This document shows positions 1-64,000 of a stretch of 64,000 nt of DNA, piece by piece. Positions within the stretch are counted from its first letter, which is position 1; each line of letters opens with the position of its first letter. The position numbers were made by a program, and so were the translations under genes. The notes under the pieces were generated by a model. It did not search any database. It was not told the origin of the DNA and worked only from the letters and a program-made list of their open reading frames with translations. Location of the stretch: NCBI GenBank assembly GCA_019828545.1, contig JACVRA010000183.1, forward strand, positions 62,001 to 126,000, given 5' to 3'. The DNA comes from Paracamarosporium sp. OC-R06-R3. Lineage: Eukaryota; Ascomycota; Dothideomycetes; Pleosporales; Didymosphaeriaceae.

Positions 1-1108
1 CTGTTCAATCCGACATTCAGTTTTCCCTTAAAATTGGGGTCCTTGTACCCAATGAGCTGGAGCAGGTCCGACAGGTAGTATGAGATGAGCGTGTTGCCGC
101 TCCATTGCGTGAACAGGCCGAGGAAGGAGCCGACGAGGACGCGCTTGCGCATTCCGGGTGTAGATACCATGTCCAACCAGGAACGCTGCGAGTGAGCGAG
201 CTCGAGGCGGATGGTAGATTCGATTTGCGCCATTTCGGCGAGAGCGAAGTCAGATTGCGAGTTACCTTCCGCATGATAATGAACGAGTATTCGATATGCC
301 TCTTCGCGTTTGTCTTTGGATATGAGAAACCGTGGTGATTCGGGGATGAAGCTGATGTGCGTAAGCAATGTTTAGAATACTAGGAAACGAGCAACACATA
401 CAAGATGAAAATGATCTGAAGCATTGATGGACCAGCTTGCAGTAATGACGGTATCCGCCATGCCCAGTCTGAGCCCAGGTGCTGCGTACCGAAAGACACG
501 CCTGCAGCAACGAGCGCGCCGACGAAGTAAAGAGCGTTGAAGAGGGACGTCATGATAGGGCGTTCTTTCGGATAGGCCAGTTCTCCCATGAGAGAGGAGC
601 CGGCAATGATGCAAAAGGGGATCCCAAAGCCTAAGATCCAGCGGGCGATCACATACATCGCAGCACTGATGGAAAAGGCCTGGACAAGCGATCCTACAAC
701 CATAATCCAGCTTCCTAGGAAGATAGCCCATCGTCTACCGAGTGTATCGTTAACCCAGGGTACGAATGGTAGTGCACAGATTGCTCCAAGATTGTAAGCG
801 GCCGAGATGATGCCCAGCAGCGCCCCGGCTGGGTGATTGAAATCTGCTCGTCGTCAACAATTTCCTTCATCTAGACTTTCTGAAACTGTCTTACAAGCTT
901 GCCAGGACGGCGAGATCTGGACTGTGTTGATCATTTGTGAGTCAAACCCACTGGTCATCTCGATGCCGATGCAGCATGGCAACAGCAACGCATACAAAAC
1001 CCTCAAGTTCCTCTTTCGATACCACGGTACAGGATCTTGTTGTACGATTCGCGTCAACACGGGGTCGGCCTGCTGTGCCTTTGCCGCATTGCCGATCGGC
1101 GGCGCCAT
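1..1108 (-). CDS. MFS sugar transporter, 3' part missing
   Basis: Predicted plasma-membrane sugar porter of the major facilitator superfamily (lactose permease/hexose transporter type). The start at 1108 opens a cytosolic tail, then the first helix with the family pattern around GIEMTSGFDSQM. Exon 2 encodes several further helices including RWILGFGIPF and GELAYPKERP, the usual loop motif of sugar porters. After the second intron comes the PESPRFL signature at the start of the central loop. Introns lie at 844-894 and 352-401, both GT-AG. The window edge cuts the gene within the C-terminal half, so the last helices are not visible. The family is clear, the substrate is not. No partner gene is visible on this side. 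Confidence 0.85.
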
Positions 1109-2798
1109 CTCTTCAGAGCCCCGGTCACTCTCTTCACTTCTTCAATTCAGGTCCGGTGTCGTATGCGCATCCGATAGCTCGAGACATCACAGGCCTCCAG
1201 CACGAATAGGTAGGCCTAATCTGATAGAAGAGGATTGGGCAAAAGTTAGCACACACGCGAGCGGGGCATCCACTACTTCTTAATAAGTTCCCCATCACCG
1301 GGGGCCTGGCGCAATCAATGCGCCCATCTGGAGTGCGTAGGATCTGCGCCGGGGAGAGCACGCTCGACGGTCATCTGCGAAGGGGCCTGCTGAACCTTGT
1401 CACGTAAGCGTAATATGCATATACGCGGATATTGGCCAATGACGGGCACACAGAACCCGGGGCGTATGCGGGTAAAGACGAACAGCTTGGTGAAGGCCTT
1501 GAAATGTCGTATTGCTACGCCGCACCGAAGGCGAGTGTCGGATTCAGGTTCTGGAGCGGGTGGCGAGGCGGCGTAGTCTCTGCAGTCATCTCGTGCCGCG
1601 ACAGCTGCGACGAAAAACCGCGCACAACGAGGCATAACCTCCGCTGGTGCGAAGAAGCCGGCGGTGTTCTCTCGAGTCCCGAGCTGCTCGTAGGATCCAC
1701 GTCGGCGATCCGGGCATGGTTCCATCGCCCCCCAATCACACCAGCCTCCCCACAATCCTCCAACCTCCCTAGACCAGGCCCATAGCATAACATGACATAT
1801 ATAAATACCGCGCAGGGTACACTATGCCGCACCGAAGCAGCGACCAAGAATCTGGTTCGCTCGCGTGCACACAAGCGATCCGGCGGCCTTAGCCCTCTTG
1901 GGCCGGATAAATTAAACGTGGAAGGTGAAAAGAATGTCGCTCGTGCATATTTCGTGTTGTCGTGGTTTCCCCGCATTCGAGGGCTGGAGCATGATCAATG
2001 CTGGTGCTGAGAGGCGCTGAGCGGACCAGTCGCGGCGCTGACGATGTATTGACTCGAGTCCGTGTAAGACGACTGCAGGCGTGTGCTTCTGAGCGGGTTG
2101 CGAGACACGGGATGCTTGGCTCGTGTCGAGTCGACTGGGTCAGTGTGAAGGGTCGTTGCTTGGGGGCTATTCCGAGCGACCTGCTTACGTACGGTCCAAG
2201 TGCGCACCATTGCAAACCATGGCTCCTGATACATCGCCTTGAACTTACATCCTCGCATAACACACCTCTGCACATCGCATCCGTTCGTCGCCTTCTTCGC
2301 TCCAATCGAACCACTTGTGTGTCCTGTGGGGAAAATTGAGTTCGTAGGATCGGGTTCGAAACGCCACACGAGGATGATGACGAGTGAGCGAGCACGACCA
2401 ACTTAACTCGCAAGGTCGCCTATAGCACAAGGGCCCTTTGGGAAAACAGGCAATTGTTAGCGTAGAGCGAAGGATCATGTAAGGGCAACGCGTAGAACAA
2501 ACGCCCAGTCAGTAAGCCCACAGCTGCTGCCACGCTGCATTCGCAAGGGCATGTTCTGGATTCGCTACTCTTTGCATTTCGGTCTAATTTTGTCGAAGGG
2601 ACAAGAATCTCAGCTCGCGTACTGCGTTCAGCCAACTCCACAATCGGAACGCCCCGTTCCGTGCCACTCCCATCTCCACGCTTTTCAGGCGTCTCATGCG
2701 GTGCGCCTGAATGCTATGATTACGCGGATCGTTCGATCAACACGCAGTGATCGAAGCCGGCCACCACGTCCACCACGTTTACTACGCGGTGGAACCTG
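1109..2798. other. Intergenic, no gene seen
   Basis: GC-rich stretch between the start of one transporter and the 3' end of the next. Short overlapping open frames occur on both strands, but none has a recognisable domain, signal peptide or plausible exon chain. It must contain the promoter of the sugar transporter next to 1108. Confidence 0.5.
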
Positions 2799-5111
2799 CT
2801 AAGTCGCGAAGCGGAAATCAAGTCTATTCCAAAGTTCAGCGAAATGCCCTAGGTATCGAAGATGGGGCCACTCACCGTTTGTTCCCTTGGTCGGTGGTAG
2901 TCTGCCTGTAGACTTCTTGTTCTTCCGCTGTCATCGCGTCCCATTTTTTTGCTTTTTGGTTGTTTCTCCATCGGTAATAGAAGTATGTCCCTGGGTATTG
3001 TATGACCTGCACACCAAATTAGCTTCCAGAATGTATCAAATTTGGAAGCAATGGGGGTCCACTTACACACATCCAGACACAAATAACCAAAAGGCCTTTG
3101 TTCGCCTTGAAATACCGTGGCGCATCGTCCGGTTGATAGACTAACATTAATCAGCAAGCGCTCTTTATTGAATGGAATCATCCCTTACTGTTCGCTCCAA
3201 TCATTCCGCTGACTTGGACAAACATGTTGTACAGCGATGCAGAAACAGTGCGGTTCTGAACAGATCCCGCGTTCCTGCTCGTCCATGCGACCTGAATAGG
3301 ATGTGTGCTAAACCCAATCAGCTTATACTTCGCGATTTTAACCTCCGAGAGACTTACTAGGGAAACGAAAGAAGCACTGTCGCAATCGCAAAATACGCCC
3401 AGGGACTGATTGGGTCGTTGAGCGCAAGCAAAGCTGCGAAGCATGGTAGCAACCAAGCATCCTCCGCCATTGACACAAAACTTCGGTTGTTCACTAGCTC
3501 ACTGAAGGCCGTGATGAGAAGCATCGTGATGCTGGAGCCGACTATTTTCGGAATAGACAGCAGATTGGTTTGGATGACATCGAACCCGAGGCCGCGGAAT
3601 GAAAGCGTCAAATACTGATCGACAGGGTACTTGGGGATACCGAAAAGAAGACCCAGTGCGTACAACGGCCACATATCATAGTCTTTTGAACATTCCCAAA
3701 TTTGCCTGATCGAAAGCCCCTGGCGGTTGAACATGCCTCCTTTCTGCGGATCGTCGCGGATAACTGCGTAGCTGGTGAGTATAACTTCAAGAGATGTTGC
3801 TCGACGACTCACCAGAATTGACGATGATCTTCTCCTCCTTCTCGCTAAAGTATCCCTTAGGATTCCACCAGCTCTTCGTCCTTGCCGGACACTGAGGCAT
3901 GAGGAAAAAGGATAGAAGTCCCACGAGGAACGTAAAGCATCCTTCGATGAGAAACATCCACCTCCATCCCTCGTACCCCAAAATGCCCCGCATTGACAAA
4001 AGCCCAACGGCAGCAAAGCCCACTCCAATATCCACCAACTGCGACGACATCCAGAACCACGCTAGGCGAATCGGTAATGAATGTCCAGTATACCAATAAC
4101 TCAGGTACAAGATTGTGTCAGGGATAAAGCCACCCTGCATGGTGGCAATAAGGTACCTCGTTGCGAGGAACGAAGCCCTGCCCTTGAGGAAGAACTGCAT
4201 CGCCGAAATCAAACTGAAAGAGCAGATTTGAATCGGAATCCACAGATCAGGACCAATGCGTTTAGAGATCAACTGCGAGGGGAGTTCAGCGACGAGAAAC
4301 CCGACACGCGAAATCGTCTGTCCGATATTGTAATCTGCGCGAGTGATGCCGAGGTCGTTGAGCATGTTATCGGAGACGGCATTGGAGATGTTGTTGCGGT
4401 CGATGTTGAGGGCTGCGAACATGATGCAGACCCAGACCTGGAAATATCAATGTCCACTCTGGTTACATATCAATTGAGGACGAGGTTCGAAACTCACCAT
4501 AATCTTCCAGTCTACCTTCCGTCGCACGGCTCTCTCTTCCCTCCATGTCCACCGGAAACTGGGATCGAACGCGGACCAGTTCTCCCATTCTTTGTGGATG
4601 TAGCGTTCCTTAAACTCTTCAACGTTCTCGGAGTCCCAGATACTGGGCTGGGTTGCGATCTGCTCGAGTCAGCCATTGCAACATGTCATCGCAACATGTA
4701 GGTCGCATCTCGAATGTTGAGCAGACATACCGCATCGAGGTCATAAATGTCTTTCTTCGGGCCCTTGCGAATCCTTAACAGGCGCAACAGCCAATCTCCA
4801 AGTACGGCTTCCGTCTTCTGTGTTTGCACTGTCGCAAGATGTGTAGGCGTAGGCGAAGGCGTTGTCGTCTCCTTGATAAGATTCTTATCATCGCTTCCAG
4901 CCGTCGATCCAGCGTTCTCAGAAGACGGCGTCCGCTGCATAGTAGGGTGCGCACCGGATGAATGTTGCTCAGCCATATTCTCTACCTCTCGCTGTTCACT
5001 CAGTAAACCCGACGTTTCCTCTTCGTCCAGGCTCCGAAACTCTTCAGACCAAGCGACACCCCTCAGTCCCAACAATGCGCCCACGCGCTTAAATATCCCA
5101 TCATGACCCAT
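2799..5111 (-). CDS. Allantoate permease family (DAL5-like) MFS transporter
   Basis: Anion:cation symporter family member, 640 aa, eight exons (5111-4731, 4659-4498, 4437-3813, 3763-3358, 3307-3189, 3140-3067, 3006-2876, 2823-2799), all GT-AG and in frame. The cytosolic N-terminal 130 residues are acidic and Ser/Thr-rich. Helix 1 holds the family pattern [15 protein letters not shown]. Later come the loop RDDPQKGGM, the helix stretch TRTVSA-like [14 protein letters not shown], and the tail ending in LDFRFAT, typical of this family. Known relatives carry allantoate, nicotinate, pantothenate or related carboxylates; the substrate here cannot be told. I chose the ATG at 5111; an in-frame ATG at 5162 would add 17 residues. 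The tiny last exon (25 nt) would be easy to miss. Confidence 0.88.
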
Positions 5112-6522
5112 GCAGCCCTGCGAGGTCCTACAAGGGGCATGTGCCGATCCGCGAACCGGCACCCTCGCACAAGCACATCAAGTGGGTTCTTTTTGGCAGT
5201 TTTTTTGCGCTTTGGAACGGCTAGTGGTGAGCACGCGAGATAATTGTGCTATTGAGAGTGATGTTGCCGAGGAGATGTTGGAATCTGAGAGTTATGACAC
5301 GCGCCAAGCATATCGCCATCTGCGCGCAGATATCGTGATCCGCAATCCACTTTGCGTGACAGGAGGCCCGATATTTAGATGAAGCGAAACAGAACGCGTG
5401 TTGAACTGTTTCTCTAGCTGAGAATGGAACAGAGGGTTTTTTGGATGTTGAAATGTGTGGAAATGGGATCTATTGGGGATGGAGTTGTAAAGGTTGATTG
5501 TTTGTCGGTATGTTTCTAAGTTTAGTGTAGGCGATAGACAGAACAAAAGCTATGAGCAGCTCATTTCGCACTCACTTTTTGAACATGAATTTAATGCACC
5601 TACCTAGCTCTGTGCCAATTATTTAGCTCGCTCCTTATAATCTACTCTAAATAGGTAGCCTATTCCGTAATTCTAGAATTATAGAGTCTGGAACCTTTAC
5701 GTGGAAGGTTAGCTTCTCATTGTGTTGAACTAAAGACGTAAATCGATTCCATTGGGATGGTTATCGCATATGGTGGTACGTTTCAAGCTCCATTGAGTGT
5801 ACCATGTATACGAACAGTTTATTAGGGATTGTTATTAGCGGTAGTCAACCATACTACCATTAGTATTGCAGCCTAGAACATGCGTAGCTTTAGTTTGTCT
5901 TTCTTCGAATGGGAAAACTGAAATCAACAGCCCGTGTTTATTGGGAAGGAGACATGAGCATGGGTGATGGCCCGGCTTATTGATACTGAGAAGGTGTTAA
6001 CGTCAAAAAATATGCCTTCGCAATGCCGAGTGAGGACTTTTTGACTTGAAATAAAGTAAGTTATAGGCCGAAAAACGAACGGATCGCTCGTATATGTTCG
6101 AACTTGCTACTGTGCTGTGCCTCAGCAACAGTATGTGGACGAGTGGGAGTAACCTGACCCAACGCTCGTACCATTACAACGACACAGACTACCTTTTACA
6201 GACAGACAGCGACATAAGGGCTGAGTTTCAATTATAAGTGGAATACTGCCACGTGACTGCGAACGTATCTTTGATACTTCCAATCAGGAACTCTGGAACC
6301 CCGCTAGTCCACTCTTAGCAAAACAATCTGCCACCATGAGAACAAAGACTACACAGAAGCCTTAAACTTAGCGTACATGTGGCATAGCAACACTGTCGCT
6401 GACTTCAACATTTTTTGTCGTATGAACTTTGTCTGAATTTAACCCTCGCCGAACTGTTCCACACGTTGTAATAGTGCCACCTGCACGTTCTAGCAACGAC
6501 GTCATCGACTCAGCCAGTTGCA
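5112..6522. other. Intergenic, no gene seen
   Basis: 1.4 kb without a supportable gene. The first few hundred bases are the promoter side of the DAL5-like transporter. The rest is moderately AT-rich with only short unconvincing frames. No repeat, tRNA or transposon signature was recognised. Confidence 0.5.
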
Positions 6523-7014
6523 ATGGCAAACAATATCATCGCGCTCGCCAACGCGCACATAGACTCTTACGCTGCAGCTGCAGCGCGAGGTGGCGACGCC
6601 ACCATCGAACTTCAAGATCTCGCCGCTGAGTATGCTGTCCACTACCTGCCATCTTGGACTGCATACACCCTCGGCTCGACTTATACCTCAAACTCCCACG
6701 AAGAGACCACGAAAACGCTAGAATGGACGCTGCAGTCGTATAAACGAAACGGTCTAGGCATAGATGTTCGCAAAGTGAAAAGTCGGGTCGTCAAGGTCAG
6801 CGCAACGAGTGCGATATGTTTTGTCACCTGGACCCTGGCTGGCTCTGGAGAAAAGTCGGGTGATAATCAGCCTGATAAAAGTGATTTGGAGTTTGAGGAT
6901 GTCTATGCGTTTAGAGTCAAGGAAAATGGATCGCTGAAAGGAGGGTGGGAGTATGTTGTCGCAGACCAAGAGAGCGAAGCGGTTCTGAGCAGGGCGCCGA
7001 ACATCTACGGGTAG
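6523..7014 (+). CDS. Small NTF2-like (SnoaL-type) hypothetical protein
   Basis: Single-exon frame of 163 codons. It begins with a short helix (IIALANAHIDSY) followed by alternating strand-like segments and ends with a GGWEYVVADQES stretch. Length and layout resemble the NTF2-like/SnoaL fold used by small binding proteins and cyclases, but no catalytic residues are obvious, so this is a fold-level guess. No signal peptide or membrane segment is present. It is convergent with the aromatic prenyltransferase, 185 nt from its stop. That places it in a possible secondary-metabolite neighbourhood without proving a shared pathway. Confidence 0.7.
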   Translation: MANNIIALANAHIDSYAAAAARGGDATIELQDLAAEYAVHYLPSWTAYTLGSTYTSNSHEETTKTLEWTLQSYKRNGLGIDVRKVKSRVVKVSATSAICFVTWTLAGSGEKSGDNQPDKSDLEFEDVYAFRVKENGSLKGGWEYVVADQESEAVLSRAPNIYG

Positions 7015-7198
7015 AGTCATGTGCATCCACGAGCGAGCGCAGCATGATTATATAGTGATTGTTACCCTTTGCAACCATCCCAACTTTCATGGGCATAAAA
7101 CCCCAGAACAACCTTCTTTGATCGATAACAGAAAACCTTACTAGTGATTGTTATAACTACAGAAACACTTTTTTTCCTTTGATGATCTTTTAGAAAGA

Positions 7199-8672
7199 TC
7201 ATCCAGTCAGTATCTGCCTCTTTCGTTGTTCCTCTTCCCGAGCTAATGTTTGCGGACAAAGGTATGTTACAACTCTGAGCTGGTCTTTTGCCAGAGCACA
7301 GCTAACGTAGAAATGGATGTCTCCAGTACTCTCGAGGAATTTATCGCCACTGCAAAAAATATCAGTGTGCTATCAATAATCAAGAATAGTGAACTTACTA
7401 GATCTTTCGCAATGCCTTCTCGTAATTGTCCATCTGCGGCAACATTTTATCCGCGTTCTTCCTCGTTGAGAAATACTGTCGCAATCGTTTCAAGACCTCC
7501 GAGTCATTCTTACAGAAAGAAGCCGGCGAGATGTATACCTTGGGCGTCGTAGGCTTGCCTGCTTTGACGGTGAAATAGAAGCCAGGTCCTGCGCGCTCCA
7601 CTTCGGACGGTAGTTCATCTGGTGAATCTCCAATAAAGATTTTCCAGAAATCTTTCACATCAGCAATCGCTTCCTCACTGTACATCGACATATCGTATCG
7701 ACCCCCGAGCGTGAGCGCATCCATCAAGTAGTCGACAGTAGTGTTTGGTGCGCGTGTGTAAATCTTAATTCTCGACTGCTGAGGGGAGATCAGATCGAAA
7801 GAGAAGATACCGACGTCCATCTTCCACTTCAAAGCCGCCTCGTGGAGGTACTCCAACATGGGCTCGCACCGTAGCGACTTGTACTGCTCTGCAGGAAGCG
7901 ACTTGATTGCTTGAACGACAACTTCAAGGTTCGATAAACCAAGTTCCTGTGCCCTCAATCCCGGGAATATATACAGCTTAATAATTGGCCCATTGCGATC
8001 GATATCTCGCGTTACGAACGTACCCGCGACAGGTGCAAGCTCAAAGTTCAGCTTCTCTGTCATCTTGACGCGTTCCAACTCACTGGGCAAGACGGTGTCC
8101 ATGAAATGGTTGTACCATTCCAAATCCAGACCAGTCACCAAACCCTGGCTATCCAAATGCTTTATCCAGGCATCAGTCTCAAATCGATTGAACGGGTCGG
8201 CCTCCGTTCCAGCCATAGGTCCGATAGGCTCGAAGGATGTTCTCACGACCCCCTTGCCCTCGAGACCCCACTCCCAAGATAGGTCCAGTGGTGTGCCATC
8301 TGGTGTCTGCGGGCTCTTCCATCGTAGGTATCCGTTCTCATCGGGCGTGGGTCCGAGTTCGGGGACGATGTGGATAGCGTAGAAGAGCAGCTCGTTGTAT
8401 TGCTCTGCTTTCGAGTAACCGGCGTATTTCAGCAGCTCGGCCAGCTGGCTGCCGGTTTTATCCCACCAAAACTGGTGTTCAGGTTTGCGGAAGCTGATGG
8501 TAGAGCCTATGATGTCGAAAGGTTGCTTGGTCACGGTTTCATCTGAATGGGTCGCATGCTTAGAATCGGCCACTTTACGCTTGATAGCGTCAATGATACC
8601 GTTTCCGGTGACAGTGTGACTGCTTTTAGCATGCTCGTATTGAGCTTCAACTGGAAGTGCACTAGGAGCCAT
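7199..8672 (-). CDS. Aromatic prenyltransferase, DMATS family
   Basis: Predicted cytosolic ABBA-fold enzyme of the dimethylallyltryptophan-synthase family, which transfers a prenyl group from dimethylallyl diphosphate to an indole or other aromatic acceptor. 474 aa in two exons (8672-7399 and 7349-7199); the 49-nt intron has GTAAGT and GCAG ends. Family features: an N-terminal block with FWWDKTGSQLAELL, the ELGPTP stretch whose Glu binds the indole nitrogen in characterised members, central KLYIFPGL and C-terminal strands ending in DIHFYVS followed by TYLCP. The final exon restores the usual C-terminus, without which the protein would stop about 50 residues early. No NRPS, PKS or methyltransferase lies beside it, so the acceptor is unknown. 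The neighbour is an NTF2-like gene. Confidence 0.9.
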
Positions 8673-11600
8673 TTCAACGACTGAACTCAGCTAGCAACTC
8701 GATATGACAAACGGAGAACTCTAGCGTGGAAGAAGGAGAATGAAAGAAGAAAAGAAGGGCCAGCATATTGAGGGAGTTTAAGTTATTATATTAGCTCTAC
8801 GTGGATGTCAGCTCACCAACCCTGGTAATTCCGCCATTCAAACTCTGCTAATCCTCGCTATCCTCACCAAACCATACATTTGCAACGCTCCAAAAGGGGA
8901 TTGTTGACGAATAGAACCATATAAACCTACAGATTAGTAACTGTATAGCATTCAGTGCGTAGCTCCACTCTGGAGCCCGGAGCCGACCCGCAGGGGGTCC
9001 CACACCTGGCCCAACACCCATTCGACCTTTGCTAATGTTTTTTTCGTCCGTAAAATACATGTTGAGCATTTAACCATATTGACCTCGTAATGTAGAACAG
9101 GTGTTATAGCGAATGAGTGAAAGATTAGTCGCTTCTCGTTTTTACCTGTAAGCGTAGGATGAGATGGTGCAGAACATAGCCAATCCTGCGAAGGTGAGTA
9201 CCTTCCCGATTTGAAATAATATTCTACGTTACACACGATAAGCCGAGAACTTAAGCACTAGAATTTGTAGGCCCACAACGCTAAGTACGTTCTAGAAGCT
9301 CGGATCGTATAAAGGATTAAGGGGCGGGTTTTTCTTGCGCACCATACTTGCAAAATGACGGACCAAGGGATGTGGAATTCTGCTAGTTGAATTTGATGTT
9401 AGATTGATGATAAGCCGTGGTACGTCCGTCAAACGAAAGTAAGCCAATAATACAAAAGCTCCACATGGCAAAATACTGAAGGGTCATCTTTGCCCATTGT
9501 ACAAATGCAGCAGAGAAGCTCAATAGAAAACTACGCCACGGTAATGTAAGCTCACACCTCTCGGAAATGTCCGTTGACGAGCATAATATAAGCATGCGAA
9601 GTTCACGCAATAGGGCATCGTTGCGGTCCTAACATAATACAAATGTTTTGCAGCAACGGTGAACAAATGGCCAATCGGCCGTATTCGCCGTAATACATGA
9701 AAGAATCGCAAAACAATTCCTCGATCGAGTCATCTCGGATTTGTACACGTTATTGAGAGAAAAAATCACGTCAAAAGGCCGAACCATGGACAGCAGTCTC
9801 AACACAAAAGCCATTGAAAGAAGAAGGGATTGCGACGGCTATTTCATCCTTCAGGGAACCGAGTGAAGCCATGGAAGTAGTTCGACCATGCACTTGTTCA
9901 ATATGAGACTGGAATATCGGTACACGTCTAGGCACCCATCTCGGCCGTAATAATTGAAGCCAAGCCACATACATATTGCATATGACACACGGACCATGTA
10001 AGATGCCGTCGAAGTAAGCGAACGCCTGATGTGCAAATCCCGTTCAAGCATTGCTTAGCATAGACCTAACGATCTTGCGAATAGTCTGAGACTACTCGGC
10101 CTCGTCAAGCAAGCGATGTCCTAGGTTATTGGGCCTGCGTCATTTGTTGAACGGTAACCGAGGAGCGAAGCGCAAGGAGTTGCTGAATTCTAATTCAAGT
10201 ATAAAATCACAGTCTTACCAGCGTATTGAGCCCAGGTAGTTTACGACCCTTGTTGTAGAAAAATCTCCCTACAAGGATGGAAAAAGTTGCCTGGTCGTGT
10301 ATGTGTGTATCGCATGAGGGTAGCCTCTCGAACTTGATCATTAAACCACGGCGCGGCTCGCGGGACGCTAACGGCCCGCGTTCCCTTCGTGGATCCCTAC
10401 CAGTGGCGCAGTTCGTCTTTTTAGTCGTCACAAATACCACACACAAGCTATGCTGCATTCTTGCATATCAGCTATTCACAATGACAAAGCCGCAGACTAT
10501 GGGAACCATGAATTTTTTATTCGAATTTAAAGGTTAAGTTGACCAGACGATGTTAGTTCTGCCTACCATGCCTCATTCAGAAATGAATCAGGTTGAAGAA
10601 GACTGTAATTTTTGTTTTATTGAATGATGGAAACAGGAAACGTGCAGACTGGAGCGTGGCTGCCAAACACCAGACTATTTTTCTATGGCTCTTTTTAGTC
10701 CCTTTGCTCAAATCTCACAGGAAATGAAGAATCAGGAGGCGCTAAGCCTGAATCAATTTTGGCATGAAGTGAATTCGACCAAACCACGGCGCAGTGCCAA
10801 TTCAACCATCCCAACCACAAAGAGACAGAGAAAATACTGGACAACCATTAGGTGCCAGGCATAAAGCAACAGTGCAACCACTATGACGACTAAAGCTACT
10901 ATAGCCTTGTCGCAGCAATTGCGAAGTGTGCATTGGACAACGCATGAACATCCTAAATATACTCTCATGCATCTAGTGGAGAACGAAAATAGCAAATCTT
11001 TCTTATTGAAAATCTGATTATGAACCTACTGTGAGTCTGCACATAATAAGGAGCACCTACCAGGAGTAAGTATACAATATGTCGCCCCAACATGGATACA
11101 GTACTACAGTTGCAGTCATCGCGTTGCATAATACTCCAGTATGCGGATAAATAACGATGTACAGCCCAGGCCAATACATATAGCAAGTGTCCATATTCTG
11201 GTAACATATATTATTTGATTCATATTTAAATCGACTGCCTCTGCCATTCTTACTTGCTAATAAGAGATACCACAACCTTTGAACACTTCATTAATCTCTT
11301 CTCTCTTTAAACCTTCGCATTCGCAGGGTGTAGAGACTCACGACATAAATGCAGGAAGTACTATTGGAAGACACAAATCCAGAGAGTTGTTTCCGTTGAG
11401 TCTATGCAAGCGGAGCGCTGAGTGGCCAGTATTGACGGGTTACGTTCTTCGTGTTTGAAGGTGTGAGCGTGGCAAACGATTGCATGAAATATCGACCGCA
11501 GTAATTAGCATCGCGAAATACAAACAATCCATAGCGTATTTTATATGCTTGTAAATTGCTGATGTAAACTGTGACCTACCTCCGCCGAGACTTGGTTCAA

Positions 11601-11969
11601 ATCGAACAGATATCGCACGCCCAGAAACCCGAAAACTAACCGCAGCGCCTGAGTATGCACAGGAAAAGCCCCATTTGGTGGTTTCAAAAATAAAGCTTAG
11701 ACTCGATCCTACCTGAACTATGACTTATTGTTTCGCTTGTGTTGCTCAACCCCATCTAGACACTACACTAACATTCAAGATTCACGTGAATGCAACAACC
11801 GCACGCCGTTTGGCAGACCCCAGCACGTCATTAGCGCCCTTTCCTAATATTGCGCAGTGATATTGTCCCTTATCCTTGAGCTCTAGCTAAACTTCCACTG
11901 CCCCCGGCAGCACATAATGTAGCTTTGGCCAATCCAACAACGCCCGAGCTATATACACCCGGCATCACG
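8673..11969. other. Long gene-poor stretch
   Basis: 3.3 kb with no supportable gene. The part next to 8673 is the DMATS promoter. Further on only short frames without domains occur on both strands, and base composition is less GC-rich than in the flanking genes. I see no tRNA, no transposase-like frame and no clear terminal repeats. A heavily mutated old transposon cannot be excluded by eye. Confidence 0.45.
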
Positions 11970-12710
11970 ATGCCTACCCTACCTCAACCGGCGTCCACCC
12001 CAAGGACTTCCCTTACCCTCGCTGCTAGAAAAGTAGTCTCAGGCTCCGATCATCTCCGCCCAACTTCTCATACAGCCAGTAGGCCTGGATCACCCGCACC
12101 TACAACAAGCAATGTTCACAGCACCGCACCAGGCGCTACGTCGAAGGCAACTACTATCAGCCAGGCAGCACCACTTCCACCCACTATTCCCACGCTGACG
12201 CTAATCTCGATGGGAGCCGGCGCAATCGACGTCACGATCCCAACGCTGACCCTACAATCAACGGGAGCCGGAGCGGCCAACATCATCATCCCGACGCTGC
12301 TAACTGAATTGACTGACACCGATTTCCAACCTTCATCGTCTTCTAGCGCGACTGCCGCGGCGCCTCCATCCCTACCAGTGCACTCCACAAACAACCTCGT
12401 TTATATAAGCATCCCCGTTTCGCTCATCTTCAGCGCGGTACTCTCCTTTCTTCTGTATAAACGTTGGCGAAAGGTCCATCCTACCACTCTACCTTCCACA
12501 CCAACGAGGATCGGAGCAGATATTCTAGGCACGCCTGTGGGACTCGGTGCGAATAATCATGCGTGGACTGGGAAAGGGCATCGCGAGTATAGAAGCTCTG
12601 CTGCGTCGACTGTGCCTATCGGGCGGGCGTTGAGTAAGAACGCTGGGGGCTCTGGTGCGAAAGTAGATAATGAGGGAAAGGGGAGGGCATCGGCATGGTT
12701 GGGCGAGTAG
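11970..12710 (+). CDS. Ser/Thr/Pro-rich single-pass membrane protein
   Basis: 246-codon frame from the ATG at 11970. The first 140 residues are rich in Ser, Thr, Pro and Ala, as in heavily O-glycosylated wall proteins. They contain a short repeat in which IPTLTL is followed by a GAGA segment twice, then a third IPTL. One hydrophobic helix (LVYISIPVSLIFSAVLSFLL) is followed by basic residues and a cytosolic tail of about 80 residues. The layout matches fungal wall-stress sensor-like or mucin-like proteins. No signal peptide is visible at this start, so an upstream exon may be missing. Genes of similar layout lie at 44064-44891 and, decayed, at 47416-48345. Function unknown. Confidence 0.6.
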   Translation: MPTLPQPASTPRTSLTLAARKVVSGSDHLRPTSHTASRPGSPAPTTSNVHSTAPGATSKATTISQAAPLPPTIPTLTLISMGAGAIDVTIPTLTLQSTGAGAANIIIPTLLTELTDTDFQPSSSSSATAAAPPSLPVHSTNNLVYISIPVSLIFSAVLSFLLYKRWRKVHPTTLPSTPTRIGADILGTPVGLGANNHAWTGKGHREYRSSAASTVPIGRALSKNAGGSGAKVDNEGKGRASAWLGE

Positions 12711-12946
12711 GGAGGTGAGAGGGGATTTGTGATGGAAGTGTAGAAGATGGACGTGGTGGGTCGAATTTGGGTAATGAGCATATTGAACTTGAGGAAGGGT
12801 CATATTGGGGAGTAATTTCGACACTGTGGATTGGGAATTTGTACGTGCGCACGTTTGTATTCTACAAGAATGTGAGTCTAAGAAGATCGAAACAGAATGA
12901 GCGAGATGAAGGAGACGAGAAAACATTTCGAACAGGCGAGCTGAGC

Positions 12947-14226
12947 TTATTTGCAGTAGCCGCTCTTGCACGTCCACGGCTCCTGGCAGGGAACACTAGC
13001 AGAGCAATCCCAGCCCCAGCATCTGTTTCCCGTTAGCAATGATTTAGTTTGGCCTTGTTGAAGATGCAGACTTACCCCCAAGAGCAACTAGGGCCTGAAT
13101 TCGCGGGCGGCGCCACCGCAGAGCTCACCGTAACTGGCGGCGTAGAACCCGTCGTGACTGGAGGTGTAGAGCCAGTCGTAACTGGTGGCGGTGCTGTCCC
13201 GTTTCCTCCGCACTGGCCGTTACCTCCCGCAAGTAGGGTATTCTTCGTCTGCTGCAGAGTTGCGGCATCAACGTCCATGACGATTCTGAAATCGGCTTCT
13301 TTGTTAAATTCGAACCACGACATGCTGACATAGTTAGGGTACTTGGTCTTCTTATCCGGGGATACGAGCGTCTTGAGCCACTCTTCCTTCTGTCCTCCTC
13401 CTGCACCCGTCTCGCCAATTGCAAAAGGTAGGTCATACGGCTTGCTGTAAGCATTGTAGAAACCTCCGTAGAAGCGGTCGAAGAGTGCATCGTCAGTGCT
13501 GTCACCAGACCTTGGGTAGCAGTCGATGCCCACCAGATCCACGTACTCCTGGCCCGGCCACCACTGCTGCAGATCCGATACTTGACCCGCTTGGTTAGGG
13601 CTCCAGAAGCAGGAGACTTTTGAGTTGCCTTTGCAAGCTGCGTTGTAGATGCGTTTCCAGGATGTGATGAAGTCGGGAGCCGTACCGTGGTATGTGCCGT
13701 CTGTAACATACCAATTCATCTCGTGAGCGTAACGGAGCCATACTGTTACGCCCGCATCGGTGAACTGCTTCATTACGCTTGCGACTTGTTTCGCGACGTC
13801 GTCTGTGACCTGGTTGAAGTTTACGGAGGGCATGACTGAGGCGACGAAGACGGCGCCAGATGCTACGACATCGTCTTTGACTGCGAGGAGCTGGCTGCCA
13901 TCGAAGCTCCCAGACGTAATCTGGGCGTACCACCCATACATACCCGATTTAGCGCCGAGCTTTCCATTGATCTGGGCCATAGTGTAGCGTGGGGAGGCGG
14001 AGTCGCCTTCGGAGGGAAGAAAGCCGACGGAGATGCAGTTTGTTTTGAGAGTGTCGCCAGGGATACCGAGATCCTTAGAGGCACGTTTGTGAATCTTCCC
14101 ATCAATAGGACTTGGAGAACCAGGGTTCCGTTCAATAGGATAATTTCCTGCGCGGGGAATACTCGTGGTGCTACCGAGAGATGCTGTCATGGCAGCGAGG
14201 GCTGCCGTGTAGAGGGAAAATTTCAT
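12947..14226 (-). CDS. Secreted GH26 endo-mannanase-like enzyme with Cys-rich tail
   Basis: 408 aa in two exons (14226-13076 and 13022-12947). I start at 14226 because MKFSLYTAALAAMTAS is a good signal peptide; an upstream ATG at 14259 is less likely. The catalytic domain (about residues 60-330) has the GH26 hallmarks: acid/base Glu in WLRYAHEMNWY and nucleophile Glu in FAIGETG. This family cuts beta-1,4-mannans outside the cell. After the domain comes a threonine/proline linker with three TTGSTPPV-type repeats. The 53-nt intron then leads to a short C-terminal module with six Cys and four Trp. The module resembles none of the usual carbohydrate-binding modules I know. The frame depends on the intron, since an in-frame TAA follows directly without it. 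Confidence 0.88.
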
Positions 14227-15015
14227 GTTGAAAGGAAAACAGGAAAAAAGGAATGGCAAGGTAACTTGTGGAAAGTCGCAGAAGAGAGTGATGCTGTGAG
14301 TGTCGATGCAGCGATATTGGTACTGCGCGCGTCTTTTCTTTTATATCTTCTTTATCGAATTATTGTACAACATTGCTTATACACGCTACAAAACCTCCGA
14401 AACGGGCGAACTCCGCGACAAAAGCAGCTTAGATCGCTTTCGCTGCTGCTCTGTTTGGTTTCCCCATACGAGACGTGGCGGGATGTGGCCCCGCAAAGTA
14501 ATATCGGAGCACGAGGCTGAGACACCGGGCTCTCAGTAAGCCAGTAAGGCGACCAAGCAGAAACCAGTAAAGCTACCGAGAAGACGCCACTCGACGGTAT
14601 CCAGTCCGTGTTTACGGGAGTTATTCTAAGCTACTTGCGGAGTTCGCCAAGGGCTGGCACGGCTCGGGTTGTGTATAGCACGTGACGTACATCAGAAGCA
14701 AGGCCGCCGAGAATCTTCCTTAATCGGCAACATGGTGCGAGTGTTCCCAATCGAACGTGCGCGATTTTAAAGATAGTAATTATTGAACGGATGAGGAAGG
14801 ATGGAACGGTTGCATTGATATGGCGAAAAACCGTAAAATGGTACCTAGAATAGATTGAAGACGTCAAACAGTATGCATCTTTGGCAAGTGATAGTTTGGC
14901 ATAAGGAGGCAGGCCACCCACTGAAGATCTATCTGTAATCTTAGCTTTATTGGAAGTATGCCAAGGTCGACGAGCGTGGGATGAATTGGTAGTGCATCGA
15001 TATTGGACTCCATTG
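14227..15015. other. Intergenic, GH26 promoter region
   Basis: About 0.8 kb between the GH26 start and the carboxylase beta-subunit stop. It contains the GH26 upstream sequence. No further gene, RNA or repeat was recognised. Confidence 0.5.
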
Positions 15016-16823
15016 CTATGCAAAGGTCGGCTTGAGCTTCCCAGCTACCCTTCCCATAATTCTTTCAGGTAAGAGACTATCGTAAACATGGCTAACCCAC
15101 TCGCAACACACTCTTCTCGTGTATGCGGGATCAATGATCTCTTCCACACCGAAGTGGTTTGCCGTTCTCACAGGGTTCATCAACCGCCGATATTCCTCTT
15201 CTAGTTCCTTGTACCTCTGATCACGCTTTTCTTTGCCTCCTTCCTTCTCGATTTGTTTGAGCTCGAACGAATGCCCAACCTCAATCCCGCCTTCTAACGG
15301 TAGCGAGCCCCAGATTCCAGACGGCCACGCAACCCTCATCCTCGGGTCGCGACAATCAAGCATAACACCACCAGCGACACCGTAGACGCGTCGCACGATG
15401 ACGGAAAAGATAGGCATTGTGGTGCTATAATAAGTGGTTGCGAGTTGCACGCCATGTCGCATGGTCGCTGTACGCTCAGCTGTTGTGCCGATAGCATATC
15501 CTGGGATGTCGACAAATTGCACGAGTGGTATGTTAAACACGTCGAGAAACTTCAACATGCGGGTAATCTTCTGTGAGCCTAGTGCATCTAGCGCTCCAGC
15601 GTTGACTTCGCAATTGAGCGAGACAATTCCGACAGAGCGACCTCCTAGACGAGCAAGGCCAACAATAGCTGTGGTACCCCAGAGTGCACCAATCTCGAAG
15701 AACGAACCTTGGTCCACGGTTTCGGTGATGATCTTTCGCGGGTTGTACATTCTGTTCCGTGCACGGGGAATGATGGAACGCAGCGCTTCAGACATGCGAT
15801 CTACAGGATCAGAGCACTCGATAGTTGGAGGTAGCTTGGTCCCAGAATCAGGCAAATAGCTTAGTATGGTTCGTATCTGCTCAAAGCAGCCCGCTTCGTC
15901 TGGAGCGAGATTGTCTATTGTTCCATTGGTGCAATGCATAGAAGGTCCGCCTAAGTCGGTAAACGAGAGACCCTCTTCGAAGGTAGCATTTTTGACAACA
16001 TTGGGACCTGCATTGAAAAGAGAACCTATATCGGCAGCCATGACGGAGAAGTGGCAAGCTACTACCCGTGCGGCTCCGAGACCAATTGCTGGACCCAAGA
16101 CAGCGCCTAAATTTGGAATGCCCATGTTCAGCTGCTGTATGACGTGGGCGAAGGAGGGGAGAGGTGGGACATAGGAGAAGCCAGTTGAGCGGATCGTAGT
16201 TACTGAGCCCCCACCCGAAGAGCCATCGACGAGTTTGACTATGGGCAGTTGTAGAGCTATCGCAAGCTTCTCCATGTATATCTGTAGTGTATCAGTGTTC
16301 AGTCTTTGTAAGCGTAAGCTGAACTCGGTACCGTCTTCTCCATCAATGCTCCATCCGCATGTCCTGCTCTTATCGAAAAGTCATCAGCCGTAAACACAAT
16401 CTTTCTTCCTCTCAGCTTTCCGAAACCTTGCACATTGTTGCTAGGCACGTATTCTTCAGGCTCTTCCTTGAGGCCTCCCAGCTGCTTCCATTTCACAGTT
16501 CCGCTCACACTGCCCACCTCCTGAAAGCTCCCTGTGTCCAGCAATTGTTCGACTCTCTCCCGTACCCACAGTTTACCCGCCTGCTTCTGCCGCACGTAGC
16601 CTCGATTACTCGGATCGGGCGTGGCAGCGGTTTTACGGAGTGTGGCGATCTGGCCAAGGATGTCCGAGTAATCTGCGGGAAGATCGGAGTCAGGCCTTCG
16701 TCTTCGTCGCTTCTTCTGCGCATCGGGAGCAACGTGCGAGGAGACTTGGGCAAGGCGGTCTTTTGCGCTTGAAGATGACGTCGATGCGTCTTTGCGTGCG
16801 GACGCATTGTCGTCGTCTGCCAT
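15016..16823 (-). CDS. Acyl-CoA carboxylase, carboxyltransferase (beta) subunit
   Basis: 585 aa in two exons (16823-16332, 16281-15016). It belongs to the propionyl/methylcrotonyl-CoA carboxylase beta family, which moves the carboxyl group from biotin to an acyl-CoA. Both crotonase-like halves are present. The N half has ALMEKT, VDGSSGGG and a GAARVVACHFSVMAADIGSLFNAGP segment. The C half has GSFFEIG, IVSLNCEVNAGALD, PLVQFVDIPGYAIGTTAE and YGVAGGVM. The N-terminus is acidic and then Arg-rich (KKRRRRRP) rather than an amphipathic mitochondrial presequence, which is unusual for this enzyme group. It is divergent from the biotin-carboxylase subunit 420 nt away, so the two very likely form one complex. 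Whether the substrate is methylcrotonyl-, propionyl- or another acyl-CoA cannot be decided. Confidence 0.88.
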
Positions 16824-17243
16824 TGTGGGATGTGAGACGAGGCTTTGGAATGAATATGTAACGATAATAGCTCCTCAATGGAGCGACGCAAGTTGGCTCA
16901 CATCGTTTAGTCGCGGCGAGTGAGGCGTGGGGAGGAATCTGGGGAAGTTGGGGTCGAGCCGAGGCAGTTGGAAGCTCCCCCGCCACTAAACCTCATTCAT
17001 ATCTTCCCTCTTCGAATGAAGAATAGAGAGATGCGACGTCTCGGTACATTTCAAAATTCTCTCTAGGTTTGATCGTATGGAACAGTACTGCCAGGTTCTG
17101 AAGCATTTGCGTTCCAATCAATTGCATAACGTAGAGACAAACCATACAACAAACGTAGCATTCACGATTCCTACTTTTCAAGCATCGAACAGCGTCCATC
17201 TAATTCCAAGAGACCAGCTGGAGTATTTACTATAACACATATC
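16824..17243. promoter_or_regulatory. Shared upstream region of the two carboxylase subunits
   Basis: 420 nt between the start codons of the divergent beta and alpha subunit genes. The arrangement makes it a candidate bidirectional promoter giving balanced expression of the two subunits. No specific operator was identified. Confidence 0.55.
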
Positions 17244-19382
17244 ATGTCTCGACCACCACAAAGGCCTATACACCGCCTCCTTGTAGCAAATAGGTTCCTC
17301 CTCCTCTCCTTTCTCCCCTTCCTTAACTGATCATAATAAGAGGCGAGATAGCAACCCGGATTATATCCACAGCCCGCGAACTCGACATCCAAGCCTACGC
17401 CATCTACACCTCTGGAGACTCATCTCATGCTCTCCACGCCACTCAGGCGATTGAGCTTGCCTCAGCGACCACTTTCATGAATATAGATGCCCTAATCGAC
17501 ATCGCAAGGAAACATGACATCGACGCTGTACATCCTGGATATGGCTTTCTATCAGAAAGCGCGGAGTTTGTGAAGAGAATGTGGAGCGAGGCAGGCGTGG
17601 TTGTGATTGGGCCTGGATGGGAGGTCTTGGAGGCGACAGGTGATAAGCTGAGGGCGAGAGAGTTGGCGGAGAAGTGTATGTGCTTCTGTTCCCACGTTGC
17701 CCTCAAATTGATTCGAAGAAAAACTAATTGTATGGCTGTAGGTGATGTTCCGGTTTCCCCAGCTCTTCTCACGCCAACGTCCTCGCCAGAAGAGATCGCC
17801 AATTTTGCTGCCCAGGTCGGGTATCCCATCATGGTTAAAGCTGTAGATGGTGGTGGTGGCCGTGGCATCCGCTTAATCCGCGATGAATCAGCTCTAGTAG
17901 CAGCTGTCAAGCGTGCTGTGGAGGAAAGTCCCTCGAAGAAGCTCTTCGCTGAAAAGGCAGCAGTAGACGGCTTCCGCCATATCGAGGTCCAGATCATCGG
18001 CGATGGCCACGGGAATGTAGTACACCTCTGGGAGCGCGAATGCTCCATCCAAAGACGATACCAGAAGATCATCGAGATAGCGCCGAGCACCCTCCAAGAT
18101 CGGAAGATGGTAGCAAAAATCATCGAAGACGCCATTCGCATGGCGAAAAGCGTACATCTCTCCCCTTCCTTCCCTCTCCCTCTCCTCGCTGACTACAACA
18201 AACCACCAGATCCAATATTTCTCCCTCGGCACCTTTGAATTCCTCCTCAACCCCAGCACCCAAACCTACTACTTCCTGGAAATAAATCCTCGCCTCCAAG
18301 TCGAGCACACAATCACCGAAGCCATAACAACAACTGACATCGTAAAAGCGCAGCTCCTCCTCGCCCAGGGGGGCTCCCTCCCCTCTTGCGACCTCCCACC
18401 GCCACCACTCAACCCACTATCACCACCCTCTACGCACTCCATCCAGCTACGCATCACAGCTGAAAACCCCTCCGCAAACTGGACCCTCTCCATCGGTAAA
18501 ATCACCACCTTCGACTTCCCCTCCGGCAACGGCATACGCGTCGACACGCACCTCTCTCACGCCCAGCCAACCATCATATCCGCAGACTACGATAGCCTAA
18601 TCGCAAAGCTCATCGTGACATCCTCGTCGTGGGACGCCTGCGTACGAAAAGCGCAGCGCGCCCTCCACGACACGCGGATCCCAGGCGTGAAAACAAACAT
18701 CCCCGTTCTCTGCGCCATAACCTCGCATCCAGATTTCCTCGCCGGGAAATGCGACACGCAGTGGTTAGAAAGCGGGATAGAAAGCTTGCTCTCACAAAGC
18801 CTCAAGATGCGTCTGCATCCTACAAACTCTCTACTTACCGTAGAAACATCCTCGTCTGCACCGACAATCTCACCAACTAGCACGCTCCTCCGCAAAGGCG
18901 ACGCCTGGTCCCTAACGCTAACGCCTCAGTCGAGTTCAGAATCTTCGTCGAAAATATCCGGGTCCCAAACTCATCATCTGGAAATCTCCCGCATCCTGCG
19001 CAACGAGTTCCCGCATGCGCTAGCGGCTGATATTCTCTTCACGTCCCCGTCTCATGCGCCGGTCCCTTACACTCTATCCCTCTCTTCGACTACGTCCTCC
19101 GCATCGGCGACAACGTCATCCCACCGCCGTGCGAACCCGTCTGATCCCTCACATGTCAGCATCCCGTTCGCAGGGAAACTGGTAGAAGTGCTAGTCGACG
19201 ACGGGGACGTCGTGAAAGAGGGAGACGTGATCTGCGTGGTACAGCAGATGAAGATGGAGCTCGAAGTGCGGAGTCCGCGGAGCGGGGTTGTAAGGTGGGT
19301 GTGTGAGGCAGAAGAGGGGGAAGAAGTAGGCGAGGGAACGCTGGCTGCGGTTGTCGAAGCGAGGGTGGAGACAAGGTTGTGA
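17244..19382 (+). CDS. Acyl-CoA carboxylase, biotin carboxylase/BCCP (alpha) subunit
   Basis: 655 aa in four exons (17244-17293, 17342-area boundary at 17341-17675, 17742-18151, 18210-19382). The order is biotin carboxylase, short linker, biotin carboxyl carrier. Motifs: RLLVANRGEIATRII (split by intron 1), HPGYGFLSE, the ATP-grasp loop GGGGRGIR, the catalytic segment FLEINPRLQVEHT, and at the C-terminus QQMKMELEV, whose central Lys is the biotin attachment site. Intron 1 has an unusual GTTCCT donor but is needed to join the invariant N-terminal motif. Like its partner it has no evident mitochondrial presequence; it starts only about ten residues before the conserved core. The C-terminus TRL is at best a weak peroxisomal signal. 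Paired with the beta gene across a shared promoter. Confidence 0.88.
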
Positions 19383-19483
19383 GATTAAGATGATACTTTC
19401 ATGATTCTGGGGTTTTGGAGCGAGGAGTGTGGTGCATTGTTTGGGGGGTATGTATTGGAGAGACAGACTACCAGAGACTATGA

Positions 19484-22341
19484 TTATGTGTATGATTCGA
19501 GCAAACCGGCACTGACTGTTCTCCCGCCGTCCCGAAGTACAATCCGACTTCCTACCTCGAGCGGCAGTCCCGCTGAGCCTTCTAGTTCCACCCGTACACG
19601 CGCTACCTCCCCAGGCTTGACGATGCGCGGTTTCTTCTTGACTACCTCGCCCGTGTTTTTGTTCAGGATGCTCGCCAGCGCCGTGATGAGGCCAGTCGCC
19701 TGTTGCCGTCCGCGAAACACGTCGACGAACTGTGGCATCACGTGTTCGAACGCGAGCATTTTGCAGGTGAATGATTTGACCAGCCGCACGGGTGACGTTG
19801 TTGCGCAAAGTAGATCTCCTAAGCGTAAGTGGACGGGGTCTATGTCGACGAGGTGGAGAGTCGGTATTTGGCCTGCGACAGCCCAGTCTGCAGGCGAGCC
19901 GTCGGGAAGTTCAATTGCTTTTATAGTGGCGGTTTCTCGAGATGGGAGTGCGAGGACAATGTCGCCAACTTGCAAGGTGCCGGCCTCGATCTGGCCCGAG
20001 ATGCTGAGAGGATTCTGGCCGGAGCCGCGGAAGACGTCATTGATTGTTAGTCTCAAGGGTCGCTCGAGTGCGCGCGTTTTGGGTTCAGAGGCCTCTAGCG
20101 CTTCGAGGAAGGTAGGTCCCGAGTACCAGTCTGCGCGGGAATCGTCGACACGTTTTGTGACGTTGTCGCCCGTTAGACCGGCACAAGGGACGAAAGTGAT
20201 GTTTTTGAGAGAAAAGGACGCGGATTCAAAGAACGAAGTTGTAGCTTGGCGAACTTTGTCGAAGCGCTCTTTGCTCCAGGATACCGTGTCCATCTTATTT
20301 ACGGCGACGATAAGGCGTTGGATCTAGTAGTATTTAGCATATCGTTCTGCTTTATGTGTCTTCTGCGTCAACTTACACCCATACTTCTGACAATCAGTGC
20401 ATGTTCCTTAGTCTGTCCTTTGAGTCCGGACTGGAAGCTGTTCTCCTGCGCATCTACCACTAACACAGCAAAATCCGCCTGGGACACGCCAGCAATCATG
20501 TTCGGAATGAAGTCCCTATGCCCGGGGGCATCGAGTATTGTAAAGCTTGTCTTCTCCGTCTCAAAAGGTACGGTGGCTATATCAACAGTCACACCTCGAC
20601 TACGTTCTTCCGGTGTTTGATCCATGAGCCACGCAAGGGCAAACGACGATTTGCCTATCGTCTCTGCTTCCTGACGGAGTTTGTCGACAGAACGTTCGTC
20701 GACGACCTTGAGGTTGTATAAGAGACGACCCATAAGTGTGCTCTTACCGTGATCGACGTGGCCTGTTGGTCGGTGTCAGAATCTTATAATGTGCAGCTAC
20801 GTACGCCAAGGGGGTTTCACCTACCGATCACGACGAAGTTTGACACCCTTTTTAAGCTACTACTCCTATATTCTTCTACGACATTGAGGTTCTTGCTCTT
20901 AACTTTTGTGTTGTCCACCGCGAGCTTCTCCACTGACTCTGCCAGCTGCTCTCCATCCGCTTTCCCTTTAGTCTTAGCCTTTGCCTTAGGAGTTCCTGTC
21001 ATGACTTAGAGTGAGTTACAGATGGAAGAAAAAAGCAAGACAAGTCAACGACCCGCACCCGCGCTGCGCGCCTGCGCCTGACGCACTAAGTCATCAGGGC
21101 TCGGTTTCGAGAAAGGATCGGCATCCGTGAATGCCTTTACGTTAGCGTAGGGTAGCGGGAAATTGTTGAATGCTCTTTCTACATGCTGGCGCTCCGGCTC
21201 CTTTGGTGTAGAGCCACACAGTATGGCACCAAACGTGGACGGCTGCTTGACGCGCAAATTTGGGAACTCGATGCGGGGTCCTTGAGGCTCAGGAATGGGC
21301 TCTTCCTTAACAGCTTCGGGCTCTGGGGGAGGGGGTGTTGCTGAACGTTTCCTAGGGTAACGTGGCTTTGTATCTTCGCCGCGACCAGAAGCAGATACTG
21401 GCTTCTCTTTGATGTTGAGTCTATCGAGCAATGCCACGGCCTTGTCTGCCGTTTGTCCATCAGCGGCGGCGTTTGCCTTCGCCGCCGCTTCTTCCTGTTG
21501 CTTTTGCTTTCGCTTAGCTGCCAATGCTGCCAGCTTAGATGATCCGCCTAGTAAGCCTCCTTTGTAAGGAGCAGGGTGGACTGTGATTGCGGCAAGTCTA
21601 TTTGAGGGCACATTCCCCCAAGGAACATCCCAGAAGAAGTTCCTTGTACGTGCGGAGACGAAATCCGAAGCACATTGGGGTGTGTGGCCGTGAGCTGGTC
21701 CGTTCGTGTATAGTGAGTTCTGTGCGAAGCCCGCGAGAGTATCTCTCAAGATCCCGTACCCGTTCGCATCCCCGCCCCCATTACTTTCCAGGCTTGAACT
21801 CGACGCAGTGCGGGCCGTTGACTCTGTACCGTCTATTGACATGTGCTTACCAGTAGATGTGGGTTTCTTAGCATCGGCTGCTCCTGCCGCCTGGTCGAAT
21901 CGAGAAACAGCCTTCGGTTTCGCTGGCGTTTGCGGTTTTGGTGCGAATTTGTCTGTATCTGGGTCAGCTCATCCTCTGAAACTGCCTACCGCATAAGGCG
22001 AACTTTGGGGTCCTTTTTCCCTTGCCAATGCGAACAACGCGCTAGGCGGCTCCATCCTCTGCACATTGGACTCACGTACTCTTCAGATATGTGACGGTCT
22101 TCCCAACATCATAATAGTAATTCCACAACGCATCCTGAATATCCACCTCCTTGACCTTGTAATCACTCCCGAGCGCTTCCCTGACTTTGGTCACGCCGGC
22201 AGCCATCTGCTGCTTGTCCTCCTCGCTCATACCCTCCCCTTCTCCCTCCTCAGCATACTCCTCTTCGCTATAGTCATCGTATATATCGTCCTCATCGTAA
22301 TCGACGTTCTTCGCGCGGGAAAAGCCCGATTTAGGGGGCAT
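19484..22341 (-). CDS. HBS1: Hbs1-like translational GTPase
   Basis: 852 aa in five exons (22341-22080, 21952-21053, 20995-20825, 20762-20377, 20323-19484). Hbs1 is the eRF3/EF1A-related GTPase that works with Dom34/Pelota to rescue stalled ribosomes in no-go and non-stop decay. The acidic N-terminal HBS1 domain ends in [19 protein letters not shown] long low-complexity linker follows, then the G domain with GHVDHGKST (interrupted by intron 3 after the first Gly), [14 protein letters not shown] and VAVNKMD. Beta-barrel domains 2 and 3 complete the protein. RGVTVDIA replaces the RGITIDIA-type switch, within family range. An in-frame ATG further upstream would add 74 residues of non-family sequence, so I start at 22341. 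It is convergent with the carboxylase alpha gene, 101 nt apart. Confidence 0.92.
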
Positions 22342-23069
22342 TTTGCAATAAAGCGTGGATTTTGTGGCGGAGAGTGGAGCAGGGCGTGCCTGGATGGACG
22401 GCGTGAACGCGCGTTTGTGAACGGGTCGGTTGCCTTGTTGGTACGTGAGCGAGAGACGTAAAGGTGTCCTTTGTTGAGCCTTGCACGCGTTCCTCGGTCG
22501 AGCGGCTATGTGCGTCGTGTGTACCCAAAATGATGTTTTATGGTCAAGGGCGTAGTGTTCCAATGTTGTGAGCCCAGTGTAGTGGGGCAGCTACCGCAGG
22601 TCATTGACGTGTGGTGCCCCGCACTAGGCTGCGTTGGGCCGCCTTAGGAGTAATCAACTGCTAATTTGTGAATGGTCCGTTGTTCCAGAGAGTCGTCAGG
22701 TTGAGACACAAACCCAAATACATGCAATATACCCTAGGGTGACATGTCACCCGAAGTACCTATACGAAAAGCAAAGTAGCGTAAGGTCACGAAGCATGGT
22801 TTCAAAGTGTCCGAATACTGATCTAGATTTTCAAACTCCGTGTACGTACTCAATCCATCAAACAATGACTAGTCGCTCGCTAACAGCAACCCCGGGGTAT
22901 AGAATGGTGTGTGAAAGGCATTAAAACCAATGCAGGTCTCCGTCTCCTTCTCGGCCGCACAGCAGTAATATGCAAAAATGAAAACACTGGTAGAATCGAA
23001 ACAGCACTCCGTCCATCCGCCACTCGACACACACTTCTCTGAGGAACGATTGTAAGGTTATAGAAGGTA
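22342..23069. other. Intergenic, HBS1 promoter and neighbour 3' region
   Basis: 0.7 kb holding the upstream region of HBS1 and the 3' flank of the next leftward gene. No other gene or RNA is supported. Confidence 0.5.
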
Positions 23070-24103
23070 CTACTTCTCCGAGGCAGCCGGGGTAGCAGCC
23101 GGGGCTGCAGCAGGTGCTGCAGCAGGTGCGGCGGGCTCCTCCGGAGCACTGAAGTCGGGCTCATCGCTCAAAGGACCGCTAGTCGCGCTCATTCCGGGGG
23201 CGGGCTTGGTAGCCGGGACCTCTGGGGGTGGTTCCTGAGTAGCTTGGGCAGGAGCGGGAGCTTCAGTCGCCTTTGCTTCGGTTGCCTTAGGCTCGGTTGC
23301 GGCGGGAGCAGCGGGCTCCTGGGCGGCGGTGGCAGTGGGTGGGACAGGAGCGATCGCACCGGCGGGCTCGGGAGCTGGAGCAGATATGAGTTAGTGTACA
23401 GTATAGAAGGAAAAGTTTTCCAGAAAGTCCTATTGTAGGTCGCGTTGCTATCGTAGAAACATATCAAATCGTCAAAGCCGGAGAGTAGAGTCGTTAGGGT
23501 GGACGAATCAATCCAGGACGGACAGAAAGTGCCTACGCCGTTCACCTATTATGGTGAACGGGGCAGCTAGGCCAAGAAGCCCTCTGCCTAGGAATGTATC
23601 GAGTCCATCCTGACTTTGTGCCTTCGTCTCGACCCATCGTGGCATTGTTGTCGGTATTGAGTAGATAGAGGAGAGGGACTTACTTTGAGTCGCCTTCTTC
23701 ACTTCAGTGAGAGCGGCCTGCTCTGGCTTCTTGTCACCGCCCTCAGCAGCAGCAGGGGCAGGTGCTGGAGCTGGAGCGGCAGGCGCATCGCTCGTAGATG
23801 CAGCTTGCTTAGCCTCGGGGGCCGTAGCGGGAGCGGGCTCAGCTGCCGTAGTCGTTCCGGTTGGTTTCGCGGTGGAGGAAGACGCGTCGGCAGGAGCAGC
23901 GGCGGCGGGCGTTGCTTGGTCCTTGTTCTTCTTCCTCCGGTTGAAGATGTTCTTGAAGACGGTCTTGGCCTTGTCGAGCGCGTCGGGGGCTTTGTTTTTC
24001 AGAGCCATGTTAGCGAGATATGAATTCAATGGGTCAAGGGAAACAGCGTCATTGCGGGGGCAAGTGAAGTTGAAGCTAGACAGTACTCACGAACGCCAGG
24101 CAT
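23070..24103 (-). CDS. Ala/Pro/Glu-rich low-complexity protein
   Basis: An N-terminal basic segment, DALDKAKTVFKNIFNRRKK, is followed by a long Ala/Pro/Thr/Glu-rich disordered chain ending in PAASEK. One intron is clear (23375-23683, 309 nt, unusually long for this window). For the 5' end two models work. One is a 13-nt first exon at 24103-24091 with a GTGAGT donor, a CTAAC branch site and an acceptor just inside the later frame. The other is a simple start at the ATG at 24008 (209 aa). I favour the spliced model because the branch site and donor are both strong. The protein has no known domain, no signal peptide and no membrane helix. Function unknown. Confidence 0.62.
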
Positions 24104-24643
24104 GGTTGCGATGAAGGTCAGCAGTAGACTCCTTCCGGTCGGTCAGTGCTCAAGGATGGAGGAATGCACAATGGAGAACGAAAACCGCGGACGAGCAGGA
24201 GGAAAGGAGCGTGGGAACGCGCACAGATAAAGCGCGTGAGTGAGGTAAGAAGCGGCCTCGAGGAAGCTGCGACCCTGCCATGTCCGCTAGCTCGCTAGCG
24301 GCAGGAGTCTGGCCAACCAGCGGCACGCGCCATCTTCCCCAAAAATAGTGCCCCGTGCGTGCTTTACACACTTGTGTTTCATCTTGTACCATGCCGCGCT
24401 AGTCATTTCATTTGCTTGAGCACTGCACTGCCTCCTTTCCGTCTCCGACCGAGGGGATACACGCAATGCTATCAATATATCTATCTGCGATGTGCATTCC
24501 ATCATCTACCTTTGCCTTTGTAATGCCGTCAGCCGCTAAAAACGTTGACCGCTGACCATTCGATGCTCCGGCACTCCGCCCCATGCACCTGTCCCTCGTT
24601 AATCGTCAGCGTATCATCGTCATCGACAATCAAAGTCTTGATG
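24104..24643. other. Intergenic
   Basis: 0.5 kb between the low-complexity gene start and the PP2A activator stop. Nothing further recognised. Confidence 0.45.
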
Positions 24644-26171
24644 CTAATTTTGCGGCCTCTTGTCCGCCCATGGAGCCCGGGTGTTTGGCACTGTACCCCG
24701 CGTCGTCGACGAAGCGGCTGCTCCCGGCTTAGCCCATGGCGCAGTCGTCGTACCCCCTGGTGGTGGTAACGGCGTCGAGGATGCCCACGGTGCTTTTGTG
24801 GGTTGGTTGGGCCCAACAGGGACGGTTGGACCCTGTGCGCGAGCAGGAATACGCGAGGAAGCCCACGGCGCCGCCGTGCCACTCATTGGCCCCTTGGTGG
24901 TTTGCGTGCTAGGCTCCGCGAGGGGATCCCGCAACGCTGGCTGGGGTCGCGCTGTAGGTGCATTCGACTTAGGCTGGGATGAGGTGTGGACGCTGGCTTG
25001 GATTTCTTTCGCCAAAGGATCGCGCTCCCACGCGAACAGCGATCCAAAGGGAAAATGTTGGACGACTGGAAACTTGGAGAGCACTTCTGCGTTGTACATC
25101 TTTATCATGCCCTTGTTGATCTTCGCCCATCCCGCCTTGACACCAGATACGTCAAATAAAATGGGGCTATGTTCCCAGAAAGGCCCCTTTTTGACATCGT
25201 AAATGAAACCGATAGCGCTAAAGTACATGTTGCGGCTGCGCTCGCGTTCGACCGCAGACGCTTTTGCTACGTCTCCAGGATCAGGGGCCGAGGGGAGAGA
25301 GCCCTCGGTCTTCAGTTCGGTGAGCGACGATACTGCGGGTGAAAACTGCGCAGAACCGAATATGTAGGGCAGAAAAGAGTGGTCATCCAAGCCCCAGACG
25401 CCATGAGAGCCTGCGGGCTCGAGGGTGTAAGTCAAAATCAACCGTCGTATTAGTTGTAGGTATCTGGGAAGGGTCAGTCGGGCAGCGCAACCAATGCAAA
25501 GTAACCTACGGTTCGATAACACCTAGCACAATGGCTCGCTCTGTGGCACCATCGGTGGTTGGAGGGAACGCTCCCAGCTTCCATAAGCACCCCAGAAAGG
25601 CAAGAAAGCTCAACTCATGGCCTGTTCCGTAATCCAGTCTTTGCGAGCTACCGAAACTTCCGGTCAGATACGCTTCGAGTTCTTGCTTCGCCGTGACATC
25701 TTCTCCGGATGATTTGTCGAACGACGTAAACGCTTCCGCGGGTAGGTATTGGTCCAAAAGATCCGAGACTCGCTCATTTACTATGTCGTACCATTTCCTG
25801 AAGCTGATGTTTCCGAATCGACGAGGACCAGGATCAGGAGGTGCTTCGTCAATTATTTGCGTCAAAGCCCCGAGAAGCTTGGCGAGTTCTTGGATAACAG
25901 GTGGGAACGACACATCGGGGTCTTGCAACGTCCACTCCTTAACGTTTTCTGCTTTTTTTCCTTCTGGGCCAGTGTTACGAGGCAGCATCGCTATGTTCAA
26001 TTGAAAGATGAACGTCATGATGTCGGCATAGGCCTTGCTGGCAAGGAAGAAGGATACATCGTCTCCATCATTAATACATTTGACAGGCACTCTGAACGTA
26101 TGGCTTGCATTTCGATCCAGGGGCTTCAGGGTGCGAGCCGGCAGCGAGGTGGTTGCTTTGTCGTCCTGCAT
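24644..26171 (-). CDS. PP2A activator (PTPA/Rrd1-type peptidyl-prolyl isomerase)
   Basis: 493 aa, two exons (26171-25510, 25463-24644) with a 46-nt intron. Homologue of the phosphotyrosyl phosphatase activator, a proline isomerase that activates and assembles PP2A catalytic subunits. The conserved domain fills roughly residues 20-375: SFRKWYD, the stretch [13 protein letters not shown] that binds ATP/Mg in known structures, [17 protein letters not shown], and [10 protein letters not shown] followed by [10 protein letters not shown] and [12 protein letters not shown]. The last 110 residues are a disordered Pro/Ala/Thr tail containing four spaced APWA motifs, a feature outside the enzyme fold. 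The length suggests the Rrd1 type, but Rrd1 versus Rrd2 was not resolved. It is divergent from the AT-hook gene with 365 nt between the starts. Confidence 0.9.
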
Positions 26172-26536
26172 GATGGATGTTGGGTAAATGTTGTAGTGGG
26201 CGAGGGTTTGGCTTGGCTTGGCTACTCTAGCCTCGTGACAGCGCGTTGGCTCGGTTGTTGAGCGCGCCAGCCTCCCGAATTAATTCACCGACCGACCCCA
26301 CATGGAAGCTCCCCGCATGTTCCCGGCATGATAGTTTACAATCGCTTTCACTATCGATAGACCAATTCGTCATATGATGTCAAAGTAGCGCATAGGTATA
26401 GTGTATGTGTATCCTTATTACGCGCAGACCCGGCGGCTAATGGTTTGTAGTCTGATCCCGCAAATGCTTCCAAGGCGCCCGCATTCCAATCCAATCCTAC
26501 CTTCTCTACACTCCAGTGACAGCGGCATTGGCCAAG
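26172..26536. promoter_or_regulatory. Shared upstream region, PP2A activator and AT-hook gene
   Basis: 365 nt between two divergent start codons, so it must hold both promoters. No individual factor site is claimed. Confidence 0.45.
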
Positions 26537-29110
26537 ATGACCAGCTTTGACGATCTTGTTGAGCAGCAGCTCTTCTACGAAATCCAAGCATCGGCGAAGA
26601 AAGCCCGGTATCAAGTCCACGAGCCTCCTTCGAACTCAGCCGTCCAAAGCGCGAACCTCCTCAACGCCGCCCGTCTCAATCGTCGTCGCACAGTCGCAGC
26701 TGTTCCCTCTTCGTCTCCTTCACACACCTCGTACAACCAGGGACCGAGTAGCCTTGCAGGAGCAAGTGGCAGGACACGTAAAAGCGATGTTGGCAAACTA
26801 AAACCAGTGAACTTCCTGCGTGAGGATCTAGCGAGACAGCCGCACCAGAACCTTGCAAGGAGAGGGGATCCCTTCGACTTGGGTCTATCATCGCCTGAGA
26901 AGCCGACAGTCAAACCGTCTACAAAAGCTCAGCAGAAACCTCAGAAGAAATCGAAGAAGCTCGTGCAGCATGAACTCTCACAAGACTTAGAAGCACAAGT
27001 ACCACTTTCTGGTCAACCGAAACCAGAAGTGACGGAGCATCAAACACCACCAGGATCTTCACCCCTACATATCACGGACGTACAGTATCTTGAAGAAGTT
27101 CCAGAAACACCATCTCGGGCTAGTGAGTCGCTGGTCAGCAAACCTGACTCACAGTTGGACTATTCGAGAGGGCTAGAGGAACATTCGCGCGCAGGGAAAC
27201 GAAAGGCCGCACATCATTCATTAGCTACTGTAAGACAATCGAAGTCTCCTCGAAGAGATGGAGCTGACGCAGCGGAAAATGGAATGGCGGAGGCAGTGGA
27301 AGGAGAGAATGAACACGAGCTCGAACCACTGAAGCATGGACAGAAACCGCCTCAACATAGCTCCAAACTAACTGAGCTGCAACGTCTCAAGAGTCGGAAA
27401 GTGAAGAACCTGAAAGCATCCGATATCACGGATAGTCTAGATATACCGTCTAATACGGAAAGCCACACTGACGAACGCTCTGGTCGTACTAAGCAACCGG
27501 AGCAGCAACTCTACCCCATGGAAACGGAGCAGCCTCCGCATCGTAAAGGAAGGAAACCGAAAGCGTCGAAGGACCTCCATATCCTAAGCACTGCATCAGA
27601 ACAAGAGCAAGGATTTCAACCTCAGGAGCCAGAACCTAAACGTCGAAAAGGCAGACCGCCAAAGACATCAAAGAACCTGCAGAGTGTATGTGTCACATCT
27701 AGTAGGGATAATGAAGTCGAAGGAGCACCCGAGCATCCTGAACAGACGCAGTCGAAAGCGAAAAAGGCTAGCCGCGCTCCAGAACCTAGTGCAGAGGCAG
27801 AGCGCTCGATGAACGACACCTCGCAACATCACCATCTGCTGAACCGTGACCATCACACTCACAATGTAGCCGAGGAACTGCAGGAGGATGACGAAGAAGA
27901 TGGTCCGGCTCAACCAGTTCCGGACGTGGTCGATCTTGGGGAGCTTAGTGAAGAGGGTGAGTCGCAGGACGAGGATGGCAATGACAATGAAGGGAACGAC
28001 GCTGCCCAGCTCTCCGACATTGACGTAGTGGTCAGATTTTTAGACTCAAGGGAACGAAGTGGTGATTGTCAGACCGAAGACGCAATGAACATCAAGAAAG
28101 CATGTCAACAAGCCCTTGAGGTTTTCGTTGACTCTGATACAAAGATGCACGAAGTCTCCACCATCACTAAAAACTTACAAAGTCTACTCTCCAAATATGG
28201 CGCCGGTAGCGGTGAGAAGGCGCGCAAATCGCTCAAGGCTGATGCATATGGCTACATATTTCGACATGTTGTAAACTATCTAGAATTGCTCTACGATTGG
28301 CTGTCGCAGAAGTACCATGATTTTCAGTCGTCTTTAGATGCTATGCGTATCATCGCTCCATTTGTCAGCGCCATCGTTGCCTTCAAGGACAGGATTGCAG
28401 ACTGGAAAGTCAAGCTCCCTCCTCGACATAAGGGCGACCGACTCATCAAGGACATTGACAACGAGGTCATCGCTCCACTCAGAAGACTCTCTGAAACTTA
28501 TCATGTAGTTCTACGCAGGCTCAAAGACGAGGCTCAGAAGAAGCATACACACGAAGACGCTGTGCGAAAACGTCGCGAACAGGAACGGCACGAGCAACAT
28601 AAGCAAGAACTGGAAGCATTACGAGTGGAGAAAAGGAATCACTGGATCGATCTGCATGTTTGCCGATTACAAGTCGAGCCAGATCGGCATCGACGCCAAG
28701 CTTTGAGTTTGAGGCAGGAGTACTTCGAGAAGAAGATGGCAACGTGGATGGACGAAGCGACGGAGGGGAGGGAAGAACGAGACGCTAATGGCATCCCTTT
28801 TTCCCGTGTAGACGTCTTCAAGAAGCGTACTGTACCTCCTGCACATCTCTCTTCTGCTGACATAGGGAAGGAGTGGACGGATGAGCAAATGGAGGCTTTG
28901 ATCGATGGCTTGACAAAGTTCGCGGGGCCCTACGTCTTTCACAACATCTTCAGGAACTACTGCGAGCCAGGAGGTCCTCTAAGGCAATTTGATGTTCCCG
29001 AAATCACCGCGAAGGCGGCAGATGTGAAAATTCGACTGCTCGCAAGGTTTCAAGAACAGGATTGGAAGGAGGTGCCGGAGTGGATTGCAAAGATACCCAT
29101 TTTGCCTTGA
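26537..29110 (+). CDS. Large nuclear AT-hook protein with C-terminal SANT/Myb-like segment
   Basis: 857-codon uninterrupted frame. I start at the ATG at 26537; the frame is open a little upstream but without an ATG. Residues 1-500 are charged and disordered, with two AT-hook-like cores (RKGRKPK near 345, KRRKGRPPK near 375) and a long acidic run. Residues about 540-760 look helical. The last 100 residues contain EWTDEQMEALIDGLTKF followed by YVFHNIFRNY and PGGPLRQ, reminiscent of a fungal SANT/Myb-type fold. I infer a chromatin or DNA-binding role. The specific protein is not recognised; kinetochore or telomere proteins are possible but unsupported. Confidence 0.75.
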   Translation: MTSFDDLVEQQLFYEIQASAKKARYQVHEPPSNSAVQSANLLNAARLNRRRTVAAVPSSSPSHTSYNQGPSSLAGASGRTRKSDVGKLKPVNFLREDLARQPHQNLARRGDPFDLGLSSPEKPTVKPSTKAQQKPQKKSKKLVQHELSQDLEAQVPLSGQPKPEVTEHQTPPGSSPLHITDVQYLEEVPETPSRASESLVSKPDSQLDYSRGLEEHSRAGKRKAAHHSLATVRQSKSPRRDGADAAENGMAEAVEGENEHELEPLKHGQKPPQHSSKLTELQRLKSRKVKNLKASDITDSLDIPSNTESHTDERSGRTKQPEQQLYPMETEQPPHRKGRKPKASKDLHILSTASEQEQGFQPQEPEPKRRKGRPPKTSKNLQSVCVTSSRDNEVEGAPEHPEQTQSKAKKASRAPEPSAEAERSMNDTSQHHHLLNRDHHTHNVAEELQEDDEEDGPAQPVPDVVDLGELSEEGESQDEDGNDNEGNDAAQLSDIDVVVRFLDSRERSGDCQTEDAMNIKKACQQALEVFVDSDTKMHEVSTITKNLQSLLSKYGAGSGEKARKSLKADAYGYIFRHVVNYLELLYDWLSQKYHDFQSSLDAMRIIAPFVSAIVAFKDRIADWKVKLPPRHKGDRLIKDIDNEVIAPLRRLSETYHVVLRRLKDEAQKKHTHEDAVRKRREQERHEQHKQELEALRVEKRNHWIDLHVCRLQVEPDRHRRQALSLRQEYFEKKMATWMDEATEGREERDANGIPFSRVDVFKKRTVPPAHLSSADIGKEWTDEQMEALIDGLTKFAGPYVFHNIFRNYCEPGGPLRQFDVPEITAKAADVKIRLLARFQEQDWKEVPEWIAKIPILP

Positions 29111-29563
29111 GGAGTCGCAGTTATTGAATTGGAAGGACATTTGGTTTGACAAGACGGTCGGCGGCTCGGTGTGTTGGTAGTCTCCGCTTCCAGCAGCACA
29201 GTAATGGTTGGATGAAGATGCTGTCGGTATTACGGTGTTGCGTTTTGCTTTCTTGCTCACTATTTCCGTGAAGTGTTGTGGCGTTGGTATCATCCTAATG
29301 AGCATCGACTATTCGTTTCTTCCTTGTTTATCAGTCCAATATGTATGTAACGACAGGTTGCTTCTTCACTCGAGCGCCCCGGCAACGCCCGTCACCCAGG
29401 TCAACGATTTCACGCGCGTAGACCGCCTTCGCTTGAACTGCTGCCTTCCGTTTGCACACCCATTTCAACCACATACACTCACACACACACGCTCATCAAA
29501 CCCACACTCACCTTTTACGCTCAACACCTCGCACCCGCCGAACCTCCAACGCGCACTCGCACA
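29111..29563. other. Intergenic, promoter of the SAP-domain gene
   Basis: About 450 nt; the last 100 nt are CA-rich (a run of CACACA near 29480) directly before the next start codon, as often seen in fungal 5' leaders. Nothing else recognised. Confidence 0.45.
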
Positions 29564-30577
29564 ATGGTTGACTACAAGAAAATCAAGAACGCCGAACTCG
29601 CTGTTCTCCTCTCGCGCCGCGGCCTCGAGTCCGGCGGCACAAAGACGGAGATGATAGCTCGCCTCGTGAAGCAGGATGCCGAAGAGGCTGCCGCGGAGAA
29701 AGCTACGCTGTGGGCGGTTAGGGAGGCTTCTGCGCCTGTGGTGAAGGACAAGGACAATGAGAACGAGAATGAGAAAAACAAAGGTACGTTAAGTAAGGAC
29801 AAGGGCGGTGCGGATCGTGCTGGGGTGTTGAGGAAGAGCGGGACTTTGCGGAAGGAGAGGCTGGAGAGGGCTAGGGCGAAGTTATTTGCGAAGACAGCAG
29901 GTCTAGAGCAGGAGGAGAAGGAGGGACACGGATGGATTGAGAGGGAGGCCGAGATTTTGGGTGGCGACGCTCATGTGAAGGAGTTGATGAGTGGAGAGTT
30001 CTTGGGAGGGGCTGGATATCCGGTTGGGAAGCACGAGGTCCCCGAGCAGGAGAATTCCAACGGTAAGTTCCTTTCCCACTGGTTGTGGATTCACGGATCT
30101 GAGGCTATGGCTCCGGAATAAGTTTGCTAATCAGACTGCGGGTCAGGTATCGTGGTCAACTTGACGCCGGCCACTCCCACCTCGCGTGGTGGCGGTCGTC
30201 GTCGGCGTACCCGCTGGGACGTAGAGCATGACGAGAAGACCTCTTCTGTTCTCCTTGCTACAGATGATGCTCACGACAATGACGACGACGTCAGCGATGC
30301 GTCGACGGTTCGCCCGTACGTGTCACCCGAGAAGATTCCCCTGCCAGAGGGCGACGACAACCTTGAACAGGGCCCCCAGACCGTTCGGGAGACCACTATC
30401 GTGGACACAAACGACTCCACCGCCGCTTTCATAGTGCTCTTCGTCACTATCTCCGTTTCTCTAACGATAATCTCCGCCATGAAGCCAGGCACCATGGCAG
30501 AGATGTGGAGCTATGTGGTGGCCTTTGCCGAGGATCCGGTTGGAAGCGTTTACGCAAGCATCACAGGACACAATTGA
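29564..30577 (+). CDS. SAP-domain protein with C-terminal membrane helix
   Basis: 309 aa in two exons (29564-30062, 30147-30577; 84-nt intron). Residues 1-38 form a SAP domain (KIKNAELAVLLSRRGLESGG then TEMIARL), a helix-turn-helix that binds DNA or RNA-protein complexes. A charged coiled section follows, with a Lys/Glu-rich run and an RRRRTRW patch after the splice. Near the C-terminus there is one hydrophobic helix (AAFIVLFVTISVSLTIISAM) and about 35 further residues. A chromatin-type domain plus a membrane anchor suggests tethering at the inner nuclear envelope or another membrane, as for LEM/HeH proteins; this is inference. No signal peptide. Not matched to a named protein. Confidence 0.78.
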
Positions 30578-31065
30578 GCGGTGTTGAGGGAGGCTCTATG
30601 TTGTCTCAAACGAGACCCTGGTCAAAGCATCACGGAAGTGGGTTACAAGCTCGTGCATGTGATGTTAATCATTGGCTGAAGCTTAGCGGAGTAACGGTAG
30701 CTTTCAGCGTAGTATAGTCATGGTTTCGGGATTGGTTGGAATACTTCAGTCATGGTTTCGATAGTAGTTGGATGTCAATCGAAAAGGTACTCGTGCCAAT
30801 CTGATTCTTTTCCATTGTTCTGTTTGTGTGACGACACGAGGGCAATTGGGACAGCTCAGTGTTGAAGCTAAGCTTGCCCGTTTGCAGATTTCGTCGCCAC
30901 GGCAGAGCGTGACTGCCAGTTACGGAAGCCCTCAAACGCGCTTCGAAGGCTCCCTCTCGTGTCAGTAGCAACATTTAAACCAGCCTTTTCGCTCGTCTAC
31001 TTCGCCATCATCCAGCCCTCATTATCTACATTCCAACTACAATTCATCCGGACACTTTCATCACC
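30578..31065. other. Intergenic, promoter of the orphan gene
   Basis: About 490 nt. A pyrimidine-rich leader precedes the next start. Nothing else recognised. Confidence 0.45.
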
Positions 31066-31906
31066 ATGGCACCTGTTAGCCTCACCCGTGAAGAGTTGGA
31101 GAATTGGGCTAAGGCTACCTTTCCTTCCGAGTTCGCCTTGTTCAAGGTCCAGGTCGACAAGATCATGACCCCAATCTCCGACCCCAAAACCGACCCGAAT
31201 CACCATGTCATGCCGAAGTACCGCGATTGGGTGGAGCCACTCAAGAGCGAGAGGGGCCAGCATGGTTCGCAATACCATAAGTTCCTCGTCATCGGCTTCT
31301 TCAAGGATTCGGGCGATGATAGCAATGACGGGACGGACAAGCTCTGTGCATATATGTGGTGGGGCAGGGGACTTATCGGCTTGACACGCCAAGCCATGGA
31401 TGGCTGCCTCAAGACCTATAACAAGAACAAGATCAATTCGGATGATCCGCTTGGCGACAGCAATCTGAAGCTCTTTCCGTTCTGGAGGGCAATTCACGCT
31501 CAAGACCCGAATCCCCGCGGCCCTCTCTTGCGCACCACCGTCCTATATCTCTACATGATGCGCTTCATCCAGCAGAAGTTCGATGGCGACTTTGCAGTCA
31601 AAGATAACTTCGAGAAGGCCTGCAAGGCTTGGGCTGCCCATGCTCAGGCCCTCACAATCTCCAAGGAGCTGCCTTTTCGGGGAGCGCCTCAGTGTAGGTT
31701 ACTTGTGTCAAATTTTAGAGTGATGCAGAAGGCTGACTGGACTCAATAGCTCATCAAACCCCCGCCGCTCCCACCTCAGGTGATGCCAAGGAGGCCCAGG
31801 CTGGAGGCCCTCAGTGTAAGTTACCTTTGTCAAATCGTGAAGTCATACAGAAGGCTGACTGGACTCAATAGCTTCTGAGGCTGCTGCTCTGGAGGAGAAG
31901 AAGTAG
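31066..31906 (+). CDS. Orphan protein with two near-duplicate introns
   Basis: 242 aa in three exons (31066-31693, 31750-31815, 31872-31906). The first exon encodes a compact soluble domain of about 205 residues with no motif I can name; it contains YHKFLVIGFFKDSGDD and a tryptophan-rich YMWWGRGLIG. Exons 2 and 3 add a short Ala/Pro/Glu tail ending in LEEKK. Both introns are 56 nt, phase 1, and about 84% identical. The preceding exon edge (CCTCAGT) is repeated too, so the tail seems to have grown by duplication or by intron insertion. No signal peptide or membrane helix. It lies directly upstream of the tandem element array. Function unknown. Confidence 0.75.
31694..31749 (+). repeat. Intron A, near-identical to intron B
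   Basis: 56-nt intron whose last 22 bases (CAGAAGGCTGACTGGACTCA plus a terminal TAG-type acceptor) are the same as in the next intron. Overall nine mismatches over 58 aligned positions including the two exon bases in front. Donor GTAGGT. Confidence 0.85.
31816..31871 (+). repeat. Intron B, near-identical to intron A
   Basis: 56-nt intron with consensus donor GTAAGT and the same branch-site and acceptor region (GCTGAC, then AATAG) as intron A. Same length, same phase and same flanking exon bases as its partner 122 nt upstream. Confidence 0.85.
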
Positions 31907-32130
31907 GCTGGGGATGGGGAGGATGCGAGTTTAAGGTGGAGATCTTAGTAGCTTGAGTTGCCTCTGGATGGGCAATACGTGGGTCAAGCTGTGTTCGGTC
32001 AGTGAGCTGAGGCATACCAGGCTATGTAGTCTGCAAATAGATATTCAGTGAATTCACCACCTCTGCCACCTGTGAACTTCCCAATCTCTCAATCTTTATG
32101 AATGCTCTATTTTCGATGTTCGTACTTTAA

Positions 32131-32291
32131 TACTATATAGATTTCTTAAATTCAGTATATTCCATCCAGAATCAGCTTGCAATTCAGCTGCGATTGTCGT
32201 GAGGCTTTACTAAGCAGGATCGTAGTTGAGCGTGGGTTCGATTCCAGTAGATGGCACAGCCAAGTTATTAAACCCCACCGTCTGCTTTTTT
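32131..32291 (+). ncRNA. Candidate Pol III small RNA unit 1 (type A)
   Basis: TATA-like TACTATATAG at 32131. Full-consensus B box GGTTCGATTCC at 32235-32245. Terminal stem AGATGG (32249-32254) with CCGTCT (32278-32283), including one G-U pair. Six T at 32286-32291 as a Pol III-type terminator. The 64 bases at 32181-32244 are identical to unit 4. A-box similarity is weak in this subtype. Confidence 0.5.
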
Positions 32292-32480
32292 GCCATTTTT
32301 AGTGAAGTGATGAACTGTGGTGAGGTGAATGAATAGCCTTCGGAGTGAGTGAACGACCTTGGTGGTGAACAAACACATATCCGTTGGACGCCACCTACAC
32401 AAAGTGACATTGACCTCACCCTCAACTCTTCGGAATGAAACCACCAAGTCTACAACTTGTATGAACTTCTCAATTGATAT

Positions 32481-32642
32481 ACTATATGAATTTTCGAAGT
32501 TTGGTATATACTATCCAGAATCGACTTGCAACTCTTTGGTTCAACTTGCCGTAAGATCAAGTGGCGGGTGTTGGATATTGAGCGTGAGTTCGATTCAGTA
32601 GACGGACAGCTAAGTTATTAAACTTATCCGTCTGCTTTTTTT
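32481..32642 (+). ncRNA. Candidate Pol III small RNA unit 2 (type B)
   Basis: A box TGGTTCAACTTG (32537-32548) fits the eukaryotic pattern TRGYNNARYNNG. B box GAGTTCGATTC is at 32586-32596, about 37 nt further. The terminal hairpin has a 7-bp outer stem (AGACGGA at 32600, TCCGTCT at 32627) and a 6-bp inner stem (TAAGTT/AACTTA) closed by an ATTA loop. Seven T follow at 32636-32642. This is the best-formed copy. Confidence 0.52.
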
Positions 32643-32890
32643 CTGCCTCTACCGCTGTGGTGAATGAACGCATACGCATTGTACGCCGCCCACACAGGAT
32701 GCCATATTTCGAGGACCTTGGCCATGCTAAGCATATCAAAGGGCAAAACAAGGCTGAGACGAAGCCGTCACTGTCACGAATGTGATCGAGTCTTTGAAAA
32801 GTGAGCGAAGCTATGCAGGCAGGTGATACTCACCCTCAGCACTTCCAAATGGAATCACCAAGTCCGGGATCAGTAAGAACTTAATTAGTT

Positions 32891-33052
32891 GTACTATAGA
32901 TATTTTCAAGTTCGGCATATCCTATCCGGACTCGACTCGCAATTCTTTGGTTCAACTGCCGTAAGGCCAGGTGGCAGGTGTTGGATATTGAGCGTGAGTT
33001 CGATTCAGTAGATTGGCAGTTAAGTTATTAAACTCAGCCGTCTACTTTTTTT
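32891..33052 (+). ncRNA. Candidate Pol III small RNA unit 3 (type B)
   Basis: A-box-like TGGTTCAACTG (32948-32958), B box GAGTTCGATTC (32996-33006). The stem GTAGATTGGC (33008-33017) pairs with GCCGTCTAC (33037-33045) with one bulged T. Its sequence differs from unit 2 but it stays paired. Seven T at 33046-33052. Confidence 0.5.
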
Positions 33053-33210
33053 GCTTTTTCGTGACATTCTCCCTCTGTGGTGAGTGAACGTATACCTATT
33101 ACAAGTCGCCTATACGAGGTGAACTTCACCCTCATCTTCACCCTTCACCTTTACCTTTTGCCTTTCCCCTCAGCCCGTCTAAATAAAACTATCAAGTCTC
33201 TAACTTGTAC

Positions 33211-33380
33211 TATATATATATTCTAAGTTCAGCATATTTCATTCAGAATCAGCTCGCAATTCAGCTGCGATTGTCGTGAGGCTTTACTAAGCAGGATCGT
33301 AGTTGAGCGTGGGTTCGATTCAGTAGACGTACAAGTAAGTTGTTAGACTTTGTCGTCTGCTTTTTGCTTTTTTTTTTTTT
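33211..33380 (+). ncRNA. Candidate Pol III small RNA unit 4 (type A)
   Basis: TATA block at 33211-33220. The core at 33258-33321 is identical over 64 bases to unit 1. B box GGTTCGATTC at 33312-33321. Short stem AGACG (33325) with CGTCT (33354). Five T at 33361, then a 13-T run at 33368-33380. Confidence 0.48.
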
Positions 33381-34155
33381 GGTGGGCACGTTGTAGTGAA
33401 CATAGACATGCCTACATGTGTCTATACTACCTGATATTAGTTAACACACTAAGTACCTCACTCAGTAAAGCGTAACGGCAAGCTTATTTGATAAGGTTAT
33501 CTTATACTCCTATTACACACTGCGATGGACGGATCCACATGTGAACATCAGCACGCCGCTGACCTTTTGTCGGCATTCTCACACCCAACACCAACAACGT
33601 GCTGCCTTCCCCCGCCCACACCACACCTCCACCTATTTGCTCAATCACTGACAGGGAAGACATCTCAGCACGTCAACATGGTCCCGTTTCTCCCTCACCA
33701 GCATCCGTGCAACGCCCTTTGCAACTTCCCCTCCGGCGACACCTACACAGGCCTACACTCTCTCTCCAAACAAGGAAGGAGTCGGTTTAGTGGAACGAAA
33801 AGCGGTATATAGAACTTCACAGAGGTTGACCGGCTGACAGAAAGCGAGCCCTATGGTAACGCATAAGGTTTAAGTGTTGAGAGGAGTGTGGGGGAACAGT
33901 CTTGATCATGGATGGATAATGCAAGTGTAAACCAGAAAAGTGCTTGAAGATACTCATGCTAATCGCTATCAACGCTAGAAAACCCCGAAATTTTTCTCAA
34001 CCTGCTGTAATCCACTGATCAGAGTGCCAGAACGCCGTGCCTGTCATGATCTAATATGCCAGCGAAAACACACAGCGCTTAATCCCCAGCCAAGAAAGGT
34101 CGAATGCTTCATATGCCAGTGTGTGGATATCCTTTGGTAAAACAAAGTAAGGCCG
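33381..34155. other. Intergenic after the array
   Basis: About 0.8 kb. One 95-codon frame on the plus strand (33525-33812) is Cys/His/Pro-rich without a domain and is not called. No fifth copy of the tandem element was seen. Confidence 0.45.
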
Positions 34156-34881
34156 TTATGAGGGGTTCTGCTTCTGGCCTCCGGACCGTATCTCGATTTT
34201 CCTTGGCTTCTTCTTGCCTGGTTTGGAGGCATTGTTTCCCTTTTCTGATGGCTCGCTGTCCAATCCTTTCTTTGCGCGTTCTTCGGCCAGCGCATCAGCA
34301 GCCTGGCGCAAGGCCTTGGGGTCCGGGACTACGTCGTCGTCGTCGGGCGAGATCTCCTCTGCCGCTTGTTTGCCGTCCTGCTTCTCACCCTGCTTCTCGC
34401 TCTTCTTCCCATTCTTCTGGTCGTCTCCCTTGCCACCTCCCTTCGCAAGGTTTCCCAACTTTATGAACGGCCCATGTATCGCGCCAACGCCAGCCCCAGC
34501 TAACGCACCCAGCCCTGTCGCTGGTATCGCAGTCACGCCTCCAACGACTGTGCCCACGAGCGTGCCCACGCCTGCACTCACAGCACCACCAATACCAGCT
34601 CCGCCTATTGTCCCTTGAAACGCCCCACTCTGCAGCATGCGTGCCTTCTTCGAGTTGCCATGGGCCTCCATCTCTTTGTTATACGCGTCCGTAAGCATCT
34701 TCTCGCGCTTCTTCGGGTCCGTGAACGACGAGGCAGTCTCGCGTAGCTTATTCGCCATGCCCTGAGCGGCTATAGCTTTCTCAGCCGCGGCGGCAGCTTC
34801 TTTGAGGCGGTCCTCATTGGGGAGATCTTGGGGGATCTCGGGGTCTGGGGAGTGGACTGAGTCGGCCTTTTCGGCAGCCAT
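34156..34881 (-). CDS. Glycine-zipper protein, hypothetical
   Basis: 241 aa, single exon. I start at 34881 (MAAEKADSVHSPDPE); an upstream in-frame ATG would add 41 residues of doubtful sequence. Residues about 85-140 are a glycine-zipper region with GxxxG spacing (GGAGIGGAVSAGVGTLVG), able to form packed membrane-associated helices. Before it lies an Ala-rich helical stretch, after it a Lys/Gly/Asp-rich disordered tail with KKKPRKIEI near the end. Many Pezizomycotina encode proteins of this build; their role is not known to me. No signal peptide. Confidence 0.75.
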   Translation of the reverse strand: MAAEKADSVHSPDPEIPQDLPNEDRLKEAAAAAEKAIAAQGMANKLRETASSFTDPKKREKMLTDAYNKEMEAHGNSKKARMLQSGAFQGTIGGAGIGGAVSAGVGTLVGTVVGGVTAIPATGLGALAGAGVGAIHGPFIKLGNLAKGGGKGDDQKNGKKSEKQGEKQDGKQAAEEISPDDDDVVPDPKALRQAADALAEERAKKGLDSEPSEKGNNASKPGKKKPRKIEIRSGGQKQNPS

Positions 34882-35154
34882 CGCGAGAGACACAAAGAAT
34901 ATGCACGGCGCACGGCAGCAAAGGAAATCGAGAGGCAAGCAAGGAAAATTTGGGTATATTGTGGGTGGTATCTGGAGGTTGGTCGAATGTTGTTGGACGA
35001 TCATAGTTCGTCGCGCTTGACGTCACTGGCGGCACGCGCAGCCTCGAACTTCGTCCAACTCCTGGAAATTCGTACAACCGCTGTGTTTGTTAGGTGTAAC
35101 CATGGCTGAAGCGTATTTCGACCTGTTCTGAAGAGTTCTCAGGGTGTATCCACA

Positions 35155-35583
35155 TCAGTCTGATGCTGGCTTTGCATCCTCGGCCGCCTTCAGCGTCTCC
35201 ATGCGCAGCTGATTCCGCTTTCCCAGCACTCGCAGTGTGTTCTTTCGCTCAATGTCAGTCATCTGTTCCCAGTTTGCGATGCGACTGAGCGTTCCATCTC
35301 GGTTGACGACCATGGGGCCTAGGTGGTCGAGTTTGACGGCGTTGCCGGTGCTCACGTCGAGCTCGACGGCTTTAGTGTCGGACGGCGGCTCGGGCAGGGG
35401 CAGGGGTTGATCTGGGGATCGTTCTGCGTTCTCCGTATTGTTGCTTGCAGGCGGTACTGCGTTCGATGTGTTTTCGGTCGCCATTGTCCGATAGAAGATG
35501 TTGTTCGGTTGAAGAGACGATGCGTAGCTTCGGAGGTTGTATCGAAAGTATAGAGGGCGAGCGAGGCGAAGGGCGAATGTCAT
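35155..35583 (-). CDS. Small conserved fungal protein, probably mitochondrial
   Basis: 142 aa, single exon. The N-terminus (MTFALRLARPLYFRYNLRSY) is rich in Arg and lacks acidic residues, as expected for a mitochondrial presequence. The middle is disordered. The C-terminal 55 residues carry a conserved-looking block, LGPMVVNRDGTLSRIANW followed by QMTDIERKNTLRVLGKRN, which I know as a recurring fungal hypothetical motif without assigned function. An internal ATG in MATENTSN could give a shorter cytosolic form, so dual localisation is possible. Confidence 0.75.
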   Translation of the reverse strand: MTFALRLARPLYFRYNLRSYASSLQPNNIFYRTMATENTSNAVPPASNNTENAERSPDQPLPLPEPPSDTKAVELDVSTGNAVKLDHLGPMVVNRDGTLSRIANWEQMTDIERKNTLRVLGKRNQLRMETLKAAEDAKPASD

Positions 35584-35832
35584 GACTGGCTCGATTTGTC
35601 TGCGCGCGCCATTATATGTGCAACATGCGCAAGCTGGCGATGCTAGGAGAAGTTTCCTCTGACCTTTCTAGAACCGTCGCCATGCACGCTAATCTCGCAC
35701 GGACCAGTCATGCATATAGCACCCATGTTCTGGTGTCAGTTTTGTCAGGTGTACTAGGAAAGTAGATTTTGGAATGGGCATCACAATGCTCGACGACTTG
35801 TTCTGGTATGTCATGTTTTATTCAATACTATC

Positions 35833-37320
35833 TCATTCCTCCGCAGTATAATTCCACGCACGATTAATATCAAACGACTTTGGGAACCACGTTGGAGCTT
35901 CTCCCTCAGTCATCATCTGCACCAGCGCCTCAGCACTCCGGAAAGCCCACGCCATCCCATGTCCGTTCATGCACACCGATGCCCACAAACCATCCTCCTC
36001 AGGTAGCCCGCCAACCACCGGGAACCCATCAGGCGTGTTGCAAATGATACCCGTCCAGTCCTTGACGACCTTCGTGGTCTCGCCCCAGTTCTCGTACCCG
36101 AACACAACGCGGCCCACGCCATGCAAATCATCCGCGATATCTTGATTGATCACGGAGTCATCTGTGATGTTCCTCTCTCTTGTAGGCGAGAACTTCGTAC
36201 TTCCGCCCACGATGACATCGCCTGCGCCAATGTCGCCTGGAGCGCGGATGGCGATGTAGTTGTTTCCGCTGTGCAAGTCAGGGTAGGAGTGGCTTCGTCG
36301 GAAGACTGTGTTGTTTGAGGTGTCCTTCGATGGATGTACGGCTGCAACTTGGTTTCTTTGCGGGACGAGGAAGCCGGTTTTCGCAAGGCCTGAATGTAGC
36401 GCATTGGTGTAGCTGTTCGTGGCAAGGACTACTTGCTTTCCCTTGACGGTTCCGCGATCCGTCTTGACCTCCCATTTTGCGCCAGCTTTAGAGCTGTTGC
36501 TCACCTGATCGATACTCAACGCTATGGTCGTGGTCTGCAGGTTCAAACCCTTCTCCAGACTCTGCTCGAGTATTGCGCAGACAGTCAAATAGGGATTTTG
36601 CGTATGAGAAGTGTACGCCACAGCACCGAGAATCTGTGGCCACTTCCAATAGTCTCTTGCTGCCTGGCCTGCATACACCGTTCGCTTGTTGCTCCAAGGC
36701 CCATCGTTCGGTCTGCGTTCTTCCAGCTCATCTTGGAATTCCTTGATATCGACAGCCTTGTCGAACGCCTCTTTCGTCCAGTACAGATCCGCGGTTTCTA
36801 CATCTTGCCATCCTGATGAAACATTGTACGTGCGCACGAAATCGCGCACGTCATCCACGCAATCTTGCTCCATCTTGCCGATCCTCAGCGCCTCATCTTC
36901 GCCATAGAGCTCTACCCAGTCTTTGACTTCTTTCCAGTCGCCTGGTTTGCAGTGGCCGCCGTTGCGCCCCGAAGCTGCAGAAGCTGCGGTACGGGCCTCG
37001 AGCATCAAAATGGAGAGGCTTGGGTCACGTGATAACAACTTGAAGGCGATGGCTGCGCCTGAGATGCCAGAGCCAACGATAACATAGTCGAAGACCTCCG
37101 ATGTGGGAAGATCAGGGGTGGTGCGGAGGTTGGCGATGCGATGCGGTGGTTCTTGCCAGTATGAGACGGTAGGGTTGGGGTGCGGGAAGCCCGGGAGGAC
37201 TATCTGATCGAGGTTATCTCTTCTGGAGAGAAGAGCTTGTGATGGAGGTAGGGCGAGTGCTCGAACCTTAGGCACCAGAGCGGCAATGGAAAGAAAAGCG
37301 GTCGTTGAGGGAAGCCACAT
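35833..37320 (-). CDS. FAD-dependent oxidoreductase, DAO family, secreted or lumenal
   Basis: 495 aa, single exon. An N-terminal hydrophobic leader (MWLPSTTAFLSIAALVPKVRALA) looks like a signal peptide. The Rossmann FAD site is DYVIVGSGISGAAIAFKL near residue 80, followed by SGRNGGHCKPG, the usual flavin-contact region of this group. Near the C-terminus are KDWTGIICNTPDGFPVVGG and MNGHGMAWAFRSAEAL. The fold is that of glycine/amino-acid or gamma-glutamylputrescine oxidases, so oxidation of an amine or amino acid is likely; the substrate is unknown. Several N-x-S/T sites fit secretion. GATA-type motifs lie upstream at 37590-37851. Confidence 0.85.
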   Translation of the reverse strand: MWLPSTTAFLSIAALVPKVRALALPPSQALLSRRDNLDQIVLPGFPHPNPTVSYWQEPPHRIANLRTTPDLPTSEVFDYVIVGSGISGAAIAFKLLSRDPSLSILMLEARTAASAASGRNGGHCKPGDWKEVKDWVELYGEDEALRIGKMEQDCVDDVRDFVRTYNVSSGWQDVETADLYWTKEAFDKAVDIKEFQDELEERRPNDGPWSNKRTVYAGQAARDYWKWPQILGAVAYTSHTQNPYLTVCAILEQSLEKGLNLQTTTIALSIDQVSNSSKAGAKWEVKTDRGTVKGKQVVLATNSYTNALHSGLAKTGFLVPQRNQVAAVHPSKDTSNNTVFRRSHSYPDLHSGNNYIAIRAPGDIGAGDVIVGGSTKFSPTRERNITDDSVINQDIADDLHGVGRVVFGYENWGETTKVVKDWTGIICNTPDGFPVVGGLPEEDGLWASVCMNGHGMAWAFRSAEALVQMMTEGEAPTWFPKSFDINRAWNYTAEE

Positions 37321-38431
37321 CGTGACGATCGACCCTTAGGAGAGGTACAGCTATAGTAGTGGAAGAGGAGGGTGGCGCTTTCCGGTTATACTGGGAGCTT
37401 TATAGAGTTGAACTTATGGCTTAGGCGTGGTAGTCCAGTAGCTAAGGATGTCTACGGCACTTGGTAGACCGATGTGACCATGGTCCGCTCATCTATCCTT
37501 CATTAAGAAGGCCGTTGGTACCTTGCAGATACCGGATTGCTGTTCCCTGCATTTAGGATCTTGACGATCCTTGGCGACGGCCGATATCGCTATCCTCATC
37601 ACCAGATAGGATAAAGTGTACATGAGTTATAGAAAGCTCTACAGGGGCCTGTACATGATGCACCGCTAGGATGGTCCGTGGCTACTAGACAATTACGACT
37701 CTGTCCATGGCGACGGCAACAGTGGAATGGAATGTGGAAGTGCCCGAATAGGTAGTCGGTGGTTAACGGTTACCCCACCCCTGCCACGGATTTGGGCGAC
37801 TAAGGCGCCAAGAAGTGCGGGGCTTGGTCGTACCACTATCTTATCTTATCCTCACCCTCAAGGGTAGGTACGTCTACTTCGTATGACTTTCGGGTACCTC
37901 ATTGATTGATGAGGGTTGTGTTCTTGTGTTGCGGCGCCTTGCCATCAAGTGCAATTGTAGCAGGTCCTTAGATCCAGCTATACGACAATGTACTCATAGC
38001 GGCCTCCAGACTGTCACCTCGCTTCGTGTTACCGAAGAAGATTTCGTAAGCATTCCTTTCACTGTCTCACGAGATAAACAAGGCTCAAGCAGTGGCACGT
38101 TGACTGAGGGAAAAACACCCATTTCACCCCTTTTAACATCCCATCGTTCATCTTGCAACGTCATTTGGTGAATGTCATTGTTTGTAGGTGGTTCCACTGG
38201 AGTATTGTACAAAGGTTCAAGGCGAGATTGTCTCAGGTCCCACCTTCGTAAATCACCCAGAATGATTGGGTGAAAGCCCAGTCAGCACTTGCCCTAGGGG
38301 GACGGCCATACCTTCCTTGGTAAGCGAGCGCTTGGCCAGGTAACAATCACTGCGCAATAAAGTGTCCTGCGGCGCTGTTGATTGAACAACACGCACGCGA
38401 TACTGCCCACAAAACAGTGGCACGGTGAAAA
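37321..38431. promoter_or_regulatory. Divergent upstream region with clustered GATA motifs
   Basis: 1.1 kb between the divergent oxidoreductase and P450 starts. On the minus strand 37837-37851 reads as three overlapping GATA cores (GGATAAGATAAGATAG). Two more (AGATAGGATAA) lie near 37605-37615 on the plus strand. GATA factors of the AreA type bind such clusters in fungi, which would fit nitrogen control of an amine oxidase. No gene is visible here. Confidence 0.4.
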
Positions 38432-40122
38432 ATGCCTTCAGTATCTGCCAACATCGCCGTTGTAGGCGCAGCATTAGCTGCCATCTACATTGCGCTGCAA
38501 CTCCTCCTTCGCGCAACGCAAGATCCACGCGAACCACCTGCTGTCGAGACCCAACTCCCATTCATCGACCCCGCAGTTGGTCTGTCTAAACATACCTACT
38601 TCGCGTACCTGAAGTATGACCAATTCCATGCTCACGTTTTGTCTTGTTTACAAAGCAATGCTGACTATCGATAGGAAGCGATATGGACACCTCCCTATAT
38701 TCACACTGCGATTGCCAGGGCAAAGGTTCTACGTGATCAATGATCCGCAGCTTATCAACGTGGTTCAACGCCAACACAAGGTTTTGACTTTTCAGTCTGT
38801 CGAGGATGGCATGTCTCACAAGATGTTCAACCTCAGTCCTGTAGCCAAGGAACTTCAGAAGCATGAGGCCGATGCTTGGCGCAATGGACCTTCTCACGTA
38901 CACAGTCCTGGACACACACAATTCAAAGCTCTGGCACCTGGAAAGGACTTGGATCACATGAACCAAATCATGCTCAAATCTCTGGAAGAAAGTATGGATG
39001 ATTGGGTCCCTCAAGGACAACAGTCGCGCAGTACAAAGTTGTTTGAATGGGTGAAAGAGGCGATCATTGTCCCAACCACCGATGGCGTATATGGTCCCGA
39101 GAATCCATATCGCGACAGCGCCGTTCGCAAAACCTACTGGTCGGTTTTTATTCTCTCTTCATGAACCATACTAAAATGATAGCAGGACCTTCTTCTACGG
39201 AATACCTACGATGATCAAAGGAGGTCACTGGTTCGTGAAGGATAGTGTCGCGGCCAGCCAGTCTCTCGGTCACACTTTCGAAAACTATTTCCGACAAGGC
39301 GGCCACGAAAGATACTCCGGATTCGTCCAGAAGATATACGACTACTACACGGAACGAAAATACCCGTTGGAGGACTTCTCGCAACTCGTTGGTGGTAGCG
39401 GTGTGGCAGTTCTCGGCAATACCTTACCGTCAGCATTCTGGTTTGTCATTCACCTCTATTCGGATCGTAAGGTGTATGAGGCATGCCGGGAAGAGATACT
39501 TACGCAAGTTGTGCATACCAAGGATGAATCTGGCAATCCTGTGCGAACGGTAGACATAACTGCACTGAAAGTCTCATGCCCGCTGCTGCACTCCGCATTC
39601 AAAGAGGTACTTCGCGTGGAAGCAGTAGGTACTGGCGTCAGAGGAGTGGAAGAAGACCATATTCTCGATGGGAAGTACCTTCTGAAGAAGGACGCACTCG
39701 TCTTCATGCCTCTAACATCTCAGCACTTCGACCATGAGCGCTGGGGTGCCGACGCAGAAGAGTATTGTTACGATCGTTTCACGGACAAGACCCGTCCTCG
39801 TGTGAGCAACGTCTCCTTCCGCTCATTTGGTGGAGGAACTACGCTTTGCCCCGGCCGTCACTTCGCTACCACGGAGCTACTTGCGTTTGCGGCCATGCTG
39901 TTGTTGAGGTTCGAGATCGTGCCAAAAGACGGAAAATGGGTCGTCCCAACCTCGCTGAACGCTGAGATGACCACCAACATCCCTGCTCCGGATTTCGATG
40001 TCGACGTTGAGATACGGAAGAGAGCAGATGATGAAGGCGTGAAGTGGATGTGGAAATTGAGTGAAAGCGAGCATGCAGTCATGCTTGGAGACCAGGATGA
40101 GCATGGTAACGAGAAGGCTTAA
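38432..40122 (+). CDS. Cytochrome P450
   Basis: 527 aa in three exons (38432-38613, 38675-39139, 39186-40122). An N-terminal membrane anchor (IAVVGAALAAIYIALQLLL) places it in the ER membrane. The heme-binding loop FRSFGGGTTLCPGRHFA has its axial Cys at residue 437. The ExxR helix is HSAFKEVLRVEA. In the oxygen-binding helix region VGGSGVAVLGNTLPSAFW lacks the common AGxDTT; this and the GGGTTLCPGR loop recall the CYP7/CYP8-like group, where isomerase or sterol hydroxylase activity is known. The substrate cannot be inferred. Neighbours are a DAO-type oxidoreductase and a sulfite-oxidase-like gene, not an evident biosynthetic cluster. Confidence 0.9.
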
Positions 40123-40925
40123 TTTGGCTGGTACTCCATCTCATCTTGTTTTTCCTTGACAACCGCCAGGCTAGGACTGTACATGGGTCCTTCCCGCGGA
40201 GGTAATATCGGTGGAACTAGGCACGCTGCACATATCTCTCCAAAGTAGGCTAAACCTAATTCATCCCTCTCAGTACGTTTTCAAGGTACCGAGCCGCTAC
40301 CCACCCGATAGTCTTTTCTCACCGTTTCACGGCTCTTGATTATATACCGCGGGCAATTCGTTGATTGGTCTAGGCTATACCTGTACATCCGTGAGTCCTG
40401 TACTCTTTGGTCTCTTCATGACGTATGAATGTGGTATCTCCCGGACTATCCCCGCAGGTTGCCCAGAAACGTGCTGGCAATACCGAGGATACAAAGCATT
40501 CCCACCAGCGATGTAAGCCAGCAACTCGTATTTTGATGCACACTAAGGTGCCTTTATCAGCAATATCATGCTTTTCTTCACCTAGCTGCTGTTTTCGGAG
40601 ATAGCGACGATACCATTGGGCCGTCGAGCATCCCTGTACACGATACTAACGGCCATCACGGTGACGCACGTAAATATGGATCGAACAGTTGCATTCCCGT
40701 GTTTCCTGTCGTGACTATTGCCGGACCAGTAGGATGCGGGGGATTGATGACATGCTTGTGAGTTGCATCCCAACCATGTCGCGTAACGACATGACGAACC
40801 ATTGTCCAGCCGTCCATCCCGATACGGTCGATATACCGGCTGCTCCTAAATACTGCACCTTTTTCCGCGTCCAGAGCCAGCCTGCGAGTCTCGTTGGAGA
40901 ATCTTTCCAGTAACTGAAAATCATA
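40123..40925. other. Intergenic
   Basis: 0.8 kb between P450 and the molybdoenzyme. Short frames only. No recognisable element. Confidence 0.45.
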
Positions 40926-42938
40926 ATGGCACCAGCAGAACCGAACCACAAGCCGTTCGAAATCCAGGGCAAGGAGCCTTACTTTGCGGAAGAGCGGGAG
41001 GGCTGGGATGGATACATTGAATGGGAGAAGGTACTCTGGGAACCGATAGCCTACGTGCTTAGCTGACGAGTGCAGTATCCCGAGAAGAAAAAGCAGGCTG
41101 CTGAAATTCTTTCGAAATATGACTTCCCAGTTGTAAGCATTACCCTCGCTTCTCGGGCTCATGCACTACAAGCGAAATAGTCCCTCTACATCCGGGTTGT
41201 TCGGGTAGCTGCATCTTAGGGGAGATGGTCTGATAGTTGACTGACTTTGCTGATCTTGATAGCCTCCAGAGTTTCAGTTCAAGCCATTGCCGGAAACAAA
41301 CCCCATCCTGGAAGGAATACGATGGAAGTACTACCACTATGCGATGGGTCCTACGCTGAAGGATATTCCCGACATCTCCTGGAAATATGTACAGGAAGAA
41401 AAGAGCTCGGATATGATCCATGTGCTGCAGTTTCCATACAACGGCGAGCCGCCTCGAGTGAGTATCATAACAAAGAACCTCACGTGGTCATGCGCTGACA
41501 TTCTGTAGGATAGGTTGGTCAAGGTAAGTGTTGAGGCGGCCTTTTCTCAAGCCGCAGACTAATCAAGGTAGACGGAACTTACACCGAACGAAGACTTCTT
41601 TGTCCGCAATCACGGCGGCATCCCTGAGATCGATGCTGATAAGTTCTTCTTCGACGTCGATGGGATGGTGAATAATCCTAAGAAAATATCTCTGAAGGAG
41701 CTACAGGATGAATCCATTTTCCCGCGCATGACCAAAACAGCCACTTTGCAATGCTCGGGCACTCGTCGTATCGAACAAATCCACGAATATCCTGGTGACG
41801 GCGACGAGCTGATCAATGCACCCTGGGGAGAAGGTGCCATTGGCACGGCTCGTTGGACAGGAGTAAGTTTAAAGAAAGTCATCAAGTACTGCGGCGGTCT
41901 CAAGGACGGCGGTAAACACGTGGAGTTCTACGGAGCCGACACATATTTCAAGAAGGGACAGGTGTTCAATTACGCCGTCTCTGTTCCGTATCGCAAAGTC
42001 AAGATCCACGAAGTCATGCTCGCCTGGGAGATGAACGGCAAGCCCTTGCCGAGGATCCATGGATATCCCCTCCGTGTGGTCGTCTTTGGCTTCATTGGAG
42101 CCCGAAGCTGCAAATGGCTGTACAAGATCAACGTCATCGGTCAGCCCAGCCTGGCGCCAGTGCAGATGAAAGAATACATCTACTATACCCCACAGGTTGG
42201 AAAGCACAACAATACGTACAGTAATGGCTTCAGTATTCAAACAATGCCCGTGTCGAGTGCCATCATGACGCCACTCAACCATGACCAGATCATCCACGAC
42301 GGCAAAATCAAACTTACCGGCTGGGCCTTCAGTGGCAGCGGTTGGCCCGAGCGGGTCGAAGTCAGTGGCGACGGCGGGAGTATATGGTATGAAGTACCCT
42401 TTGATAAGCTGAGCAAGAAGGTATACTACTCGTGGCGCGTATGGGAATATGAGATGCCGGTTGATGCTGAGGGCTGGCTGGAGTTCTGCGTCCGATGCTG
42501 GGACAATGCTCTAAATGCAAGTCTCCTCGCCCAAAAGCGTAGTTGCGTTCCGTTAACGCTAACTTTTCTTCTAGACGCAACCTACATATGTGCGGAGCGC
42601 ATGGTATGCAAACATTCCCTGTCGTTTACGCAAGTCGCTAACTTCGAAACTAGGAACTGGGATCTTCATGTTACGTCCTCCTGCCAGTAAGATAACCCTG
42701 CAACCCCAGCTTTTGGAGCACATATTTTTCTAGAACACTGCGCTAAGGATCTCGTAGCCGCATCAAGGTCTATAGCATAAACAGAACTAAGCCAGCCACT
42801 GCTCGACGCTTGAAGCAGTGCGAAGAACACGGCATCGCAATGGTTCCGATCACTCAACCACTTGAGTTCGACGTCGAGTCAACGGAGGAATATCTCCACA
42901 ACATGGAGTTGAGAGAAGGTCGTGACCCAGAGGAATAG
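40926..42938 (+). CDS. Sulfite oxidase-like molybdopterin enzyme without heme domain
   Basis: 519 aa in eight exons (40926-41030, 41076-41132, 41263-41457, 41509-41523, 41572-42516, 42575-42603, 42654-42686, 42758-42938). The Moco domain carries the molybdenum-ligating Cys in TLQCSGTRR, then GARWTGV-like GTARWTGVSL, YAVSVPYRKV and GARSCKWLYKI. The dimerisation domain follows, with IKLTGWAFSGSGWPERVEVS and WEFE-like WRVWEYEMPV. There is no cytochrome b5 domain, as in plant and several fungal enzymes. Oddities: a 15-nt exon coding DRLVK, and intron 5 with a GC donor (GCAAGT) instead of GT. The frame is intact only with these splices. Role: oxidation of sulfite or a related oxyanion; location not clear. 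Confidence 0.88.
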
Positions 42939-44063
42939 ACAACGTCAAGAAGTGCAGGATGAAGCTGCGTGTAGAAGTCGTAACAAACCTCCGAGATACC
43001 AAATTGGAAAGACGCGCATTCCATAGCATCGCTAGAATATTCCGTGCGTGTGCATTGCGTCGTTCGATTCATTCTACAGGCAACATCTAACCCCGGGCCG
43101 ACCCACTTTAACCGGCTGTTGCGCCCAAAACTACCTTTCGGTACTTTCTCGCAGCGAAGACATAGAGCAAATCCCACGAACGTCCTTCTAGAGCAGAGTA
43201 CCAGGACGTCTTTGGGTTCGCGCTGCACGTGGTCTCGGCTAATCTTGATCTGCGACAGCGGATGGCGCAAGTCCGCCGTTATGCATCGAGTTTACCCCAG
43301 ATTTGGCTCCCAGTCGGGAATAACCGACAAGCAACCCCGGTCCGTATGAATCGATAGAAGGATCATGGATGCAGTTGGATAAGTGGCAGTGGGATGGGTT
43401 CTGGGTTGTATTGCGGCTCTTTTGCGGGCGCTATGCGGCTGAGATCCAGGAGTTACAGGTGCCATGGTTGAGGTAGGTCGGAAGATAATCTTGCCAGTGT
43501 GATTGAAGGATCACTCCACTGTAAAGCCGTTGCCTTTGTGACTGTGATTATAATGAGATAGTGCTCTCGTCACTCAGGCTTCGAGATCTTTTGCACTCTG
43601 TGGACTTTTCAGAGGTCACTCTGTGAGAAATATGGCGATATCTTCGAGATCATATTCGTCGACGACGCACGGTGATTGTGCTACCACTACTTCGCAGAGC
43701 CTCAGAGACCCATCCTCTCATCGAAGGCGAAGAGAAGACACTAGTCTGATCGATGGTAGCCCCCTGCAATGGAGACAATCAAGATTGGACTATTCAAGGT
43801 ATTGTCGTCTAACTTTCATGAGAAGATACCTACTCACATTGATTAGGCTGGTACTCCAAGGCAGCCAAAATCCCTACTTTACCGAGGAAACATCTATTCA
43901 CGACTCTGAAGAACAATGCGGAAGGCTTTACACACTACAGCCAGATATCGTTCACCTTCAGCAAAGATCTCTTCTACCAATATGGTCAGACCAGATGACA
44001 TCCTTCACGGCACCGAAAGTACCACCCGATTGCCAACCATCAAGACCAAGATATCTGAGCACG
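42939..44063. other. Intergenic
   Basis: 1.1 kb. An open frame runs into the next gene from about 43630, but it lacks domain content and precedes a good signal peptide, so it is read as upstream region. Nothing else recognised. Confidence 0.45.
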
Positions 44064-44891
44064 ATGATTTTCTACATAACCCTGATATCGCTATATCTTA
44101 TCCTTCCAACGACGTTAGCATCACCAATAGCCATTTCTGGGTCACACGTTCACCTGCACAATCGACAAGCCATCCCTGATAAGACAGGGAACACAGGCAA
44201 CGTCCCCGCACCTGTCAAGCCCGCACCATCGCCTCGTCCATTAGCGCCTTCTCCTACAACAAACATCACGATCACGCCCTCATTTACACCCACTCCACGA
44301 CCAACATCAACATCAACATCAATTTTGCCCACAGGCCCGAATGGAAACAGCAACAGCAACGACGATGGGTCAAACGCCCCACCAGCCGATGAGCTGCAAC
44401 TGACCCGCACCAATCCCGTCCTCTCCCCTGGAGCCCTCGCAGGCATCATAGCCGGCAGTTCTGTCACGTTCCTCCTTCTCCTCGCCCTAATCATCATTAT
44501 CATCCGGCGCAACCGCCGCCCCGAAATCGCCGAGATTCCTATCCGCCGCTCTAAACTCGGTTCACGACTGCGCCATCGCATGTTCAACTCCCCTTTACCA
44601 CTGTCACGTGCGAGTTCTCGCTCCTCGGCGCGCACATTGACAGGGGATTCGAGGAAGGGTTGGCTGAGGAAGGATAGCATTGGGCGACCTGCGCCGGCGA
44701 AGTGGGGCGAGGGGGAAATGCTCGAGGTGCCGCGGGCGGCGTTTATGAAGAGTGAGGGGGAGAGTGTGGAGAGTGGGGAGAGGTGGATTGATAAGGGGAC
44801 GATTAGTGAGCCGAGGCCGGTGAGGCCGATTAGTGCGGAGCCGTTGGGGAGGCTGAGTGGAATGGGGTTGGGGATGGGGTATTTGAAGTAG
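44064..44891 (+). CDS. Mucin-like single-pass membrane protein
   Basis: 275 aa. I start at 44064, where MIFYITLISLYLILPTTLAS is a clear signal peptide; the same frame is open further upstream but only through non-hydrophobic sequence. Residues 40-125 are Pro/Ser/Thr-rich, suited to O-mannosylation, with one NITIT sequon. A helix (ALAGIIAGSSVTFLLLLALI) follows, then an Arg-rich stop-transfer run and a 115-residue basic, Ser-rich cytosolic tail. The layout fits a wall-anchored sensor or mucin, function unknown. The genes at 11970 and 47416 share it. Confidence 0.72.
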   Translation: MIFYITLISLYLILPTTLASPIAISGSHVHLHNRQAIPDKTGNTGNVPAPVKPAPSPRPLAPSPTTNITITPSFTPTPRPTSTSTSILPTGPNGNSNSNDDGSNAPPADELQLTRTNPVLSPGALAGIIAGSSVTFLLLLALIIIIIRRNRRPEIAEIPIRRSKLGSRLRHRMFNSPLPLSRASSRSSARTLTGDSRKGWLRKDSIGRPAPAKWGEGEMLEVPRAAFMKSEGESVESGERWIDKGTISEPRPVRPISAEPLGRLSGMGLGMGYLK

Positions 44892-45190
44892 GGGGTTTGG
44901 TGTAATGGTCTAGTCTGGGTTAAGGATTTGATCTCGTAGCTTGCGGGCAGAGATTGGCTTGCAGGCTGTTTGGATAATACTAAAGTATGTGTTACTGAAC
45001 TAAATCACATTATCTTTTACATATCGGTGTATCATTGGCTGTTATTCATTGTCTCGTTAGCTACATAAGTCTACGCAACTGGTTTTCCCTGACTCTTATT
45101 CGTCATGCCAAATCTACATGGCTTATCGCTAACAGTGCCATACCATGATCTAAGTCACCATGCAACTTCTTGAAGATTGTCCTCGTTCGC

Positions 45191-46573
45191 TCAATCCTCC
45201 TCAGCACCATTGTATGCCACCAGATTCGCCGATTCCTTTGCATCAATAACTCGATCCGGTGTAGCCAATTCAAACACACGTGCCTTAACCTTCTCAGCAC
45301 TCAACGGGCCCTCGAGCGCACGAAGGTAGGAAACAAGGCCAGCAACATGCGGCGATGCCATCGACGTACCACTCAAGGACTGGGTGGCTGAGTCGGAAGT
45401 GCGGTACGAAGATACGATATCGGTACCAGGAGCGAATATATCTACGACAGGTCCGTAGTTTGAGCCGTATATGCCACCATACCTCGTATCGTTCTTTTGC
45501 AGGTTGCCTACGCAGATGACTTCGGGAGAGCGTGCAGGTGAGACCAGGGATGCAAGGCGGTTCTCGTTGCCAGCTGCGACGACGGCTAGGACCCCTTGCG
45601 CCCAAGCAGCGGTGATGGCGGCGTCCCAGGTAGCGGATGCGGCGCCCCCGAGAGACATATTGATAACAGCGGTGTTGGTGCGGTTCTTTGCTACGATGTC
45701 GTTGACGGCCCAATTGAAGCCGGCGATGACCGTGGACATCTGGCCTGAGGTCCCCTCAAATACTTTGACTGCAACGACGGTGGCTTTCTTAGCCACGCCG
45801 TATGTCTTTCCGACCATGATACCTGCTACGTGACTACTTGAAAGTCAGCCTCAGGGAAACGAGAAAGAAGCTGACGCTACTCACGTGCCATGGCCCGCGT
45901 TATCTGTATTCTTGTCGTTGACGGCATTATATCCCCAGACAGCTCGGGTGCCCTCAAACTCCTCGTGGGTCGTGCGTACGCCAGTGTCGACGATATAGTT
46001 GTACTGTCCTTGTCCAGAGCTTGAATCGTAGATATAGTCAGTGCTCTCATTTGTCCGAGAAGAAATGTCAGCAAGGCCCCAGTTCTCGGTGTTGCTCTCT
46101 GCGTAGAGTTAGCTAGCGATGCTACAATCGCGAACATGTTGGACCTTACGGGTGACAAAGTCGAACGTAGTCATGATAGTGTCTTCCTCGACAGTGAGTA
46201 CCTGCGCCTCTTTTAGACTTCATTGTTATCAGTGAAGTCCTGCAATAGCTACCTCTGGTAAACCTCGTAGTTCTTCAATCGTCGCCGCATCGAAAGCTCC
46301 CGCATAGCCCTTGAAAGTTCCGAAGCCATACTGACGCTCAACCCCTCCAGACTCTTGATCCTCCCCATCGCGCCGAGCGACACTGCGAGCGTGGATCTCG
46401 CGCATCTTCACAAAATGCGACGCGACAGTGGCGGCATCAGCATTCGGCTGAAGTGTGATGATCCATTTTCCAGGGACGACTTGACCAGCTGTGGCCGCAG
46501 AAACAGGCGCAGCTTGCGCAAGAAACGGAACTGCTGCTGCCGCAAGAGCAAAGAATCGCACAAAAGACTGCAT
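45191..46573 (-). CDS. Secreted subtilisin-like serine protease (S8, proteinase K type)
   Basis: 409 aa in four exons (46573-46253, 46201-46150, 46098-45885, 45833-45191); all three introns are 51 nt. A signal peptide (MQSFVRFFALAAAAVPFLAQAAP) is followed by an I9 propeptide with KWIITLQPNADAATVASHF and GYAGAF. The catalytic triad is complete: Asp in YIVDTGVRTTHEEF, His in GHGTHVAGI (split by intron 3), Ser in SGTSMASPHVAGL. The oxyanion Asn is in VVAAGNEN. Family members are alkaline proteases of the oryzin/proteinase K group, often abundant in culture fluid and known as allergens. No unusual domains. Confidence 0.93.
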
Positions 46574-47415
46574 GGCGGAGTATATCTAGATAGAGAGTAT
46601 CCAGCGCATACGTGGATGCGCAGCAATACTTATACACACGCACGACGATCGTACAGTGAGTGCAAATGGGGACGCGCTGCTGCGCAACACTTATAAACAC
46701 TCACCCACGACGATTTCATCCCCTGCAAGCGCGATGGACGTCCTTTTCGCTCCTCGGCAGAAGCTTGCCATTAACGAGAAGCACTTCTTCACCTTTCTTG
46801 ACTTCAGCCATGTGCAGGAGCCCTTCCGATTCGCATCACCATATGAAGCCAAGCATTCGATAGAAAGATCTGGGGTCGCCAAGGCACATCGTGGTTGTAA
46901 TTGTGGGGGATAGATTGTGATTTTCCATACTGGGAAGGAAAAGGATGAGGCGAGCAAGGTTAAAGGCGATGGCGCTTACAGTGGCATCCGGATGAGTTCA
47001 TTTTACCCTGGTCAATCATTCATGCCGGATACAGCACCGCTCCACTGCAGAACAAGCGCCGAAATGTATCATGAAAGTATGCCCTCTTTTGATCAATCAA
47101 TCGCAAATTTTGGAAATTCACTTGTGCGGTCAAAGAACCTGCAAGTACGTGATTTCATGTCCCCTCGTATTTTGGACACCTAACCTAAGCACGTGCAGCG
47201 AGGCGTTATGAGCACCAATGACCATTGAAAACATGATTATTCGTTCCTACATCTACGAGATATTGCTCTTTAGTACGGGACAACAATGCGGACGGAGCAT
47301 AGCGTGAAGATGTTTCCTGGACTGGCGGCTGTGAACACGAGGTTGGCTATATAAGGCGCAGCCTTGCAGTACTTTTTCTCGGGGTCTCGTCCTTGCACTC
47401 CCTTCCGCTGTCGCC
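46574..47415. other. Intergenic
   Basis: 0.84 kb between the protease start and the pseudogene. Contains the protease promoter; a TATATAAG box lies near 47346 before the pseudogene start. No other gene supported. Confidence 0.45.
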
Positions 47416-48345
47416 ATGGTGTCTTGGCTCGCACCTGGCTTATTCGCGATCCACTTCTCATACTCCATCGTCGGAGTCTAGGCGGACACGTTCGCATTCA
47501 TCGATGTTCCAGATCAAGTATTGCCTGGCGGGACTTACGAGATCACTTTCAGCCCAGTGGATGATACAGCAAGTGTCTCCCGTTTACAATAGAGGTTGCA
47601 AAGATAATGAACTTACATTGTGTTAAGCCTGCTACCTGCCAACTAGCCTTTGACAATGATGGTATTCCAGAGAATGTTTAGACCATTACATGTAAGGATT
47701 CCCGTCCTCCACTAATCGCACGCTAACGTGGACAAACCTCAGCGACGCAGGGGCATTTCGAATGGGTGGTGCCTGCTTACTTAAACCCCAATATTGGCCA
47801 TTCCTTGAAGCTGAATCGAGAAGATCAAGAAGACTATATTGGACACGATATCGATATCAGCGTCTCCTTGCCGTCACCTTCCGCTTCTGTTAGACCGCTC
47901 GTCTTCATTCCCGATTGGTTGACCCGTAGTATCCCTGATACTCTTTCCCAAAGCTCAGAGACTACCTCTACGAGTATTAGTGATCCGGGTCCGTCCTCTT
48001 CATCTAACGACTCACGACTGCAGACACCAACGAGCCGGCATAAATTCATTGTTGGATGAACCCTCTACCTCATTGCCAATCCCAACATCAAAACCAAGCC
48101 CACCACAAGCAGGAGGTCTCAGCACTGTTGCTAAGGCAGGCATTAGCGTTGGCGCCACAATAACAGTTCTCGCTCTTGCACTAGGCGCCTTCTTCCTAGG
48201 CCTATCTGTTCGAAGGAAAAAAACAAGAACTCAGACTCGAAGACTAGTTTAACTAGCGGCAGGGAAAAGCCCGAGTTGCAAGGCAGAGAAGTTTATAGAC
48301 ACGAGGTTGATCTAGAGATCGACAGTAAGCGGTTGTCGAAGCGCC
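47416..48345 (+). pseudogene. Decayed wall-associated membrane protein gene
   Basis: A start codon with a hydrophobic leader at 47416 is followed by segments typical of fungal Ser/Thr-rich wall proteins: FIDVPDQVLPGGTYEITF, then CQLAFDNDG, GHFEWVVPAYLN, a Ser-rich stalk, a membrane helix (AGISVGATITVLALALGAFF) and a tail with KPELQGREVYRHEV. The pieces lie in order but the frame is broken. There are TAG stops at 47479 and 47679 where Gln is expected, a frameshift between about 48010 and 48060, and another at an A7 run (48217-48223). Both stops fit C-to-T changes of CAG, as repeat-induced point mutation or plain decay would give. An intron at about 47696-47745 is still recognisable. Not expected to give a full protein. 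Confidence 0.62.
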
Positions 48346-49299
48346 GTCTAGCTATTCGACCCGACAGTTGGAAGACGGGCGACAACGAATCTCGCGCCGC
48401 TGATAAGACTTCTCAAATATCGGGAGAAGGATTGCTACCACCTTTTTCGCTTATAGCGGAAACCCAAAAAATAATGCCTTGCTCAGTAGAATATTCACAA
48501 CGGTTCCGCAATCGGTACCAGATTTCACGGTTGCTACCACTTCCTCAAACGATTTTAACTCTTTAGTAGCCCTTTCTAGGTTATAATACTGCTATTCTGC
48601 CCTCTAGTAGCCCAAAACAAGGCTACCAAAAGGATAAATAGCCAATCGTGAGTTTGTTGTATGTATATCACTAACGTAAAGGTTGTCTAGCAACCTGGTG
48701 CCTAATAAGCAAAGACAAAGGAAAAACACGGATTGTTGATCGATACCAGCAGAAGATACGAGCGAAAATAAACAACTTCTCGTGCTCGAAGTATAGCCTT
48801 CAAACACTTGGTAGCTAAGTCCGGGAACCACAATCATAGAGTAAAATCGGACCTTGGTGACCGCTAGACGTTGATGTTATGTCAGACCCAATGGCTTGCG
48901 TCCTTCGTTATTCTCTAAACATACGTGGTGAGGCTACTACGATGAATGCAACCGACTTTCTTGACGGTGTTACAGAAACTCAATACACTCAATAAGGAGC
49001 TCTAACATCGCCTACGATTCTAAAATGGTCGCTTACCGAACCTTGCATTTTCGAACGCATAAAGCTTTACTTGACACTACCTCGGCGGGGAAACCTCCAG
49101 AGCTCTGCTGCACTGACCTCGCCTAGCTGTTACATAAGCCCGCAAATGGACTTAGCGCCCGTTGAGCATGCTTGGCAGGAGTAGGTGACGTCTGACAGGT
49201 ACCACTTTACTTTGCTCGCTTCTATTCGACACTCGTCAACCTCGGTCTGTCGTTCCACCTTCTGACGAAGATAGATTGTAGCGACTTCGAATTTCAATC
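48346..49299. other. Intergenic, degenerate-looking sequence
   Basis: About 0.95 kb with frequent TAG/TAA in all frames and no recognisable gene. It may be further decayed sequence next to the pseudogene. The last 100 nt are the MYND gene leader. Confidence 0.4.
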
Positions 49300-50051
49300 A
49301 TGGCTGATACGTCGTCTAAATGTGCTACTTGCCGGAAGGAGGCGCCTACCCTTCAACGTTGTGCCAAATGCAAGAGCGTATACTACTGCTCCAAAGATTG
49401 CCAGAAGGCTGATTGGAAGTCGCATAAAAAGACATGCCACGAACCTCTAAAAAACCTCGATGTTCCGATTACGGATCTATTCACGCGACTCGATCAGAAC
49501 AAATACCTGCACGGTACATAGCATTTTCATATAAGATCAGTGGCTCTTCGAGGGCCTGTTGCATCGCGCTGTAGAACCGTGCTAACACAACCCTACTTTT
49601 AGATCGCTCGGAGAAAGATGTTTTCAAGCTTCTCATCGACGCGTTCCGCATGCGCCAGGAAGACAATTACAACCTTGAAGGTGATGTTGATGAAGATAGC
49701 ATATATGCAGGCGCCGATAGTAGCATCGAAGGGTTTCGCGAGTTCCTAAGTCTCGCATCCTCTATACCCGGCCTCCTTCCACCTTGGTGGACAAGAGAGA
49801 AACAGAGAGAGTGCGAAGCCTTCGGTCTAGACGAGCATGAGTGGAGTCTTCGAGCGGCTGTGGAAAAAAGTGATATCATAGAGATATACGGAGAGAGCAG
49901 GATGCCAATGCAGTTGAGAATGCTGGCAGAGGCGGTGTATGGAACAGGGCCAGGAGGACAGGATGGTACAGCAATGCGGCAGATGCAGATGGCTTTGGAA
50001 GGAGGTACGATTGGGGGTCTGAGTGCGTTTATGAATACGCAACGAGTTTGA
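49300..50051 (+). CDS. MYND zinc-finger protein
   Basis: 220 aa, two exons (49300-49513, 49603-50051). The N-terminal MYND finger is complete: Cys 8, 11, 21, 24, 30 and 34, His 42 and Cys 46, with the usual YYCSKDCQKADWKSHK core. It binds two zinc ions and mediates protein-protein contacts. The rest is a fungal C-terminal domain with FREFLSLASSIPGLLPPWW, seen in other fungal MYND proteins of unknown role, ending in a Met/Gln-rich helix. No SET domain is present, so it is not a methyltransferase. Confidence 0.85.
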
Positions 50052-51109
50052 GCATGGGACATCGAAAGTGCGAGATAATACAATCTTACAGATTATCCTC
50101 TAGGAACAATCCGCTCTCCTCTGTTCCAAAAAGAGATTATTAAGGAAATGCAATACTCGTGTCAGTCAGCAAAAGTTGGTCTCTTAATCAAGGTCGTCCG
50201 CTAGTAGGAATTAGGACGAATGAGACCATACATACGTAGGTGATGTAATGACGGAAAAGATCGCCATATGCTACTGGCACCTATCCGGTCCAATAGCTGT
50301 CGCTATATCAGTACAATCCTGGGTCAATTGTAAGCTAATTGGTCAACCAATATCTGCTGACCTACACGAGTACATCATTGCGACGTCTGAGTACCACAAC
50401 TGGGCTTCTGTTTTGCGAGTATAGTGACTGGAGAGAGCCATCCATAACCGCCCGTAGCCTATTCTAGGCTGTAGAATAAACCGAACCTATTTCCAGACAG
50501 GCTGGACATTGAGTGAAAGCCTGGATATAATCCATCGGCCCCTCGCAGACGCCACACTTACGGTCATTTTTTAAACTTTGCTTTGACACTGTGTAGTACG
50601 ATCAGCAACAGAGAAATACATGAAGAAGTGTCTATCCCTAACAATAGGATACACTATCTGTGTTTTATTGACAAGATGTAGGCGTAGGCCTGGATACGAA
50701 AAAGAGAAAAAGAGGACGAGGAAAACGGAGTGGTTCCTCCGGGAAGGACACACTATGTACGTTAAGGGCATGCTTCTGAAGTGTATCAATCTATCTAGTA
50801 TACCAGGGCAACTGGAACAGTGATTGAGGACGAAAACTTAGGCCGAAGTTTAGCCGTCTACAACAAATAGTTAGGTCTACAACGAGCGAAGTGAGGAATA
50901 AACAATCAAACTCTTCCTAATATCGGACTCAACGCACCTCCAAGCCGCAGACTACGTTTATCTCTCATCAACACGCAGAAACAGTAGAAAGGGTGTCACG
51001 AAAAGAAAGGATAAGTGTCAACAGATTCATTCAATTCCAACATCGTCGAATACAACGATACATACACACTACCTACCCACTCCACCGCCAACTTCCACCA
51101 TCTCAACGC
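50052..51109. other. Intergenic
   Basis: 1.06 kb between the MYND gene and the AROM stop. Short frames only; nothing recognised. Confidence 0.45.
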
Positions 51110-57109
<6,000 letters not shown>

Positions 57110-58756
57110 ATGCGCTTTTCAGTAGCCGCATGTTCAGTACTGCTGGGCCTGGCCTATGCCAGTCCGCTTGCCCTGACGAGCCTCGACAAGAAGGCAGCCA
57201 CATTTACGAATCCCGTGCTCTGGGAAGACTATCCCGACCTTGAAGTCATTCGTGTTGGAGATGTCTTCTACTACTCATCATCAACCTTCGCTTTCTCTCC
57301 CGGTGCCCCAGTGCTCAAGTCCTATGACTTGGTCAATTGGACACCCGTCAGCCATAGTGTACCCACGTTAAACTTTGGCTCCAAATACGACCTTACCAAT
57401 GCAACAAACCGAGCCTATGTTCAAGGTATATGGGCTAGCAGCCTCCGCTACCGTGAATCCACGGATACTTTCTTGTGGATCGGATGCGTTGAGTCGAAGA
57501 AATCCTACCTCTGGACTGCAAGCAACACCGGAGCAAAAACCAATGCTGGCGAAGTGGCAAACTGGAATTGGAAGACCACTGCCTCAGTCGACAAGTGCTA
57601 CTACGACTGCGGTTTGTTGGTTGATGACGACGACACTATATACATTGCGTATGGGAGCACCAACATCATGGTCGCTCAACTCAACAAGGACGGCACTGCA
57701 GAGGTCAAATCGCAGAAGGTTTATACAGGCAGCACGTATATCGAGGGCGCTCGCATGTACAAGATCAACGGCTATTACTACATCTTTGTGACCAAGCCCG
57801 CGACTGACGAATGGGTCCTAAAGAGTAAGAGCCCATGGGGCCCCTACGAGATGAAAGTCCTCGTACAAAGCATCGCCGGCCCATTGGCAAACGCAGGCGC
57901 CTCGCATCAGGGTGGCATCGTCGGCACTAAAGACAACAACTGGCACTACGTTGCATTTATGGATTCATACCCCGGTGGTCGCATCCCCGTCGTCGCACCC
58001 ATCACATGGTCCTCAGACGGTTGGCCGTCCCTCGTCAAAGACAGCAGCGGTGCTTGGGGCAAATCATATCCCATGCCCGTCTCAACCAGCAAGACCGTCC
58101 CTCCGCCTACTGGTACAGACACTTTCCAGGGTACCTCCCTCAGCCACGAGTGGGAGTGGAACCACAACCCCGATACGAACAAATTCAAGCTTCTCGGAGG
58201 CTCCACGGGCGGTCTCCAACTCTCAGCTGCCACCGTGACCAATGACCTCTACACCGCGCGTAACACGCTCACACACCGGATCATCGGACCCAAATCCGCG
58301 GGCACGTTCCGCATAAATATCAGCAACATGGCCGACGGCGATCGCACCGGCGCAGCGCTCTTCCGCGATAACATGGCGTACATCGGCATCCACCGCGAGG
58401 GCACCACAAACAAACTCGTCTACGTGAACAACCTCAGCATCGACCTAAACAATGCTTGGAAAACCAACGCAACGGGCACCGTCGCAGCCAGCACGACGCT
58501 CGCTACGGGCGTCACAGATATATGGCTCAAAGTCCAGGCGGACATTACGCCGGCGTTTAACACGGCGACGCAGAGGACGACTGCGTTTTGGTATAGCACT
58601 GATGGGAGCAAGTTCACGCAGTTGGGGAGCGCGTTCAAGATGACGAATGATTGGCACTTCTTTACGGGGTTTAGGTTTGCGGTGTTTAATTTTGCGACGA
58701 AGGCGGTGGGTGGAGCGGTTACGGTGAAGAGCTTTGCGATGGAGAAGGTGGCGTAG
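57110..58756 (+). CDS. Secreted GH43 glycosidase (xylosidase/arabinofuranosidase type)
   Basis: 548 aa, no intron. I start at 57110 because MRFSVAACSVLLGLAYAS is a signal peptide; the in-frame ATG at 57068 would put 14 polar residues before it. The five-blade propeller domain (about 28-345) has the catalytic-base region NPVLWEDYPDLEVIRVGD, the middle Asp region CYYDCGLLVDDDDTIYIAYG and the acid Glu in YIEGARMYKINGYYYI. A C-terminal jelly-roll domain (about 360-548) matches the concanavalin-like module found on beta-xylosidase GH43 enzymes. It would release xylose or arabinose from plant hemicellulose outside the cell. Together with the GH26 gene it supports a plant-feeding lifestyle. Confidence 0.92.
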   Translation: MRFSVAACSVLLGLAYASPLALTSLDKKAATFTNPVLWEDYPDLEVIRVGDVFYYSSSTFAFSPGAPVLKSYDLVNWTPVSHSVPTLNFGSKYDLTNATNRAYVQGIWASSLRYRESTDTFLWIGCVESKKSYLWTASNTGAKTNAGEVANWNWKTTASVDKCYYDCGLLVDDDDTIYIAYGSTNIMVAQLNKDGTAEVKSQKVYTGSTYIEGARMYKINGYYYIFVTKPATDEWVLKSKSPWGPYEMKVLVQSIAGPLANAGASHQGGIVGTKDNNWHYVAFMDSYPGGRIPVVAPITWSSDGWPSLVKDSSGAWGKSYPMPVSTSKTVPPPTGTDTFQGTSLSHEWEWNHNPDTNKFKLLGGSTGGLQLSAATVTNDLYTARNTLTHRIIGPKSAGTFRINISNMADGDRTGAALFRDNMAYIGIHREGTTNKLVYVNNLSIDLNNAWKTNATGTVAASTTLATGVTDIWLKVQADITPAFNTATQRTTAFWYSTDGSKFTQLGSAFKMTNDWHFFTGFRFAVFNFATKAVGGAVTVKSFAMEKVA

Positions 58757-59357
58757 GGGTAGTAGAGTGTAGGTATGGATATGAATTAGAACTCGTCTCG
58801 AATTTTCGATATGCTTCTGTCCTCGTCGTCTGTTGGTCACGCTATGATCCTAAGTTGGTTTGCTAAATGATGAGCGATTGTAGGATACACAACAAGTGCG
58901 GGAATCTGCGGGAACAACGTATCCTTCCTAGCAGTGAATCAGTTCTATGTAGCTGCTCCTCAACATATTGCCATACCCCAACGACCCGGCGGGGATGGAA
59001 TCATCGTAAAGGGTACACAGAACAATATAGTTCATTACATGCGTCATGACACTACGATGGTGGTGAAATGTTCCCTTTGATAGACGACAGACCTAACATT
59101 TATTTCGAATGGATAGTTTCGGTAGCGACAATAGGGGGCTCAGAACTCAGTCAGATAGCAGAATTGAAAAGTCAATTTTAGAGCTGTACCACAGGATACA
59201 TGATGATTCAAACGCCCAGCGAAGGAGACATTTTCGATAGCAAGATAGCCGACCAAAATGAACGTTTCGAAAGAGATATATGAAACTACCACTACCGGGT
59301 ATGCACGCTCATAGAAGTGAAACAAGTTTAAGATGAACAGTTGACCAAATTCCATAT
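58757..59357. other. Convergent 3' regions
   Basis: 0.6 kb between the GH43 stop and the end of the peptide-precursor reading frame. Nothing recognised. Confidence 0.45.
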
Positions 59358-59414
59358 TCACTCCTGCGAGGGAATGACATCCTTCTTGTAGCTGACATCG
59401 AAGACATCAAGTGT
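59358..59414 (-). other. Third repeat-like segment behind the precursor stop
   Basis: The 19 codons after the precursor's TAA (59417-59415) stay in the same frame and end in TGA at 59360-59358. They keep the repeat pattern (VF-x-V-x-Y-K-K-D-V-I) but have no closing KR, as expected of a last repeat. So the TAA seems to cut off a former or conditionally used C-terminal repeat. A GT-AG pair (GTACCG donor inside repeat 2, TCAG acceptor inside this segment, 68 nt) could also join the two, so alternative splicing is a second explanation. Confidence 0.55.
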
Positions 59415-59708
59415 TTACGAGCGCTTCTCCAAGTCGCTGATGAGGTCCTTGCGGTACCTCACAGGAAAACCGGGGTTCTCCGCACGCTTCTGAGGGTCGT
59501 TGATCAAATCCTTCTTGTATTGCACAGCGAAAACATTTTCAGCCCTTGGGACTGTGTGAAGCCCAGTAAGATCAGTATCCGTGGTTACTGTGTAGAGCGT
59601 CAGTGCACGATGGAACAGTCCGAATCGAGTCAAGGGCTTACCCGGTAGGGCCAGAGGCAGAGCCAGAGCGGTGGGTAGGAGCCCGAGAAGGATGGCGGAG
59701 ATCTTCAT
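59415..59708 (-). CDS. Kex2-processed repeat peptide precursor, dikaritin-RiPP-like
   Basis: 97 codons unspliced. A signal peptide (MKISAILLGLLPTALAL) is followed by a short pro-region and two tandem repeats that each begin AEN and end KR. Both share F-x-V-x-Y-(K/R)-K-D-L-I before an acidic spacer (residues 56-75 and 76-96). KR is the Golgi Kex2 cleavage site, so each repeat would be cut out; a single Tyr per repeat suits the oxidative ring closure known from ustiloxin/phomopsin-type peptides. A GTAAGC donor at 59641 with an acceptor at 59588 (54 nt) or 59552 (90 nt) marks a likely in-frame intron in the pro-region, giving 79 or 67 aa. A third repeat-like segment follows the TAA stop. The divergent neighbour is a UstYa oxidase. 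The peptide's structure and activity are unknown. Confidence 0.72.
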   Translation of the reverse strand: MKISAILLGLLPTALALPLALPGKPLTRFGLFHRALTLYTVTTDTDLTGLHTVPRAENVFAVQYKKDLINDPQKRAENPGFPVRYRKDLISDLEKRS

Positions 59709-60632
59709 AGTAGCGGGAATGAAGCTTGGACAGTGGAAGCTCCCGTGTACGTGCTTTAAGATCAGATATAGCTTGGGGCACGGTGCTCTTATACACGTTC
59801 ACTGACGCACTTTGCCTCTCAGTGGGAAATGATCGGCAAGGCCCTTGAAGGAAGCGTGATACGCTTCGATAGTTTCTGAGTTTGGTCGTTGGTGTTCCGT
59901 TAATATCACCACAATTGATGGAGTACTTTTAAGCGACGTAAGATTGGTCTCACTGAAAAGTGGAGGTTCGTGGGGTGAGGTTTTCAGTGGAGTGGGCAGA
60001 TCCCAGCTTTATGCTACGTGTTCGACACAAATAAGCAAGTGTACTATCTCAGCAACAAAACCTGGAACATCCCTTCAGCGCTTCACCACCTTGTTGGCGA
60101 TACGCATTTGGCAAGTAGCTTGTGTAGGCGCCCCCAAATTGATAGGTCGGCAACCCCGCGCTGCAGCAGCCAATATTGATCCAACAGACGGTTTAGTTCG
60201 AATGTCCGCCACTATACTGCTTGGCTGCTTCAGCTATCTCGGATGGCGAAGTGATCGGTGGCCGGATCCTGGAGCTTGCGCGTTTAGGCACAAGCGCTCG
60301 TAAACGGTAAATTTGCGTCCGAGTCCGAGACGCCGCACGTATGTGTCTAGATGCCATGAGAGTAGTCATGGACGCCAGCGAGCTGACTGAAATGGTAAGC
60401 GGTAGTGCGATGGCATCCCTCGCCGATTATATGATCAGTTTAGCCACGCGAAAGCAGGAAAAGGTTCCTGAGGATTAATCCAAGATTGCGTTACCATTAA
60501 GCGATTTCAAGGTCTTGGGGCTGAACTCCAAACGGTCGGATGTGGCTCGTGTACCAATACTGTAGCATCACATCCCCCTTTGCCCCATTCCTTTGGACGA
60601 CCGACAGCCTTTACAAGCACAGCACACCAAAA
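59709..60632. promoter_or_regulatory. Shared upstream region of precursor and UstYa genes
   Basis: 924 nt between divergent starts, so joint regulation is plausible. Within it, 60341-60477 is a 45-codon open frame ending in a Met/Ala/Glu-rich segment (ELTEMVSGSAMASLADYM). With interrupted frame upstream it may be a relic of a former gene; it is not called as a gene. Confidence 0.45.
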
Positions 60633-61583
60633 ATGGCAGGATATGTCGCGCTGCCGTCGAAAGAAGACGATCCCATTGACTGTATAGGTTCTCTCGATTC
60701 CGATCCAGAGTTGGAAAACGGTTCGAATTCGGTGGCGACCCATCCAAGCCCTGCAGTAAGGTTGTGGCCATGGTGCGTACACCTGCTTGTTTTCGTATTG
60801 TCTGTGTCAGCTGGATTGCTCGTGCAGCTCGTGCAGCACCCCAGCAGATGCATGTCGATCAAAGGTAACTTCAAAGACGCACAGACGGGAATGACTGATA
60901 ACATATGTAACAGACAACCTGCTTGGTGAACACCCATGGGACCATACGGTCAGATTCGATGGATCCCTCAGTCGGAACTCATCTCGGTTTAAAGGCCCTC
61001 CTTCGAAAGAAATTGAAAAACTTTGGGAAGACCTCGTACCTCGTAGGTTGAACGCAGCCCCCACGGAACAGACCACTAGATTGACACTGAAACAGAACGC
61101 CTGCTGGTCATCCCTGAGGATGTCTTCCGAACCATCAACACCTCCAAACATTCGGTCAAAGCTCCAGCTAGCCTAGGCAAAGGACGACTTGCAGCATTCG
61201 AAGGGTTTCATTATATCCATTGCTTGCACAATCTGTGGAAGACCCATTATCCGGAATACTATACCGAAGAGGCCAAATTCGCAAGAGAGCATCGCGACGA
61301 GTGGCTGGAACATGTCGACCACTGCGTGGATATGCTACGCCAGAAGCTCATGTGCGATGCTGATCCGGGGCTCATTACCTATAGCTGGTTGAAGAACCAC
61401 TATAATCCTCATCCCAACTTCAATGTTGAGCACAAGTGTCGTAACTACAATACGCTCTTAGACGCGTCAGCAAAATACGGTGTGGACCTAAGGCTTCTCC
61501 CGGAAGAAGGAATAAGGCGACCTGAAGGCGAGAAGGTGGTTGATTTCGTGGAGCCTCCGTTCGATCCGTTAGCTGCTGAATAA
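60633..61583 (+). CDS. UstYa-family (DUF3328) oxidase
   Basis: 282 aa in three exons (60633-60864, 60914-61042, 61096-61583). A cytosolic tail of about 45 residues and one membrane helix (LLVFVLSVSAGLLVQLV) are followed by the catalytic domain on the lumenal side. The two family-defining HxxHC motifs are present: HYIHC starting at residue 159 and HVDHC starting at residue 193, the latter followed by LRQKLMCDADPGLITYSW. Known members (UstYa/UstYb, and those for phomopsin, asperipin and victorin) oxidise peptide side chains, for example closing ether rings at Tyr. The gene stands next to, and divergent from, the KR-repeat precursor, which is the expected substrate. No tyrosinase, methyltransferase or second UstY gene is in view. 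Confidence 0.9.
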
Positions 61584-62465
61584 ACATGGTACGCGTCGCG
61601 TTGTTTGCCAAAAGCATCATGTCGCAGAGAAGTTCCCCTCATAGCTCCCTAAGACCTTTGGCTAAAGAACGGCGGAAAGTGTCACCATGTGAGACGCGCA
61701 GACGTTATCCGCCACATGGGCATAGTATCGCGTCTGTTGGTGTTGGCTGGCTGTGTCGAATGGCAGCTCGTATCCCACGTGTAGGATTCATCATGCATGC
61801 AGCTCTGCCGCTAATCACGGCTCTTATCATCCGTAATGTGGAATAGGATTGAGACATAACAAAGTAGCCTGTGACTATTCTAAGAGTCTATCTGTGGAGA
61901 AAGCGGTGATTTCGTTCATTTAGAAAAATCGCGGGATTAAGGGATGGTCTCCCAAAAGTCGGCGGGCCGGCTTTAACGTTCACGCTTACAGTCGTTCACC
62001 GAAGCGAGAAGCGAGCGCTTACTTGCTAAACTAAAGGCAGTTAGTTTTACGTTACACGAGTACGCACTTCTTTAGTGTTTCCCGAGACGCTCGCGAGGTG
62101 AACGAATCATACTCTTCACATCTTTACACGAGGCAAGGCCCCACAGCAAAGCAATACCCTGGTCCCTCCCACGTTCTATTATACGGCGCCACCGACTGCC
62201 ACCAACGCCCGCAATACGCGAACGCGAACGCCCTTCACCGCAACCGTGGAGCTGGACTGGCGCGATTTCCAGCGAGAATAAGCCTCTGCTGCCGTTCCAA
62301 CATTGCCCTGCATCTTTCGGTTTCCATGCTCCATCCTCCGAGAGTCAAGGGTGGCCCTCCACATGTTGGCTCCACCTTTCATCTGTTGGATATTTCCGCC
62401 TTCATTTGCTAAACCGGACATCTGGTTTCCCATGTTGATCGCCTCCAACTCTGATTCCGCCAAAA
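61584..62465. other. Intergenic
   Basis: 0.88 kb between UstYa and the seven-helix gene. Short frames without domains; no further precursor-like repeat frame was seen here. Confidence 0.45.
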
Positions 62466-63638
62466 ATGCATACACTTCAGCTCCATGAGGTTATTGTAAG
62501 TTGGCCCTTTTCTGTGACGTGGCTTTGTACACCGAATGCTGATTGTTACGGGTGTAGGCAACTGCGTGGTCGCTGACCGTACTTGCGCTTCTGGTGACGC
62601 TTGGCCGCTTTGCGATACACTGGCATCGCCGTCAACGCATAGCATGGGATGATTTCTTCAATGGGCTGGCGATGACCTTTCTATTGGCCTATACCGGAAC
62701 CTATCAGGTATACGGACCGACAGACTACACCAAGCAGCTGTATGCTATGGGCCTAATCAACGAAGACGATGTCATTCACAGCGACGAAAAGAGAAATGCT
62801 AAGTACAATGCTGCGAATTCGCTGCTTTTCTGGTGTATCATTTATGCCGCCAAAGCAAGCTTTCTAGCATTGTACTGGCATATATTTTCATTCTCAACCA
62901 AGTTCCGGATCGCATGGGCTGTGACGACAGCGTATATCCCAACTAGCTTTGCAATCACTTTTATGTGGTCGTTCTTCTTGTGTGGCAATCCTAAATATTT
63001 TCCGGACACTCAACGTACGTTTTGTAACGATCAGCATATGGGTTTGTACTTACTGCCCGGTAGCCCAATGCCATGAGCATGCTCCAGGTATGGTAGTACC
63101 AATGTTGGCAGCCTGGTGCGCGTTGGATCTGATAGGCGATATTCTTTGTGAGCTATTTCTCTCATTGGCTCTCAAAATTCCAACTAATTATCTCTCAGTG
63201 GCTGCCCTCCCTTTGGCGATGCTCAGGCCACTTCTCATGCGAACGTCACAGAAGCTTGAACTAGCCATCATCTTTTCACTTGTAGCCATCAACATGGTGC
63301 TTACAATTCTCCGGACCGTCTACAGCATCGATGTAGATCTTGCAAGATTTCCTGACCGGAACATATTATGGTGTTTTCTACAACCAACTGTCGCGGTTAT
63401 CGTGTGTGCATTACCATGCTACCGGGGTATCTTGACGCGCAAGAAGCCTGATTCGTTGCGTGATGGCGAACTCAATTCCAGCGAATCGGAGTTTGCAGAC
63501 ATCTGGCAGCGGTACCTGGTTAGCATTGGAGAGCATAAAGATGGAAGTAGGGGAGACAACGAGAAGGATCTTGAAGCTGGCGCTATGAGTGGCTCGTCTG
63601 GTACACAGACCCAACTATCGGAGATTTCAAGAGCTTAA
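62466..63638 (+). CDS. Seven-helix integral membrane protein, fungal rhodopsin-like (SAT4/PTH11-related)
   Basis: 336 aa in four exons (62466-62495, 62558-63014, 63064-63147, 63199-63638). Family marks: helix 1 ends in LGRFAIHWHRRQRIAWDDFF, a tryptophan-Asp-Asp turn typical of the group. Then FWCIIYAAKASFLALYWHIF, a loop with a lone Cys (LCGNPKYF), helix 5 ALDLIGDILLAALPLAMLR (joined by intron 3), and a last helix ILWCFLQPTVAVIVCALP. The cytosolic tail of about 80 residues is acidic and Ser-rich. Such proteins are numerous in plant-associated fungi; some act as surface receptors, and one gave its name to a trichothecene cluster. It is unclear whether it belongs to the adjacent peptide locus. 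Confidence 0.82.
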
Positions 63639-64000
63639 TATAGGATTGCATATTAACGACGTAACGGCCTGCATAGACTCATTTAGAATTCATTTACCGC
63701 AAGGACCAACAACACATTATGCAGGGCGCAGTGGGGCGCTTGAAGATGGGGTTACTGATCTAATCGGATCTCGGGTGGTTGTGCGTGCAGGTCGCTTTTA
63801 CGCACGTGTTACGAAGATGCAAACATCGAATTATCAAGAGTCCGATCAGGCTGAATTGGGAGCACGTGATGGTAATTTTGGATCAACACATGATGATCTT
63901 TCCTTAGGAGTGCTATCGTGATGTTTAATAACACTTACCGTTCACTTGATACTGACTCATATTGAAGTAGGATATGGATTTTAGGCCAGCTTTTTACTTT
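63639..64000. other. Right window end, no gene seen
   Basis: About 360 nt after the membrane-protein stop. No gene or repeat recognised. Confidence 0.4.

Follow-up and report, generated by a model that had tools for sequence, protein, structure and literature searches.

Does the small divergent gene pair at the right end of a Paracamarosporium contig specify an oxidised peptide of the dikaritin type, and is the pair the whole of the locus? The UstYa-type family of fungal RiPPs is known mostly for toxins. We analysed a stretch of 64,000 nucleotides from Paracamarosporium sp. OC-R06-R3 (hereafter the window), which covers bases 62001-126000 of contig C69; the genome comprises 43.1 Mb in 337 contigs. 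A preliminary description, made from the letters alone, had proposed a minimal dikaritin-type locus made of a KR-repeat precursor and a divergent UstYa oxidase. On the strength of the precursor relative P0001, the UstYa relative P0007 and the PF11807 match, we consider it probable that the locus is indeed a minimal dikaritin-type (UstYa/DUF3328) RiPP locus. The pair is nevertheless incomplete as described: a gene for a seven-helix protein (7TM), which pairs with this UstYa elsewhere, adjoins it, and one of three cores lies behind a stop codon.

The precursor ORF is on the reverse strand (59708..59415) and would encode 97 aa if left unspliced. Its first exon (59642..59708, reverse strand) encodes a hydrophobic, signal-like peptide, MKISAILLGLLPTALALPLALP, judged by eye, with a putative cleavage after ...ALA. 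It is followed by a predicted intron of 90 nt (59552..59641, GTAAGC...CACAG, phase 1), which leaves the frame open even without splicing and keeps the phase on removal, and by a second exon (59415..59551) carrying two Kex2-type units and the stop codon TAA. The spliced precursor is predicted to be 67 aa long: the signal-like start is joined by VPR to two units that each end in KR, and a single final Ser follows unit 2. Both unit 1, AENVFAVQYKKDLINDPQ-KR (59484..59543), and unit 2, AENPGFPVRYRKDLISDLE-KR (59421..59483), align with P0001. A third core-like unit on the same strand, TLDVFDVSYKKDVIPSQE (59414-59361), ends in TGA (59360-59358) and is in frame, but it lies beyond the TAA at 59417-59415 and hence outside the open frame (59358..59414 with its stop). 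A GT...AG stretch of 27 nt across this TAA (59418-59392), ahead of unit 3, was judged too short for a fungal intron. The signal-peptide precursor with tandem AEN...KR repeats, each with one Tyr, that had been described up to position 59358 is thus borne out for two in-frame units and not for the third.

The units resemble each other more than chance would allow. Units 1 and 2 align with a raw BLOSUM62 score of 49 (reached by 0 of 20000 residue shuffles), units 1 and 3 with 41 (2 of 20000) and units 2 and 3 with 35 (5 of 20000), and these shuffles, together with the homologue P0001 (E 1.7e-12), rule out chance repeats. With the repeat detector used for the genome, the window locus scores 49 against a shuffle maximum of 43 for its own piece and 45 for any piece, barely over noise; judged on sequence, the homologue is the stronger proof of the precursor. 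P0001 is a protein of 103 aa and the sole relative returned by a search of 5.8 billion proteins, in which one of four candidates passed E 1; that it stands alone counts against the dikaritin-type reading. Three units are in frame in it: GLFAVRYRKDLINDPQ-KR and GIFAVRYSKDLISDPE-KR come first, and a spacer about 28 residues long parts them from GIFAVSYRKDVIASQE, whose C-terminal end resembles that of the stranded third unit of the window. Every unit of the two precursors has one Tyr, and they have the core F-x-V-x-Y-x-K-D-[LV]-I in common. P0001 begins at an internal Met and lacks a signal peptide ahead of its first unit; an intron behind the signal exon there too would account for this. Since P0001 has three units in frame and the window keeps a stranded third, the precursor probably goes back to an ancestor with three cores, of which two are read in this strain. 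The source contig is reported to be 8067 bp long both for P0001 and for P0007, a UstYa relative with 83% identity to the window UstYa across 56% of the query. As far as the check could be run, homologous repeats are therefore linked to a UstYa gene in a relative, as the preliminary description had anticipated, a linkage that is drawn solely from the equal contig sizes and not from sequence. No paralogous precursor was recovered elsewhere in the genome, where the one candidate scored was the window locus itself, and P0001, P0002 (a UstYa relative) and P0050 (a 7TM relative) matched 0 NCBIfam families.

Precursor and oxidase share a divergent intergenic region of 924 bp (59709..60632), in agreement with the 0.92-kb region first noted. 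The UstYa/DUF3328 gene (60633..61583, forward strand) has three exons (60633-60864, 60914-61042 and 61096-61583) separated by introns of 49 and 53 nt, and encodes 282 aa in one frame. A gene broken by a frame change at 61043 was ruled out, as the two consensus introns restore a single frame. The protein matches PF11807 with 132.4 bits (Pfam cut-off 25) and does carry both of the HxxHC motifs attributed to it, HYIHC and HVDHC. Thirteen columns are invariant in an alignment of 45 relatives, many of them partial, including H197 and C198 of the second motif, and H160, H163, C164 and H194 are at least 90% conserved. The protein has one N-terminal hydrophobic helix; in the predicted model of the Bimuria relative P0002 a helix of the membrane-spanning kind occupies residues 39-63. 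A predicted UstYa model, of middling quality (pLDDT 70.9), gave no meaningful fold match, and P0002 had no match among PDB sequences at E up to 1. The closest named relative is from Paraphaeosphaeria sporulosa (82%). The nearest paralogue in the genome, L028 on contig C210, is 50% identical over its best piece, and the detector found no KR-repeat precursor at its locus, which counts against the dikaritin-type reading.

The forward strand also carries, downstream of UstYa, a gene for a seven-helix Fung_rhodopsin protein (PF20684, Pth11-like; 62466..63638), with four exons (62466-62495, 62558-63014, 63064-63147 and 63199-63638) that encode 336 aa. The match to PF20684 reaches 81.4 bits (cut-off 27) and spans residues 27-270, and the predicted model of the relative P0050 shows seven long helices followed by a C-terminal helix. 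A frame change near 63014 might suggest a broken gene; an intron of 49 nt at this place keeps residues that the relatives have, while one of 97 nt loses them, and the broken gene was rejected. Among named organisms, Karstenula rhodostoma (85%) and Bimuria (82%) have the closest relatives of this 7TM, and for the locus genes as a whole such relatives come from Didymosphaeriaceae and nearby Pleosporales. The possibility that a repeated element separates UstYa from 7TM was ruled out as well: there is no inverted repeat in 61600-62470, and 61900-62200 is single copy. No Rfam family reached its gathering threshold in 56000-64000.

Among the 47 UstYa and 25 7TM relatives returned, four UstYa-7TM pairs share a reported contig size: those of Bimuria, Pleosporales sp. 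CAS-2024a, Massariosphaeria and one source with a 15745-bp contig. The gene names are consecutive in Bimuria (551264/551265) and in Pleosporales sp. CAS-2024a (007173/007174), and not consecutive in Massariosphaeria (490986, 491140). In Lojkania and Polyplosphaeria, the UstYa and 7TM relatives listed are on contigs of different sizes, which speaks against the pairing. In Chlorociboria aeruginascens, a single predicted protein, P0034, contains a UstYa and a Fung_rhodopsin domain in the same order, 43% and 42% identical to the respective window genes; either the two domains are truly fused or adjoining gene models were merged. The 7TM probably functions together with the precursor and UstYa as one unit; its role could be to sense the peptide, to sense a cue that induces the cluster or to protect the producer.

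Contig C69 ends 237 bp past the window and 599 bp to the right of the 7TM gene, so genes farther right are not visible. Up to this end, the matches listed for the contig include neither a tyrosinase (PF00264) nor an S41 peptidase, and a Pfam scan of 30 proteins, 28 of them window stretches or gene models that represent part of the window's genes, gave no methyltransferase. The near neighbours scanned with Pfam, close to the contig end, likewise include no methyltransferase, transporter or peptidase. The remark that no tyrosinase or methyltransferase stands beside the pair is consistent with these results; as far as the contig and the stretches scanned show, the locus differs in this from the known dikaritins, which counts against the dikaritin-type reading.

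We then place the locus among the other UstYa genes of the genome, in which 75 exon matches to PF11807 merge into about 47 loci. For the survey of KR precursors, about 9.9 kb was read at each of 20 of these loci, in addition to the window, and three further loci (L038-L040) were read in smaller pieces; the detector scores alike KR-delimited units, with residue-shuffled ORFs and five window pieces as controls. Clear KR-repeat precursors were found at 11 of these 20 loci (L012, L014-L018, L020, L022 and L025-L027), with best-frame scores of 79-124; at L012 the score of 86 belongs to a frame that overlaps the likely coding one (77). The remaining nine loci score 16-40 and all five window control pieces 17-36, compared with the shuffle maximum of 45 for any piece. 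The cores vary between loci, for example TEFAPWYRATNILPASD, ADPQWYDLTYID and TNFEIDTILDVNR. At L039 (contig C112), a short secreted ORF (2546-2747) with one KR and an HH-containing core, EEIDISHHGTKP, lies between the PF20684 and UstYa matches. This candidate minimal precursor scores just 26 and is missed by the repeat detector, so the precursor count for the genome is a lower bound. From its sequence, the genome looks rich in this KR-repeat/UstYa type of peptide. With such precursors at 11 or more of the 20 other loci, and with 1758 KEPs reported to have a DUF3328 gene nearby in PMC7329392, the suggestion that the locus might represent a new class of RiPP finds no support.

The association of UstYa with 7TM genes recurs within this genome. 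PF20684 genes occur within 5 kb of at least 7 of the 47 UstYa loci (6 of 46 without the window), compared with 1.6 expected under a uniform distribution; tyrosinase does so at 1 of 47 (0.2 expected) and P450, among the matches listed, at 0 of 47 (1.0 expected), the uniform null being too lenient because fast-evolving genes cluster. For this test, 54 of the 75 PF11807 matches were merged into the 47 loci, the others being further exon pieces or a weak match on C284. The 145 PF20684 positions comprised 142 listed ones, with second exons removed, and three added by hand (the window 7TM, C134:38155 and one on C96). The PF20684 matches come from the best 150 of 324 candidates and those for P450 from the best 92 of 353, and both are minimum counts. 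Six of the seven PF20684-near loci were read wholly or partly, and three of them have a precursor candidate (the window, L017 and L039). At L031 (C167), L038 (C175) and the part of L040 (C23) that was read, all with UstYa and PF20684, no KR-repeat precursor was found, which argues against a unit in which the peptide and the 7TM go together.

Like the dikaritins (ustiloxin, phomopsin, asperipin-2a and victorin), the window pairs a multi-core, secreted precursor bearing Kex2 sites with a UstYa protein that has two HxxHC motifs; leader and repeated cores are present, as a signal-like start (by eye) and two KR units, three in the homologue. It is unlike them in its two in-frame cores, in the core F-x-V-x-Y-[KR]-K-D-L-I and in its 7TM neighbour. 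This core, which we take to be longer and more charged than the short ustiloxin and asperipin cores, counts against the dikaritin-type reading. Its F-x-V-x-Y part presumably resembles part of a core of GigA, the repeat precursor of the epichloecyclins of Epichloe. The defining enzyme of the class, as given in passages of PMC12048977, is a DUF3328 protein with two HxxHC motifs, and functional clusters without one or more of the five genes of an older definition are reported there. Each core of the window has one Tyr, and asperipin-2a, like the window locus, has a single DUF3328 gene (PMC7329392). The epichloecyclin cluster is also small, with four genes that include GigA, KexB and one DUF3328 protein (as excerpted from PMC7317419), and its Tyr is also internal to the core (an excerpt of PMC9233826); in contrast, GigA repeats are imperfect and 27 residues long, and no kexin gene was recognised beside the window locus. 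With KEPs, defined in an excerpt of PMC7329392 by a SignalP signal peptide and at least three tandem repeats, each of at least 8 aa, between Kex2 sites, the locus shares a signal-like peptide and alike units parted by KR. The window precursor, with two in-frame units, falls below this rule, though P0001 has three, and this too counts against the dikaritin-type reading. Two-core precursors escape such mining, so loci of this kind are probably under-counted; searching for UstYa beside a small secreted ORF may serve better. The same source reports that DUF3328 peaks at the gene adjoining the KEP and that Tyr is present in 65.6% of repeats of KEPs with DUF3328 nearby versus 38.2% of those without.

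The dikaritin-type reading is carried by the open-frame gene structures, the conservation of repeats and core, the 8067-bp contig match and the UstYa-7TM neighbourhood found elsewhere. The PF11807 match with both HxxHC motifs, the KR-repeat precursors at 11 of the 20 other UstYa loci and the published association of DUF3328 with KEPs also speak for it. By analogy with known family members, the 67-aa precursor would enter the secretory pathway, Kex2 would cleave after each KR and a carboxypeptidase would remove the dibasic tail. The membrane-bound UstYa oxidase would then cross-link the single Tyr of each core to a side chain close by, and two related cyclic peptides would be secreted; the third core has presumably been lost from the frame in this strain. 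With KR removed, the two units have calculated neutral monoisotopic masses of 2091.064 and 2218.138 in linear form, and of 2089.048 and 2216.123 after loss of 2 H, although more strongly trimmed, shorter products are likely. The 7TM could act as a sensor, regulator or membrane partner within the same functional unit. The same stop in front of the third core may instead mean that the gene is decaying, which counts against the dikaritin-type reading: the precursor would be losing cores, and little or no peptide would be made by this strain. That the TAA precedes unit 3, that the spacer of P0001 is absent and that unit 2 deviates at FPV and DLE from both unit 1 and P0001 would all fit such decay. 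We regard it as rather unlikely, given that two cores are complete and flanked by KR, that the signal exon is open and the splice sites fit the consensus, that the UstYa and 7TM frames are open and that core residues are conserved with P0001. It is distinctly unlikely, in our view, that the peptide is a linear, Kex2-processed signal or effector-like molecule left unmodified while UstYa acts on another substrate. Excerpted sources lend this some weight, since 6120 of 7878 published KEPs have no DUF3328 neighbour (PMC7329392) and several agaricomycete KEP peptides are linear or minimally modified by mass spectrometry (PMC9769878); the long, charged core of the window would also agree with it. 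The divergent UstYa neighbour, a linkage also reported in the relative, and the one Tyr in each unit of both precursors argue for modification.

A separate matter is what the 7TM does beside a dikaritin-type pair. It could be a bystander or a generic cluster sensor with no relation to the window peptide, a serious possibility that we put a little short of even. The PF20684 family is large in this genome (at least 160 exon matches), the UstYa-7TM pairs of named relatives have no known precursor beside them, and 327 Pth11-like receptors are reported in biosynthetic clusters of 212 species, mostly near PKS/NRPS-like genes (in passages of PMC12842992); yet this UstYa pairs with this 7TM across genera. 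The boldest reading left standing, which we hold to be unlikely, is self-sensing: the adjoining Pth11-like 7TM would have as its ligand the peptide that Kex2 releases and UstYa modifies. It recalls alpha-factor and Ste2, where a Kex2-released peptide meets a 7TM receptor, as a candidate peptide and a receptor-like gene do in the window, except that here the genes are physically linked. The predicted 7TM model aligns best to Ste2, at 9% identity, in a VIA-align list in which adiponectin receptor 2, a non-GPCR, scores like most GPCRs. If precursor, UstYa and 7TM did form a portable signalling cassette, with an oxidatively cross-linked peptide perceived by a gene-linked Pth11-like receptor, which we doubt, the peptide would to our knowledge be the first known ligand for this orphan class, and the fungal RiPP family would gain a signalling role. 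The UstYa-7TM pair joins two questions: which GPCRs perceive KEPs with a STE13 signature, as posed in a passage of PMC6339444, and what the ligands of Pth11-like (class XIV) fungal GPCRs are. An excerpt of PMC13308352, which lists PF20684 as a domain of these receptors, gives their ligands as unknown in the three species it names. The best literature matches listed did not bring a UstYa/DUF3328 term together with a Pth11 term; outside them, PMC7099791 mentions both, and in its excerpted text a PTH11-type GPCR is among the many genes of a RiPP region of T. reesei.

To the left of the locus are ordinary neighbours, a pentafunctional shikimate-pathway (AROM) gene (51141-56061) and a GH43 beta-xylosidase-type gene (57068-58756). 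Pieces of a cytochrome P450 (39175-40119), an FAD-dependent oxidoreductase (35836-37335) and a subtilase (S8; 45194-45844) lie about 13 to 24 kb to the left, the subtilase piece being some 13 kb from the locus. At the left end of the window, a gene of the tryptophan dimethylallyltransferase family (7401-8690; PF11991, 292 bits) may be part of a separate prenylating gene cluster.
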